Source: Desulfobulbaceae bacterium
GTDB lineage: Bacteria; Desulfobacterota; Desulfobulbia; Desulfobulbales; Desulfocapsaceae
Assembly (NCBI GenBank): GCA_008933635.1
Contig: WBUQ01000013.1
Span: 1-54,204, forward strand
Length of the DNA: 54,204 bases
Reading direction: 5' to 3'
A program made the position numbers and the translations under genes. The notes below the pieces were generated by a model, which was given only the letters and a program-made list of their open reading frames with translations, did not search any database and was not told the DNA's origin. This document shows, one piece after another, positions 1 through 54,204 of the stretch. Within the stretch, counting starts at the first letter, position 1. Every line of letters starts with the position of its first letter.

Positions 1-72
1 CACGGAAGTTAAGCTCTTCTGCGCCGATGGTACTGCATGGGAGACTATGTGGGAGAGTAGGTCGCCGCCGAT
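1..72 (+). rRNA. rrf: 5S ribosomal RNA, 3' part
   Basis: The sequence matches the 3' two thirds of bacterial 5S rRNA. It has the conserved GCGCCGATGGTACTGC segment (loop E and helix IV region) and then GGGAGAGTAGGTCG before the end of the molecule. The 5' part lies outside the window. A strong terminator follows at once, so this is the end of an rRNA operon reading into the window. The exact 3' end is estimated. Confidence 0.93.
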
Positions 73-84
73 TCACCTGCAACT

Positions 85-118
85 GCCCCGGTCTGCTTCA
101 CTCAGACCGGGGCTTTGT
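85..118 (+). terminator. Rho-independent terminator of the rRNA operon
   Basis: A perfect 11-bp stem (GCCCCGGTCTG, 85-95, with its complement at 103-113) encloses a 7-base loop and is followed by a T-rich stretch (TTTGTCGTTTG). It lies directly behind the 5S end, where a terminator is expected. Confidence 0.9.
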
Positions 119-277
119 CGTTTGTACTTCCTCACTTTCCTGCCCCCCAACTCCACTCCGGAATACCTGTCCTTCCCGTTCCTGTTTTCTGGTGCCCGAT
201 ACAGCAATCTGCTGTATATGTTGATTTTCGACGATCAATCCCGCTGTCTTACTCAATCTCCCTCTATCTGCCCTGTC

Positions 278-1405
278 ATGAACGTATCTGGAAAACCGTA
301 TCGCACCATCTGGCTGGACCAGCACGATGGGAGGACGGTCAGGATCATCGATCAGCGCTCCCTCCCTCATCGGTTTGACATCGAATCGATAACCACATCC
401 ACACAGATGGCCGCTGCCATTTCTGAGATGCATGTCCGAGGTGCCGGCTTGATCGGTGCCGCTGCAGGATTCGGGATGTATCTCGCCAGCCTCCAGTTGG
501 ACGACAAATCTGTCGATTCATTCATGCTTGATATGCAGCACGCTGCGCAGATGTTGATCGCTACCCGCCCTACTGCTGTCAATCTCACCTGGGCTGTGCA
601 GCGGATCCTAGGCCGCATTTCCACGGTCGGCGGCACAGTTGCTGATAAGATTGCGATCTGCCGCGATACTGCCCAGATCATCGCTGATGAGGACGCGGAA
701 TTCTGCCGACGGATAGGTCAGCATGGCAAACGGCTGATCGAAGAAATCAGCCGCAAGAAAAGTGGTAAAGCGGTCAATATCCTCACCCACTGCAATGCCG
801 GCTGGCTGGCCTTTGTCGATTACGGTACAGCTACCGCACCCATTTATGCCGCCTTCGACCAGGATATCGACCTCCATGTGTGGGTTGATGAAACCCGGCC
901 GAGAAACCAGGGAGCCAGCCTCACCGCCTGGGAACTTGCCCAGCACGGTGTCCCCCATACTGTGATCGCGGATAATACCGGAGGTCACCTCATGCAGCAC
1001 GGCCTGGTAGATCTGGTAATTACAGGTACGGACAGAACCACCCGTACCGGCGACGTGGCCAATAAGATCGGCACCTACCTCAAAGCCCTTGCAGCCATGG
1101 ATAATGGGGTGCCTTTTTATGTTGCTCTCCCCTCCTCCACCTTCGACTGGAAGATCAGTGACGGAGTGAAGGAGATACCAATCGAAGAACGCAACAGTGA
1201 CGAAGTCAGATACATCCAGGGACTCTGCAATGGCGAATTGCTAACTGTACTGATCACGCCCGAATCGAGCAATGCCGCCAATTACGCCTTCGACGTGACT
1301 CCAGCGAGACTCGTCACCGGCCTGATCACCGAAAGAGGCATCTGCAGCGCATCTGAAGAAAGCATTCTCAGCCTCTACCCCGAAAAGCGAGAGGATCGTA
1401 TTTGA
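278..1405 (+). CDS. mtnA: S-methyl-5-thioribose-1-phosphate isomerase
   Basis: This 375-residue protein belongs to the MtnA/eIF2B-alpha-like isomerase family. The family converts 5-methylthioribose 1-phosphate to 5-methylthioribulose 1-phosphate in salvage of methylthioadenosine. The family signatures are visible: an N-terminal VRGAGLIG-type motif (usually RGAPAIG), the catalytic Cys at about 172 in THCNAGWLA, and the catalytic Asp at about 252 in GTDRTTRTGDVANKIGTY. The ATG at 278 is chosen because family proteins begin about here; an in-frame ATG at 220 would add 19 residues without similarity. No clear Shine-Dalgarno sequence precedes it. The next gene, 141 bases downstream, is a class II aldolase that could use the product. 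No MTA phosphorylase or MTR kinase gene is in the window. Confidence 0.92.
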   Translation: MNVSGKPYRTIWLDQHDGRTVRIIDQRSLPHRFDIESITTSTQMAAAISEMHVRGAGLIGAAAGFGMYLASLQLDDKSVDSFMLDMQHAAQMLIATRPTAVNLTWAVQRILGRISTVGGTVADKIAICRDTAQIIADEDAEFCRRIGQHGKRLIEEISRKKSGKAVNILTHCNAGWLAFVDYGTATAPIYAAFDQDIDLHVWVDETRPRNQGASLTAWELAQHGVPHTVIADNTGGHLMQHGLVDLVITGTDRTTRTGDVANKIGTYLKALAAMDNGVPFYVALPSSTFDWKISDGVKEIPIEERNSDEVRYIQGLCNGELLTVLITPESSNAANYAFDVTPARLVTGLITERGICSASEESILSLYPEKREDRI

Positions 1406-1546
1406 TTCAACCTCGAAGTTTTCAGAATTTTTCGCTGCCGTAACAATGCGGAGTTCTTGTGCCAACAACATATTGGATGCATACCTTCACATTTTAGGCG
1501 GCAATTTCCCAGATATTTTACAATTTTCTTTCATCCAGGTAAATCC

Positions 1547-2212
1547 ATGTCCCTCCTTCTCGCAAATGAACGTGAACAGATCGTCACTTTCGGTCGCAAA
1601 CTGCTTGAGCAAGGTCTGACGAGGGGAACCAGTGGCAACCTCAGTATCTTCAATCGCCGGGAACGGCTCATGGCCATAAGCCCCAGTGGTCTCGACTACC
1701 TGCTTACATCTGCCGAGGATGTCGTCGTCACCGATCTTGAAGGCCGGATTGTTGACGGAGCGAGGAATCCCTCTTCGGAACGGGCTCTGCATACGATTAT
1801 CTATCAGAACAGGGATGATCTTTCTGCCGTAGTCCATACTCATTCGTCCTTCAGCACTGTTCTCAGTTGCCTGGGCTGGGAACTGCCAGCCATTCACTAC
1901 ATGATCGCTCTTTCGGGACCGACGGTAAGATGCGCTGAATACGCCACCTTCGGCTCCCAGCAACTGGCTGTCAACGCCTTGGCAGCCATGCGTGACCGTA
2001 ATGCGGTGTTGCTTGCCAACCACGGCCTGCTCACAGCTGGTTGCAATCTGGCATCGGCCTTTCATATAACAACTGAAATTGAATTCTGCGCTGAAATTTA
2101 CTGGCGTTGTCGATCCGTTGGTCAACCAGTACTCCTTGACCAAGCCGAAATGAGTCTGATGAAGGAAAAATTCCGGACTTATGGTCAAATCATTTCAGAT
2201 ACTGAGATATGA
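1547..2212 (+). CDS. Class II aldolase, probable 5-methylthioribulose-1-phosphate aldolase
   Basis: This 221-residue protein is a zinc-dependent class II aldolase/epimerase of the FucA/AraD family. The N-terminal phosphate-binding GTSGNLS motif is present. The zinc ligands can be placed at His97 and His99 (VVHTHSS) and His159 (ANHG), with the catalytic acid at Glu78 (PSSERALH). Members of this family cleave sugar phosphates to dihydroxyacetone phosphate and an aldehyde. Because the gene follows mtnA, its likely substrate is 5-methylthioribulose 1-phosphate, as in the described DHAP shunt (Ald2). That assignment is inferred from context; fuculose or rhamnulose phosphate aldolase remains possible. 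The ATG at 1547 starts the conserved domain and is preferred over longer in-frame versions. Confidence 0.85.
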   Translation: MSLLLANEREQIVTFGRKLLEQGLTRGTSGNLSIFNRRERLMAISPSGLDYLLTSAEDVVVTDLEGRIVDGARNPSSERALHTIIYQNRDDLSAVVHTHSSFSTVLSCLGWELPAIHYMIALSGPTVRCAEYATFGSQQLAVNALAAMRDRNAVLLANHGLLTAGCNLASAFHITTEIEFCAEIYWRCRSVGQPVLLDQAEMSLMKEKFRTYGQIISDTEI

Positions 2213-2399
2213 TCAGCAGCCAATCGCTTCTCTTCGGCGTGTTGACGTCTGCAGAAATCCGGTTCGTCATGTCACCATGGCCTTCCCTGACCGAACACTC
2301 GGTTTGCTGGTCAAATGGCATCTTGACGCCCTCCCGGGCAATCAAGTACTTTTGCTGTGTGTTCCTTGACTCACTCCCATAATTTCAACTGAGATATTG

Positions 2400-3425
2400 A
2401 TGCCTCAGCTCACCCCGTTTACCATACTGGTTCTTGCCGCAGGCAAAGGCACCCGGATGAAATCTTCCAGAGCCAAGGTTCTGCATGAAGTATTCCATGT
2501 GCCGATGATTCACCATGTCCTGAATGCCGTTCTCCCGCTCGAGCCATCCCGTGCCATTGTCATTGTCGGGCATCAAAAGCAAGAAGTGCGAAAAGTACTG
2601 CAGGATTTCCCGGTTGAATTCGTCACCCAGGAAAATCAGCTGGGTACAGGCCATGCCGTGCTGGCCACCGAACCCTTTCTTACCGATATCGAGGGAGTAG
2701 TCATGATTGTCTGCGGTGACACCCCACTTATCCGGTCAAGCACACTGCAGGAGATGCGCCGACGGCACCTGGATAGTCAGGCCACCCTAACCCTCATGAC
2801 CACAATACTCGATAATCCAACCAATTACGGACGCATTATTGAGAATGGGAATGACGGTGTCGCCGGGATCGTCGAGGAAAAGGATGCAAGCCCCGAGCAG
2901 AAAGCCATCAAGGAGATAAATGCCGGTATATACTGCGTTGACAAGAAATTCCTGTTTCAGGCCTTACACCAGGTTGGAACGAATAATAGTCAAGGCGAGA
3001 TGTATCTCACCGATATCGTCGCTCTTGCCGTGACTGCCGGCCATTGTGTCGAGCGTTTTTTCACTTCGGCCGCCCAGGATGTGCTCGGGGTCAATTCCCG
3101 GGTCGAACTAGCTGCTGCCCACATGGAGATCCAGAAACGACGTAATATCGGTCTGATGCAGCAGGGCGTGAGCATGCACAACCCGGAAACAGTTATCGTC
3201 TCGGCAGAATCCACAATCGGGCGTGACAGCCTGCTGACGGCGGGCGTGCAGATCCTGGGAAGCAGCAGGATCGGCGAATCATGCCGGATCGAACCCGGAG
3301 TCATCCTCAAGGACTGCGCTGTCGGAGACAATGTCGTGATTGGGCCCTACTGTTGCATGGAAGGGTGTACTATCCCAAATGGAACGGTTGTAGGACCTTA
3401 TTGCAGGGAATATACGGGGAACTGA
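2400..3425 (+). CDS. GlmU-like UDP-GlcNAc pyrophosphorylase without the acetyltransferase half
   Basis: The first 230 or so of 341 residues match the uridylyltransferase domain of GlmU: LAAGKGTRM nucleotide-binding loop, the Lys-containing AKVLHEV segment, GTGHAV, and GDTPLI. This domain makes UDP-GlcNAc from GlcNAc-1-phosphate and UTP. The remainder forms only a few left-handed hexapeptide turns (IGRDSLL, IGESCRI, VGDNVVI) and stops where full-length GlmU (about 456 residues) continues into the acetyl-CoA site. It should therefore be a monofunctional uridylyltransferase or act on a related sugar phosphate. I saw no GlmU-like continuation in the 257 bases downstream. ATG at 2400 is preferred over the preceding TTG. 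A full glmU or separate acetyltransferase may exist elsewhere. Confidence 0.85.
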   Translation: MPQLTPFTILVLAAGKGTRMKSSRAKVLHEVFHVPMIHHVLNAVLPLEPSRAIVIVGHQKQEVRKVLQDFPVEFVTQENQLGTGHAVLATEPFLTDIEGVVMIVCGDTPLIRSSTLQEMRRRHLDSQATLTLMTTILDNPTNYGRIIENGNDGVAGIVEEKDASPEQKAIKEINAGIYCVDKKFLFQALHQVGTNNSQGEMYLTDIVALAVTAGHCVERFFTSAAQDVLGVNSRVELAAAHMEIQKRRNIGLMQQGVSMHNPETVIVSAESTIGRDSLLTAGVQILGSSRIGESCRIEPGVILKDCAVGDNVVIGPYCCMEGCTIPNGTVVGPYCREYTGN

Positions 3426-3682
3426 ACGATGCTGTTTTCAGCAGAGCAGTCCTAGTTGAACGAGTAGACCGCTGCATGATGCCTTTGACTACAGTTTCTC
3501 TCAAGTTTCGCGGCAGAGCAAGTATTGGAAAGACGGTAATCAGACACACCCGTTGTGAGCGAACCAAATCTTTCCATGACGAAACCAAAACCTCATGAAA
3601 GTTGTTGCATTTTCATTACAATATCGATTTCATACGCATAGTTTTCAATAATTCGCTGACAGCACAAAGACGGAGCCAAACC

Positions 3683-4972
3683 ATGTCCAACCTGAAAACC
3701 ATGTACTCGACCATCCTCGGAGATCATTTCCCGATGGAGATGACCATTTCCTTAGGTGACCAGAAACTTGTATACCGCAAGCGCACATGGAAGATCCCCC
3801 AGGAGGATGGCAGTTTTGATGAACGCGGCGTCCGATATGGCGAAAACCCAGACCAGGAGGCCGCCCTGTATGAGTTGGTGAACGGCAACCTGATCCTTGG
3901 CGGATGCGCCTTCATCGAACCAGGGAACGGTCTCGTTTCCGCGATCCAGGTCGAGGATATGCTCCAGGTAGGTAAACACCCTGGGAAGATAAACTTGACC
4001 GATATTGACAACGGCCTGAACATCCTCAAATATCTTATGGACAAACCTGCTGCAGTCATCCTCAAGCATAACAACCCTTGCGGTGCTGCTTACGGAAACA
4101 GCCTGGCCCATGCATTCAACCGGGCGCTGCGTTGCGACCGAATCGCAGCCTTTGGCGGAGCAGTCGTTATGAGCCGGCCCTGCGACACGGATACTGCCGA
4201 ATTGCTGGCCTCTAACTATCTTGAAGTGGTCTGTGCGCCTGATTTCGAGGCGGGTGCTCTGGACATCCTGAAAAAAAGCAAAAACCTGCGAATCATCCGG
4301 ATAGCGGCTATCGACCGCCTGACCGAGTTCGAGAAATTCCGTTTTGTCGATTTCAAGAGCCTCATCGACGGCGGTATCATTGTCCAGCAATCGGCCGTCA
4401 ATTCAATCCGCAAACCTTCCGATCTGAAACCGGCCGTGGCTTCCTGGCAGGGCAAAGAATTCCGCTGCGAACGGCAGCCCAACCAGCGGGAGATCGAGGA
4501 CATGCTTTTCGGCTGGGCAGTGGAGCATGGCGTGACATCCAATTCCGTACTGTATGTCAAGGACGGATGTACTGTCGGTATCGGTACCGGGGAACAGGAC
4601 CGGGTCGGAGTCGCCGAGATAGCCGTGCACAAGGCATATATCAAGTATGCGGATATTCTCTGCTTTGACAAGCATGGTATCGCCTATGCGGATCTGGAAC
4701 TGGCAATCAACAAGGGAGAGCGAAATGTTGCTGAAAAGCAGGAAATCGATTCACAGGTACGCAAAGACCGAGGTGGAATCCCAGGGGCGGTGATGATTTC
4801 TGACGCCTTTTTCCCATTCCGGGATGGAGCCGATGTTGGTATCAGACAAGGGGTTTCTGCCATTCTTCAGGCTGGTGGATCGCTAAGAGATTTTGAGACT
4901 ATCCAGGCATGCAACGAAGTAGAGCCAAGGGTAGCGATGATGTTCACGGGGCAACGATCATTCAAGCATTGA
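3683..4972 (+). CDS. purH: Stand-alone AICAR transformylase (PurH C-terminal domain)
   Basis: This 429-residue protein corresponds to the phosphoribosylaminoimidazolecarboxamide formyltransferase domain of PurH. It transfers a formyl group from 10-formyltetrahydrofolate to AICAR in the penultimate step of IMP synthesis. The catalytic Lys-His pair is visible at 128-129 in KHNNPCG, and the late motifs SDAFFPFRDG and AGGSLRD are present. The N-terminal MGS-like IMP cyclohydrolase domain (about 200 residues) of the usual bifunctional PurH is missing. IMP cyclohydrolase must then be encoded elsewhere. GGAG lies 7 bases before the chosen ATG, which fixes the start. dgkA follows 16 bases downstream. 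Confidence 0.9.
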   Translation: MSNLKTMYSTILGDHFPMEMTISLGDQKLVYRKRTWKIPQEDGSFDERGVRYGENPDQEAALYELVNGNLILGGCAFIEPGNGLVSAIQVEDMLQVGKHPGKINLTDIDNGLNILKYLMDKPAAVILKHNNPCGAAYGNSLAHAFNRALRCDRIAAFGGAVVMSRPCDTDTAELLASNYLEVVCAPDFEAGALDILKKSKNLRIIRIAAIDRLTEFEKFRFVDFKSLIDGGIIVQQSAVNSIRKPSDLKPAVASWQGKEFRCERQPNQREIEDMLFGWAVEHGVTSNSVLYVKDGCTVGIGTGEQDRVGVAEIAVHKAYIKYADILCFDKHGIAYADLELAINKGERNVAEKQEIDSQVRKDRGGIPGAVMISDAFFPFRDGADVGIRQGVSAILQAGGSLRDFETIQACNEVEPRVAMMFTGQRSFKH

Positions 4973-4988
4973 ATCCTCAGTTTCTAGC

Positions 4989-5363
4989 ATGAAAGCCAAC
5001 AAAAAAGGAATTTCTCGTGTCCTTGCAGCATTTGTCTACTCGGTTGACGGCCTTGGTGTTGCATTCAAACACGAAGCAGCCTTTCGCCAAGAATTGTTTC
5101 TTTTTGTTCTCTTTCTTCCATTGCTCTTCGTCCTACCCGTGTCCCTAACGCTCAAATGTCTGCTTCTCTCCGTCAATTTCCTGGTTCTGATTGTGGAGAT
5201 GATCAACTCCGCGATCGAATCTGTAGTCGATCTTGTCTCTCCTGACTACAATATCTACGCCAAGAGAGCAAAGGACATGGGCAGCGCCGCCGTCCTCCTC
5301 ACCCTGTCGCTCGCACTTATCTTATGGATGATCGCACTCTCCAGCGCATTTTTATTTGAATAA
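4989..5363 (+). CDS. dgkA: Diacylglycerol kinase (DgkA type)
   Basis: This 124-residue inner-membrane protein has three hydrophobic segments and the DgkA signature: catalytic EMINSAIESVVD in the second half followed by AKDMGSAAV. The enzyme phosphorylates diacylglycerol to phosphatidate, recycling lipid from membrane-derived glycans and lipopolysaccharide modification. Its length is usual for the family (about 120). The gene lies 16 bases after the AICAR transformylase and may be cotranscribed with it. The IS3 remnant begins about 40 bases after its stop, leaving the gene intact. Confidence 0.93.
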   Translation: MKANKKGISRVLAAFVYSVDGLGVAFKHEAAFRQELFLFVLFLPLLFVLPVSLTLKCLLLSVNFLVLIVEMINSAIESVVDLVSPDYNIYAKRAKDMGSAAVLLTLSLALILWMIALSSAFLFE

Positions 5364-5407
5364 CAACTATGGTATCGAAATGTTGAGCAAATCGTGATGC
5401 AATAATA

Positions 5408-6076
5408 TGCGACCCGTTCATATTTCACGGACTTCCATAACCGCTCAACAAAAATATTGTCCCGCCACGCTCCACGGCCATCCAAGCTCAGTCGACAACC
5501 CTGTTCCTTGACCGTCCGTACGAACTCGTCGGCAGTAAACTGGCTGCCTTGATCGGTGTTGATAATCTCCGGCCTGCCATGATGGGTAAATGCTTCCAGC
5601 AATACCTCAACCGCATGGCACGATTCCAGTGTGATGGCGATCTTGCCGCCAGTACTTTCCGGCTTGCCCAGTCAACAACCGCCGTCAAATAGACAAAACC
5701 CCTGGCCATAGGGATATACGTCGTATCCAGCGCCCAGACCTGATTGGCCCGATTGATGGCCATGCCTCGCAGCAGGTAAGGACAGGTCGTATGGCCGGGA
5801 TGTTTCGTGCTGGTCCTGGGTTTTCTATACAACGCCTCGATTCCCATACGTTTCATCAGCGTGCTGACATGCTTGTGGCCAACTGCTATCCCTTGCCAGT
5901 ACAGCTGATCACGCAGCATCCGGGATCCCATGAACGGATACTCCAGATGCAATTCGTCCAATCTGCGCATAAGCGCCAGATCAGAGGCAATATGTGCTTT
6001 GGGTTGATAATAGACAGTGCCACGGCTGATCCCGACCAGCTGAGCCTGCCGTGTAACAGGGAGCGGATGGGTTCTG
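5408..6076 (-). pseudogene. IS3-family transposase OrfB, frameshifted and truncated
   Basis: This is the DDE integrase part of the transposase. Reading from about 6076 down, the HTH_21-like segment (GISRGTVYY, EYPFMGSRMLRDQL) and the first Asp (WALDTTYIP) are in one frame. The second Asp (NTDQGSQFTADEF) and the Glu (FVERLWKSVKYE) are in another frame. The break falls between KVLA and ITLES, at about 5641-5645, and one inserted base restores the family consensus. The C-terminal segment of about 40 residues after KYERV is gone. In intact elements OrfB is made by frameshifting from orfA. Confidence 0.88.
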
Positions 6077-6080
6077 TCTA

Positions 6081-6383
6081 TTATCGATTTGCACTCAGCA
6101 ACCCCATCTTGGTGAGCGCGCCTTCTAAAAAATCGTTTTCCAGCGTCAGTTGCCCGATCTTGGCGTGCAGGGCCTTCAAATCTACCTTCGATTCGGTCGA
6201 TGCCTCACCGTCGAAGACAGCGGCTGCACGCTCGCTCAGTTGCCGTTTCCAGTTGGTAATCTGGTTGGGATGTATCTCATACTGCTGCGCCAGTTCGGCC
6301 AGCGTCTTCTGGCCTGCCATTGCTGCCAAGGCCACCTTGGCCTTGATTGCCGGAGAATGCTTTCGTCGTGTTCGTATTGCCAT
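6081..6383 (-). CDS. IS3-family transposase OrfA
   Basis: This 100-residue protein is the helix-turn-helix subunit of an IS3-family transposase. Basic N-terminus, then HTH (KTLAELAQQYEIHPNQITNWK), then a leucine-rich coiled-coil (LHAKIGQLTLENDFLEGAL) that serves for dimerisation and for the OrfAB fusion. A GGAG precedes the ATG. The frame is intact, but the partner OrfB is broken, so the protein could at most bind related termini. Confidence 0.88.
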   Translation of the reverse strand: MAIRTRRKHSPAIKAKVALAAMAGQKTLAELAQQYEIHPNQITNWKRQLSERAAAVFDGEASTESKVDLKALHAKIGQLTLENDFLEGALTKMGLLSANR

Positions 6384-6464
6384 TTTCTGCTCCTTGTTAG
6401 ACCCATTGCGAGGTGCTATTGGTAGCAGATTCCACTTAACGGATTGTTCAAATTTCCAGTGTCA

Positions 6465-6755
6465 CTTCTTTTCGTCAGTAGCTGATCATTTTGAGCCAAG
6501 AGATACCCACATTTTGTATTTTTGAGGTTCAACTTCTATCTGATGAACCAAAAAGAACTTGTAAAAATTACAGATAATCAGTAACAAAAAGACTGGAAAC
6601 TTCCAAAAATTGTCTGAATATTTTTCTGGTCAAATTTGAATTTGGTTAGAACAATTACCTGTTTACTACTGTAATTGTAAGACAGTGAATACAGCACTGA
6701 ATTAGCTTGAAGAGATTAATTCATACTTCCACTCAAATAAATCGTGGTTGAGTAA
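6465..6755. other. AT-rich intergenic region between IS remnant and kinase gene
   Basis: These 291 bases contain no credible gene. They are clearly AT-rich, with several homopolymer-like tracts, and lead into the HDOD-kinase gene at 6756. The promoter of the signalling cluster should lie here. I cannot pick a convincing -35/-10 pair. Confidence 0.5.
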
Positions 6756-8999
6756 ATGATCAATAGTGAAGATATTTACACTCAGATAAAGAGATCCGGT
6801 AATCTGCCGACACTTCCTGAAATACTTCTCAAGCTTCTTGAGGCATGTGACAATGAAGCAACTCCACTTTCAGAAGTTGCCGCAATTATAAGTAAAGACC
6901 CTGCCTTAAGTTTCAGGGTTCTCCAACTTGTCAATTCTTCATATTACGGTCTTCGCAGCACCTTTACCGGGGTTGAGCAGGCCGTTGTATATCTTGGAAC
7001 GAACCGAATAAAAAACATCGCCATAACCACCAGTATCCATCAAGTTTTTGAGCGCAAACGATTCAGGGCTTCAAAACACTTCAAAATCAGTAGATTCTGG
7101 TGGAATTCACTTGCTTGTGCCACCTTGGCACGGCGGATCGCACAACGCATTCTTTATCCTAATCCTGATGAAGCCTATCTCTCCGGCCTGATGCACGACA
7201 TCGGCCGCCTGATACTCGTTTCGACGTTCCCCAAGGAACATGATTCATTCCTTCTTGAAGTAGAAGATGTCCAAAACGAGCTTTGGGCTGAAAAGCAGCT
7301 GATCGGCATCACCCATTGTGAAGCTGGCGCTTGGCTTGTGAATAATTGGAAACTGAATTCCTTGATGGCGGATGCGATACGGTACCATCATGAATCGCTG
7401 GAGCGGGTTAAGGATGCATTTCCACTTGTTCAAATTGTATACCTGGCTAACCTCTTACGAGAGAATGACGAAATCAGCGAACATGAAAATGAGGCTGGAA
7501 AACAGCTTTTCGGGCTCGGTTTCTCAAATCTGCAAGAGATTGTTGATGGTTCCGTTGAAGAAGTAGTAGCAATTGCCGAAAATTTGAACATCAATGTCAA
7601 GCCTCCAACTTCAAAGAGGAATAAGCAGGAAAAGCTCGACAATGAAAGCAAGACTAAAAATTTAACGATTGAAAATGTCGTCGACGTTGTAACGGATCTG
7701 AATGACAGCGGCTATAATGAAGACAGAGGACAGTCAGTTTTGGCATCCCGGATCAAAAGTGTCGCTTTATTGTCGGGTTTTCTCGAGAATCTCGTCCATG
7801 CTGCAGACATTGAAACCATATTTGCTGTTTTTGAACAGTCAATGAATGTTCTTTTCAATATTAACAATGTCCTCTTCTTTCTTCCTGATAGGGACGGAGT
7901 TTTGTTGAAAGGACGGACCTCGAAAGCGAACGACTTCAACCTTATCAGCCAAGCTCTTGTCCTTCCAATTCAAAGGAGCTCAAGTACTATAGTCAAATCT
8001 TATCTTAACTCCTCCGTTTCCTACCTGACGACAGACAATACCCATAATACCATCGCCGATGGACAAGTGATCGCAGCCTTCAATTGCTCTACAGTATATT
8101 TAGTCCCGATTGTCGCCAATAAACAGAGGGTGGGAGTTGTCCTTTTAGGGCTTCCTGAAAACATCAAGGCCTTGCCGCATAGCGACAGTCAATTGATTCA
8201 AGTCATTGCACAGCAAATGGGGATTTGTCTATTGCTTGAAGATATGCAGTCGAAAAAGACCGAGGAAATTGAGGCAGAAAGAGTTGCCGCCGTCTCAATG
8301 ACTGCTCGAAAATTTACTCATGAAATCAACAACCCACTCGGTATAATCACAAATTATCTGGCGACTATGCGCCTGAAGCTGGAGAAAGAAAGTGATGTAC
8401 ATGAAGAGATCGATATTATCAGTGAAGAAATTCGACGTATTAGTTCGATGGTAAACCAAATGGATCTGTTTTCGCAGACAGTTTCATACCGTATGGAATT
8501 AACTGATATCAACGCAGTGATCGACGATATTGTTCAGATCGTTAAAGAACCGCTTTTTGCAAAATCAGCCACAGTTATTACCTTCAAGCCTGGAAAAATG
8601 TTGCCCCATCTGTTGTCATCAGGAGATGCTCTCAAACAAGTTATTATCAACCTGATAAAAAACGCATCTGAGGCCATGGACAACGGTGGAGCTGTTGATA
8701 TCATAACAAAAGTTATCCATAACAGGACATCCGAGAACAACTCGACCGAGAAAAATGGCATTGAAATCCTCATAGAGGACAATGGACCAGGAATTCCGGA
8801 TTCGATTTTGACATCGCTATACAAGCCATTTGCAACAACAAAGAAAAATGGTCACTCAGGCCTCGGATTGTCTATAGTCAATAAGATTGTAAAAGATCTC
8901 GGTGGATCAATATCGTGTACAAGCAAGACCAATGTGGGGACATGTTTTTCCATTTTTTTACCCTTTGAAACAAAAGCGGCCAATTCAGCTGTGAAATAA
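6756..8999 (+). CDS. HDOD-GAF sensor histidine kinase
   Basis: This 747-residue protein has no signal peptide or membrane segment and should be cytoplasmic. Residues about 10-215 form an HDOD domain (LPTLPEILLKLLE start, LVNSSYYG, SGLMHDIGRLIL with an HD pair). About 330-490 is GAF-like. The DHp helix has the phospho-acceptor His at 522 (FTHEINNPLG), and about 600-740 is the HATPase domain (NLIKNASEAM, DNGPGIP, GHSGLGLS). HDOD domains are usually protein-interaction modules in motility, cell-cycle and cyclic-di-GMP circuits. The hybrid regulator/kinase gene starts one base after the stop, and a PilZ gene follows. The three probably form one operon. The signal is unknown. Confidence 0.9.
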   Translation: MINSEDIYTQIKRSGNLPTLPEILLKLLEACDNEATPLSEVAAIISKDPALSFRVLQLVNSSYYGLRSTFTGVEQAVVYLGTNRIKNIAITTSIHQVFERKRFRASKHFKISRFWWNSLACATLARRIAQRILYPNPDEAYLSGLMHDIGRLILVSTFPKEHDSFLLEVEDVQNELWAEKQLIGITHCEAGAWLVNNWKLNSLMADAIRYHHESLERVKDAFPLVQIVYLANLLRENDEISEHENEAGKQLFGLGFSNLQEIVDGSVEEVVAIAENLNINVKPPTSKRNKQEKLDNESKTKNLTIENVVDVVTDLNDSGYNEDRGQSVLASRIKSVALLSGFLENLVHAADIETIFAVFEQSMNVLFNINNVLFFLPDRDGVLLKGRTSKANDFNLISQALVLPIQRSSSTIVKSYLNSSVSYLTTDNTHNTIADGQVIAAFNCSTVYLVPIVANKQRVGVVLLGLPENIKALPHSDSQLIQVIAQQMGICLLLEDMQSKKTEEIEAERVAAVSMTARKFTHEINNPLGIITNYLATMRLKLEKESDVHEEIDIISEEIRRISSMVNQMDLFSQTVSYRMELTDINAVIDDIVQIVKEPLFAKSATVITFKPGKMLPHLLSSGDALKQVIINLIKNASEAMDNGGAVDIITKVIHNRTSENNSTEKNGIEILIEDNGPGIPDSILTSLYKPFATTKKNGHSGLGLSIVNKIVKDLGGSISCTSKTNVGTCFSIFLPFETKAANSAVK

Positions 9000-9000
9000 A

Positions 9001-10920
9001 ATGAGTTCCATGCCCAAAATTCTTCTTGTCGATGACGAAAAACGTTTCGTCAACAGTCTATGTGAGATCCTCAGGCACTATCGTTATCAATGCACTGTTG
9101 CGGTTACAGGAAATCAGGCTATACGGTTTCTCGAAGGCGACGAGTATGACATTGCCCTGTTGGATGTCAACCTTCCTGACATGTCAGGATGTGATATTCT
9201 GAATTTTCTCAGTACGTCGAAAATCATTACAACCTCTATCATGCTTACTGGAATCAACACTGTTGAAACCGCCGTTAGAGCCATGAAAATGGGGGCTTAT
9301 GATTTTTTAAGCAAACCTATCAATCACGAGCAATTGCTCAAAACAATAGACCAAGCTTACAAACATCACAGACTCTCTGAGGAATTAGCGGCAAGCGAGA
9401 AAAGGTTTCGAATATTGGTTGAGGCTTCATGCGAAGGTATTGTTGTTCATGAAAATGGCAGACTCATCGAGGCTAACAATCAGTTTTTTTCCATGTTTGG
9501 CTATTCATTTGAGGAACTGACAGAGGGCAGATTCCTTGACAAGATATTGTCCCCACATTCCTCTTTGAAAACTGACCAATGTATTGAAAATAATATATTT
9601 GGCAGATACGAACTTACCGGTATTAAAAAAAATGGAAAAGAATTCCCGCTTGAGGCTGCTTCACGCCTGATCAGCCATTTGGGCAAATCGGCGAGGGTCC
9701 TTGCACTCAGGGATCTTTCTGAAAGAGTTAGGGCGGAGGAGGAGAAACTCAACCTCCAGAGAAAACTAGCCAAAGCTAATAAATTGAAGGCATTGGGTTT
9801 AATGGCCGGATCTGTGGCCCATGATTTGAACAATATCCTGTCTGGCATCGTCAGTTATCCCGAATTACTGCTTTCCCAGATGGACAAATCAGACAAATTC
9901 TATAATGAGATTGCACGAATTCAGGATGCAGGGAAAAGAGCTGCTGCTGTAGTTGCCGACCTGGTGCTGCTGGCACGAGGTGGATCGGCATCTGCCAACA
10001 TTGAGAATATAAACGACATTATCCTTAGTCATCTGAGCTCAATTGAACACCGTGAACGTCTGGCAAATTATCCGAATGTCATTATTGAGACGAATCTCCA
10101 GAAAAATCTCTGGAATACATATTGTTCCCATCTGCATATTCATAAAATTTTGCTCAACCTCCTTGGTAACGCCCTCGAGGCTGTTCATGTAAATGGCCTG
10201 ATTAGGATAACTACTCAAAACTGCCAGTATTCTCACCCTGAAACATTTGAAGTTGATCGTGCTGCAGATCGGAATCAGAATTTTGTCAAGATAACCATGT
10301 CTGACAACGGTACAGGCATTCCTCCACAGGAAATCGATCACATCTTCGATCCATTCTATTCCACAAAAAAGCGTGGCAAAAGCGGAACTGGTCTCGGACT
10401 GTCAATTGTCTGGAATACTGTACAGCAATACAACGGATGGATTGAGGTCAAGAACAACAACCCAGGGGCAATATTTGAAATATTCTTGCCTGCTACTAGC
10501 GCCCAACCTGATTCAAGACAGAGTAATATCGTTGCTCGGCCACCTCGCGGCAATGGGGAGAAAATTCTGCTGATTGACGACTTGTCTGAGCAGAACGAGA
10601 CGATTTCGCAATTATTAACCAATCTTGGATACTCAACCCGATCCGTTGAGACTGGTGAAGCTGGAATCAATTATTTACAATCTCAGCCAGTCGACCTGGT
10701 CTTGCTGGATATGATAATGGGGGGAGGGATGAATGGTCGACAGACCTATGAAAAAATATTGAAAATCAGGCCTGGACAAAAGGCAATTATTATAAGTGGG
10801 TATTCAGAAAGCGAAGAAGTATTGAAAGCAAAAGCTTTGGGAGTATCACACTTTCTGGAGAAGCCTGTCACTCTGCCAGTTTTAGCTCTTGCGGTCAGGC
10901 AGGCGCTTTCTGGCATGTAG
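9001..10920 (+). CDS. Hybrid REC-PAS-histidine kinase-REC protein
   Basis: This 639-residue cytoplasmic protein has four modules. The N-terminal receiver (about 7-125) has its phospho-acceptor Asp at 55 (LLDVNLPD) and a late Lys (SKPI). A PAS domain spans about 130-250. A kinase core of the type lacking a classical HisKA loop has its His at 274 (VAHDLNNILSG) and an HATPase domain at about 365-495 (NLLGNALEAV, DNGTGIP, GTGLGLS). The C-terminal receiver has Asp570 (LLDMIMGGG). Such enzymes relay phosphate internally. The likely input is the HDOD kinase encoded immediately upstream, and a possible output is the PilZ protein downstream. There is no DNA-binding domain. Confidence 0.92.
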   Translation: MSSMPKILLVDDEKRFVNSLCEILRHYRYQCTVAVTGNQAIRFLEGDEYDIALLDVNLPDMSGCDILNFLSTSKIITTSIMLTGINTVETAVRAMKMGAYDFLSKPINHEQLLKTIDQAYKHHRLSEELAASEKRFRILVEASCEGIVVHENGRLIEANNQFFSMFGYSFEELTEGRFLDKILSPHSSLKTDQCIENNIFGRYELTGIKKNGKEFPLEAASRLISHLGKSARVLALRDLSERVRAEEEKLNLQRKLAKANKLKALGLMAGSVAHDLNNILSGIVSYPELLLSQMDKSDKFYNEIARIQDAGKRAAAVVADLVLLARGGSASANIENINDIILSHLSSIEHRERLANYPNVIIETNLQKNLWNTYCSHLHIHKILLNLLGNALEAVHVNGLIRITTQNCQYSHPETFEVDRAADRNQNFVKITMSDNGTGIPPQEIDHIFDPFYSTKKRGKSGTGLGLSIVWNTVQQYNGWIEVKNNNPGAIFEIFLPATSAQPDSRQSNIVARPPRGNGEKILLIDDLSEQNETISQLLTNLGYSTRSVETGEAGINYLQSQPVDLVLLDMIMGGGMNGRQTYEKILKIRPGQKAIIISGYSESEEVLKAKALGVSHFLEKPVTLPVLALAVRQALSGM

Positions 10921-10952
10921 AAGATTTATTCAAGCCTGGAGAGATGTAAGCT

Positions 10953-11333
10953 GTGCGTGAAAAGAGAAAATTTACCCGTATCACTCTGAATGTGCCAACC
11001 ATGTTGTCATTTCTTCAGGTTGAGTCATATCACATTGGTTTCATTTCGAATATAAGTATGGGAGGTTGCTACTTCCCAACAAGCGAAATAATGCCTGTTG
11101 GTGCTGAATGCCTGATAAATATTACGGTAGGAGAAGGGATCGAAACTGAGGACATCTGCATTCCTGGCGAAATCGTACGATGTGATGGAAAAGGGATAGG
11201 AATCAGGTTTACTTACACTCTTGACAGTCTGGGCCAGCAGCTGAGGAAAATCATAAGCAGAAGCAGCCCTGATAAATTGAACAAGTCATTATGTGGAGAA
11301 TTTGAATCCAGTAGCACAAACTCCACCCAGTAA
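10953..11333 (+). CDS. PilZ-domain protein
   Basis: This 126-residue protein is a single PilZ domain with a short Ser/Thr-rich tail. The cyclic-di-GMP-binding signatures are visible: an N-terminal RKFTR (RxxxR) and NISMGG (D/NxSxxG) about 30 residues later. It would act as a cyclic-di-GMP effector, for example on motility or exopolysaccharide output. GTG at 10953 is the start, with GGAGAG about 10 bases upstream. It lies 32 bases behind the hybrid kinase gene and shares its AT-rich composition, suggesting one operon. The pairing with HDOD and receiver proteins is inferred to be functional. Confidence 0.88.
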   Translation: MREKRKFTRITLNVPTMLSFLQVESYHIGFISNISMGGCYFPTSEIMPVGAECLINITVGEGIETEDICIPGEIVRCDGKGIGIRFTYTLDSLGQQLRKIISRSSPDKLNKSLCGEFESSSTNSTQ

Positions 11334-11395
11334 TGCATATTAAACAGCTGCAATTTATGACGCGAATCCTTTATGAACCACTTGGACAAACCAAC

Positions 11396-12400
11396 TCATT
11401 TTTCACGACTGAGGACATACTGAACCAGGCCCTGCATCGCCTTCTTCTCCCGTCCTCTGGTTAGATCGGAGAAAATCGCGAGAGGTTCCAGGGCTGCTAT
11501 GGCCATGTCTTCCGCCTTTTTCCTTGCCATATGAAATCCATCATATTTTAAGATCAGGCCGGTAACCTCGTCCAGTGCAATCCGGCGCAGAGCTGGTTCA
11601 CCAATTATCTGACACAGGCGCTCACGATCACTTTTCTCAGCTCTTTTCACCGTCACAATCAGCGGATAGGTCATCTTTCCTTCGACGAGATCATTCCCCA
11701 CCCGCTTGCCCGTCGCCGAGGTCTTGCCCTGGTAATCGAGGAGGTCGTCAATTACCTGGAAGGCGGAGCCGAGACAAAGACCATACTCCCGCACAGCGTT
11801 TCTCTGCTCCTCCGTACCTCCAGCCCACAGGGCACCAACCTCACAGGCGGCGGCAATGAGCAGTCCGGTCTTCTCCAGAATGGCGCGCTGATAGTCTTCT
11901 TCAGACAGATTAAAACACGAAGCGTTGCGAACCTGCAGGAACTCTCCGTCAACCATTCTCCCCGTTGCATCGGAAAGAACATTCAGTGCCTCGCTACCAG
12001 CAAGTGCGCCGACGATTGCCATCGAACGCGCATGGAGATAATCGCCGGCCAGAATCGCCGCAACCGTGCCGAACCGGACATGCACTGAAGGCCGTCCACG
12101 CCGGGTATCGGCGTTGTCTATGACATCATCATGCATCAGAGTCGCCGCGTGCAGGTATTCAAACGCCCGTGCGAGCTGATAAATCTCGGGATCATCCCTG
12201 CCGCAGAGGCGGGCGGCCAGTACCGTCAATAGCGGACGTATCCTTTTACCGCCGTTAAAAAGGCTGTAGCGGAGGACGTCAACCAGGAGTTGATCGACCC
12301 GTGCAGTCAGCCCGTCGATATCTGCCTGCATCGCCGCATCGATCTGGCCCGCCTCCTTGCGGATGATCGCCATAAGGATTTCATTTGCCGATCCGGTCAT
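11396..12400 (-). CDS. ispB: Polyprenyl diphosphate synthase (octaprenyl/heptaprenyl type)
   Basis: This 334-residue all-helical trans-prenyltransferase has both aspartate-rich motifs: the first in LMHDDVIDNADTRRG and the second in QVIDDLLDY. They bind allylic diphosphate through magnesium. The FNGGKRIRPLL segment binds isopentenyl diphosphate. It elongates prenyl chains for the quinone side chain (menaquinone in a sulfate reducer, inferred). The product length cannot be read with certainty. GAGGGGGA precedes the ATG at 12400. The helicase gene upstream on the same strand ends 117 bases earlier, so cotranscription is possible. Confidence 0.9.
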   Translation of the reverse strand: MTGSANEILMAIIRKEAGQIDAAMQADIDGLTARVDQLLVDVLRYSLFNGGKRIRPLLTVLAARLCGRDDPEIYQLARAFEYLHAATLMHDDVIDNADTRRGRPSVHVRFGTVAAILAGDYLHARSMAIVGALAGSEALNVLSDATGRMVDGEFLQVRNASCFNLSEEDYQRAILEKTGLLIAAACEVGALWAGGTEEQRNAVREYGLCLGSAFQVIDDLLDYQGKTSATGKRVGNDLVEGKMTYPLIVTVKRAEKSDRERLCQIIGEPALRRIALDEVTGLILKYDGFHMARKKAEDMAIAALEPLAIFSDLTRGREKKAMQGLVQYVLSREK

Positions 12401-12517
12401 TCCCCCTCACTTTACACATGGTCAACCTGAACATATGTCCTGTCGTCGCTCCCGCGCAGACGACGGTCTGGTGGCATTACTCGTCCTTCTACCAGTTTGA
12501 CTGGGCATGACGTTTTT

Positions 12518-14506
12518 TCATGAGACTCCTGCAACGTTTGCACTATCGGTCGTAGCACCGAAAAAATCAGCCAAGTTGTCCAAGGAGCGCACAACCGGCG
12601 AAGGCGGCAGACTCTTCAGGAACATCCGGCCATATCCTTTGGAAAAGAGCCGCACATCCATGATGGCAATCACTCCTCGGTCAGTAGCCGCCCGCATCAG
12701 CCTCCCCACGCCTTGCCGCAGGCTGAGGACAGCTCTCGGCACCTGGAAATCGAAAAAGGGTTGGCCGCCATTGTTGTTGATGATCTGTATCCGGGCCATC
12801 AAAACCGGGTCCGTTGGCACCTCGAACGGCAACTTGTCTATGATAACGCAGCTGAGCGATTCTCCGGGAACATCGACGCCTTCCCAGAAACTGGCAACTG
12901 CCAGAAGAACTGAGTCCGTGGTGTCACGAAATGCATTGAGCAGAGTCTGTCGCGATGCCCTGCCCTGTACAAGTACAGGATAGCCAAGACGGCCGTCAAG
13001 AAAATCCGCCATACAATCCATCGCTTTAAAACTGGTGAACAGAACCAGAGCCCGTCCACGGCTGAGCTTGAGAATATCAAAGACCCGGTCGTTGACACGG
13101 ACCTGGAAATCGCGGGCTGTCGGTTCTGGGAAACCGGCTTCAGGGATATACAACAGCGTCCTGTTCCGGTAATCGAACGGTGAATCGAAACGGAGAAATT
13201 CAGTGCAATCGTCAAGACCGAGACGGTCCTTCGCATAGGCGAACGAACCGGCTGAGGACAACGTGGCTGAAGTCATCACGCAGTACCGAACGGTCTTGTA
13301 GAGGCAGCGTTGCAGATGACCGGCGATCTCAACGGGTGTGGCGGAGAGAACAATCGCACGTTCCCGGCGTTCGTACCAGTGAACATTTTTAAAGTCTCCC
13401 CCCGTCTCCATAGTCGCTATCTCTTCCAAATTCGCCTGCAGTTCCGCAATCCTTTTGCCCAGTGTGACCCAGCCTTCCCCTCGAGCCTCGTGGGTCTCAG
13501 CCTGCTGCCGCAACCTGTCCAAGGCCGCAAAGATCTGCTCAATTTCCATTTTCCAGGAAGCCCGAGAGATCTTATCAACCATTGCATCGAGATGATAACG
13601 ACCGCGATCTTCGGGAAATAGACTGACAAAATGTTCTATCCGCTGCCTGACTCCCTCGATGGTCCCAAGAAGCAGGTCAACGGCTGCAGGATCAAGATCA
13701 AGCCCAGCCTGCCTTTCGAGATCGGTGAACAGGTCCAGTAGTTGATATTGGCTGAAGGTCTTGCCGAAGAACTGGGAAGCCACATTTTCAATATGATGTG
13801 CCTCGTCAAAAATTACCCCCTCGTAACGTGGCAGGACTTCGCCATGGCCAGCACTGCGGAGAGCAAGATCGGAGAAGAACAGATGGTGATTGACAATTAA
13901 CAGGCGTGCCGTCCCGGCTCTGCGGCGGAGCTGATTGATAAAACAGGAGGTCGACTCGGGGCATTCACCCCCAAGGCACTGATTGGACTGGGCTGAGATC
14001 TTCGGCCATAACACTGAGCTATCCCTCAGCCAAGGGAGTTCGGCCCGGTCGCCTGTTTCTGTCTTATCCAGCCACATCTCTATCCTGTCACTTTCCGAAT
14101 CCTCAAGAAGTGAAATCTGACACGACACTCGATGCTGGTACCAGCGATAGTGACAGAGGTAATTTTGACGCCCCTTGATGCACAGGGCGGGGACATCCAT
14201 TCCCAGGACTTTTTCGACGAGCGGGATTTCCTTGTTCAGGATCTGGTCCTGCAGGTTCAGAGTCGCCGTTGAGATAACGAGCTTTCTCCCCGAAAGGATC
14301 GCTGGAATGAGATAGGCCAGGGTTTTACCAATGCCGGTTTCCGCTTCGACCACCAGTAACCGCGCTCCTGAAAAAGAATTCTCTCCCTCCATGTCCTCAG
14401 CTAGCAGCGAAGCCAGAGCTTCTGCCATGGCCAGCTGCCCTGGACGGGCTTCGAATCGTGGCAACCGTCGCGACAGGAGGCCATTCTGAGAAAATATTTC
14501 ATTCAT
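12518..14506 (-). CDS. DinG/XPD-family ATP-dependent DNA helicase
   Basis: This superfamily 2 helicase of about 662 residues resembles DinG/YoaA. It has Walker A (EAETGIGKT), a cluster of four cysteines between motifs I and II (CIKGRQNYLC...CLGGECPESTSC) that fits an iron-sulfur domain, the DEAHH box, TSATLSS, and the C-terminal motifs ASFWEGVDVPG and RQGVGRLMR. The enzyme unwinds DNA 5' to 3' during repair or collisions of replication with transcription. Three starts are possible: TTG 14527, ATG 14512 and ATG 14506. The last has an AGG 8 bases upstream and is preferred. It is transcribed divergently from the kinase gene at 14744. Confidence 0.9.
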   Translation of the reverse strand: MNEIFSQNGLLSRRLPRFEARPGQLAMAEALASLLAEDMEGENSFSGARLLVVEAETGIGKTLAYLIPAILSGRKLVISTATLNLQDQILNKEIPLVEKVLGMDVPALCIKGRQNYLCHYRWYQHRVSCQISLLEDSESDRIEMWLDKTETGDRAELPWLRDSSVLWPKISAQSNQCLGGECPESTSCFINQLRRRAGTARLLIVNHHLFFSDLALRSAGHGEVLPRYEGVIFDEAHHIENVASQFFGKTFSQYQLLDLFTDLERQAGLDLDPAAVDLLLGTIEGVRQRIEHFVSLFPEDRGRYHLDAMVDKISRASWKMEIEQIFAALDRLRQQAETHEARGEGWVTLGKRIAELQANLEEIATMETGGDFKNVHWYERRERAIVLSATPVEIAGHLQRCLYKTVRYCVMTSATLSSAGSFAYAKDRLGLDDCTEFLRFDSPFDYRNRTLLYIPEAGFPEPTARDFQVRVNDRVFDILKLSRGRALVLFTSFKAMDCMADFLDGRLGYPVLVQGRASRQTLLNAFRDTTDSVLLAVASFWEGVDVPGESLSCVIIDKLPFEVPTDPVLMARIQIINNNGGQPFFDFQVPRAVLSLRQGVGRLMRAATDRGVIAIMDVRLFSKGYGRMFLKSLPPSPVVRSLDNLADFFGATTDSANVAGVS

Positions 14507-14743
14507 TTTCATAACCTGCAACGTCAAACTGCGCCCCCTATCAGAACAGACATTTCCTATAATTACATGTTGTTAAGCAAGTCAAAATGATCCACTGAGA
14601 TCATTTTCCTTCCCATTTTCCATTAGACCTGTCATATGTTAAGAAGATGCACTGTGGCTGGAAATGGTTGTGCGAATACTGGTCAGGATGGATAGCTTTT
14701 CGGTTCTCCCTGTTCATCCGTCTTCAACTCCGGATCATCCCCG

Positions 14744-16597
14744 ATGGTTGAGCTTCTCTCTCGCAAAGGCGCACAGACAGCACTTGCGACCACAGATCTG
14801 GTCAAGGCCGATGAATGCATAGTCGTTGTCGACGATTCACCGGAAGTCGTCCTTCTGCTGAGCCATTACCTGGCAAAACTCGGGCTGACAGTCTTACAGG
14901 CCGGGACCACCCGCGAGTTGTACATCCTGCTCGAAACCAGGAAAATAGCCCTCATCCTGCTTGATATCGGTCTTCCGGACAGGGACGGCAGCGAGATCCT
15001 TGAAGATCTCGTCAACAATTACCAGGACCTTGGCATCATCATGGTAACCGGGTCGTTTGACCTGCAGACAGCGCTCGATTGCCTGCGGCGTGGGGCCGAC
15101 GACTATCTGACGAAGCCGGTAACCATGGACCAATTTACCCACACCGTCCAGACTACGCTGAAAAAGAGGCGACTGGCCATCGACAACCGTACATTCCAGC
15201 AGGAGCTTGAGGCGACCAATACGAGGATGCAGTTTCTGCATCAGCTCAACCAGAAGATGAACTCTGCATATCTCGGCACTGTCGAGCTCAATGGTATCCT
15301 GCAAGCCATCCTTGTCGGAATTACTTCAGACGAGGGCCTCAGATTCAATCGTGCATTTCTTGCCCTCTTCAACGAGACAGGTGAAACTCTGCAAGGTCGT
15401 ATTGCCATCGGACCATCAAATCGTGAAGACGCGGGGAGAGTCTGGCTTTCTATTAAGGAACGCAACCTGCATCTTACCGACATCATAGCTCATTTACGAT
15501 CCGACTATCAAGAAGGAGACTTCGAGGTCAACCGGATCGTGCAATCATTGCAGATCCCTGAAACAGACAGCAGCCATATTCTCATCAAAGCTGCCAGCAA
15601 ACGCAAGAGTATTCTTGTCCTCGGCGGAAAGGACGGTGAAGAACCTGTCTCCAGGCAATTGCTCGATATCCTTGGCGAAGATACATTTGTCGTCGTTCCT
15701 CTGTATTCACCCAGCCGGTCTCTTGGCGTCATCGTCGTCGACAATTTCATCACCGGAAAGCCCATCACCGCCGACGACATCAATTCGCTGGAGATCTTCG
15801 CCAGCCAGGCCAGTCTTGCCATCGAGCACAGCCACCTTTATGAGGATATGCTGCAGAAGATTGACGAGCTAGAGATCGTCAGCCAGGAACTCGAGCACAG
15901 CAAGGACCTGCTTGTCGAGGCAGAAAAATATTCAGCGATTGGGCATATGTCGGCCCAGTTGGCCCATGCGATCCGCAACCCGATCACTTCGATAGGCGGC
16001 ACAGCCCGTCTTCTCGCCCGAAAAAGCCATGATCCTTATACCATCAATTTCCTCAATATCATTACCAAAGAAGCCGAAAAGATAGAAACCACGCTCGAAG
16101 ACCTCTTCAACTTTGTTCAGGATAACACTCTGGTACTTACAACCCAGCACGTCAACGCCCTTCTCCGTCGTTGCGTGATCGCCTTTTATCCGATGATGAA
16201 AAAAGCAAACGTTCATTACGATATCATTCTTCCTGAGGATGACCCTGTCGTCCAGATCGATGCCGATCGCATCAAACTCGCCCTGATACACCTCATCCGC
16301 AATGCCATTGAAGCCATGCCAAACGGAGGCAATCTGAAAGTTCAGGCCTCTAAAAAGGATGATACTCTCCACATATCGATTGCGGATACTGGCATCGGTA
16401 TCTCGCCGACAGCTCTTCCACACGTTGCCGACCCCTTTTTCACGACGAAAGTTTACGGAACAGGCATGGGCTTGACTCTTGTCCAGCAGATCCTCTCTTT
16501 GCACAGAGGCAGTCTCCAACTCCGACCGCATGCTGATTGCGGAACTATTGCGACGATCAGCCTACCGCTCGGCATTTCAACTCTCCCTGAAAGCTGA
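14744..16597 (+). CDS. REC-GAF sensor histidine kinase
   Basis: This 617-residue soluble kinase starts with a receiver domain (about 24-140; Asp74 in LLDIGLPD, Lys in TKPV), then a short coiled coil, a GAF domain (about 180-365), a HisKA dimerisation helix with His408 (LAHAIRNPITS), and an HATPase domain (about 505-612; HLIRNAIEAM, DTGIGIS, GTGMGLT). The N-terminal receiver suggests it is itself controlled by another kinase. No partner regulator is adjacent. Its last 21 bases overlap the 3' end of the convergent MFS gene. Confidence 0.9.
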   Translation: MVELLSRKGAQTALATTDLVKADECIVVVDDSPEVVLLLSHYLAKLGLTVLQAGTTRELYILLETRKIALILLDIGLPDRDGSEILEDLVNNYQDLGIIMVTGSFDLQTALDCLRRGADDYLTKPVTMDQFTHTVQTTLKKRRLAIDNRTFQQELEATNTRMQFLHQLNQKMNSAYLGTVELNGILQAILVGITSDEGLRFNRAFLALFNETGETLQGRIAIGPSNREDAGRVWLSIKERNLHLTDIIAHLRSDYQEGDFEVNRIVQSLQIPETDSSHILIKAASKRKSILVLGGKDGEEPVSRQLLDILGEDTFVVVPLYSPSRSLGVIVVDNFITGKPITADDINSLEIFASQASLAIEHSHLYEDMLQKIDELEIVSQELEHSKDLLVEAEKYSAIGHMSAQLAHAIRNPITSIGGTARLLARKSHDPYTINFLNIITKEAEKIETTLEDLFNFVQDNTLVLTTQHVNALLRRCVIAFYPMMKKANVHYDIILPEDDPVVQIDADRIKLALIHLIRNAIEAMPNGGNLKVQASKKDDTLHISIADTGIGISPTALPHVADPFFTTKVYGTGMGLTLVQQILSLHRGSLQLRPHADCGTIATISLPLGISTLPES

Positions 16598-17980
16598 AAG
16601 CAGGCAACCAGCAAGAGACAATGCCGCAGCGAGGGAGAATGTCCAGTGTAGAGCCGACAGAAATTCGGGGACATCAGAAGCCTGGAAGCCATGCAAATTC
16701 CTTCCGCCACTCAAAAGAGCAAAAACAAAAGAAAAAACTGCCCCTGACAGCCCTGCTCCAATCAGCATTCCGAGATTTCGAGAAGTAGCGAGAATACCTG
16801 AAGCAACACCGATATACCGCTCTTCAATTTTTGCCAGAACCGACGCGCTGTTCGGTGAAAGGAACAGCGCCTGACCTGCCCCAAGAGCAGACAAGGCAAT
16901 AACTATTGCTATTATGGGGGTCTCCTCGTGCAGGCCCGTCATCGTCATAACCGAAAAGCAACTTATACCCAACCCCACGGTGGCTGGCAATCGAGCTCCT
17001 ATGTGATCATAAATCCACCCTGCTGCCGGGGAAACAATCACAAGGCTTGAAGGCAATGTGAGCATCAGCAGTCCAATCCTGTCAGCAGGCAACTCAAGAA
17101 CGTAATCAAGATAGAATGGCATGAGCAGGATAACCATGAATAGAACTGTGAACGAGAGTGCAGCTGTAATTGAGGCCGTTGCAAAATACCTCCTACGGAA
17201 CAGAGCATAAGGCAGCAGAGGATTCAGAGCCTGGCGCTCATAACGCGAGAACAATCCGATAACGGATAATAAACCAAAGAGATTCAAGCTGATCATCTTA
17301 CTGCCCATGGCCTCGTAAAAGCTGATCAATACTATGAACAGTAGAACTGCAGTTCCCCAAAGAGCAGAGCCGACCCAATCATACGCCCTCTTCGCGGCCA
17401 GACATTTCTCGTCCTTATCGAGACCCAGATAAAAATGGCCGAGAATATATACAGATAAACTTAAAGGAAGTGTAACAAGAAATACCCAGCGCCAGGAAAA
17501 ATGCCTGATCAGCAGACCACTGATGAGCGGACCACTCATAAGGCCACAGGATGTCGCAAGTCCCACCAGCCCAAGACCTCGCCCGAGTTGATCGGGAGGA
17601 AAGACAATTTTGATAATTGCCGGTCCGGAGGACATCATCATCGCAGCACCAACACCTTGAATACACCTCATCACCACCAGTTGGGGAAATGATGCGGCGA
17701 TTGAAGCACCTGATGCGGCTACAGCAAAGATAAGCACTCCAAAGAGAAAGATTTTACCCTTTCCGTAGGTATCGGAAAGATGTCCCCAAAGTACCAGGGT
17801 TGAAGTAATGACTGAAAGGTAGACGAGAACAATCAACTGACCGACCGCAAGACTGGTGGAGAAAGAACGCATTATGCTGGGCAGAGCAACATTGATCATG
17901 CTGCTGTCCATCGTCGAGATCAGGACACCGACGGCCACCATATAAAAATACGGCCACCGTCTCGACTGCGTCTCTCCCAT
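16577..17980 (-). CDS. MFS drug exporter of the DHA2 (EmrB/QacA) type
   Basis: This 467-residue membrane protein has 13-14 hydrophobic segments. It carries the major facilitator motif A (GHLSDTYGKGK) after helix 2, and STMDSSMINVALPSI in helix 1, which is the motif D1 of 14-helix drug:proton antiporters (LDxTIVNVALP). A substrate cannot be inferred. It stands alone on its strand: no MFP (EmrA) or TetR gene is next to it. Its 3' end overlaps the convergent kinase gene by 21 bases, and the upstream 390 bases hold a palindromic repeat. Confidence 0.88.
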   Translation of the reverse strand: MGETQSRRWPYFYMVAVGVLISTMDSSMINVALPSIMRSFSTSLAVGQLIVLVYLSVITSTLVLWGHLSDTYGKGKIFLFGVLIFAVAASGASIAASFPQLVVMRCIQGVGAAMMMSSGPAIIKIVFPPDQLGRGLGLVGLATSCGLMSGPLISGLLIRHFSWRWVFLVTLPLSLSVYILGHFYLGLDKDEKCLAAKRAYDWVGSALWGTAVLLFIVLISFYEAMGSKMISLNLFGLLSVIGLFSRYERQALNPLLPYALFRRRYFATASITAALSFTVLFMVILLMPFYLDYVLELPADRIGLLMLTLPSSLVIVSPAAGWIYDHIGARLPATVGLGISCFSVMTMTGLHEETPIIAIVIALSALGAGQALFLSPNSASVLAKIEERYIGVASGILATSRNLGMLIGAGLSGAVFSFVFALLSGGRNLHGFQASDVPEFLSALHWTFSLAAALSLAGCLLSAFRES

Positions 17981-18106
17981 TTTTCAGGCCCACAATGAAA
18001 ATAAAACTTATCACCATCAAACCGCAGCCAATCGACAATCCGAACAAATAGGAGAATCAAACAGATGGATCGCTCCCATACATTCAGGCAAATCTCGCAT
18101 ACTTTG

Positions 18107-18177
18107 CCGTCATCCCTGCGAAGGCGGGCAGCCAGGGCAGCCTTGGGTGTGGATTCCCGCCTGCTCGGGAATGACGG
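18107..18177. repeat. MITE-like palindromic repeat
   Basis: An imperfect 71-base palindrome begins CCGTCATCCCTGCGAAGGCG and ends with the near-complement CGGGAATGACGG. Its arms are of the kind found dispersed in many proteobacterial genomes (CGTCATTCCCGCGAA...). It would fold into one long hairpin. It has no coding capacity, so it would be mobilised in trans or spread as a REP-like unit. Only one copy is in the window. Confidence 0.7.
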
Positions 18178-18304
18178 AACTCCTGTCATTCATCACTGTC
18201 GGATGAACCATGCTCTTCGCATCGGAGTCTGATGATCTGTCAATCCGCCCAGATTGCCGACTTTCACATACCACCATACTCATAGCTGAAACATGATGGT
18301 AATC

Positions 18305-18337
18305 AAAAAAAAAAGCGGACTCCATAAGGAGTCCGCT
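18305..18337 (-). terminator. Rho-independent terminator of the porin gene
   Basis: On the minus strand a perfect 10-bp stem AGCGGACTCC / GGAGTCCGCT with loop TTAT (18314-18337) is followed by a run of ten T residues (the A tract at 18305-18314 on the plus strand). It lies 37 bases behind the porin stop codon. Confidence 0.93.
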
Positions 18338-18373
18338 TCAAGATCAAACTAGTTTAGCTGTTTGAGATCGTAC

Positions 18374-19549
18374 TTAGAAAGATACGTCAAGAATCACACC
18401 TGCGCCAACTGCCGGCTCAGGCAATCCATCTACGTCCAGGTAACCAGCTTCAAAGCTCAACTCAGCACCGTCAGTTACAGCGTATACTGCACTACCGGAA
18501 ACCTCAAAGGCAGAGTCGACCGAATCAAGCAAGTCGTTGTCGATATCAGCATAGGCAACAACACCTGTCAGGGTCAACTCCTCGGAAACCTTAAAGCTCG
18601 GAACCAATGCGCCGAACAGGGTGTCGCCGAGAGAACCGATCCGTACGCCGGTAGCGATGTTGCTCACGTCACTCAACATGATGAAGGGACCGAAGTCGCC
18701 ATCAGCCTGGAACCCGTCCATGGTGTAACCAAGGCCGGCTGCCAGGGTGACTGCTCCGATCGGAGCGGCAACCTGACCGTACACACCAAAAGGATCATCC
18801 TCATAACCAAAATAATCGCCATCGAACCATGCGATGTCACCCAACAGCCCGACATTGCCCATGGCCCCGGTAACTTCCGCGGCTACTGCGAAACCGTCAT
18901 TGCCAGTGGCCTGATCATCGTTCTTTGCCCAGACAGACGCAACCAAGCCCCAACCACCGTCAAATTTCTGATCAACCAAGATACCATACTGATCGATATC
19001 GTCATCATTGATCAGATCGTTGTCGATAATCGTTGTCGTTCCGGTAGCAACATTGGTTACTGTCAGGATCTGGCTCTCATCAAACTCATCCAGTTTGTGG
19101 TAGAAAGCGACAACCGTGGTGGAATCATTGGAATACTTGATGTTTGCGCCGTCAACACGGATATCCCAGAGGGCAAAGGTGGTGACGTTGAAGGGCATCA
19201 AACCACCTTCAATGGAAACCGGTCCAATCGGGGTGCCGACATATGCATAATCAGTGAACAGGTTGGATTGTTCACCTCCGTCACGGGTCAACTTAGTACC
19301 ATCCCACTTGGCCTCGGACATACGCAGACGAGCGACTGCATACGCGCCGCCCTTGGACTCGGCCTTGATTTTCAGACGCACGCGAGAGTTCCAGTTGCTT
19401 GTGTCAGAATCGACGAAATTGTAATCCTGGAAATAGAATGCACGGGCACGACCATCACCAGTAAAGCTCACTCCAGGCTCAGCTGAAGCAGTGGAAACCA
19501 TGGTACCTGCCAGCATCAGGCCGGCTGCGGCAACAATTAATTTCTTCAT
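18374..19549 (-). CDS. Outer membrane porin
   Basis: This 391-residue protein has a clear signal peptide (MKKLIVAAAGLMLAGTMVSTASA, cleavage before EPG). It continues as alternating short amphipathic strands rich in Gly, Asp and aromatic residues and ends in a C-terminal Phe (ILDVSF), the signature for insertion by the BAM complex. It resembles the homotrimeric porins common in sulfate-reducing Desulfobacterota. It should be a general diffusion channel. AGGAGA lies 6 bases before the ATG. A consensus-like promoter at 19675-19703 and a strong terminator enclose it as a single-gene, probably highly expressed unit with a leader of over 100 bases. Confidence 0.92.
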   Translation of the reverse strand: MKKLIVAAAGLMLAGTMVSTASAEPGVSFTGDGRARAFYFQDYNFVDSDTSNWNSRVRLKIKAESKGGAYAVARLRMSEAKWDGTKLTRDGGEQSNLFTDYAYVGTPIGPVSIEGGLMPFNVTTFALWDIRVDGANIKYSNDSTTVVAFYHKLDEFDESQILTVTNVATGTTTIIDNDLINDDDIDQYGILVDQKFDGGWGLVASVWAKNDDQATGNDGFAVAAEVTGAMGNVGLLGDIAWFDGDYFGYEDDPFGVYGQVAAPIGAVTLAAGLGYTMDGFQADGDFGPFIMLSDVSNIATGVRIGSLGDTLFGALVPSFKVSEELTLTGVVAYADIDNDLLDSVDSAFEVSGSAVYAVTDGAELSFEAGYLDVDGLPEPAVGAGVILDVSF

Positions 19550-19674
19550 CTCATTTCTCCTTGATAGCTTGTATTTCCCCCATTGATTTGGGGCTGTCGA
19601 ACATCCCTCTCTTTCAATCTAACTGACTGCTTTCAACCCAAGTTTTCTGAAAGAGAAAAAGCTTTATGAATGAG

Positions 19675-19703
19675 TATGTATACTTGTTCCATTTTCATGT
19701 CAA
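19675..19703 (-). promoter_or_regulatory. Sigma-70 type promoter of the porin gene
   Basis: On the minus strand TTGACA (19703-19698) is separated by 17 bases from TACATA (19680-19675), and the overlapping TATACAT improves the -10 region. The position predicts a 5' leader of about 120 bases before the porin ATG. It starts within 40 bases of the upstream gene's stop. Confidence 0.75.
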
Positions 19704-19736
19704 GTAATTTTTACCGGAGTTTAAAAATTTATACCT

Positions 19737-21458
19737 TTATTTTCCCGGAAGCTGCATCTCATATACCAGCATCTTGCTCTCCTTGGCAGCGATCAGGCCA
19801 AGAAAAGTGTCCCCAGGAATCTGCCCTACGTAGAGTTGCGCCCTGCCGCCGACTTCACCGTCTTTGGCTTCCCCCTCGGCGAGGACAAAACTGTAGTCGG
19901 CGATATAACCGGTGATGGTGTTGGTACGCCACATCTCGATCAGCGCTGAATCGCTCCAGCCCAGACAAGCAATGTTCCCTCCTTCATATTCCCTGAAATT
20001 GCGAAGGAAAAGAGGGGTTACCCGTTTATTCCGGCCAATGATGATTTCCTGTTTACCATCGCCGTCAATATCTCGGGCCAGTAGTCTCGTCGGCACGAAG
20101 GCAAGTTCTCTGTCAGAATCCTCACCGGCAGCACTTGCTCCAGGGCTGTTCGGCATCCGGTCAAGGTTGGCTGGGCCGAGGTAATTTGTACTGCCGCCAT
20201 ATGCACCTTCGCTGACGAAAATCAAATTACTGCTGGCATCATAAACGAGAAGTTTTTCATTCCTGTCAATCGCTACCAATTCTGCCGTCTTATCACCATT
20301 AAGATCGGCCCAGACAAAGTCAAACAAGTTGAATTTCTCCGGGACCGGCAATTTCGCTCCCCGCTTGAACCTGTCGCCCTCTTTTCTCTCAAGGAGGAAC
20401 AGTCCAGGCCTGACAAATCCTTCTCTCGATTCAATCCCGGACATCTGCCCAACCAGAACCATTCCCTTACCAGGCACTTCCATGGGCCTCAGGAACCAAG
20501 CAATGTTCTCCTGCCGCACCGAAATGGCATTAGCCGGTGACCACTGGAGTATCATGGAAGCAACTCGAAACCGCTCGTTGGCACTCACATAGATCTCCGC
20601 CTTCCCATCCTTATCAAGGTCTGCAGTGGTGACGGCATGAATCCTGTACGTTGGCCTCAGGGCATGACTACCAACTTTCTGAAATCGTCCCTCACGATAT
20701 CTGAAGACCTGTATTTCGGTTTTCGAGGCAAAGATTATTTCCACATTTCCGTCTCCATCGACATCACCTGTATCCATGGCGGCGACAAGAACCGGAATGG
20801 TTGCACTCCTCTTCATCCCTTCAGCTGTGGCCTCTATGGTGCTTCCTTCACTGCTGACGATGGCCCCGCCACCAAACATTCCTTTTTTGTATTGCTTTTC
20901 CGGGTGCTCGGTTTGAAATCCGGCCATCCCATCGCTTGCTTGCCCGGTTGAAACAGACGAATCGGAACGCTGCTGTGCTGCCACTATGGTATCTGCTATC
21001 TCATCAGCCAACGTATTTATGACAGCGATGACCTGTTCCTCGCTTTCGGCAAGGCCGGTAAAGTTATAGGGATTGCTCTTATTGGTACTTGCGGAGATCA
21101 CCACCTGGATCTTGAGGCTGGTATCCGTTGCATAAGCCGCCCCTGACACGAGGTAGTCGGCCTGCAATGTTTCAAACACCCCCTTGACCTGCTGACCTTT
21201 GGCGACAGCCGTCTCAAGGCTTTTCAACTCTGCCTCACGCCCAACATAATCAACCAGCTGAATTCCGCTCTTTGCTGCCAGTCGGCTTGCCAGCATCGAA
21301 TGAATGCCATCTGCAAGATAGGCATACTTCCCTGCCGAACTGCTGTCAAAAGGGAAGCAGAGAAACCGATATGGCCCGTTCCCGACTTCAGCCTGAACAT
21401 CAGATCCAACCACCAGTGCCGCTAAGAAAACAAGAACTCGAAACAGTCTATCGACCAT
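19737..21458 (-). CDS. Exported FG-GAP/VCBS-repeat protein with TolB-N-like domain
   Basis: This protein of about 573 residues begins with a signal peptide (MVDRLFRVLVFLAALVVGSDVQA). Residues about 25-170 resemble the TolB-N/FlgO type domain (FLCFPFDSS, YLADGIHSMLASRLA). The C-terminal two thirds contain at least four FG-GAP/VCBS units with calcium-binding-like loops: DTGDVDGDGNVEI, DLDKDGKAEIYV, DLNGDKTAELVA, DIDGDGKQEIII. Together they predict a beta-propeller, probably periplasmic or surface-attached. The Met at 21458 is preferred because it starts the signal peptide; a longer frame runs from 21494. I do not know its function. Confidence 0.85.
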   Translation of the reverse strand: MVDRLFRVLVFLAALVVGSDVQAEVGNGPYRFLCFPFDSSSAGKYAYLADGIHSMLASRLAAKSGIQLVDYVGREAELKSLETAVAKGQQVKGVFETLQADYLVSGAAYATDTSLKIQVVISASTNKSNPYNFTGLAESEEQVIAVINTLADEIADTIVAAQQRSDSSVSTGQASDGMAGFQTEHPEKQYKKGMFGGGAIVSSEGSTIEATAEGMKRSATIPVLVAAMDTGDVDGDGNVEIIFASKTEIQVFRYREGRFQKVGSHALRPTYRIHAVTTADLDKDGKAEIYVSANERFRVASMILQWSPANAISVRQENIAWFLRPMEVPGKGMVLVGQMSGIESREGFVRPGLFLLERKEGDRFKRGAKLPVPEKFNLFDFVWADLNGDKTAELVAIDRNEKLLVYDASSNLIFVSEGAYGGSTNYLGPANLDRMPNSPGASAAGEDSDRELAFVPTRLLARDIDGDGKQEIIIGRNKRVTPLFLRNFREYEGGNIACLGWSDSALIEMWRTNTITGYIADYSFVLAEGEAKDGEVGGRAQLYVGQIPGDTFLGLIAAKESKMLVYEMQLPGK

Positions 21459-21757
21459 AGATTTCACCTGATTTTCATTTTCACTACCGGGCACAATTTG
21501 CCCCGCACACCCGCTCCATGCGACAGGGTACCTATATCGTACTTTCCCTTCTCCCGCAACAGATCATCATTTCCGCACCCCCAAAGGAATACGACAGCCA
21601 ACCTCGACCACATGAAAAGCACTCATACTGGCACCAACAATTCACGATCCTCCGATTTTGCCTTGACATTCATCGGCAAACATCGCATATGTTAAGTATA
21701 ATAATTTGTACTTTAATCAATGAGTGCTGTTGCTCAGTTATCATTTCACCAATCCCC
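21459..21757. other. Divergent intergenic region
   Basis: These 299 bases separate the FG-GAP gene (minus) from the beta-barrel candidate (plus). Open frames here are not gene-like. The right half is AT-rich and holds the promoter listed separately; the promoter of the FG-GAP gene must lie in the left half. Confidence 0.5.
21663..21693 (+). promoter_or_regulatory. Possible sigma-70 promoter of the small outer membrane protein
   Basis: TTGACA at 21663-21668 is followed after 19 bases by TATGTT (21688-21693); a perfect TATAAT also lies at 21697-21702 but too far from that -35. The spacing is not ideal, so this is tentative. Confidence 0.4.
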
Positions 21758-22297
21758 ATGAGATATTCATTCCGTCTGATTTTCAGCGTACTCATCCTTC
21801 TGGCCTTTGCACATGGGGTGCAGGCGGAGGAGTCCGCGACACACAGCCTATACAAAGTTACAACCTTCAACCTTGGCGCATCTGTTGATTTTCAAGATTT
21901 TTCCTCTGTAAATTCAGCAAAATACAGACCATTGCTCATAACAAATAGCAAAATAGACATCCTTGGAGCGAACCGCTTCAAAGATGTTAACTTCAATATA
22001 TCCGAAGAAAAGAGTGGTGTCAGTGGATTTGCCATTGCCGCTGAATATTCCCCGCTCTCAAAAATCGCCGTTCAGGGTGTGGTCGGTGTAACGAAAAACA
22101 ATTGGGACCCGAATACTGCAGAACACAAATCGAGTTGGGAAGCGAACTTGGGCGTTATCTATAAAATGTTCGGCAACCTCCGGTATGAAATGCATTTCGG
22201 CTATATGGATACCGGCGATATCTTTAAAGAGCGAAACACATATACAGATGTCGAAAGTATCATCATGATCAGCAATCAGCTCACGATGAGTTTCTAA
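21758..22297 (+). CDS. Small outer membrane beta-barrel protein
   Basis: This 179-residue protein has a signal peptide (MRYSFRLIFSVLILLAFAHGVQA, cleavage before EES). The rest is a series of alternating strands (GFAIAAEYSPL, KIAVQGVVGV, WEANLGVIYK, LRYEMHFGYMD) ending in TMSF, with C-terminal Phe. This is the pattern of an eight-stranded outer membrane barrel. I do not recognise a named family. The ATG at 21758 is chosen because it begins the signal peptide; the frame is open further upstream without meaning. Confidence 0.75.
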   Translation: MRYSFRLIFSVLILLAFAHGVQAEESATHSLYKVTTFNLGASVDFQDFSSVNSAKYRPLLITNSKIDILGANRFKDVNFNISEEKSGVSGFAIAAEYSPLSKIAVQGVVGVTKNNWDPNTAEHKSSWEANLGVIYKMFGNLRYEMHFGYMDTGDIFKERNTYTDVESIIMISNQLTMSF

Positions 22298-22319
22298 TTA
22301 ATATCAAGATTTTCCTGCG

Positions 22320-22349
22320 ACAAGTAACTCCATCAAAGTGGTTACTTGT
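22320..22349 (+). terminator. Terminator-like hairpin after the beta-barrel gene
   Basis: A perfect 9-bp inverted repeat ACAAGTAAC / GTTACTTGT with a 12-base spacer lies 23 bases after the stop codon. No strong T run follows, so termination efficiency is uncertain. Confidence 0.4.
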
Positions 22350-22414
22350 TCACTTCAGGTCCCATCTTTCCTCTCCATCACAGAATATCGCTGATATCTG
22401 GGTTTCGACTGGCA

Positions 22415-23236
22415 TCAATACGTTTTCAGATACTTTCCGATACGTTGCAAGTCTGTCCAGGCCGCTTTTTTCATCGTCGGATTCTGAAGGAGAAACGTTG
22501 GATGATATGTCACAACTACCGGTATGCGCTTCCCTGCCCCGACTGTAATTGAGTGGAAACCTCCCCTGAGTCGCGAAAGCGGCTGAGGACTTCCCAGAAG
22601 AGCTTTTGCGGCCACCAATCCCATGCCGCAGATGATTTCCGGCTCAATCAAAGTGATCTGTCGACGAAGGTATGACTCGCATGTCATAATATCCAACGAA
22701 GTTGGCTCGCAGCCATCCGGCACGACACACTTGATGGCATTGGCGACGCAAACCTTGTCCTTCTCTAGATGTATTGCTTCAAGCATCCGGGAAACCATCC
22801 GATCCTCTTCAACTCCGAACTGGACGTTACCCGGCAACGACAGTTCATCAGGGCACCGCAGCCAATCACCCACCAGCATAAGCCGGACACCTGAATTGAG
22901 TCCGCCCCCCACCCGGTAGCCAATACGCTGCTCACACAAACTGCAGGCCCTGCAACTCGCAATTTCAGAGCGAACAGTTTCAAGGGATTCGGTTGACGCA
23001 TCTCCTTCGTCAAGATTCCCCTTCCTTGCGGCAGTAGCCGCCATCCTTGAATCAGCGGCGTTCAAAGCATCGCCATGGCTCCGGGATAGCGTGCCGTGGT
23101 GTTGTCTTGAATCGACGCTCATGAGAAAACGATCCACTCCGTCATTTCTCGGATAACTCCCAATTCCAGAACTGCGATGGTAGTTCAATAACCCTGTTAT
23201 CCATTCTAAATATTCAAACAAATGCATTTTCCCCAT
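22415..23236 (-). CDS. Family 4/5-like uracil-DNA glycosylase with altered active site
   Basis: This 273-residue protein has the architecture of iron-sulfur uracil-DNA glycosylases. An N-terminal helix region leads to cysteines in CRACSLC, IKC and TCESYL, enough for a [4Fe-4S] cluster. The late YHPTFLL motif matches the HPS/HPA motif that contacts the DNA minor groove, and the Asn of VANAIKC is kept. The first catalytic motif, normally GEAPGxxE(D), reads VGDWLRCPDELSLPG, so the usual catalytic segment is not conserved. It may have a different base specificity, or bind without excising. ATG 23227 is an alternative start. Confidence 0.8.
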   Translation of the reverse strand: MGKMHLFEYLEWITGLLNYHRSSGIGSYPRNDGVDRFLMSVDSRQHHGTLSRSHGDALNAADSRMAATAARKGNLDEGDASTESLETVRSEIASCRACSLCEQRIGYRVGGGLNSGVRLMLVGDWLRCPDELSLPGNVQFGVEEDRMVSRMLEAIHLEKDKVCVANAIKCVVPDGCEPTSLDIMTCESYLRRQITLIEPEIICGMGLVAAKALLGSPQPLSRLRGGFHSITVGAGKRIPVVVTYHPTFLLQNPTMKKAAWTDLQRIGKYLKTY

Positions 23237-23489
23237 GCAATTCCGGACTTTTCACCAATCCGCCCCCAATGCAGACTCCCACTACCAGATATTACACGCT
23301 GACCTCCGAACTTGGTACAGCCAAGCCTATTATGGCACGAACAATCCCAATTCTTAAATTTTTCTCTGGCACGCGCTGAAAAATGAGCAGTCAAACGGGA
23401 GTTAATAGAGTATGTTATAAGATCATTACTGGCTTTTTTCTGCTTTCTTTTTACTCAATAGAGTCATTATCTCACTGAAGGGTAACACA

Positions 23490-23861
23490 TTGAACAAAGA
23501 AGAATTCAGCTTATCCAGAAAAAAGCTTGGCAAAACCCAGAAACAACTCGCTGAGCTATTGGGTATGTCTCTCAAGACCATTCACAGCTACGAGCAAGGC
23601 TGGCGTTCGATTCCATCCCATATCGAACGTACGATTTATTTCCTCTTGATAAACCAGCGCGGAAGAAACACGGACATGATCCCCTGCTGGGAGAAAAAAC
23701 AATGCCTGGATTGGGAACACTGCCCTGCATATGAATTTCAAAGCGGTCATCTCTGCTGGTTCCTCAATGGCACTCTCTGCGAATGCACACAACAACAAGG
23801 AAACACAAATAAGCTTGAAATATGCAAATCCTGCTCGATTTTCCTCTCTCTCTTAAAATAG
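23490..23861 (+). CDS. Helix-turn-helix protein with C-terminal two-CW cysteine domain
   Basis: This 123-residue protein has an N-terminal XRE-like HTH (about 5-50; KTQKQLAELLGMSLKTIHSYE), then a cysteine-rich part with CWEKKQC, HCPAY, LCWF, LCEC and CKSC, the pattern of the two-CW domain seen mainly in Desulfobacterota. It probably binds DNA, and the cysteines probably bind a metal or Fe-S centre, which would make it a redox- or metal-responsive regulator. That role is inferred. The start is TTG 23490 with AAGGG 7 bases upstream. It is transcribed divergently from the glycosylase gene. Confidence 0.75.
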   Translation: MNKEEFSLSRKKLGKTQKQLAELLGMSLKTIHSYEQGWRSIPSHIERTIYFLLINQRGRNTDMIPCWEKKQCLDWEHCPAYEFQSGHLCWFLNGTLCECTQQQGNTNKLEICKSCSIFLSLLK

Positions 23862-23940
23862 CCTTCATACCATTTCCCTGATATATCTGATCGCCTTCCT
23901 GACTACTTCAAGACAGGACAGGTTGCATGGCGTCTCGCCG

Positions 23941-23959
23941 TTGCTTAATATTTAAGCAA
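23941..23959. repeat. Short inverted repeat upstream of fmdB-like gene
   Basis: TTGCTTA and TAAGCAA are separated by 5 bases. The symmetric AT-rich site is located about 80 bases before the FmdB-type gene and could be an operator. There is no other support. Confidence 0.35.
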
Positions 23960-24036
23960 TAGCTACAATAGGAGCCAAAGAACGTCTCAAACGCCTCATT
24001 CTCCAACTCCCACCAAGACCAGCAAAGGAGCCGGAT

Positions 24037-24252
24037 ATGCCCATTTATGAATATCAATGTAACGAATGCAAGACCATTTTCGAAGCCCTTGTTACCACAG
24101 CGTCAAAAATGGAACCGATTTCCTGCAGCACTTGCAAGAGCAATAACGTCAGAAAGATTCTCTCAAGCAGCGGATTCAGACAGGGATTAAATTCTTCAGC
24201 ACAATCAGGGGTATCGGGTCAGAAGTGCAACTCGCGAGGCGGGTTTTCCTGA
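24037..24252 (+). CDS. FmdB-family zinc ribbon protein
   Basis: This 71-residue protein starts MPIYEYQCNECKTIFE, the hallmark of the FmdB/CxxC_CXXC_SSSS zinc ribbon family. A second pair, SCSTCKS, completes the four zinc ligands, and a Ser/Gly-rich tail follows. The family is associated with regulation of formamide/formylmethanofuran genes in some organisms, but its role is generally unproven. AGGAG precedes the ATG. A 5-bp GC hairpin (24268-24280) follows the gene. Confidence 0.9.
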   Translation: MPIYEYQCNECKTIFEALVTTASKMEPISCSTCKSNNVRKILSSSGFRQGLNSSAQSGVSGQKCNSRGGFS

Positions 24253-24285
24253 GCCCACTAGCACCAGGCCCGGTCCGGGCTGCAA

Positions 24286-24612
24286 TCAATCCTGTTTTTT
24301 CTGTTGAGAAAAATCATATATGTATTCGTTTTTTTTCAACAGCCCCTGCTCGCGCCTTGCAACATCTTCGAGATAGGCAGGATCCTTCTTAAGACGCTCA
24401 ATCTCAGTCGACAGAGATGCGTTGCTTTTCTCAAGTTGAAGGGTTTTTTGCTCAAGACCCCTGAAGCGCGAATGCTTTTGCAAATACGCCAGAATACCAA
24501 TGCGCGGGGCGAAGATTATCCAGGTAAAAACGGCTGCCACCAGGAAGATTGCTATCCTGACAAACATCTTTTCCTGCATCGGCGTCAAGTGCAGTTTCAG
24601 TTTCTTCTTCAT
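24286..24612 (-). CDS. ftsB: Septum formation initiator (FtsB/DivIC family)
   Basis: This 108-residue bitopic protein has a basic N-terminus, a single membrane segment (about 20-37, IFLVAAVFTWIIF), then a coiled coil (LEQKTLQLEKSNASLSTEIERLKKD) and the family motif YLEDVARREQGLLKKNE. It joins FtsL and FtsQ in the divisome. The ATG at 24612 has AGGA 7 bases upstream; the frame continues upstream without FtsB similarity. The gene follows tatC and an unidentified ORF on the same strand with 20-25 base gaps. Confidence 0.9.
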   Translation of the reverse strand: MKKKLKLHLTPMQEKMFVRIAIFLVAAVFTWIIFAPRIGILAYLQKHSRFRGLEQKTLQLEKSNASLSTEIERLKKDPAYLEDVARREQGLLKKNEYIYDFSQQKKQD

Positions 24613-24635
24613 CCACGATCCTTTCTGGCCATCAA

Positions 24636-25025
24636 TCAGCAACCTTTGGCCTGCACATGCCTTTTCACCAGTTGCCTGGCTATAATGAATAGCCATTTAA
24701 GACACACATTGAAACAGAACAGAAAACACCTCAAACGTCGAGAGGAATTCATATAGACCCCAGTCCTCAACGTGCAGTTCGGACGTTTGGCAATCCCTCG
24801 CGGCCCGATAGGAAAATTTGGAGACGATGGAAGAGCCGCATCCTGCGGCAGCAGCAGAGTGATTTCCAGATCAGGAATCGATGTCGCCGACGCTTTCATC
24901 AAAGGCGCAAAACAGATTTTGACATCGCTGTCCGGCAAGGTATCTAGGCGACGTCCCTCGAGAGCCAATTCCCAGGCATTTTCAGTGCCACTGTTCTTCC
25001 TGCTGCTGCACGGTAATGAATTCAA
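24636..25025 (-). CDS. Unidentified ORF between tatC and ftsB
   Basis: This 129-residue frame starts with TTG at 25025, 20 bases after the tatC stop, and ends 23 bases before ftsB. The spacing fits an operon, and much of the frame uses codons like its neighbours. I recognise no family. Its middle (LPDSDVKICFAPLMKASATS) looks globular, and its C-terminus is basic with a hydrophobic stretch (WLFIIARQLV). No good Shine-Dalgarno sequence is seen. It may be a real gene, the remnant of one, or a chance frame. Confidence 0.35.
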   Translation of the reverse strand: MNSLPCSSRKNSGTENAWELALEGRRLDTLPDSDVKICFAPLMKASATSIPDLEITLLLPQDAALPSSPNFPIGPRGIAKRPNCTLRTGVYMNSSRRLRCFLFCFNVCLKWLFIIARQLVKRHVQAKGC

Positions 25026-25045
25026 AGAATGCAGAACACTTCAGG

Positions 25046-25741
25046 TTACTTGACCCGCATCACCATCATGATGACAATCCCTGCTTCATACAACAAGTAG
25101 AGAGGGCCGCCCATCATCAGCATATTGACGACGTCCGGAGTCGGAGTCAGCATTGCCGCGATAACGGCGATAATAAGCAGGGCTACTCTCCGTTGCCGTT
25201 CAAAAAACCGCCGGGTACAGACACCTACCCGTGCCAGAAATATCATCATCAGCGGAAGTTCGAAGACTATGCCAAAAGCAAGGAAAAACACTGTCGTAAA
25301 GTTGACGAATTTGCTTATCGAAATGACCGGCTGCAACTCGGCGGAACCAAACCCAAGCAGGAATTTGATGCCTAGTGGCAGGGTAATGAAATAGCAGAAA
25401 AGAGTTCCCGCATAGAACAACAGACACGTAAAAAGAATGAAAAGAATCGTGTCCCTTCTCCTGACACCGAAAGGTTTGCCCATCGCCTGCCAGAAAAGGG
25501 TTGCAGCCCATGGCATCAGACTATAGATCGCCAGGAACAGTGAAAGTTTGACATGGGCGAGAAAGGGTTCCGCCACGGAAAAAAAATACAGTTTGTCAGC
25601 AAGATGAGATTGAAAGGTCTCAAGCAAGCGGGGCGATACGACGAAAATTCCTCCGGTCAGCCCGATAGTGGTGAGAACGAGAGTCCTGATCGTCCTGCGG
25701 AGTTCGACCAGCACAATCACGAGAGGGCTTTTTTCGGCCAT
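25046..25741 (-). CDS. tatC: Sec-independent translocase protein TatC
   Basis: This 231-residue polytopic protein has six hydrophobic segments and recognisable TatC features: an N-terminal LVELRRTIRT (usually HLxELRxR), FELPLMMIFLARVG before helix 5, and LTPTPDVVNMLMMGGPLYLLYE near the end. The usual P-D in helix 5/6 loop is kept. TatC binds twin-arginine signal peptides and exports folded cofactor-containing enzymes, such as periplasmic molybdenum and nickel enzymes. The Met at 25741 fits the family N-terminus better than the upstream frame start (25786). The N-terminal signature is slightly degenerate (VLVELRR). No tatA is in the window. Confidence 0.88.
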   Translation of the reverse strand: MAEKSPLVIVLVELRRTIRTLVLTTIGLTGGIFVVSPRLLETFQSHLADKLYFFSVAEPFLAHVKLSLFLAIYSLMPWAATLFWQAMGKPFGVRRRDTILFILFTCLLFYAGTLFCYFITLPLGIKFLLGFGSAELQPVISISKFVNFTTVFFLAFGIVFELPLMMIFLARVGVCTRRFFERQRRVALLIIAVIAAMLTPTPDVVNMLMMGGPLYLLYEAGIVIMMVMRVK

Positions 25742-25910
25742 GAAGAAGACATTTTCTGAAAAAGGGAAGACACGCAAACGAGGCAATGCAAGATAGCAAA
25801 AGCAGAATGGAAAAGCAATTTGTTAGAGGTTGCTTTCAACATGCAGCCGTGATAAACAAGGCAGGGAAACCGTTCTCCTCCACCATAACCATATTCTCAA
25901 ACCTACAGCC

Positions 25911-27188
25911 ATGCTAGAATTACGATTCATCCGGGAAAATCTTGAACTTGTCAGGAAAAAGACCGCTCTCCGCGGCCAGGATACAGCCAAGCTCGACCAG
26001 TTTTCAGCCCTTGATCAGCGCCGCTTGTCTTTATTGACCGAAGTCGAAGGTCTGAAAAACCGCCGCAATACAGTTTCAAAGGAAATTTCACTGTTAAAGC
26101 AGGATAGGGAACAGGGATCGGAACAAGCTGACGTCCTGATTACGGAAATGCGGGATGCCAATCAGCGTATAAAGGATCTCGATCAGGAATTATCCTTGAT
26201 CGAAGAGCAGCTGCAGGCCATAGTCATGGCCATCCCCAACCTCTGTGACGAGAGCGTGCCGGTCGGCCGGAGCGACAGCGACAACACCGAAATACGCACC
26301 TGGGGCGCCAAGCCAGAATTCACCTTTTCACCGAAACCCCACTGGGAATTGGGCGAGGACCTCGGCATCCTTGATTTCGACCGGGCCACCAAACTGGCCG
26401 GGGCCCGCTTTACCCTGATGAAAGGCTTTGCCTCAAGGTTGGAGAGAGCACTGATCAACTTCATGCTCGATCTGCACACCCAACGTCATGGATATACCGA
26501 AGTCCTGCCTCCTTTCATGGCCAACACCGCCTCTCTTACGGCGACCGGGCAATTGCCGAAATTCGCCGACGACCTGTTTAAAATTGACAACTGGGACCTC
26601 TATCTGATCCCGACGGCTGAGGTGCCGGTCACCAACATCCACCGCGACGAAACTCTCGATGAGCGCGATCTCCCACTCTGCTATACCGCCTACACCCCAT
26701 GCTTCCGTTCAGAGGCCGGTTCTTATGGTCGCGACACACGCGGTCTGATCCGCCAGCATCAGTTTGACAAGGTGGAATTGGTTAAATTCACAACTCCCGA
26801 AACATCAATGCAGGAACTGGAAAAACTGCTCAACGATGCCGAAACGGTGCTGCAGCTTCTTGGCATCCATTACCGGGTTGTCTGCCTGTGTACCGGCGAC
26901 CTCGGTTTTTCCGCCACCAAGACCTATGACATTGAAGTCTGGCTACCAGGGCAGAACACCTTTCGGGAGATATCGTCCTGTTCGAACTTCCTCGACTTCC
27001 AGGCCAGGCGCGGCTCTATCCGCTACCGCCCCGAGGGGCAAAAGAGAAGCCGCCTTGTCCACACCCTCAACGGCTCAGGCCTGGCGATCGGCAGAACACT
27101 GCTGGCCATACTGGAAAACTACCAGCAGGTAGATGGCAGCGTGAAACTGCCGGAAATTCTCAAGCCGTATTTCGAGAATCGGTTCTGA
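25911..27188 (+). CDS. serS: Seryl-tRNA synthetase
   Basis: This 425-residue class II synthetase charges tRNA-Ser and tRNA-Sec. It begins with the two-helix coiled-coil arm ([17 protein letters not shown] to about residue 105) that grips the long variable arm. The three class II motifs follow: motif 1 near the TATGQLPKF segment, motif 2 [21 protein letters not shown], and motif 3 [19 protein letters not shown], with REISSCSNF in the serine pocket. Length is normal (about 425-430). The ATG at 25911 matches the family N-terminus. It faces the convergent mobB gene. Confidence 0.97.
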
Positions 27189-27192
27189 AACG

Positions 27193-27241
27193 CTGCGGCA
27201 AAGTGCTTCGCCTGCCGCAGCTCACACTTTCGGCAGGCGAA
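27193..27241. terminator. Alternative hairpins between serS and mobB
   Basis: Two mutually exclusive inverted repeats overlap here: CTGCGGCA/TGCCGCAG (27193-27220) and the perfect 11-bp TTCGCCTGCCG/CGGCAGGCGAA (27207-27241). They lie between two convergent genes and overlap the mobB 3' end. No T run follows on either strand, so terminator function is only suggested by position. Confidence 0.4.
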
Positions 27242-27881
27242 TCCGAAGTTCGATCTCCTCAATCTGGTCAGTAAACTTCAGAGATCCGACGAATCCATGG
27301 ACAGTGCTCGCCAGAACTTCCTGAACAAAATTCTTCAAAGGCATCCTCCTGCCATTGACGAATAAGACCGCCCTCTCCTGTTTGTTTCGCTGCTCGAGAA
27401 GAAATTTTTTCTCAATGAAACGGGCAATGGCCTCACTCTCATCCAGACGAAAAACATTCTCGCCTTCCACGCCTTCGAGATCCGTTGCAATCGCGATTAT
27501 GCCATGCACTTTATTGCGCAGCATGCGTTCTCGGTCTCGGAGCACTTCGATCTTCGGCACCCTGCGGGCATCCTTAAAACCTTCACCGATGACAATATCG
27601 ACATCCGAGAAATACCGATACGAGAGTGCAACCAGAGGTAGATTGTCATTGCCGGCCTGCAGGACCATCTTGTCAGGGCCAATGAACATGACCGAGTCGG
27701 CACCGGCCATCCTGTGTTTGGCCGTGTCCGTGCCAGGGCTATCAAATGCGATGCCTGGTTCCTTGCTCGATTTGACAACCGCGACACGATATCCAGCCGC
27801 CTTAAGATGACTGACAACCTGGCTGGCCAGTGTGGTCTTGCCACTGTCGTGCCAACCAACGAAGGTTACAATAGGTGTCAT
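27222..27881 (-). CDS. mobB: Molybdopterin-guanine dinucleotide biosynthesis protein MobB
   Basis: This 219-residue GTP-binding protein helps MobA convert molybdopterin to its guanine dinucleotide form. The P-loop GWHDSGKTT is at residues 9-17, and the MobB motifs VVKSSKEP and GFKDARRVPKIEV follow. It carries a C-terminal extension of about 50 residues (FVNGRRMPLKNFVQEVLAST) seen in many anaerobe MobB proteins, so it is longer than the E. coli protein (about 175). The ATG at 27881 is next to the P-loop; the frame extends upstream without similarity. fdhD lies 5 kb away and may serve the same molybdo-enzymes. Confidence 0.93.
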   Translation of the reverse strand: MTPIVTFVGWHDSGKTTLASQVVSHLKAAGYRVAVVKSSKEPGIAFDSPGTDTAKHRMAGADSVMFIGPDKMVLQAGNDNLPLVALSYRYFSDVDIVIGEGFKDARRVPKIEVLRDRERMLRNKVHGIIAIATDLEGVEGENVFRLDESEAIARFIEKKFLLEQRNKQERAVLFVNGRRMPLKNFVQEVLASTVHGFVGSLKFTDQIEEIELRIRLPKV

Positions 27882-28059
27882 AGTTACCTCAAAAATCCTT
27901 CTATCGATCACGGCCCTGCATGAGGCCAATTCTCCGGTTAAATTGGCAAACGCCCACCGGGCAGATGGCTGGGGACGGCCTCCTGTCAACATGAGCCGAC
28001 AGACAACCAGCGTTGGAGGAAAAATCGGAAAGAACCCTCATGTTCCGTAAGGCGAAGCA

Positions 28060-28752
28060 CTAGTTTTCAGTAGGCGTTCCACCCACATTGGCAGGTGCAT
28101 TCTTGCTGAAACTCTCCTTCTCCGTCCATAGCACCGCGCGGCGGGTCAGCTCAACTGCACTCTTCAGACAGAGTTTCTGTTTTATCCTGTCACGGTATGT
28201 GCCGATGGTCTTGATACTGAGCTTCATCCGTTCCGCAATGGCCCGGGTCGACAACCCCTGCCCGATGAGTCGGAAAACCTCGAGTTCCCTGTCAGTCAGC
28301 ACTTCCTCCGACTGGGCGCCCTGAGAATCGGGATTAACCTGGAATTTGTCGAGAAGATAGGACATCATATTTGGGCTGACATGGATTTTCCCCCGAAGGA
28401 TGTTGCGGATAGCCTGAATGATCGACTCCGAGGCCTCTTTCTTCATCACATAGCCCCTGGCTCCGGCACGAATCGCCCGCTCTGCCCAGACCGACTCATC
28501 ATGCATCGACAGGACCAGAACCAGCACGCTGTTCGGCCCGCTGGCAATTTCCTTGACCAGATCCAAACCGTTTTCCTGGGCCAGCGATATATCAATGATC
28601 GCAAGATCCGGCTTCTTCTCGATCAGTTCCCTCCTCGCCGAACGGATGTCTTCTGCCACCCCGCAGACGGTAAAATCTTCCTCCTGGTTCAGCAGTTCTT
28701 CCATTCCCATGCGAAAGACCGGATGATCATCGACGATGAGTATCTTTGACAT
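28060..28752 (-). CDS. NarL/FixJ-family response regulator
   Basis: This 230-residue regulator has a receiver domain (1-120) with acidic pocket VDDH at 8-10, phospho-acceptor Asp54 (IIDISL) and Lys in MKKEA. A LuxR-type HTH lies at about 155-220 (LTDRELEVFRLIGQG, STRAIAERMKLSIKTIGTYR). It would activate transcription once phosphorylated by the NarX-type kinase encoded 43 bases upstream. AAAGGAAC precedes the ATG, which fixes the start at 28752. A 15-residue tail rich in Asn/Pro follows the HTH. Confidence 0.94.
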   Translation of the reverse strand: MSKILIVDDHPVFRMGMEELLNQEEDFTVCGVAEDIRSARRELIEKKPDLAIIDISLAQENGLDLVKEIASGPNSVLVLVLSMHDESVWAERAIRAGARGYVMKKEASESIIQAIRNILRGKIHVSPNMMSYLLDKFQVNPDSQGAQSEEVLTDRELEVFRLIGQGLSTRAIAERMKLSIKTIGTYRDRIKQKLCLKSAVELTRRAVLWTEKESFSKNAPANVGGTPTEN

Positions 28753-28795
28753 TTTTGTTCCTTTTTCCAAGCAGAACCAGCATATCCCGACGGGA

Positions 28796-31294
28796 TCAAT
28801 CGATCTCCACGGCCATGTTCCGTTCACCCACCGAAGGCACCTGGCGATTCCCATACTGTCCTTGTGCCTCACCTGAGAGCGATACAACGGTCCCGCCACG
28901 CCCCCCGGGGGTTATCGATAAAGTCGCACCGATCGCCTTTGCCCTGTACTTCATGGTATGCAACCCCATTCCCTGATGCTGGGCGGCCTCGGCAATACCG
29001 TCGCCATCATCGCTGACGGTGACGTTCAGTCGGCTGGCATCCTTGGCTATCGAGATCATGATATTCCTGGCCTTGCCATGGCGGGCAGCATTGAACACCG
29101 CTTCCCGGATAATATAATAAATATGGGTCGCCTCATTGTTGTCGATCGCCTCCTTCGGGCTGTCGAACATGAGCGTGCATTCAACGTAAAAGAGGCTCTC
29201 GACTTCGACGATCAATTCCTCGATCGCTGCCTCGAGTCCCTGCTCGATAATATGCACAGGATACAAACCCCTGGCCAGCCGCCTTGTCTTTTCAATCGCC
29301 TCCCGGATCAGATTGCGGATCCGTTGCAGCTGCCTGGCCTTGTCGGGGGCATCGACTTCCAGCTTTTTCTGCAGGACCTTGGCCAGCATTTCAACGCCGC
29401 TGAGATGGGAACCGAGGTCGTCGTGCAGGTCCCGCCCAACCTTGCTCCTCTCTTCCAGACTCACGGCCATGATCTGCCTCTCCAGCCGCGCCATCTCGAT
29501 TTCGGAACAGGTTTTCAATACATGCAGCCACATTCCCTCAAGCAACATCGCCATCTGTCTTATATCTGAATTGTCGTAGTTCGAGCTGTTGTTACAGACT
29601 CCCGCCACCACCACGATCTTGCCCCCGTTATAAATCGGTACATCCAGATGCCGCTTCACCGGAATAATGTAGGGATAGACCAGATTGCCCTCTCCACCGT
29701 CAAAGGCGTTGTTGATTATCGCCTTCTTCTGGGTCACCGCAACACCGGGAAGGCCGCCGTCCTCGACCCGCCTGGACTCATTGAGATGGTAAGGCTCTTC
29801 ACCCACTGTCCGTTGGTGTATTGAAAAGAAGCTGCACAGGGAGAGATGCGCCTGGCTGGTGTTGACAAGGGCCAGATAGCCAGCCTCACTCCGGGTTATC
29901 TGGACAATGCGCTGCATGATGAAATCGTACTTATCCTGCAGGGAATATTTTTCCATCATCCCCAGACGCAGCAGGGTATCGAGCCGTAACTCATCCCGAT
30001 GCAGCAGGAATTCCTTCTGGATCCGGTCGTCGATCATGCGGTTCGCCAGCTTGCCGAGATCCTCAAACTCGGCGAAGGCGAGATCGGTATTCTCAATTTT
30101 CACCTTTGAATCTGCAGCTTCCCGAAAGAAATTGGTAAAGAGACTGATACCGTGCTTGATTTTCAGCGAATAAAAATAGGCTATCAGTAACAGCAGAGAC
30201 ACAGCGAGCATGAACAGCAGGACGAAGAGGAAGGCATTCTTGAAGGCGATGCGGATATAGGTCCTGGTTTCATCGACAATGGCATTCTCCATCTCGTCCA
30301 TGTTCATGCTGGCGACAAAAACCCAGCCCCATTCCTTGAATGCCTTGACATAGCTGAGCTTCTGGTTCACCCGACCTTCGGCCGGTTTCGAGACGGCATA
30401 GCTGACATAATCCTCATGGTCGCCGCTCACTCCCGCTCGCCACATCTGCTCTCCGAACGGCTCGCCCTTGCTGCCGACCAGATCTTTGATCGAACGGCCG
30501 ATAAGCCGTTCATCGCGATTGCAGATGATTGTGCCATCGACCCGAAATCCGAAGACCTCGCCGTCCCTGCCGAAATGCATCTTCTGGACCTGAGCCAGGA
30601 CATCCTCCTGAATCAGTTTCTCCATGTCATCGATATAGATACCGGCGCCGATAAACCAGTCGAACGGCTTGAAATATTTAACGAAAGACACTTTTTGATA
30701 ACTGGAGCCGAAATATTCCGGCTTTGCCCAGTTATACCGGTAGAGGCCGGCCCCCTTTTCCTCGATTATCTTGATTATATCGCCGATAACATCGATTCCC
30801 GCCTCACTGCGGAACTGCTGCCTGCTCTTGCCTTCGAAGAAGGGATCGTCGGCAAACAGATCGATAACCTGATCTTTCACCCGGCCGGCAAAGTAATATC
30901 CGCGTTCGTTGTTCCAACGGATGGGACGGAGAATTTCAAGCACCATCAGTCGCAGTTCATCGACACTTTTCTCATCCTTGTATTGGCTGTAGATGTGCGA
31001 AGCAGTGGTATAGGCGGTCTGGACCTTCTGGCGGATCTCGTTTTCAATCAGGATATCAGTCTGCGAGCGCTTGTACTGAATGAAATCCATGACCCCGCCG
31101 AGTTCTTCCTGCAGCCTGTCCCGGTACTGCTTGTGGTAGTTTTCACGGATATTGCTGATGCTCTCCTGATAGGCTTCGTATTCATTGAAGGCCCAGAACG
31201 TGCCGGTAAACAAACCAAGTGAGAGGATGACCAGGAGCGAGGCATAAAAGGGGGCGGATGACAAGGATATCCGTGTGGATCTAGACATTACCAC
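28796..31294 (-). CDS. Cache-GAF sensor histidine kinase of the NarX (HisKA_3) class
   Basis: This 832-residue inner-membrane kinase has a first membrane helix at about 12-32. A large periplasmic region with two Cache-type halves follows (RGYYFAGRVKD near 145; VKYFKPFDWFIGAGIYIDDME near 225; VKAFKEWGWVFVASMNMDEME near 325), then a second helix (about 350-375), a GAF domain (about 445-600), a HisKA_3 box with His624 (GRDLHDDLGSHLSG) and an HATPase domain (REAVFNAARHGKA, DDGDGI, GMGLHTMKYRA). Cache domains bind small metabolites. The start is GTG 31294 or ATG 31288. It sits between a periplasmic binding protein gene and a LuxR-type regulator gene, all on one strand. Confidence 0.93.
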   Translation of the reverse strand: MVMSRSTRISLSSAPFYASLLVILSLGLFTGTFWAFNEYEAYQESISNIRENYHKQYRDRLQEELGGVMDFIQYKRSQTDILIENEIRQKVQTAYTTASHIYSQYKDEKSVDELRLMVLEILRPIRWNNERGYYFAGRVKDQVIDLFADDPFFEGKSRQQFRSEAGIDVIGDIIKIIEEKGAGLYRYNWAKPEYFGSSYQKVSFVKYFKPFDWFIGAGIYIDDMEKLIQEDVLAQVQKMHFGRDGEVFGFRVDGTIICNRDERLIGRSIKDLVGSKGEPFGEQMWRAGVSGDHEDYVSYAVSKPAEGRVNQKLSYVKAFKEWGWVFVASMNMDEMENAIVDETRTYIRIAFKNAFLFVLLFMLAVSLLLLIAYFYSLKIKHGISLFTNFFREAADSKVKIENTDLAFAEFEDLGKLANRMIDDRIQKEFLLHRDELRLDTLLRLGMMEKYSLQDKYDFIMQRIVQITRSEAGYLALVNTSQAHLSLCSFFSIHQRTVGEEPYHLNESRRVEDGGLPGVAVTQKKAIINNAFDGGEGNLVYPYIIPVKRHLDVPIYNGGKIVVVAGVCNNSSNYDNSDIRQMAMLLEGMWLHVLKTCSEIEMARLERQIMAVSLEERSKVGRDLHDDLGSHLSGVEMLAKVLQKKLEVDAPDKARQLQRIRNLIREAIEKTRRLARGLYPVHIIEQGLEAAIEELIVEVESLFYVECTLMFDSPKEAIDNNEATHIYYIIREAVFNAARHGKARNIMISIAKDASRLNVTVSDDGDGIAEAAQHQGMGLHTMKYRAKAIGATLSITPGGRGGTVVSLSGEAQGQYGNRQVPSVGERNMAVEID

Positions 31295-31344
31295 TCACTC
31301 TCCCGGCGTCCCAAAGATGCCTCTCCTGTCAGAGCGCCAGCTTG

Positions 31345-32526
31345 TCATTCCTTCACCTTTTTCAGATCTGGATTTATTTCTGTGAGATAGACAGCATCCA
31401 TTCCTTGATGATCCATCGGTCCGAACTGGAGGGTCACTCCACCCAGGTCGAAGGTCCCTACCTGTTCCATCGTTGTGATGAACTTCTCCCGGGTCAGTTC
31501 GCCCGGCACCTTGGCAGCAATCTGAGCGAAGAGTTTGCCGGCCATATATCCCTCAAGAGAGGTGAAGCTGATCGGGGCATCGTGCTGGTACTTGCCCATC
31601 GCATCGGTATACTCATGGATCAGCGGCAACTCGGTATCCTGCGGATAGGGGACAACCTGGGAGACAATGACATCACTGCCATATCTGCCGAGGGCGTTCT
31701 TCAGGCTTTCGGTGCCGACGAAGGAGATGTTGCAGAACAGCAGTTTTTTGGACGTTCTCGCTTTGCTCAGCTTGATGAATTCGGCACAGGCCGAGTAAGT
31801 TCCGGCCAGCACGACCGCTTCGGGATCGGCCTCGAGCACATCCGTCAACCCGCGCAGGACGGCAACGGTATTCCGCTCATAACTACCTTTGGCCACAAGA
31901 CTCAGCCCCCGGCGCGCCAGGGCCAGCTCGATCCCCTTCAGGCCGTCGAGACCATAGCTGTCATCCTGGTAGAAGCAGGCAATTTTCCTGATCTTCTTCT
32001 TGTCGATGAGATACGCCGCGAGCCTCTCCATCTCCTGGTAGTAGCTGGCGCGAACATTGATCACATGCTTGCGGAAAGGCTGGCGCAGGACCTCGGCACC
32101 GGTGAAAGGCGCAAAGAACGGGACCTTGTGTTCCTCAATGAGCGGGAGAACAGCGTTCGATGTCGGGGTGCCCACTTCGCCGATCAGCATGAAGATCGCT
32201 TCATCCTGTATAAAAGCCTTGGTATTGCGTACCGCCCGGTCGGGCTCGTAACCGTCATCCCGACTGATCAGGAGGATATCCCTGCCGTCCACTCCACCTT
32301 CATCATTCACTTTGGAAAAAGCGGCGAGGAGTCCGGCACGCAGTTCGAGACCGAGATTTTTGGACGGACCTGTCAGGGCGCAGGACTGCCCAAGGAGAAT
32401 GGGTGTTTTCTCCTCCTGCGGGGACTGAGCCAGGATGTTGGAAGATTGAGCGGAAAGAAGCAGCACCAAGGCGAAGGCTGTTGATATTCTCCGGGTTATC
32501 GTCCGGATAACGCCTGAAATCGTCAT
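31345..32526 (-). CDS. Periplasmic ligand-binding protein (branched-chain amino acid type)
   Basis: This 393-residue protein has a signal peptide (cleavage after about residue 33, NILA|Q) and the type I periplasmic fold of LivJ/AmiC-like receptors: ILLGQSCALTGPSKNLG, GRDILLISRDDGYEPDRAV, CFYQDDSYGLDGL, and EGYMAGKLF late. It binds a small solute in the periplasm. No permease or ATPase gene is adjacent. It lies 50 bases upstream of the Cache kinase gene, so it probably presents ligand to that kinase instead of feeding an ABC importer. That role is inferred. ATG 32526 starts the signal peptide; the upstream frame is not part of it. Confidence 0.9.
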   Translation of the reverse strand: MTISGVIRTITRRISTAFALVLLLSAQSSNILAQSPQEEKTPILLGQSCALTGPSKNLGLELRAGLLAAFSKVNDEGGVDGRDILLISRDDGYEPDRAVRNTKAFIQDEAIFMLIGEVGTPTSNAVLPLIEEHKVPFFAPFTGAEVLRQPFRKHVINVRASYYQEMERLAAYLIDKKKIRKIACFYQDDSYGLDGLKGIELALARRGLSLVAKGSYERNTVAVLRGLTDVLEADPEAVVLAGTYSACAEFIKLSKARTSKKLLFCNISFVGTESLKNALGRYGSDVIVSQVVPYPQDTELPLIHEYTDAMGKYQHDAPISFTSLEGYMAGKLFAQIAAKVPGELTREKFITTMEQVGTFDLGGVTLQFGPMDHQGMDAVYLTEINPDLKKVKE

Positions 32527-32784
32527 CTTGAGCTGACCTGTTCGCACCGCATTCTCCAGTTTTCCACCGTCATCGTATGATCTGCCGACGCGTGATCGCG
32601 AGCAGTCCCTGCTGCAACAGTACAATATCGTCCAGGGGGAGACAACTGCCAAAAAATACCCGAAAGACACCTGCTGTCCAGCGAAACAGTTGAAATCGAA
32701 CGCGAGTCTCTATAGGATGTACTTTCCTTTTAAAGCAGGCGGCCTCCCGGCCATCCAGGCACACTCCAGGTACCGATCGAAATC

Positions 32785-33549
32785 ATGAGCAACGTCACCC
32801 TCTCCCATGTCACCACCGTCATCACAACACATGGACGCCACCAGCAGGAGGAACAGGTGGCTATCGAAACCCCGTATACGGTAGCGCTGAACGATGAACC
32901 AATCGGCGCATCGATGGTCCTGCCGATCGGCCTGGCCGAGTTCGGGGTCGGTTTCCTCTTCGGCCAGGGGTATATCCGCAAACCGGAAGAGGTGCGGGAG
33001 GTGATCGTCTGCCCGGAAGGCAGAATCGCCGTCTATGCCGATGTGGTATCGACCCAGCCGAAGGAAGTCATCATCACCTCCGGATGCGGCGGCACCGGCA
33101 AGATCCCTCGGGAGATGCTGGAAGGGGCATTCGATCCGCTGCAGGAGTGTACGTTCACGATTGATGAATTGCGGGCTTTCATCACCCGGGTTCAGCAGAT
33201 TTCAACGCTCGGCAGGGAAACTCACTGCGTCCATGGCTGCGGCCTGTGGGCCGATGGCGGAGTCAGGGTGTATTATGAAGACGTAGGCCGTCACAACGCC
33301 GTCGACAAGGTCCTGGGCGCCATTCTCCTCGGCAAGGCGCCGGTCAGAGGCGCCATCTACACGACCGGGAGACTGACGTCGGATATGGTGCTCAAATGCG
33401 CCCGGATGGGTATCCCGATCGTCCTGTCCCGAACGGCGACCTCCTCCCTCGGCCTGGCCATCGCCAGACAGGCCGGCATGACGCTGGGGGCTTACGCCAG
33501 GGCTGATCGCCTCAATGTTTTCAACGCTCCTGAGCGCATAATCGGTTGA
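32785..33549 (+). CDS. fdhD: Formate dehydrogenase accessory sulfurtransferase FdhD
   Basis: This 254-residue protein belongs to FdhD, which carries sulfur from IscS to the molybdenum cofactor of formate dehydrogenase. Family motifs are present: TPYTVALNDEPIG near the start, TSGCGGTGK where the sulfur-carrying Cys loop sits, HGCGLW, EDVGRHNAVDKVLG, and the late SRTATSSLGLAIA. The Cys loop has one Cys, where E. coli has CxxC; the first Cys of that pair is the essential one in the literature I recall. No formate dehydrogenase gene is in the window. It converges with ddl. Confidence 0.95.
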   Translation: MSNVTLSHVTTVITTHGRHQQEEQVAIETPYTVALNDEPIGASMVLPIGLAEFGVGFLFGQGYIRKPEEVREVIVCPEGRIAVYADVVSTQPKEVIITSGCGGTGKIPREMLEGAFDPLQECTFTIDELRAFITRVQQISTLGRETHCVHGCGLWADGGVRVYYEDVGRHNAVDKVLGAILLGKAPVRGAIYTTGRLTSDMVLKCARMGIPIVLSRTATSSLGLAIARQAGMTLGAYARADRLNVFNAPERIIG

Positions 33550-33591
33550 AATCGACCGGGCGATTGCCGCGACTCGGCCCTCCGCTGTCTG

Positions 33592-34542
33592 CTACCGGAG
33601 TTTGCGGTCCCCGAGCGCCATTTCGATAAGCAACTCGAGAAATTGGGAAAAACCCAGGCCGTGTTTCGCCGCCGCCTGCGGCAGGAGACTGGTCGCTGTC
33701 ATGCCCGGTATGGTATTGGATTCGAGAAGAAAGAAATTCCCCGATTCGTCGAGAATCATATCGGTGCGCGAATAGCCCCGCAGACGCAGGGCCGAATGGG
33801 CGGCCATCGCGAGTTGCTGGGCCTTTTCTGTCAGTTCGGCACTGATCGGAGCGGGGCAGATCTCCCGCGAAGCTCCCGGTTGGTATTTCGCAGCGTAATC
33901 GAAGAAAGCAAATCCCTCGCCGGGAATGATCTCGATCAGCGGCAGGGCCGTCAGCGTATCATTACCAAGAACTGCGGCCGTGATCTCCCGTCCCTTGATA
34001 TATTGCTCGACCATGACATCCCTGTCATGTTGCCTCGCCGCCTCGATGCCGGCTCGCAACTCATCTACAGTCCGGGCGATGGTGAGCCCAAGACTCGATC
34101 CCTCGCGAACAGGTTTCACGACCAGCGGCAGCCCCAGCCGGCCAATCATCCCCTGCAGATCATCGCCGCCGCCTGAGCCGAGGATCACACAATCTGCAAC
34201 CGGCAGGCCATGCATGCGATACAATTCCTTGGAGAGGTGCTTGTCCATGGCGATCGCGCTGCCCAGAACTCCCGATCCCTGGTAGGGAATGCCGAGCAGA
34301 TCGAGCATCCCCTGAACTGTTCCATCCTCGCCGTTGAGACCGTGCAGGAGGATGAAGGCAAAATCGATCTCTCCGGCATCGCCCACAAGCCTCGCCAGAT
34401 CATTGGCAGGATCATACCTTCGTACCAGAAAACGTTCCGGATCAAGGGCCTTCTCGACCTCGGCAGCCCCGTTCAGCGAGACCTCTCTCTCTCCAGATGT
34501 CCCGCCGGCGAGGAGGGCAATCCGCATCTTTTGTTCTTGCAT
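33592..34542 (-). CDS. ddl: D-alanine--D-alanine ligase
   Basis: This 316-residue ATP-grasp enzyme makes the D-Ala-D-Ala dipeptide for peptidoglycan. Visible features are GGTSGEREVSL at the N-terminus, HGLNGEDGTVQG, GSAIAMDKHLSK, PVREGSSLGL, the YDYAAKY-like FDYAAKYQPG, and LESNTIPGMT at the metal site near the end. Length is typical (about 310). The start ATG 34542 has AAGGA 9 bases upstream; a TTG at 34551 directly abuts that site and is less likely. It is transcribed divergently from the FAD oxidase gene. Confidence 0.95.
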   Translation of the reverse strand: MQEQKMRIALLAGGTSGEREVSLNGAAEVEKALDPERFLVRRYDPANDLARLVGDAGEIDFAFILLHGLNGEDGTVQGMLDLLGIPYQGSGVLGSAIAMDKHLSKELYRMHGLPVADCVILGSGGGDDLQGMIGRLGLPLVVKPVREGSSLGLTIARTVDELRAGIEAARQHDRDVMVEQYIKGREITAAVLGNDTLTALPLIEIIPGEGFAFFDYAAKYQPGASREICPAPISAELTEKAQQLAMAAHSALRLRGYSRTDMILDESGNFFLLESNTIPGMTATSLLPQAAAKHGLGFSQFLELLIEMALGDRKLR

Positions 34543-34670
34543 TGATGACAATCCTTATGTTAATCGGGAGCAATTCTCAACTAAGTGGTTAGCACCGAGC
34601 CGACATCAGTCTGACGCATCCCTCCTGTGACAGCCACCGACAGCGACAAATCGATTCTTATATTACCCCG

Positions 34671-36056
34671 ATGAACCCGATTATCATTAAAAAAATTTCA
34701 GATATTGTCGGTCCAGGCTTCTTCACAACTCGTCGGGAGGACCTGCACTGCTACTCGTTTGACGGAGCCGGGAAGATCGTGCTGCCCGAGGCCGTAGCCT
34801 TTCCGGCCACCACCGCCGAGGTTGCAGCCATTATGAGACTTGCCACTGAATATGGTTTTCCCGTCGTCCCGCGGGGTGCCGGTACCGGCATGACCGGCGG
34901 CTCGGTTCCCGTCCACGGCGGCCTCGTGCTTGCCCTCAGCCGGATGAACCGGATTATCGAGATCGATGTGCAGAACCAGATCGCCATCGTCGAACCCGGG
35001 GTCATCACCGGTGACCTGCAGAAGGAAGTGCGACGACATGGCCTGTTCTATCCCCCGGATCCGGCCAGCCTGAAATTCTGTACGATCGGCGGCAACGCCG
35101 CCGAATGCGCCGGAGGCCCATCGGCCGTCAAATACGGTGTCACAAAGGACTTCGTCATCGGCCTGGAAGTGGTTCTCGCCTCCGGCGAGATCCTGACCGC
35201 CGGCACCCGGACCGAAAAAGGGGTAACGGGCTACGACCTGACCCGCCTGTTCATCGGCTCGGAAGGAACTCTCGGAATCATCACCAGGCTCACCCTGCGT
35301 CTCCTGCCCCTGCCGGAGCACAGGGAAACCTTCCTCGTCACCTCCACTTCGCTGGCCAAGACCACAGCGCTGGTGGCGAAGGTACTGAACAGCAACATCC
35401 GGCCCTGTACCCTGGAATATATGGACCGTACCGCCATCCGGGTCGTCGCCGACCGGCTGTCGACGCCGCCGCCCCCCGGCACAGAGGCCCTGCTGCTGAT
35501 TGAACTGGATGGCGACAGGCAGTCCGTCGAGCACCAGTCTGGCCTGCTTCAAACCCTGCTCGCAGACCAACCTGAATGCGTCTGCCGCCACGCTGCCAGC
35601 CAGGAGGAGGTTGATGAATTGTGGCAGGCCAGGCGCTCCATTTCACCGGCCACTTTCAATCTCAGCCCACATAAGATCAGCGAGGATGTCGCGGTCCCCC
35701 GTACCGCTATCCCCGACCTTGTCGCCTTCACCGAGCGGTTGTCGGCTGAACTTGGCCTGACGATACTGACCTTCGGCCACGCAGGTGACGGCAATATCCA
35801 TGTCAATATCATGCTCGACAAGGATGATCCGGAGCAACTGCGCAAGGGGGAAAGCGCCAAGGACCAGCTCTTCCGTCAGGCCATCGCACTTGGCGGCACC
35901 CTGTCAGGCGAACACGGCATCGGCCTCAGCAAAGCTGCGTTTCTGCCGCTTGAACTCAACGAGGCGACGATCAGGGTGATGAAGGGGCTGAAACGGTATT
36001 TCGACCCTCAGAACATCCTCAATCCCGGCAAGATCTTCCCCGAATCAGGGGAATAG
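34671..36056 (+). CDS. FAD-linked oxidase, GlcD/D-lactate dehydrogenase type
   Basis: This 461-residue flavoprotein has an N-terminal PCMH FAD-binding domain (VPRGAGTGMTGGSVP, IGGNAAECAGGPSAVKYG, RLFIGSEGTLGIIT) and a C-terminal FAD-oxidase domain (FGHAGDGNIHVNIM, LSGEHGIGLSKA, LNPGKIF). Members oxidise glycolate, D-lactate or other 2-hydroxyacids. Sulfate reducers use them to feed lactate electrons to the quinone pool. The substrate cannot be decided from sequence, and no GlcE/GlcF or Fe-S partner gene is adjacent. ATG 34671 begins the conserved domain. Confidence 0.9.
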   Translation: MNPIIIKKISDIVGPGFFTTRREDLHCYSFDGAGKIVLPEAVAFPATTAEVAAIMRLATEYGFPVVPRGAGTGMTGGSVPVHGGLVLALSRMNRIIEIDVQNQIAIVEPGVITGDLQKEVRRHGLFYPPDPASLKFCTIGGNAAECAGGPSAVKYGVTKDFVIGLEVVLASGEILTAGTRTEKGVTGYDLTRLFIGSEGTLGIITRLTLRLLPLPEHRETFLVTSTSLAKTTALVAKVLNSNIRPCTLEYMDRTAIRVVADRLSTPPPPGTEALLLIELDGDRQSVEHQSGLLQTLLADQPECVCRHAASQEEVDELWQARRSISPATFNLSPHKISEDVAVPRTAIPDLVAFTERLSAELGLTILTFGHAGDGNIHVNIMLDKDDPEQLRKGESAKDQLFRQAIALGGTLSGEHGIGLSKAAFLPLELNEATIRVMKGLKRYFDPQNILNPGKIFPESGE

Positions 36057-36145
36057 CCGGTGCACAGATGATCAAATCTGCAGAAACAGCGCGGAGGGTC
36101 CCGCCCGGGAACCGGATGATTCCTGATGCCAGTTCAAGAATTCCA

Positions 36146-36174
36146 TTGACAGCAGCACCTCTTCTTTTTATATA
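36146..36174 (+). promoter_or_regulatory. Strong sigma-70 promoter of rpsU
   Basis: TTGACA (36146-36151) is followed after exactly 17 bases by TATATA (36169-36174) in an A-rich context. It lies about 95 bases before the S21 start codon. Confidence 0.8.
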
Positions 36175-36268
36175 AAAAAATTCTTGTCTAAAAATGTCTG
36201 CCTTGGCGGTCTACCCCGATTCGTCTCCGCCAGGTCCAGGTAAACAATTCGTTCAACGGAGCTCCCAG

Positions 36269-36463
36269 ATGATAGAAGTTGAAGTTCGCGGCGATCTCGA
36301 ATACGCCATACGACAGCTGAAGAAAAAACTGCAGATTGACGGCATCAAGCGGGAACTGAAGCGCCGGGAATATTACGAAAAGCCCAGCGTCAAAAAGCGC
36401 CGCAAGGAAGCCGAGGCACGCCGCAAACTCCGCAAGTTCAATCGCATCCGCAAGTCGCTCTGA
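36269..36463 (+). CDS. rpsU: 30S ribosomal protein S21
   Basis: This 64-residue, very basic protein matches bS21: MIEVEVRGDLEYAIRQLKK at the start, then KRELKRREYYEKPSVKKRRK and a basic tail. It binds near the 3' end of 16S rRNA and the Shine-Dalgarno region. GGAG lies 7 bases before the ATG at 36269; the frame is open further upstream but that part is not S21. A near-consensus promoter precedes it and a long hairpin follows it. The recombinase frame starts soon after. Confidence 0.96.
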   Translation: MIEVEVRGDLEYAIRQLKKKLQIDGIKRELKRREYYEKPSVKKRRKEAEARRKLRKFNRIRKSL

Positions 36464-36473
36464 TTGTTGCTCC

Positions 36474-36510
36474 GTCGACACAGTCCGGCTGTCAGCCTGG
36501 CTGTGTCGAC
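36474..36510 (+). terminator. Long hairpin between rpsU and the Xer gene
   Basis: GTCGACACAG (36474-36483) and its exact complement CTGTGTCGAC (36501-36510) enclose a further pairable GGCT/AGCC. The stem can reach 17 positions with one mismatch and one G-U pair, around a 3-base loop. No T run follows, so it may act as a Rho-independent-like attenuator, RNA end protector or processing site. Confidence 0.55.
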
Positions 36511-36543
36511 CCCATCAGCAGTCCGACAGATCTAAACGAGACA

Positions 36544-37458
36544 ATCGACTCCTCACACCTGCCCGAATATCTCGCAATTGTCGCCGAATCCTTTCTGCAC
36601 TATCTGATCTCCGAAAGGCGACTTGCCGAGAACACTGTCAAGGCGTACGCCGCAGATGTAGATTTTTTCCTGGCCTTCCTTCATCGCTCATCGATCTCCG
36701 ACCTTGGACTGGTCGATATCCCGATTATCCATCGATTTCTCGAACAGGCCCGTAACCACGGCATCGGCCATCGCAGCAACGCCAGAAGAATCTCCGCCAT
36801 CAAGCATTTCTTCTCCTTTCTGCTGCAGACAAGTCAGGTCGAAAACAACCCTTTTGCCGTCATCGATCTGCCGAAGAGCGGACAGATCCTGCCCAAAGCC
36901 CTGTCTCTGACCGAAGTCAACCGGCTACTGGCACCAGCCGCCATCAGTTCGCCGCTGGCCAGCCGCAACCGGGCCATGCTCTTTCTCCTCTACTCAACCG
37001 GACTCCGTGTCTCTGAACTGGTGACCATGCCGCTGGCCGCATGCAATCTCGCCTCCGGCTTTGTCCGGGTCTTCGGCAAAGGCGGCAAGGAGCGGCTGAT
37101 CCCCTTCGGTATCCAGGCCAGGGACGAGATCAAATCCTATCTGGAACATGGGCGGCCGGCAATCCTTGGCGGCCGGCGCAGCAATTTTCTCTTCGTGACT
37201 GCCAGGGGCACGGCGATGACCCGGCTGCGTTTCTGGCAGATCATCAGAAAGGCGGCCCTTGCGGCGGGGATCACCAAAGACATCTCGCCGCACATGATCC
37301 GCCATTCCTTCGCCACCCATCTTCTCGCCCATGGCGCCGACCTGCGCTCCGTGCAGATGATGCTCGGCCATTCCGACATCACCACCACCCAGATTTACAC
37401 CCATATCGATCAGGACAGGCTGAAATCAGTCCATCGCAAATACCATCCTCGCGGCTGA
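36544..37458 (+). CDS. XerC/XerD-like tyrosine recombinase with non-canonical start
   Basis: This frame encodes a complete site-specific recombinase of about 304 residues that would resolve chromosome dimers. The N-terminal SAM-like domain is clear (FLHYLISERRLAENTVKAY, RRISAIKHFFSFLL). Counting from 36544, all six catalytic residues are present: Arg155 (STGLRVSEL), Lys182 (GKGGKER), His250 and Arg253 (HMIRHSFATH), His276 (LGHSDI) and Tyr285 (IYTH). No ATG, GTG or TTG occurs in frame from the upstream stop at 36337 until ATG 36976, which is after the whole N-terminal domain. Translation may begin at ATC 36544, CTG 36559 or another rare codon. A lost start or sequence error is also possible. 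Confidence 0.85.
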   Translation: MDSSHLPEYLAIVAESFLHYLISERRLAENTVKAYAADVDFFLAFLHRSSISDLGLVDIPIIHRFLEQARNHGIGHRSNARRISAIKHFFSFLLQTSQVENNPFAVIDLPKSGQILPKALSLTEVNRLLAPAAISSPLASRNRAMLFLLYSTGLRVSELVTMPLAACNLASGFVRVFGKGGKERLIPFGIQARDEIKSYLEHGRPAILGGRRSNFLFVTARGTAMTRLRFWQIIRKAALAAGITKDISPHMIRHSFATHLLAHGADLRSVQMMLGHSDITTTQIYTHIDQDRLKSVHRKYHPRG

Positions 37459-37552
37459 ATTCGCGTGGATGTTTCTCCTTCCGATGGTGTACAATGACAG
37501 CACATTGCCGCCTGCGAACCAAACATCCATCAATTGCCCGAAACCAATTGCA

Positions 37553-40258
37553 ATGCGCGTGATCACCACCCACCTGAATGCCGATTTCGACAGCCTGGCT
37601 TCGATGATTGCCGCCCGGAAACTCTACCCGGACGCCGTCATGGTCTTCCCCGGCTCGCAGGAGAAAAGCGTCAGGGAATTCATCTCACAGACTCTGATCT
37701 ACCGTTACGATTTTCAGAAAACAAAGAACATCGATCTGTCGAGGGTCGACATGCTCATCGTCGTCGATACCCGTTCTACCGAACGGATCGGCCATCTCGC
37801 GGCGTGTCTGGGCAATCCCGGTATCCGGGTGCACATTTACGATCATCACCCGGCAACGTTCGGCGATTTGCAGGGCGAAGTGGAAATGGTCAGGGATGTC
37901 GGCTCCACCACCACCCTGCTCGTTGAAGAAATGAAGAGGCAGGAGATCGAGATCTCCGCCGAGGAAGCGACCATTTTCGGCCTGGGTATCTATGAGGACA
38001 CCGGCTCCCTGACCCATCTCACCACCACCCCGGATGATCTCTTGGCCGCCGCCTGGCTGCTCGAGAAGGGGGCAAAACTCGACATCATAGCCCAGTTCAT
38101 CACCTACGACCTGACGACAACGCAGGTCGAACTCCTCCACAGCCTGATGAAAACGGCGACCCAGTATACCATCCAGGGTATCCCGATCGTCGTCGTCACC
38201 CTGTCCCTGCCATCGTATGTCGACGATTTCGCAATGATAGCGCGACGGTTCATGCATATGGAGAACCTCGACACCCTTTTCGCCCTGATCTCGATGGCCG
38301 ATCGCATTTACCTGATCGCCCGCAGCCGGATCGCCGAGGTCAATGTCGGTATCATCGCCCGCGATCTCGGTGGCGGCGGCCATGCCACCGCCGCATCGGC
38401 TACCCTGCGCGACATGACCCTGACCGAAGCCCAGGAGAAGCTTATCCATTCCCTCCACCGTCACGTCCTGCCGCAACCGATCGCCCGGGAGATGATGTCC
38501 AAGCCGGCCATCACCATCCCCGCCGACACGACGATCGCCGAGGCCAACGAGATCCTGACCCGCTACAGCATCACCGCCATGCCGGTCCTTTCGCCGATCG
38601 TCGTCGCCGAAAAGGACAAAGCCATCCCACCGCGGTCAATCCTCGGCATAATCTCGCGAATGGTCGTGGAAAAGGCGATCCATCACGATCTCGGCGCCCT
38701 GCCGGTCAGCGCCTACATGACTTCCGACATTGCCACCCTGCCGCCTGACGCCAACCTCGCCGAAATTCAGGAACTGATCATCGAGCACAGACAGCGCCTC
38801 ATCCCGATCGTGGATAACGGCGTACTGCAGGGCATCATCACCCGCACCGACTTGCTGAATCGCCTGGTCAACGACCCCGCCCACCTGCCCAAGGATCTCC
38901 TCCACGAATCGGAGCACCCGTCGCTGGAACGCAAGCGCAACCTCAACTCGATCATTGTCGAGTGCCTGAACAAGCCGATGATCGAACTGCTGCAGAAAAT
39001 TGGCGGTGTTGCCGACGAGCTGAAATACAACGCCTTCGCCGTCGGCGGCTTCGTCAGGGATCTGCTCCTGAAGAAGAGTAATCTGGATCTCGATGTCGTC
39101 ATCGAAGGGGACGGTATCCAGTTCGCGATGCAATTGGCCAGGAGGCTGCAGGGGCGGATCAAGACCCACGAGCGTTTCGGCACCGCTATGATCATGCTGC
39201 CGGATGGCACCAAGGTCGACGTGGCTACCGCCAGACTCGAATATTATGAATACCCGGCAGCCTTGCCGACGGTCGAACTGTCATCGATCAAGCTCGATCT
39301 CTATCGCCGCGACTTCACCATCAACGCCATGGCGATCCAGCTCAACCCCGAGCATTTCGGCACCCTTGTCGATTTCTTCAATTGCCAGAACGACCTCAAC
39401 CACCGATCGATCAAGGTCCTGCACAACCTCAGTTTCGTCGAGGACCCCAGCCGTATCTTCCGGGCTATCCGCTTCGAAGCGCGGATGAATTTCGATATCG
39501 CCCCTCATACCCGCCGGCTTATCCACAATGCAGTCAGCATGGGACTCTTCGGCAAGACCGACGATCCTCGGTTCTTCTCGGAACTCAGGCATATCCTCAG
39601 CGAGGAAGATCCGGTGCCCGCCATTCAGCGCCTGGCCGAATTCAACCTCTTCCCTTTTCTCTGGCCGGATCTCAGACCCCATCTGAAGGTGGACCGCCGT
39701 TTTCTCCACATCCTGCATCAGACGCAGCGGGCGATCTCCTGGTTTCGGCTGCTCTATCTCGATGAAGCCTGCCAGAACTGGATGGTCTACCTGCTCGCAA
39801 TCATGAGCAGGTCACCGGATGAGGTGTTGATCGCCTTCTGCAACCGTTTTCTGATTCCCCAGAAGATCGCCGACCGCCTCCTCTGGCAGAAGACCCATGC
39901 GGAGAAGACCGTCAACCTGCTGTCGAGACGGGAAGTGATCGCCAATAGTGAAATTTACTGGCTTTTGAAGGAACTGAGTGTCGAGGGACTGCTCTACCTG
40001 ATGGCCTTGGCTCGGAAAAACCAGGTAAAGAAGGCAGTCTCGAACTACGTCACCAAACTTCGGTATACGCGAACCGACCTCACCGGCAACGACCTGATGG
40101 CCCTCGGCTATCGACCGGGACCGGATTTCAAGATGATTCTCCACGACCTCCTCGACGCCAGGCTCGACGATCAGATCAGCAGCCGCGAAGAGGAAATTGC
40201 CCTCCTTCACCGGATCCATCCCTTGGGCTCCCTTGCCGCAACTCCTCCTGGTGCTTAA
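37553..40258 (+). CDS. DHH phosphoesterase-CBS-tRNA nucleotidyltransferase fusion
   Basis: This 901-residue protein joins three parts. Residues 1-310 are a DHH/DHHA1 phosphoesterase (NADFDSLAS, VVDTRS, DHH at 97-99, GGGGHATAAS). About 315-445 is a CBS-domain pair (MMSKPAITIPADTTIAEA; YMTSDIATLPPDANLAE). About 470-890 is a class II polynucleotide nucleotidyltransferase (GGFVRDLLL, NLDLDVVIEGDG, RRDFTINAMAI, EDPSRIFRAIRFEARM) that adds CCA, or only C or A, to tRNA ends. Such fusions are known in Deltaproteobacteria and Aquifex-like lineages. The CBS pair may sense adenine nucleotides. ATG 37553 starts the DHH domain; the frame is open from 37469. Confidence 0.92.
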   Translation: MRVITTHLNADFDSLASMIAARKLYPDAVMVFPGSQEKSVREFISQTLIYRYDFQKTKNIDLSRVDMLIVVDTRSTERIGHLAACLGNPGIRVHIYDHHPATFGDLQGEVEMVRDVGSTTTLLVEEMKRQEIEISAEEATIFGLGIYEDTGSLTHLTTTPDDLLAAAWLLEKGAKLDIIAQFITYDLTTTQVELLHSLMKTATQYTIQGIPIVVVTLSLPSYVDDFAMIARRFMHMENLDTLFALISMADRIYLIARSRIAEVNVGIIARDLGGGGHATAASATLRDMTLTEAQEKLIHSLHRHVLPQPIAREMMSKPAITIPADTTIAEANEILTRYSITAMPVLSPIVVAEKDKAIPPRSILGIISRMVVEKAIHHDLGALPVSAYMTSDIATLPPDANLAEIQELIIEHRQRLIPIVDNGVLQGIITRTDLLNRLVNDPAHLPKDLLHESEHPSLERKRNLNSIIVECLNKPMIELLQKIGGVADELKYNAFAVGGFVRDLLLKKSNLDLDVVIEGDGIQFAMQLARRLQGRIKTHERFGTAMIMLPDGTKVDVATARLEYYEYPAALPTVELSSIKLDLYRRDFTINAMAIQLNPEHFGTLVDFFNCQNDLNHRSIKVLHNLSFVEDPSRIFRAIRFEARMNFDIAPHTRRLIHNAVSMGLFGKTDDPRFFSELRHILSEEDPVPAIQRLAEFNLFPFLWPDLRPHLKVDRRFLHILHQTQRAISWFRLLYLDEACQNWMVYLLAIMSRSPDEVLIAFCNRFLIPQKIADRLLWQKTHAEKTVNLLSRREVIANSEIYWLLKELSVEGLLYLMALARKNQVKKAVSNYVTKLRYTRTDLTGNDLMALGYRPGPDFKMILHDLLDARLDDQISSREEEIALLHRIHPLGSLAATPPGA

Positions 40259-40260
40259 CG

Positions 40261-40280
40261 TTGCCTGCATAAGCAGGCAA
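40261..40280. other. Short perfect hairpin between the fusion gene and the protease gene
   Basis: TTGCCTGC and GCAGGCAA form an 8-bp stem with an ATAA tetraloop, 2 bases after the fusion gene's stop and 41 before the protease ATG. No T run follows. Confidence 0.5.
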
Positions 40281-40320
40281 TGCCGCACCCGCATCCAATC
40301 CACTTTCTGACAGGCAATAC

Positions 40321-40953
40321 ATGAACAATTTCATCACAGAGCTGATCATCATGGCTCCGCCGCTCCTCCTCGCCCTCACCCTGCATGAATTTGCGCACGG
40401 CTACGTGGCAAATCACCTGGGAGATCCGACGGCGCGTCTGGCCGGCAGACTTACTCTCAATCCGCTCAAGCACCTCGATCCGATCGGCACCATCGCCTTC
40501 TTTCTCATCAAGATCGGCTGGGCCAAGCCCGTTCCGGTGAACTCAGCCTATTTCCGCAACCCGCACAAGGACATGCTCTGGGTAGCGCTGGCGGGGCCGC
40601 TGACCAATCTGGCCCTGGCGGTGATCAGCGCCATTATCGCCAAAGCCGTCTGGCTGGCGATGGACATCCTGCCGGCCATACCGCTGGTTGCCGCGATCTT
40701 CATCCCGTTCAACGCCATGCTTATCGCCAGCGTCTGGATCAACCTCGTGCTCTGCGTCTTCAATTTTCTTCCGATACCACCCCTCGATGGCAGCCGGATC
40801 CTCGCCGGCATGCTGCCGCGCCACCTGGCCGCATCCTACTCGCGCTTTGAGCATTACGGCTTCATTATCATTCTGCTGCTCGCCTTCTCCGGAATTCTGT
40901 CGAAGATCATCATGCCGATCATCAGCTTCGCCAATTCCCTCCTCCTCTCCTGA
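40321..40953 (+). CDS. Site-2 protease family (M50) membrane protein
   Basis: This 210-residue polytopic protein is a small M50 metalloprotease homologue. The zinc-binding HEFAH is at residues 22-26 in the first membrane segment, and the third ligand Asp156 lies in PIPPLDGSRIL. ARLAGRLTLNPLKHLDPIGT is typical of the SREBP/SpoIVFB-like subgroup without PDZ domain. These enzymes cleave membrane-embedded substrates; the substrate here is unknown. It lies 62 bases behind the nucleotidyltransferase gene and converges with the acyl-CoA synthetase gene, 8 bases away. Confidence 0.93.
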   Translation: MNNFITELIIMAPPLLLALTLHEFAHGYVANHLGDPTARLAGRLTLNPLKHLDPIGTIAFFLIKIGWAKPVPVNSAYFRNPHKDMLWVALAGPLTNLALAVISAIIAKAVWLAMDILPAIPLVAAIFIPFNAMLIASVWINLVLCVFNFLPIPPLDGSRILAGMLPRHLAASYSRFEHYGFIIILLLAFSGILSKIIMPIISFANSLLLS

Positions 40954-40961
40954 TCGGGCGA

Positions 40962-42659
40962 TTACGTCGGCATCGAGCCACTGTCATACAGATACCGTTT
41001 GATCTTGTGAGTCGCCGTCTTGACAAACGGTTCGCGACGCTCGAATACCCGGTTGATCCGGGATGCCGGCGGCAGCTGTTCGTTCAATTCGCGGCGCAGC
41101 TGTTCGAGCAGGTTATCGATGTGCTCTTTCCTTTCCGACCTCGTCCTGCCTGCCGTCTCCTCGTCTATCGCCTCATAATCCGGATAAATCCATGCCTCAA
41201 GCCGACCGTTGTTTTCGATAATCAGCCCTTCTACCACCCAGCTGTAGCTGTTGATCTTGTGCTCGATCACTTCAGGATAAACATTCTCCCCGCTGGGCAG
41301 AACGATCACATTTTTCGATCGCCCGCAGATATGGAGGTTGCCGGAACTGTCGATGAAACCGAGATCGCCGGTTGCCAGCCATCCGTCCGCGGACAGCACC
41401 TCTGCCGTCGCCTCCTGATCGGCATAGTATCCCTGCATGATGTTCGGGCCGCAGGCATGGATTTCTCCGATACCGGTCTCATTCGCGGGGTTGCTGATTC
41501 TGATCTTGACGCCGGGAATCGGCTTTCCTGTTGAACCGAGGGTAATGGTCGCATCTCCGGCGGGCCCTCCGGCCAGGAGAGGAGACGACTCGGTCAGACC
41601 GTAACCGATAAGGTAGGGAAATCTGGCTTCGGAGAGGAATCGTTCGACCTCCGGGTTCAGGGCGGCGCCGCCCACACCCATCAATTTCAGATTACCGCCG
41701 AAGAAGTCAACGAGTTTGCGACCGATCTTGCGATAGATCAACCGGCGTCCGAAGGTGGTCCGGCACAGCAGAGTCAGCAATCTGCTTTTTTCGATCTGGG
41801 GAAGCACCCTCTTCTTGTAAATTTTCTCCAGGACCAGCGGAACGGCGAAAATGACCAGCGGTTTTTCATGCTGACAGAGCTTCTGGAGAATCGCCGGAGT
41901 CGGGCTCTTGCCGGCATAGGCGATCCGGCAGCCGGCTATCAGAGGCAGGATGAAACCGCAGGTAAACTCATAGGTGTGAGACATCGGCAGAATGGAGAGA
42001 AAGACCGACCCGGCAGGAATGGCCATCAGTCCGGAGGCAGAATAGGCGTTTGATGTAAGGTTCTTATGGCTGAGCATCACCGCCTTCGAATGTCCGGAGG
42101 TTCCTGACGTATACAGAATCGCAGCCAGGTCATCCTGATCGACATCAGGGAAATCGGGAGATTCGCCATGCCCGGCCAGTATCGTGCGTGCACCGGCGAG
42201 ACAACTTGAGAAAGCTGTCGCTGCAACCAGTTCCAGATCGGAAACATGATCATCGAGGGTGACAACCTGTCCCTGCAGCTTTCTTTCCAATTCATAGAGC
42301 TTATCAATCTGCCGCTGCGTTGTGAAAATCATCTTCGCCTTCATCTCTCCGAGAATATGGTGAACATCGCTTTCAGGCAGATCAGGTAAAATCGGCACCA
42401 CCACAGCGCCGAGCCGGACAGCGGCAAAGTATGCGACTCCCCAGTTCGGCGAATTTTCAGCGAGGATGGCGACCCGATCGCCTTTCGTCACCCCCTCCTG
42501 CTGCATCCGGAAAGCAAGAGCGATGACCCGCTCATAGAACTCATCGTAACTGAGAGGCTGCTCAAGGGCCATGCCTATTGCCGGGGTATTGCCATGCTTG
42601 GCACGACTGGAATCAAGGACATAATTCAGTGTCATTCTCACTTCCGTTGCAACCGCCAT
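40962..42659 (-). CDS. Long-chain acyl-CoA synthetase (AMP-binding enzyme)
   Basis: This 565-residue adenylate-forming enzyme activates carboxylic acids to acyl-CoA through acyl-AMP. It has the P-loop-like LYTSGTSGHSKAVMLSH, GYGLTESSPLL, TGDLGFID and the hinge GRSKNVIVLPSGENVYPE, with the catalytic Lys in TATHKIKRYLY near the C-terminus. Length and the LPSGENVYPEVIE segment fit FadD-like long-chain enzymes, although the chain-length preference cannot be read. GAGGTG lies 5 bases before the ATG. No beta-oxidation genes are near. Confidence 0.9.
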   Translation of the reverse strand: MAVATEVRMTLNYVLDSSRAKHGNTPAIGMALEQPLSYDEFYERVIALAFRMQQEGVTKGDRVAILAENSPNWGVAYFAAVRLGAVVVPILPDLPESDVHHILGEMKAKMIFTTQRQIDKLYELERKLQGQVVTLDDHVSDLELVAATAFSSCLAGARTILAGHGESPDFPDVDQDDLAAILYTSGTSGHSKAVMLSHKNLTSNAYSASGLMAIPAGSVFLSILPMSHTYEFTCGFILPLIAGCRIAYAGKSPTPAILQKLCQHEKPLVIFAVPLVLEKIYKKRVLPQIEKSRLLTLLCRTTFGRRLIYRKIGRKLVDFFGGNLKLMGVGGAALNPEVERFLSEARFPYLIGYGLTESSPLLAGGPAGDATITLGSTGKPIPGVKIRISNPANETGIGEIHACGPNIMQGYYADQEATAEVLSADGWLATGDLGFIDSSGNLHICGRSKNVIVLPSGENVYPEVIEHKINSYSWVVEGLIIENNGRLEAWIYPDYEAIDEETAGRTRSERKEHIDNLLEQLRRELNEQLPPASRINRVFERREPFVKTATHKIKRYLYDSGSMPT

Positions 42660-42825
42660 AGTTCACCTCAGGTTGTAGTCGGCATGGTTTTTCTGAAAAC
42701 ACACAGGGTGTTCAGAGAGTTAGTAACCGGTCCCCATCAGCATACTACACAAACTGCATGTACTGGTCAATCGACCGTATCCCCTCGCCGGCAAACGGCT
42801 CTTTACTCTCAACCCTTGAAAATAC

Positions 42826-42854
42826 TTGACATTACCATTGCCTCCAGCTACAAA
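42826..42854 (+). promoter_or_regulatory. Sigma-70 promoter of the D,D-carboxypeptidase gene
   Basis: TTGACA (42826-42831), a 17-base spacer and TACAAA (42849-42854) lie about 57 bases before the ATG at 42911. Confidence 0.7.
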
Positions 42855-42910
42855 TCATCAAGCGTTTAACATCAATACCCCTTGCACGTGCGCCAGACGC
42901 TCCCGAAGCC

Positions 42911-43972
42911 ATGAAGAGATTGACATTCACCGGTACCGCAGTTGGAACACTTCTCCTTCTCTTTTCCACGATTCTGTTCAACTTCTCCTCTCCTGCAGAA
43001 GCCGCTGGCAAGAAACAACTGCAAAAGAAGACCGCCAAACCAGGCAGGATCATCATTCTCGGCAAATACAATGACATCAGCAGCGTAAAGCGTACTTTCA
43101 AAACCGGTAAAGACAGTGCCGCCCCTCGCACGGCCGCATCTACCAATCCGAAGAGATCGCCGGAGAAAGCTATTGATCCCGGCAGGATCGGCAAACAGAT
43201 CTCGGCGCGCAGCGCGATCATCATTGACGCCAGAAGCGGTGAAACTCTTTTCGCCAAAGCGCCGGACAATCCGCGACAGCCTGCCAGCACCATCAAGATT
43301 CTGACAGGGATGATCGCCCTGCAATCGCTCAGCGGCAGCGAGCAGGTTGCTGTCAGCCGCTGGGCCGCCGACCAGCCACGATCCAAGGTTGACCTCAACC
43401 CGAAGAAACAGTACCGGGCTAATGATCTGATCAATGCCGTCCTGCTGGCTTCCGCCAATGACGCGAGCGTCGCCCTCGCTGAGAAAATTGCCGGCAGTGA
43501 ATCGTCCTTCGCCAGGATGATGACTGAAAAGGCCCGCCAGTGGGGAGCCCGGAACACGGTATGCAAGACGGCAACAGGCCTTACCGCCAAGGGCCAGACC
43601 TCTACAGCCCGCGATCTCGCCGTCATGTTCCGGCACGTCATGCAGAACCCGGCCTTTGCCTCCCGCATGAAACAGGTGAAAGTGAAGACCAGTTACGGCA
43701 GCCTGCTGCGCAATCACAACAAGGCTCTTTGGCAGGTGGAGGGAACCCAGGGCGGAAAAACCGGCTTCACCAACGCCGCCCGTCAGACCTATGTCGGCAA
43801 ATTCAAACGGGGAGAACAGGAAATCGTCGTCGCCGTCATGGGCTGCGAGACGATGTGGGCCGACGTCAAGAAACTGGTTCAGCACGGTTTCACACTCAAC
43901 TCCCGGCAGGAGACCACTGCCCGTCCACCCCGGATTGAAGTCAGGGAAATCGTCGCCCAGTCACAGCCCTGA
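42911..43972 (+). CDS. D-alanyl-D-alanine carboxypeptidase (S11, PBP5/6-like)
   Basis: This 353-residue periplasmic enzyme trims the terminal D-Ala from peptidoglycan pentapeptides. It has a signal sequence (hydrophobic 14-27, cleavage near AEA|AGKK), a basic linker of about 65 residues, and the three penicillin-binding motifs: Ser126-x-x-Lys129 (PASTIK), Ser181-Ala-Asn (SANDAS) and Lys283-Thr-Gly (KTGFT). The catalytic domain ends near residue 340 with no room for the long C-terminal beta domain and amphipathic anchor of E. coli PBP5, so it is probably soluble or loosely bound. Its own promoter precedes it. Confidence 0.93.
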   Translation: MKRLTFTGTAVGTLLLLFSTILFNFSSPAEAAGKKQLQKKTAKPGRIIILGKYNDISSVKRTFKTGKDSAAPRTAASTNPKRSPEKAIDPGRIGKQISARSAIIIDARSGETLFAKAPDNPRQPASTIKILTGMIALQSLSGSEQVAVSRWAADQPRSKVDLNPKKQYRANDLINAVLLASANDASVALAEKIAGSESSFARMMTEKARQWGARNTVCKTATGLTAKGQTSTARDLAVMFRHVMQNPAFASRMKQVKVKTSYGSLLRNHNKALWQVEGTQGGKTGFTNAARQTYVGKFKRGEQEIVVAVMGCETMWADVKKLVQHGFTLNSRQETTARPPRIEVREIVAQSQP

Positions 43973-44031
43973 CCGTCACAGTCCTGGAATTCCCCCCATG
44001 CTCCGCATGGCATAACAGTCAGGCGATACTT

Positions 44032-45417
44032 TCAACCGGATGTCCAGGTGCGGATATACTTCTCGATATCGAATTTGCGTGCCATTCCCCGGTCATTCAT
44101 ATATCTGACCTTTCCGAAAACCGGACGTTCCGACCAGCCGCGGTCATGGAGACCGCCGATAGACCAGGCAATCCCGGCATACCCGTTGGAATCACGGCCA
44201 TCCAGAGAATAGCGGTCATTCAGACGTATGGCGATCCGCAATGCCTCTGTGGGTGTCTCGGTCCATTCCAGTATCTTCTTGGCCCAGTACATCCTCATGT
44301 AGCCATGCATCTTGCCGGTTTCCAGCATCTGTCGCTGGGCCGCATTCCACAACCTGTCATGGGTTGTACCTTGCTCAAACACCTCATCGGCATAGAGAAA
44401 GGGGCGACGGTCGGCGAGGTGCCTGTCCAGGCTTTGCCGGGCCCATTCCGGGAAACCGATTTCACTGTCATACTCCTGACAATACAGACAGAAGTTGTCA
44501 GCCAGTTCACGACGCACGACAAGTTCTTCAAGAAAGGAATCAACGTTTTCCCCGGCATATCCCCTGCTCCGTATTTCCAGGGCGATACGCTGGGCTGAAA
44601 TCATGCCGTAATGAAGATAGGGCGAAAGATTGGAACAAACTTCGCGATTGGGGTCGTTGCGCTGTTCGTAAACATTCAGCCGTCTGTCGAGAAATTCCGC
44701 CAGAACATGGGCAGCTGCCGTTTCACCCGGTCTGACCGAGGCGACCGGCGGGACCCGGTTATCAGCACACATCAATCCAGAAAAACATGTGAAATCCAAA
44801 TCAGGCTGATATCCATCCCAGGTATAGGGGTGCGGCCGCATATCAGGGAAAGGGGTGAGAAATCGTGGAAGCAGACGGCGGATCTTCGGCCTGATCGTTC
44901 GCGCCATGAACTCGCGGTGATCCGAAGCGACCCAGCAAGGGATGATGTTTCTCCCGTCAACTTCATGGACGGGTCCCATCGGTCTTCTGATCAGCGATTG
45001 CAGCCACTTCTGCTTGATGCGCAGCGGATCAAAGTCAGTAACGATCAGACCGGGCTGAACCAGGTCGATCAGGCGATGAATTTCCGATTCGGGCTCGCCG
45101 ACTCTGACCAGAATGGGAATATTCGCCTTTTTCAAGGCGGCCGAGGTTTCTTCCAGTCCCTTTAACAGAAAATCGTAATGCCGGAGAGTGGCCTCGAGAA
45201 ATACCGGAGCTAGACAGAATGCGACAAGCACCGGCGTCCTTCGCTGCAGCGCCTCCTCACGGGCATGGATCAGCCCCCAGTTATCTCTGGCCCGCAGATT
45301 TCTGTGCATCCAGTACAATACCGGACCCTCTGGCCTGAGGTCCCGGTGGTAAACCCGGTATCGCTGGCAATCTGTGGTCGTGCCGTCTGACCCCGCATTC
45401 GGCAACATGGTTCCCAC
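44032..45417 (-). CDS. phr: Class II CPD photolyase
   Basis: This 461-residue flavoprotein repairs cyclobutane pyrimidine dimers with light. The N-terminal photolyase-related domain begins near LYWMHRNLRARDNWGLIHA, characteristic of class II enzymes. The FAD-binding domain has SNLSPYLHYGMISAQRIALE, EELVVRRELADNFC, GKMHGYMRMYWAKKILEW and the RDSNGYAGIAWSIGGLHDRGW segment. The start is GTG 45417 or ATG 45408. The DUF523/DUF1722 gene ends 9 bases upstream, so the two are very likely cotranscribed. A photolyase in a presumed anaerobe implies exposure to light at times. Confidence 0.94.
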   Translation of the reverse strand: MGTMLPNAGSDGTTTDCQRYRVYHRDLRPEGPVLYWMHRNLRARDNWGLIHAREEALQRRTPVLVAFCLAPVFLEATLRHYDFLLKGLEETSAALKKANIPILVRVGEPESEIHRLIDLVQPGLIVTDFDPLRIKQKWLQSLIRRPMGPVHEVDGRNIIPCWVASDHREFMARTIRPKIRRLLPRFLTPFPDMRPHPYTWDGYQPDLDFTCFSGLMCADNRVPPVASVRPGETAAAHVLAEFLDRRLNVYEQRNDPNREVCSNLSPYLHYGMISAQRIALEIRSRGYAGENVDSFLEELVVRRELADNFCLYCQEYDSEIGFPEWARQSLDRHLADRRPFLYADEVFEQGTTHDRLWNAAQRQMLETGKMHGYMRMYWAKKILEWTETPTEALRIAIRLNDRYSLDGRDSNGYAGIAWSIGGLHDRGWSERPVFGKVRYMNDRGMARKFDIEKYIRTWTSG

Positions 45418-45426
45418 CAGGCCTGC

Positions 45427-46371
45427 TTAAATATAGCTTCGCAGACGAAGATCGAGGGGATGGGGATGCAGGTAATACTGACACTGCAGATAGGGCTGGC
45501 TGTATTTCCGGACGTAGTGGTTGATCAAGGTAACAGGGACAATGAGCGGCACATCACCGTTGCGATACGCGTCGATGATCTCCAGCATCTCCTGCTTCTC
45601 GTCCTTCTCGAGTTCCTTTTTGAAATACCCGAGTGCGTGCTGCAGAACATTGCCATGTTTTTTCGGGGTAGTCAGGGTCCGTAGCGCTGTTGCCAGCAGA
45701 TTGCCGTATTCGGAGTAGGCCTGCTCTAGAGATTCCGGCAAGTTGGCAATGAATCGCCCCATCCGGCGATACAGATCCTGATTGTGGGCGAGCAAGAGCA
45801 GCTTGTGCCGCGTATGGAAATCGATCAACGCCGAACGGTTGTGGGGCTGCGCCAGCAGGTCACGGAAGTGCTTATGGACGAAGACGCTCTCAATGAAATT
45901 CTCCCGCAGGCGATCGTCATTCAAGCGGCCGTCCTCCTCGACCGGGAGGTGCGGAAAATGGCTGGTGAAAATCCGGGCGAAGATGCCTACTCCGGATGAA
46001 TACGGTATCCCTTCCGACGAATACACCTTGACCCGGTGCAGACCACTGCTCGGAGAACCTTTCTTGAAGATGAAACCACAGAGGCCCTCGCTCTCCAACC
46101 GGCGGACTCTGTCCTCCGCCCAGGCAGCCATCCTCTCGGTATGATCGATCCCGGAACGGCTGGTGACCAGCCTGGGACTATCGACATCACCCACCAGACG
46201 GAGTGTTTCCCTCGGGATCGACATCCCGCATTCCACCTCCGGACACACCGGCACGAACTCCATGTACTGGCCGAGAACATCACGGATGAAATGATTGAGC
46301 TGATGGCCGCCATCGTAGCGAACGTTATGGCCGAGCAGACAGGCACTGACACCAATTTTCAACTTTTCCAT
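45427..46371 (-). CDS. DUF523-DUF1722 (YbgA-like) protein
   Basis: This 314-residue protein has an N-terminal DUF523 domain (IGVSACLLGHNVRYDGGH, PVCPEVECGM, FKKGSPSSG, about 1-150) and a C-terminal DUF1722 domain (about 190-310; HKLLLLAHN, MGR, YFKKELEKDEKQE). DUF523 includes the Fe-S thiouracil desulfidase TudS. Cys11, Cys43, Cys48 and Cys97 are candidates for ligands, but the usual SPSCG cysteine is Ser here. DUF1722 is the domain of E. coli YbgA, which is encoded next to the photolyase gene phrB. The same pairing appears here with a class II enzyme, 9 bases downstream. Function is unproven. Confidence 0.88.
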   Translation of the reverse strand: MEKLKIGVSACLLGHNVRYDGGHQLNHFIRDVLGQYMEFVPVCPEVECGMSIPRETLRLVGDVDSPRLVTSRSGIDHTERMAAWAEDRVRRLESEGLCGFIFKKGSPSSGLHRVKVYSSEGIPYSSGVGIFARIFTSHFPHLPVEEDGRLNDDRLRENFIESVFVHKHFRDLLAQPHNRSALIDFHTRHKLLLLAHNQDLYRRMGRFIANLPESLEQAYSEYGNLLATALRTLTTPKKHGNVLQHALGYFKKELEKDEKQEMLEIIDAYRNGDVPLIVPVTLINHYVRKYSQPYLQCQYYLHPHPLDLRLRSYI

Positions 46372-46457
46372 CGCTGTGGCCTCGCTGGAGACATCCACAA
46401 TCAATACCCTGTAAACACCGATCCTGCATCAGCCATGCGATGGGCGCAGAAGGAGGG

Positions 46458-46829
46458 TCAGGACGGTTGCAAAAGGCAGGCAACTGTTTCCAGCAGCCCC
46501 TGGCGGGTGTAAGGTTTGGAGAGAGTCATCACCCCATCGATATAACCGGCGATACTGAGGTAGCGTTCCTTTTCGATCGCACCGCCACCGGAAATGGCAA
46601 TAACCGGGATCGCGGGATCTGTCTGTCGCAACTCGATGATGGTTTTCAGCCCGTCCTTCACAGGCATGACCAAGTCGGTGACGACCAGGTCAAAGGGTTG
46701 TCGCCTGAAGAGTTCTACCCCTTCCTGCCCGTTGCTGGCTTCGACAACCTGATACCCCTCGTTCTCCAGTATCAGCCTGAGGATGTCACGGGCTGCTTCC
46801 TCATCGTCGATTATCAGAATGCGTTGCAT
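46458..46829 (-). CDS. Single-domain response regulator
   Basis: This 123-residue protein is a bare CheY-like receiver: acidic pocket IIDDEE at 6-11, phospho-acceptor Asp52 (VVTDLVMP), Ser in AISGGG and Lys in LSKPY. There is no output domain. It must act by protein interaction or as an intermediate in a phosphorelay. The ATG at 46829 begins the domain; the frame runs on upstream without meaning. It lies on the same strand as the DUF523-DUF1722 and photolyase genes, 86 bases upstream of them, so it could belong to their unit. Confidence 0.9.
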   Translation of the reverse strand: MQRILIIDDEEAARDILRLILENEGYQVVEASNGQEGVELFRRQPFDLVVTDLVMPVKDGLKTIIELRQTDPAIPVIAISGGGAIEKERYLSIAGYIDGVMTLSKPYTRQGLLETVACLLQPS

Positions 46830-47098
46830 GCGTCGCCATTTTAAAGAGATAACCTGCAGTCCCCCTACCCGACGCTGATTATATACGTCATCCACAGATA
46901 TTGTGAAGCAAAAATGCCTGATCGTCGCTGATCTATAATCGCAAATATCTCCTCCTGGTCTGGATAGCACTGTCTTCAACGGGCAAGACGCGGCTATCAT
47001 CAATCATTTCGCCCAAGCGGTTTGCTTCGATCGCTGTTCCCAGTGAGCAGTCGACAGCGATCGAAACAGCCTCAGCCTGCCTGTCAATGCTGAAACCG

Positions 47099-48040
47099 TC
47101 AATCAATCGACCGAACCAGCCTGCCAAACCCTCCAGGGATGGTCCCCGACGACCAGAAACTGCGCCCCTGCTTGTAATCAACGAACCAGTGCCCACCCGG
47201 TTTTCTCTGGGCTGCCACGAAGATAAACGGCTGCTCCCGAGAAAAGCAGGGGTGAAGATGGATGCCCTTGCCATTCTGTACCGGTTCCATCAGTGACATC
47301 GCCTCCTCCAGCGTCGGCAGGCGCCAGTCATGAAAGCCGCACAGTCCCTGCGTATTGATCTCGCAAATCTTTTTCTGCATCATCCGCAACGAGCAGATGT
47401 CGAGGCCATTGGTCTGCCACATCAGCGAGGTACGGAGATCCACAACCGTTCCGGGAACTCCACCGTCCACCAGAACATTTTCAAACCTTCCCTGCGGGTT
47501 GAGTACCGCATCATAGAAATTCCAGCGCTTGAGGAGAGCCGCGACCTGATCGTCATGAAGGACGCCGGGCACGGCTGGCAGCAGGACGACATCGCTTGCA
47601 GCAACGGCCGAGGTCCTCCGCGGCAGCACCGCCCCCATGTCCTCATGAAAGACTTCCTCCTCAATCGGAACAATCAGTGAATTGTCGCCACCTTCAAGGA
47701 CATTGCTGATCAACCAGGATCGGACCTGTTCGTTGATGGCGTAACTCTTCTCGAACCAGGAAGACGACCCCTGGCTCTCCACGCAGCTTTTGACCAACTC
47801 GGCGGGCGCCTTGATTTCCGCGACAATTCTGGCATGCTTGACGGCTCGCTCCATCAGACACAGTTTCGGTTCGGCCCCCCAGTTATCGATATAAAAGTAG
47901 TAGACGCACTCATCATTGTTCCGCACCCTCTCCCGCCCTCCCCAGGATTCATAGGTGCCGAAGCTGAGATCCGGAGTCATCTCCCAGTCGATGGAATCGA
48001 TCATCTGCTGCCCGACTTGAATTCGATGGAACATTGCCAT
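47099..48040 (-). CDS. DUF1566 (Lcl C-terminal domain) protein
   Basis: This 313-residue protein has no signal peptide or membrane helix. The C-terminal 110 residues carry the DUF1566/Lcl motifs: DLRTSLMWQT, the CGFHDWRLPTLEEAMSL segment and late FWSSGTIPGG. This fold is found in surface and collagen-binding proteins and in many proteins of unknown role. Residues 1-190 (for example YYFYIDNWGAEPKLCLMER) match nothing I know. AGGAGG lies 5 bases before the ATG, so the start is secure. It is preceded by a divergent glgX gene. The 269 bases between it and the receiver gene hold no gene I can support. Confidence 0.75.
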   Translation of the reverse strand: MAMFHRIQVGQQMIDSIDWEMTPDLSFGTYESWGGRERVRNNDECVYYFYIDNWGAEPKLCLMERAVKHARIVAEIKAPAELVKSCVESQGSSSWFEKSYAINEQVRSWLISNVLEGGDNSLIVPIEEEVFHEDMGAVLPRRTSAVAASDVVLLPAVPGVLHDDQVAALLKRWNFYDAVLNPQGRFENVLVDGGVPGTVVDLRTSLMWQTNGLDICSLRMMQKKICEINTQGLCGFHDWRLPTLEEAMSLMEPVQNGKGIHLHPCFSREQPFIFVAAQRKPGGHWFVDYKQGRSFWSSGTIPGGFGRLVRSID

Positions 48041-48186
48041 GTCTTCCTCCTGAATGTATGATCCGCAAGGTGCGACCCGGTAAAATTTTTTCTGACGTAC
48101 CGCGTTGTCGTGTATGATACAGAGACCCCTTTCGTCAGAATTTTCTCATCCGCCTTCCCTGAATAGGATAGGAATCGTTCTCATTC

Positions 48187-50370
48187 ATGTCCAGCAAAAG
48201 TTATCCCTTCCAAGTGAAAAGAGGAAATCCTCTCCCCCTGGGCATTTATTTCACCGGGCAGGGGTACAACTTCGCCGTCTTCAGCCGGCATGCCACTGAA
48301 GTCACACTGGTTTTGGACAGCGCTCAGGCGCCAGGGAATCGGCGGCAACGCCACCAGATCGCACTCGACCCGAACGAGAACAGGACCGGCGATATCTGGC
48401 ATGTCTTTGTCGAAACCGGCTCGGATCGTTTCACCTACGGTTACCGCATGAATGGTCCGGCGACCCCGGAGATTGACGGATGCATCTATGACAGCCGCAC
48501 CATTCTTATCGATCCGTACTGCCACCGGCTGCTGCCCAGGAAATGGGGTGATCGGAGCACCTATGGCAGGTCCACCTGCTGCATGCCGATCTCTCCGGAA
48601 TTCGACTGGCAAGGAGACCGGCCCCTGAAAATACCCTGGCCGGAAACCGTCATCTACGAAATCCATCCACGTGGTTACACCCGCCACCCGAGCTCCGGGT
48701 CGGATCATCCCGGCACGTATCTCGGGATTGCCGACAAGATCCCCTACCTGCAAGCTCTTGGCATCACGGCCGTGGAACTGATGCCCGTCACCGAGTTCGA
48801 TGAAAACGATATCGCGTTCGCCAACCCGGACAACTCCGCCCCGTTGAAGAACTTCTGGGGCTACAGCCCGGTCTCCTTCCACGCCTTAAAATCTGGTTAC
48901 GCCTTTGATTGCCACAGACATATCGACGAGTTCAAGTTTATGGTGAAGAGCCTGCACCGGGCAGGAATCGAGATCATCCTCGATATCGTCTTCAACCATA
49001 CAGGGGAGGGCGGTTATAACGGTATAACGAGCAGCTTTCGCGGCATCGACAACCCCGTCTACTACCTCCTCGACCAGGAAAACAGGTCATATCTCAATTT
49101 TTCCGGCTGCGGCAATACCCTCAACTGCAACCATCCGGTCATTCGGAGCCTGATCCGCGATACGCTGCGCTTCTGGGTTATCGAAATGCATGTCGACGGC
49201 TTCCGCTTCGACCTCGCTTCGATCCTCGGCCGGGACCGCAACGGCCAGGTGCTGGCCAATCCGCCGGTGATCGAGATGATCGCCGAAGACCCGGTGCTGC
49301 GGGATACCAAGATCATAGCCGAGGCCTGGGATGCGGCAGGACTGTACCAGGTCGGATCGTTTTCCAACGACCGCCGCTGGGCCGAATGGAACGGCCGTTT
49401 CCGCGATGATGTCCGGGCCTTCATGGCCGGCCATGAAGGCACAGTCACCCGACTGGCAACCAGAATCGCCGGCAGTTCCGACCTGTACCAGACCAGCAGC
49501 CGCAGCCCCCTCAGCTCGATCAATTTCCTCACCAGCCACGACGGGTTCACCCTCTACGACCTGGTCAGTTATGAACAGAAACGCAACCGGGCGAACGGCG
49601 AGGACAATCGTGACGGCGAGAACCACAACATCAGCTGGAACAGTGGTTGCGAAGGCGATCCGGCCTCAACGGCCGTTATGGCTTTGCGTTTCAGGCGCAT
49701 ACGGAGCATGGCCACCATCCTGTTCCTTTCCCAGGGAATCCCGATGATAACCGCCGGCGATGAATTCGGCCGCAGCCAGCTGGGCAACAACAATGCCTGG
49801 TGCCAGGACAACCCCACGGGCTGGGTCGACTGGACGCTCGCCGACACCAACCGCGACCTGCTCCGCTTTTTTCGAAGACTCATCGACCTCCGCAAAAGGT
49901 ACTCCGTCTTCCGACGTGAAGACTTTTTCCGCCACCCATCCGGAGAATCAGACACCGGCCCTGCTCCCGAGATCTCCTGGCAGTATCTTGATCCCGGACA
50001 GCAGAACTGGGCCCATGACTGCCAGGGACTTGCTTTCATCCTGCATGGGCAGCAGCCGGACGACGCCGGGGGGGAAGATTTTTTTATCATGATCAACGGC
50101 AGCCGCAGAGACGCCCTGCCATTCACTCTTCCCGACATTCCGGGCACCTGCAGCGATCTTGCATGGTATCGGATTATCGACACCGCCGCAGTCCCGCCGG
50201 ACGATTTTATCGATACCGGTCTTCAGCCCCCGCTCTCCGGCGGTCAGGTCGTCAATGTTCTTCCCCAGGCCGTTGTAGTCTTGCAATCCGCTCCTGTGGA
50301 GCGGAAATTGTCGAATGGGTCCACCTCGCCAGCAACAACGCCGCCGACAGGAAAAAACTTTGGCAGGTGA
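48187..50370 (+). CDS. glgX: Glycogen debranching enzyme / isoamylase (GlgX type)
   Basis: This 727-residue GH13 enzyme hydrolyses alpha-1,6 branches. It has an N-terminal CBM48 domain (PLGIYFTGQGYNFAVFSRHA), then the GH13 barrel with YEIHPRGYTRH, VFNHTGEGG, the nucleophile Asp342 (GFRFDLASILG), the acid/base Glu379 (IAEAWDAAGLYQVG) and Asp452 (TSHDGFTLYDLVSY). The NNNAWCQDNPTGWVDW segment is typical of GlgX/TreX enzymes. It suggests glycogen storage in the organism; no other glycogen gene is in the window. Its 3' end lies 86 bases before the SGNH hydrolase gene. Confidence 0.94.
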   Translation: MSSKSYPFQVKRGNPLPLGIYFTGQGYNFAVFSRHATEVTLVLDSAQAPGNRRQRHQIALDPNENRTGDIWHVFVETGSDRFTYGYRMNGPATPEIDGCIYDSRTILIDPYCHRLLPRKWGDRSTYGRSTCCMPISPEFDWQGDRPLKIPWPETVIYEIHPRGYTRHPSSGSDHPGTYLGIADKIPYLQALGITAVELMPVTEFDENDIAFANPDNSAPLKNFWGYSPVSFHALKSGYAFDCHRHIDEFKFMVKSLHRAGIEIILDIVFNHTGEGGYNGITSSFRGIDNPVYYLLDQENRSYLNFSGCGNTLNCNHPVIRSLIRDTLRFWVIEMHVDGFRFDLASILGRDRNGQVLANPPVIEMIAEDPVLRDTKIIAEAWDAAGLYQVGSFSNDRRWAEWNGRFRDDVRAFMAGHEGTVTRLATRIAGSSDLYQTSSRSPLSSINFLTSHDGFTLYDLVSYEQKRNRANGEDNRDGENHNISWNSGCEGDPASTAVMALRFRRIRSMATILFLSQGIPMITAGDEFGRSQLGNNNAWCQDNPTGWVDWTLADTNRDLLRFFRRLIDLRKRYSVFRREDFFRHPSGESDTGPAPEISWQYLDPGQQNWAHDCQGLAFILHGQQPDDAGGEDFFIMINGSRRDALPFTLPDIPGTCSDLAWYRIIDTAAVPPDDFIDTGLQPPLSGGQVVNVLPQAVVVLQSAPVERKLSNGSTSPATTPPTGKNFGR

Positions 50371-50456
50371 TCGGTGGATATGGTACAGTTTTACACACGG
50401 CTTCTCGCCAAAATCGATTTTTATCTTATTTAATACAATATGTTAGTCGGCATGAT

Positions 50457-51011
50457 ATGAATCTTCGCACTGGTCAGCAGGCATCACACGATCTGGTCTT
50501 CATCGGCGATTCACTTATTGCCGACAACAACTGGCAGGCCCGGATGCCATTCTGCACCGTCCACAACTTCGGTGTGCCCGGTGCCACCACCAGCGATCTT
50601 CTCGCCTCGCTGGCAAGCCTAGGGAACCGCGTACCTTCACCAGCGGCCATCCTGATCATGATCGGCACGAATGATCTGCTCTCCGGAACAACCGGCTTCG
50701 TCGATACCATCCGGCAGGTCGTCATCCAGCTGAGTCAGACTTTTCCAACTGCAGAAGTCATCGTTACCAGTCTGCTGCCGATGCGGCTTTCTTCTCCGAG
50801 CAGAGAGGCTATCCAGTGGATCAACGAAGAAATCAAGACGATGACCATGCAGACGGGCAGCTGTTTCCTCGACATCTACACCAAATTCACCCAGGCCGGA
50901 GATGGACTGTTCCAGGACGACGGTGTTCATCTGACCGGCCGGGCTTATGATATCTGGACCAAATCCCTGCTCGAGCATGTCGCCTTCCTCCTCGAAAATG
51001 ATGAGGACTGA
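50457..51011 (+). CDS. SGNH/GDSL-family hydrolase
   Basis: This 184-residue protein has the four SGNH blocks: block I FIGDSLIAD (nucleophile Ser), block II Gly in FGVPGATTSD, block III GTNDLL (Asn), and block V DGVHLTG (Asp and His). The family includes lipases, acylhydrolases and thioesterases such as TesA. There is no signal peptide, so it should act in the cytoplasm, on an ester or thioester I cannot name. ATG 50457 starts shortly before the conserved part; the frame is open back to 50163 within glgX. It is followed at 36 bases by the OB-fold gene. Confidence 0.88.
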   Translation: MNLRTGQQASHDLVFIGDSLIADNNWQARMPFCTVHNFGVPGATTSDLLASLASLGNRVPSPAAILIMIGTNDLLSGTTGFVDTIRQVVIQLSQTFPTAEVIVTSLLPMRLSSPSREAIQWINEEIKTMTMQTGSCFLDIYTKFTQAGDGLFQDDGVHLTGRAYDIWTKSLLEHVAFLLENDED

Positions 51012-51047
51012 GACAGACAATATCCCTTTTTCCCCTCCACGAATACA

Positions 51048-51857
51048 ATGCCGATTCCCTGCCGAAATCTCATCGCTGTCCTTTCCTTACTTCTCCTGCT
51101 GGCTTACCCCCTGGCCGGCGTCGCCGCCTCCGATCCTTCGCCCCCCGCACATGCTCCGGCCGGCGCCGGTTCAGGCCAGGTCATCGAAACGATGAATGCC
51201 AGCGGCTACACATATCTGCTGGTTGATTCCGGCAAGGAACAAACCTGGGTGGCCATCCCTGAGACCACCGTCAGCAAGGGAGCAACCGTACAGTATGCTG
51301 CCGGTATGGTGATGCAGAATTTCCACAGCAAGACGCTCGATCGGACCTTTGCCTCCATCGTCTTCTCACCAGGTCTCGAAGGCACGACAACCGGATCGGG
51401 GGAACAATCTGCAGAAAAAACTGGTACTGCCAGCAGCTCCTTCGCTGCCGCAGTCGAAGCGGAAAAAGATGCCAAGCCGGCACCGATGAGCACCTCCGGC
51501 GGCAGTCTCGGTGCCATCGTTCCCTTTTCCGAAATCAAGGTCGAAAAGGCCGGTGGCGCCATGGGCCACACAGTCCAGGAGATCTTCGGCAAAGCAAAGG
51601 AACTCGACGGCAAGACCGTGCAGGTGCGAGGCAAGGTCATGAAGATCAATCTCGGCATTATGGGCCGCAACTGGGTCCACCTGCAGGACGGCAGCGGCGA
51701 TCCGATGACCAATACCCATGATCTGGTCATCACCACCTCCGAGTCCCCGGCCCAGGGCGAGATACTTGCCTTCGAAGGGAAGCTGAGCGCCGACAAGGAC
51801 TTCGGTGCCGGCTATGCCTACAGCGTCATCATCGAGGATGCCAAAATCATCCCCTGA
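51048..51857 (+). CDS. Exported OB-fold (NrfJ-like) protein
   Basis: This 269-residue protein has a signal peptide (LIAVLSLLLLLAYPLAGVAA, cleavage near residue 27). Two related modules follow: a short one (about 45-105, VIETMNASGYTYLLVDSGKEQTW-like) and, after an Ala/Glu-rich linker, an OB-fold at about 180-269 (KELDGKTVQVRGKVMKIN, GRNWVHLQDGSGD, ILAFEGKLSADKDFGAGYAY). This resembles periplasmic proteins annotated as nucleotide-binding or NrfJ-related in anaerobic respirers. NrfJ-like proteins are linked to cytochrome nitrite reductase clusters, but no cytochrome gene is near. Function unknown. Confidence 0.8.
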   Translation: MPIPCRNLIAVLSLLLLLAYPLAGVAASDPSPPAHAPAGAGSGQVIETMNASGYTYLLVDSGKEQTWVAIPETTVSKGATVQYAAGMVMQNFHSKTLDRTFASIVFSPGLEGTTTGSGEQSAEKTGTASSSFAAAVEAEKDAKPAPMSTSGGSLGAIVPFSEIKVEKAGGAMGHTVQEIFGKAKELDGKTVQVRGKVMKINLGIMGRNWVHLQDGSGDPMTNTHDLVITTSESPAQGEILAFEGKLSADKDFGAGYAYSVIIEDAKIIP

Positions 51858-51862
51858 CGCCG

Positions 51863-52816
51863 ATGCATATTCTACTGGTCGGACCGGGTGCCCTCGGTTG
51901 TCTCCTGGCAGCTGTGATCTCGCGTACCCTTGACAGGACCTCCGATCATCTGGCGATACTCGATCACAGCCTGGAACGGGCGGCCCTCCTCAACAGCCAG
52001 GGCTTCGTCTATGAAGCCGACGGACAGCAACATCGCACTTCAGTCCCCGTCATCACTGATCCTGCAGCTTCAGGCGCGGCAGACGCGCTCGTCCTCTGCG
52101 TCAAATCCCACGATATCGCCAGAAGCCTCCGGGCGTGCCAGCCTCTCCTGACAGAAGGCACCCTGCTGCTGTTCCTGCAGAACGGCATCGCCCACCTCGA
52201 GGACGAACAGGCCACAGGCAGGGCCGCAGTCGCCTATGGCACGACAACGGAGGGCGCCACCCTGCTCGGTCCCGGCCATGTCCGTCATGCCGGCCATGGA
52301 GTGACCCATCTCGGTTTCCGCGCTCCGAATCCCGACGCATCCCTCAACCGACTTGGCCTGCTCGCCGACATTTTCCGCCGCGCCGGTCTGCCGACGATCA
52401 CAACCGAGAGGATCATCGACCGGCTCTGGGCCAAATTGTTCATCAACGTCGGCATCAATGCCCTGACTGCCATCCATGACTGCCCCAACGGAGATCTCCT
52501 TACCCTGCCCGGCGCACGGGAGCGAATGCGAACCGCCATCGCCGAGGCAGAAATGGTTGCCCGCATGCAGGGCATCCGCATTGATGGCGATCCCTTTGCC
52601 GCGACGGAAGAAGTATGCCGGAAAACGGCCGGCAACATCTCCTCGATGCTGCAGGACATTCGACGTCGCAGGCGGACCGAAATAGACGCCATCAACGGTG
52701 CGGTCGCCAAGGCAGGCCGGGTGCTCGGCCTCGAAACCCCGGAAAACGAACGCCTGCTCCGGCAGGTCAGGGAAATCGAATCCGGCTATACCACCACGCC
52801 CTTGCTTGACTGCTGA
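51863..52816 (+). CDS. Ketopantoate reductase family protein
   Basis: This 317-residue NADPH-dependent reductase has the nucleotide-binding GPGALGCLLAA at residues 7-17, the VKSHDI segment, LQNGIAHLE, and the catalytic Lys in LWAKLFINVGINALTAI. The C-terminal helical domain ends normally (SSMLQDIRRRRRTEIDAINGAV). PanE reduces ketopantoate to pantoate for coenzyme A, but many paralogues in this family act on other 2-oxoacids. It follows the OB-fold gene after 5 bases and precedes the HAD gene by 1 base, so the stretch 50.4-53.8 kb probably forms one transcript. Confidence 0.88.
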   Translation: MHILLVGPGALGCLLAAVISRTLDRTSDHLAILDHSLERAALLNSQGFVYEADGQQHRTSVPVITDPAASGAADALVLCVKSHDIARSLRACQPLLTEGTLLLFLQNGIAHLEDEQATGRAAVAYGTTTEGATLLGPGHVRHAGHGVTHLGFRAPNPDASLNRLGLLADIFRRAGLPTITTERIIDRLWAKLFINVGINALTAIHDCPNGDLLTLPGARERMRTAIAEAEMVARMQGIRIDGDPFAATEEVCRKTAGNISSMLQDIRRRRRTEIDAINGAVAKAGRVLGLETPENERLLRQVREIESGYTTTPLLDC

Positions 52817-52817
52817 C

Positions 52818-53390
52818 ATGAAAATCCTTCCGCACCAGATCGGTTTTGATTTCGACGGCGTCATCGCCGACACTGCCTCAGCCTTTATCCGCCTGGCCTG
52901 CGAGGAGTACGGCTACTGCTCCTTCACCCTGGCCGACATTACCAGCTTTCATGTCGAGGACTGCCTGGACATGCCGATGCCGCTCGTCACCAGGATATTC
53001 ACCGACATCCTCGAGGATTCCCTCGGTACCGGGCTGAAACCGATGCCCGGCGCAATCGAGGTCCTGAGCCAACTGGCGGCGGCCGCGCCGGTAACGGTCA
53101 TCACTGCCCGCCCGCTGCTGCAGCCGGCACGGGACTGGATTGACACACTCTTCCCACGGCAGGTGAGCCGGGCGATCACCTTGATCGCCATGGGCGACCA
53201 TGACGACAAGGCCCGCTACATTCATGGCCACGGTCTCAGCTACTTCGTCGACGACCGCGCCGAGACCTGCCGGCAGCTCGCCGCCGACAACATCACCCCG
53301 CTGGTCTTTTCCCAGCCCTGGAATCGCCATCGCCATGAGCTGCGGACGGTATCCGACTGGCAGGAGATCCGCCAACTGATCGCCTTCTGA
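52818..53390 (+). CDS. HAD-superfamily phosphatase
   Basis: This 190-residue protein has HAD motif [11 protein letters not shown] (both Asp), motif II ITAR (Thr), a Lys in the DDKARY region and acidic motif IV FVDDRAE. It resembles the 5'(3')-deoxyribonucleotidase/NIF-like small HAD enzymes. The substrate is unknown. The ATG at 52818 immediately follows the stop of the upstream reductase gene, which suggests coupling. The Nudix gene begins 10 bases after it. Confidence 0.85.
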
Positions 53391-53400
53391 GAGCGCCTCC

Positions 53401-53832
53401 ATGGAATGCCCCCACTGCCATCGCCCGATCAGACCGAAAAACCCGACGCCGACAGTCGATATCATCATCGAGGTCGACAGCAGGATCGTGCTGATTGAGA
53501 GGAAAAATCCACCTTTCGGCTGGGCCTTGCCAGGCGGATTTGTCGATTACGGGGAATCTTACGAACAGGCCGCTCTGCGCGAGGCCCTGGAAGAAACCGG
53601 GCTGACCGTCACCGGACTCCGCCAGTTCCATACCTATTCCGACCCGGGCCGTGACGCCCGGCAGCATACCGCCTCAACCGTCTTCATCGGCCAGGCGGAA
53701 GGTGCGCCGACAGCCGGTGACGACGCCGGGCGGGCCGACCTTTTCGACCCGGACGATCTGCCGGAACTGGCCTTCGATCATGCCCGGATTCTCGCTGATT
53801 ACATTGCAGCGAAAAGGGGCGTTGAAGAGTAG
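53401..53832 (+). CDS. Nudix hydrolase
   Basis: This 143-residue protein has a complete Nudix box, [24 protein letters not shown] (GX5EX7REUXEEXGU), at about residues 41-64. It would hydrolyse a nucleoside diphosphate linked to another group. ADP-ribose or an oxidised nucleotide is possible, but the exact substrate cannot be read. The N-terminal [13 protein letters not shown] holds a CPHC pair, a half zinc ribbon as in some NudC-like proteins, without a second pair. It ends the + strand run; the following genes are convergent. Confidence 0.9.
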
Positions 53833-53850
53833 ACGGGAAAGAGAGATCCC

Positions 53851-54012
53851 TCAGAAAATCGTCTGGAGCAGCCAGAAGGTAAGAAGACCCATGCCCACGG
53901 ATCCGTAGAGCATCAGTCAGGGGATGCAGTCACTGCCGTACTTCCTGGCGATGACCGCGAAGGTGGCGATGCCGATCGCCACCGAACAGATCAGGATGAA
54001 CAGTCCTTTCAT
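53851..54012 (-). pseudogene. Small membrane protein ORF interrupted by in-frame TGA
   Basis: The frame from ATG 54012 encodes 31 residues (start MKGLFILICSVAIGIATFAV, a membrane helix), then TGA at 53919-53917, then 21 residues with a second hydrophobic segment (LYGSVGMGLLTFWLLQ) and a final TGA. GAGGTG lies 5 bases before the ATG. The gene starts 8 bases after the typA stop, so it belongs to the typA transcript. One base change (TGG to TGA, Trp at residue 32) would explain the interruption. Selenocysteine is a formal alternative; I could not make a convincing SECIS hairpin by eye. No family is recognised. Confidence 0.6.
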
Positions 54013-54020
54013 GGCACACC

Positions 54021-54204
54021 TCAAGCCTTGAGTTTCACCCCCGCCTTTTTCCGCAGCCGGATCGACTCCGGTGTGACCTCGACGAGTTCGTCGTCGTTGA
54101 TATACGCGATACAGTCCTCGAGGCTCATCTGCACCGGCGGCGTAAGGATGACCGCCTCGTCCGAACCGGAGGCCCGCATGTTGGTCAGCTTCTTGCCCTT
54201 GGCC
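54021..54204 (-). CDS. typA: GTP-binding protein TypA/BipA, C-terminal end
   Basis: Only the last 60 codons are in the window. The translation [20 protein letters not shown] followed by [20 protein letters not shown] and [15 protein letters not shown] is the characteristic end of TypA/BipA, a ribosome-associated translational GTPase needed for 50S assembly and stress growth. The rest lies beyond the right edge. A small membrane ORF follows at 8 bases. Confidence 0.96.

Follow-up and report, generated by a model that had tools for sequence, protein, structure and literature searches.

A transporter-free binding protein, histidine kinase and response regulator set in Desulfobulbales that probably controls formate dehydrogenase

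Regulatory systems in which a periplasmic protein is read by a kinase controlling a molybdoenzyme include the TMAO system of E. coli, TorT-TorS-TorR (L198). TorS is a hybrid kinase, TorR is an OmpR-type regulator, and TorT belongs to another family of periplasmic binding proteins. The NarX-NarL and NarQ-NarP systems combine a HisKA_3-type kinase half with a NarL-type regulator, and E. coli FdnG is a NarL target. The AioXSR, ArxXSR, and ArrXSR systems comprise an arsenic-oxyanion binding protein, a kinase, and a regulator located beside the molybdoenzyme that they control (PMC5908839).

The window, meaning the whole analyzed stretch of 54,204 nucleotides, is contig C148 of a 240-contig, 4.5-Mb Desulfobulbaceae assembly (genome G000). 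It contains three adjacent genes, here called the triad, with two neighbors of interest:

31345..32526, minus strand: PBP, a Peripla_BP_6 periplasmic binding protein of 393 aa with a signal-like helix at the N-terminus
28796..31294, minus strand: HK, a sensor histidine kinase of 832 aa with a GTG start, arranged from N- to C-terminus as TM, periplasmic dCache_2, TM, GAF_2, HisKA_3, HATPase_c
28060..28752, minus strand: RR, a NarL/FixJ-type response regulator of 230 aa with a receiver and a LuxR-type HTH
27222..27992, minus strand: mobB, with a Pfam match starting at residue 41
32785..33549, plus strand: fdhD, an accessory sulfurtransferase of FDH, transcribed divergently from the PBP gene

PBP and HK are separated by 50 bases and HK and RR by 43, and neither a permease nor an ABC ATPase gene was detected beside the triad by Pfam and NCBIfam annotation of its neighbors in the window. 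The coordinates and Pfam matches thus confirmed the preliminary description, which had reported three same-strand genes with these gaps and no permease or ATPase. It had also proposed a genome survey for the same triad, and the PBP-HK-RR order was found repeatedly across the family, so the arrangement is not due to chance. PBP belongs to Peripla_BP_6 (E 5.8e-55; 187.8 bits against a gathering cut-off of 31.7), HK matched dCache_2 (E 2.1e-77; residues 39-336), GAF_2 (E 7e-10), HisKA_3 (E 5e-14), and HATPase_c (E 1e-9), and RR matched Response_reg plus GerE/LuxR. The phospho-acceptor His and ATP-binding motifs of HK and the receiver Asp/Ser/Lys of RR looked intact by eye, judged against what we take to be the catalytic motifs. 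The mobB Pfam match starts only at residue 41, and the true start of this gene is therefore probably near 27881. It was noted that fdhD also adjoins the triad in many relatives; the other neighbors in the window are serS, ddl, and glcD. Between the PBP gene and fdhD, the stretch GTACATCCTATAG...TTTCAACTG (window 32688-32730) is conserved in the genus (L075-L078) and, on the fdhD strand, resembles a sigma-70 promoter that would serve this gene. A tatC gene is located close to the triad at 25046-25786; because periplasmic FDH is expected to be Tat-exported, this may represent a functional neighborhood.

Compared with the TMAO system, the likeness extends to distant PBP relatives, which pair with proteins having a TorS_sensor_domain, whereas the Desulfobulbales kinase has dCache_2 in place of the TorS sensor domain. 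HK shares its transmitter type and RR its NarL type with the nitrate systems. However, the NCBIfam scores over the HK transmitter were 107.6 bits for NarQ (cut-off 553) and 95.1 for NarX (cut-off 578), and RR scored 118 bits for NarL, also far below its cut-off. HK is therefore not a NarX/NarQ nitrate sensor, and its sensor half consists of dCache_2 plus GAF with a PBP and lacks a nitrate P-box. The best NCBIfam match was MctS-MctR (NF052443 and NF052445; kinase 168 bits, regulator 135 bits), far below the cut-offs of 700 and 300 bits, with the best kinase stretch in the transmitter half. Like AioXSR, the triad is a PBP-HK-RR set without a transporter that lies beside, and by our inference controls, a molybdopterin enzyme operon. 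AioX is PhnD-type and its promoters are RpoN-type, whereas the triad has a Peripla_BP_6 protein, a sigma-70-like promoter, a dCache_2-GAF-HisKA_3 kinase, a NarL-type regulator, and a selenocysteine FDH as its enzyme; since its PBP is not PhnD-type, the triad is not part of the AioXSR family proper (PMC5908839). We found no description of such a PBP-HK-RR/FDH system in the open-access literature, and a term search of a Desulfovibrio vulgaris regulator-target paper returned no FDH target (PMC3333781). The triad is a real, conserved system that resembles AioXSR and TorTSR and is apparently unreported in the open-access literature.

Our main reading, to which we assign a probability of roughly 0.72, is that PBP, HK, and RR form a three-component system controlling formate dehydrogenase. 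A small periplasmic solute would load PBP, and the loaded PBP would act on the periplasmic dCache_2 region of HK, while the Cache and GAF domains may contribute direct inputs to the kinase. HK would phosphorylate the NarL-type RR, which would in turn bind CYTAC-type boxes immediately ahead of a weak sigma-70 promoter. The FDH operons activated in this way would be the adjoining cluster in many relatives and, in this genome, the unlinked fdnGHI operon. Three patterns recovered by comparing genome sequences underlie this reading: a conserved transporter-free PBP-HK(-RR) unit, its linkage to a selenocysteine FDH, and the occurrence of a promoter element in step with the triad.

The first of these patterns concerns whether PBP serves transport or signaling. 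LivH/LivM, whose adjacency would mark a Liv transporter receptor, were found within four genes of PBP at 0/80 loci (the best 80 of at least 566) and at 0/38 loci of relatives, while the same profiles detected LivH/LivM beside 4/6 other LivJ-like loci of this genome. ABC ATPase-like matches occurred within four genes at 4/80 PBP loci (best 80 of at least 566). PBP also scored only 40.6 bits against PRK15404, for which the NCBIfam cut-off is 477. Both PBP (E 1e-40) and HK (E 1e-60) were present in 27/37 family genomes and both were absent from the other 10 (27/0/0/10; Fisher p 3e-9, with phylogeny ignored). With genes that are adjacent, conserved together, and free of a transporter, the triad has the gene arrangement of SBP-kinase-regulator three-component systems, a working class that takes in AioXSR and TorTSR and in which the loaded SBP would bind the sensor domain of the kinase. 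The preliminary description had regarded PBP as dedicated to signaling and had named its clustering with transport components in relatives as the contrary outcome; the genome comparison did not encounter such clustering at the 80 and 38 loci and supports the dedicated role, as does the persistence of PBP with its sensor partner.

This persistence is illustrated by a second PBP-kinase pair in the same genome:

C203 (L068), 136-4336: PBP and the dCache_2-GAF half kept, with a different transmitter half

Kinases related to that of L068 are of the PAS-HisKA type, lie next to xseA, and have no triad-type regulator gene. Because the L068 pair retains PBP and dCache_2-GAF with the transmitter swapped, PBP follows the sensor half rather than the output half of the kinase. 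The preliminary description proposed PBP as a co-receptor giving two possible ligand inputs plus GAF, and PBP may contact the kinase in this way. Caution is warranted, since adjacency does not guarantee that an SBP and a kinase work together: in one study, two adjacent neighborhoods of Pseudomonas aeruginosa gave no detectable interaction, and 10/11 earlier characterized pairs were gene neighbors (PMC11113362). It was also noted that in genome G015 (L096, L113) PBP and the kinase lie on separate contigs, where PBP comes after the Fer4-rich and NarJ-like genes that usually belong to the FDH cluster, and the kinase and RR precede FDH; locus L124 holds both sets in one row.

The partners of PBP relatives were then tallied among the best 80 loci of at least 566. 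Within 400 bases on the same strand, the partner was a kinase at 33 loci, a chemoreceptor at 12, a SpoIIE-type phosphatase at 1, and a nucleotide cyclase at 1; the rest comprised 2 loci with an opposite-strand signaling protein, 3 contig edges, and 28 without a recognized signaling partner. The relatives beside chemoreceptors, the SpoIIE-type phosphatase, and the nucleotide cyclase derive from Planctomycetota, Alphaproteobacteria, and others, and a TorS-type sensor domain is present in some cases. Loci with such signaling neighbors are as follows:

L138, L140-L144, L146, L151, L152, L154-L156, L174, L176: PBP relatives with signaling neighbors

On the basis of these neighborhoods, it is possible that the PBP relatives constitute a cross-phylum receptor family devoted to signaling. 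Several Desulfobacterales records (L157, L160, L161, L165, L167) have a PBP relative without a recognized signaling partner, oriented divergently to another PBP gene. A PBP relative of ~40% identity with other partners was carried by six genomes of the wider order, and three of these loci (L107, L108, L111) were near an FdnG-like or FdhD-like gene. The closest named relative among the best 80 of at least 566 was that of Desulfoprunum benzoelyticum (84% identity), a cultured organism that possesses the triad (L115), which places the window's genome among the sulfate reducers of the Desulfobulbales.

We assessed the ligand sites through structure models and alignments. The AlphaFold2 model of PBP (pLDDT 94.3) has a LivJ-type fold with 4KV7 as the nearest solved structure (TM 0.86); the HK model was weaker (pLDDT 77.8). 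LivJ Thr102 and Glu226 are presumably the contacts that hold the amino-acid head group, and the aligned PBP positions are Gly and Ser in 62/62 family members, which makes an alpha-amino-acid ligand unlikely and differs from what a LivJ-type receptor would carry. The membrane-distal Cache half of HK is similar to 4K08 and 5G4Y, carboxylate-binding chemoreceptor domains. By eye in the alignment, HK Y133, Y187, W189, and K201 match four of six 4K08 acetate contacts, and 4K08 His107 and Trp96 are replaced by Phe in the window HK. We guess that formate or some other small carboxylate serves as the ligand.

The four conserved contacts also lend themselves to a different interpretation, in which HK and RR control FDH through direct ligand binding by Cache or GAF and PBP is a co-transcribed orphan transport protein or scavenger. 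Direct binding of small carboxylates by dCache_2/sCache_2 domains has precedent in two reports: 4K08 contained bound acetate and its authors state that formate would fit (PMC3831638), and the dCache domain of Campylobacter Tlp1 binds formate (PMC10294657). We consider this interpretation unlikely, however, given the coincident losses of PBP and HK (27/0/0/10), the lack of a permease near any of 118 PBP loci (80 best of at least 566, plus 38), the PBP relatives adjoining chemoreceptors, a SpoIIE phosphatase, a cyclase, and other kinases, the retention of PBP beside the sensor half despite a swapped transmitter, and the Phe residues at the 4K08 His107 and Trp96 positions.

The second pattern is genomic linkage. 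In relatives, the triad commonly precedes, on the same strand, an FDH cluster encoding a Fer4-rich protein, a NarJ/TorD-like chaperone, a selenocysteine FDH alpha, and FdnH-like and FdnI-like subunits. Since gene calls were made with our own longest-ORF script and labels came from home-made profiles, labels such as Fer4x are provisional. The alpha chain in relatives is split by an in-frame TGA at the selenocysteine position of E. coli FdnG, and the Sec motif is found in the genome's own locus too. Read through the TGA, the B-type alpha is a formate dehydrogenase-N alpha by TIGR01553 (1407 bits in L080 and 1375 bits in the genome's own L204; cut-off 814), whereas the A-type alpha can only be called FDH-like at 502 bits against a 666 cut-off on TIGR01591.

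Type-1 HK loci (n = 27) and FDH loci per genome were counted by hand. FDH alpha was encountered within 12 kb of 15/27 type-1 HK loci in the family; four further contigs end within FDH accessory genes, and eight loci are without FDH, four of them on contigs long enough to judge. The enrichment set (n = 19) combined the 15 linked loci with the four unlinked loci on long contigs (G000, G001, G004, G017) and left out eight short-contig loci (G002, G003, G006, G011, G020-C185, G022, G034, G036). In this set, 15 linked loci were observed against 0.18 expected under uniform placement; the choice of loci favors the linkage claim somewhat, and the excess is far larger than this. The genome's own fdnGHI operon is unlinked to the triad (C233, locus L204). 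FDH does not need the triad, as it is present in the triad-less G007, G009, G010, G026, and G033. The preliminary description had placed fdhD and mobB at the flanks, which stands; it had assigned no target genes, and this is superseded by the FDH operons, which linkage and the promoter element indicate as likely targets.

The third pattern is this promoter element. Counting of 8-mers gave the first lead, CCCTACAA before FDH genes, and a 30-bp element, CnTACnnAAnAAAAGGn7CnGATTT, was common to the RR-FDH operon regions in other genomes. A matrix was built from 19 sites in 21 deduplicated regions, all from other genomes, with one site (L077) from the window's genus. Of 40 listed promoters, 27 have a CYTAC box at a distance of exactly 23 bp on the upstream side of the element, and this box is often one arm of a TGTAGG-N7-CCTACA palindrome; 29 have a -10 hexamer resembling TATAnT exactly 20 nt past the element. 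Scanning of ten loci of the window's own genome (320,276 positions, both strands) gave 33.0 bits before the unlinked fdnG, 22.3 bits for the window element in second place, and 9.4 for the third best. The features in the window are as follows:

28022..28051, minus strand: triad-linked promoter element in the RR-mobB gap, 22.3 bits
28070..28074, minus strand: upstream CCTAC half-box, 23 bp before the window element

A -10 hexamer was not recognizable at the expected position 20 nt after the window element, and the local mobB promoter may therefore be dead. A whole-genome pattern search allowing two mismatches found a third site in this genome (C103:10406-10435; 28.3 bits) and returned 7 matches against 8 for a reversed control, so the pattern alone is not specific. 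The matrix scores separate the seven matches into three at 33.0, 28.3, and 22.3 bits and four at 7.9 or less. No element at 17 bits or above was found at the PBP promoter that would suggest autoregulation, and simple palindrome counting gave nothing convincing. The NarL-type consensus heptamers were judged by eye to be a poor fit to the element. Rfam at gathering threshold detected no riboswitch in the FDH or mobB leaders across nine loci, and its only hit in the window was a 5S rRNA fragment.

Across genomes, the element was found within 900 bp past RR in 36/44 triad records (the window included; records with at least 150 bp beyond RR), and was absent from this interval in L103, L091, L094, L116, L127, L128, L129, and L130. 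In L091 it occurs only further downstream of RR, and L094 and L127 come from one genome. Records L075-L112 and L115-L136 overlap in genomes, and 35 site-bearing triad records hold 28 distinct 30-mers. As a control, 728 tiles of 1,250 bp from triad-less loci included none reaching 17 bits (maximum 15.1). Over 3.88 million positions (L068, L075-L194, and the window), all 41 matches at 17 bits or above were in records with a triad-type kinase, nearly all just past RR. In the window's genus, the element comes after RR even at loci where mobB, rather than FDH, is next.

Unlinked promoters were also compared. The element was present at orthologous B1-class fdnG promoters in 11/12 triad-bearing genomes vs 0/5 triad-less genomes (Fisher p 0.001, with shared ancestry ignored), the exception being G029; the 11/12 includes the RR-adjacent fdnG of G021, and two of 26 loci (L263, L225) lacked a usable region and were uncounted. 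B2-class fdnG carries the element when beside the triad (L079) and lacks it when unlinked (0/4), even though these genomes have the triad. The A2 gene of G016 is without the element despite a triad in that genome. This distribution would be expected of a regulator and its site, and RR is the predicted element-binding protein, probably acting as an activator rather than a repressor.

The element could instead be the site of another regulator, with the triad and FDH genes merely neighbors by inheritance. It does sit in FDH promoters, linkage could drag it along, and RR binding is a prediction. Nevertheless, we regard this explanation as quite improbable: the element occurs at the unlinked fdnG of triad-bearing genomes and is absent from the orthologous fdnG of triad-less ones, the B2-class fdnG has it beside the triad (L079) and in 0/4 unlinked cases, and in the window's genus it follows RR even before mobB. 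A role for PBP as a conventional transport receptor for branched-chain amino acids or amides, with its permease elsewhere, is very unlikely and was rejected as a main reading, since its LivJ-type fold and family and the other LivJ transporters in the genome are outweighed by the absence of a permease near any of 118 loci (80 best of at least 566, plus 38) and the Gly/Ser replacement of the LivJ Thr102/Glu226 contacts in 62/62 family members.

If the preferred three-component reading holds, it would matter in several respects. Formate is a main currency between anaerobes, and to our knowledge formate-responsive gene regulation, such as that by FhlA, is cytosolic. With an extracellular sensor linked to formate and a defined promoter code, formate foraging by sulfate reducers would become testable in a cultured organism. 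An element that tracks a sensor across genomes provides a rule for predicting the targets of an unstudied regulator, even unlinked ones, and the finding points to a cross-phylum PBP family apparently devoted to signaling. A broader scheme is offered tentatively, as a possibility that we would not favor as a whole: the family would have given up transport and would supply receptors that plug into many kinds of output (kinases, chemoreceptors, a PP2C-type phosphatase, and a nucleotide cyclase). In Desulfobulbales, the receptor would read extracellular formate or a related C1-C3 carboxylate, and the FDH regulon driven by HK-RR would be small, with a small hairpin RNA as a further member in one genus.

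This hairpin was characterized in the window's genus. In four sister genomes, a terminator-type hairpin follows the element after RR; it is well formed in G002, G003, and G004 (14-bp stem, 12-nt loop, T-run), and in G001 (L076) the 3' arm is changed and the predicted fold is weak. The loop is CACCCGUCUGCC in the C103 copy and in L075, L077, and L078 just after RR. Two copies were located in the genome of the window:

Window 27938..27983, minus strand: decayed hairpin copy
C103:10320-10435 (L262), minus strand: triad-type promoter plus well-formed hairpin

The C103 hairpin stands alone, flanked by a LysR-type gene and a small gene that are both encoded on the opposite strand. The hairpin pattern gave one match in each of five genus genomes and 0 in the other 53 searched, and a pattern search for complementarity of the loop to 16S rRNA gave no match in the genome's own assembly. 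The hairpin could be a small RNA or a mere relic terminator.

Elsewhere in the window, positions 1-73, where the contig starts, carry the 3' portion of a 5S rRNA; the assembly probably broke here at an rRNA operon. The region 6756-10920 encodes an HDOD-GAF-histidine kinase followed by a receiver-PAS-kinase-receiver hybrid, and its G+C content (~43%) is lower than that of the rest.
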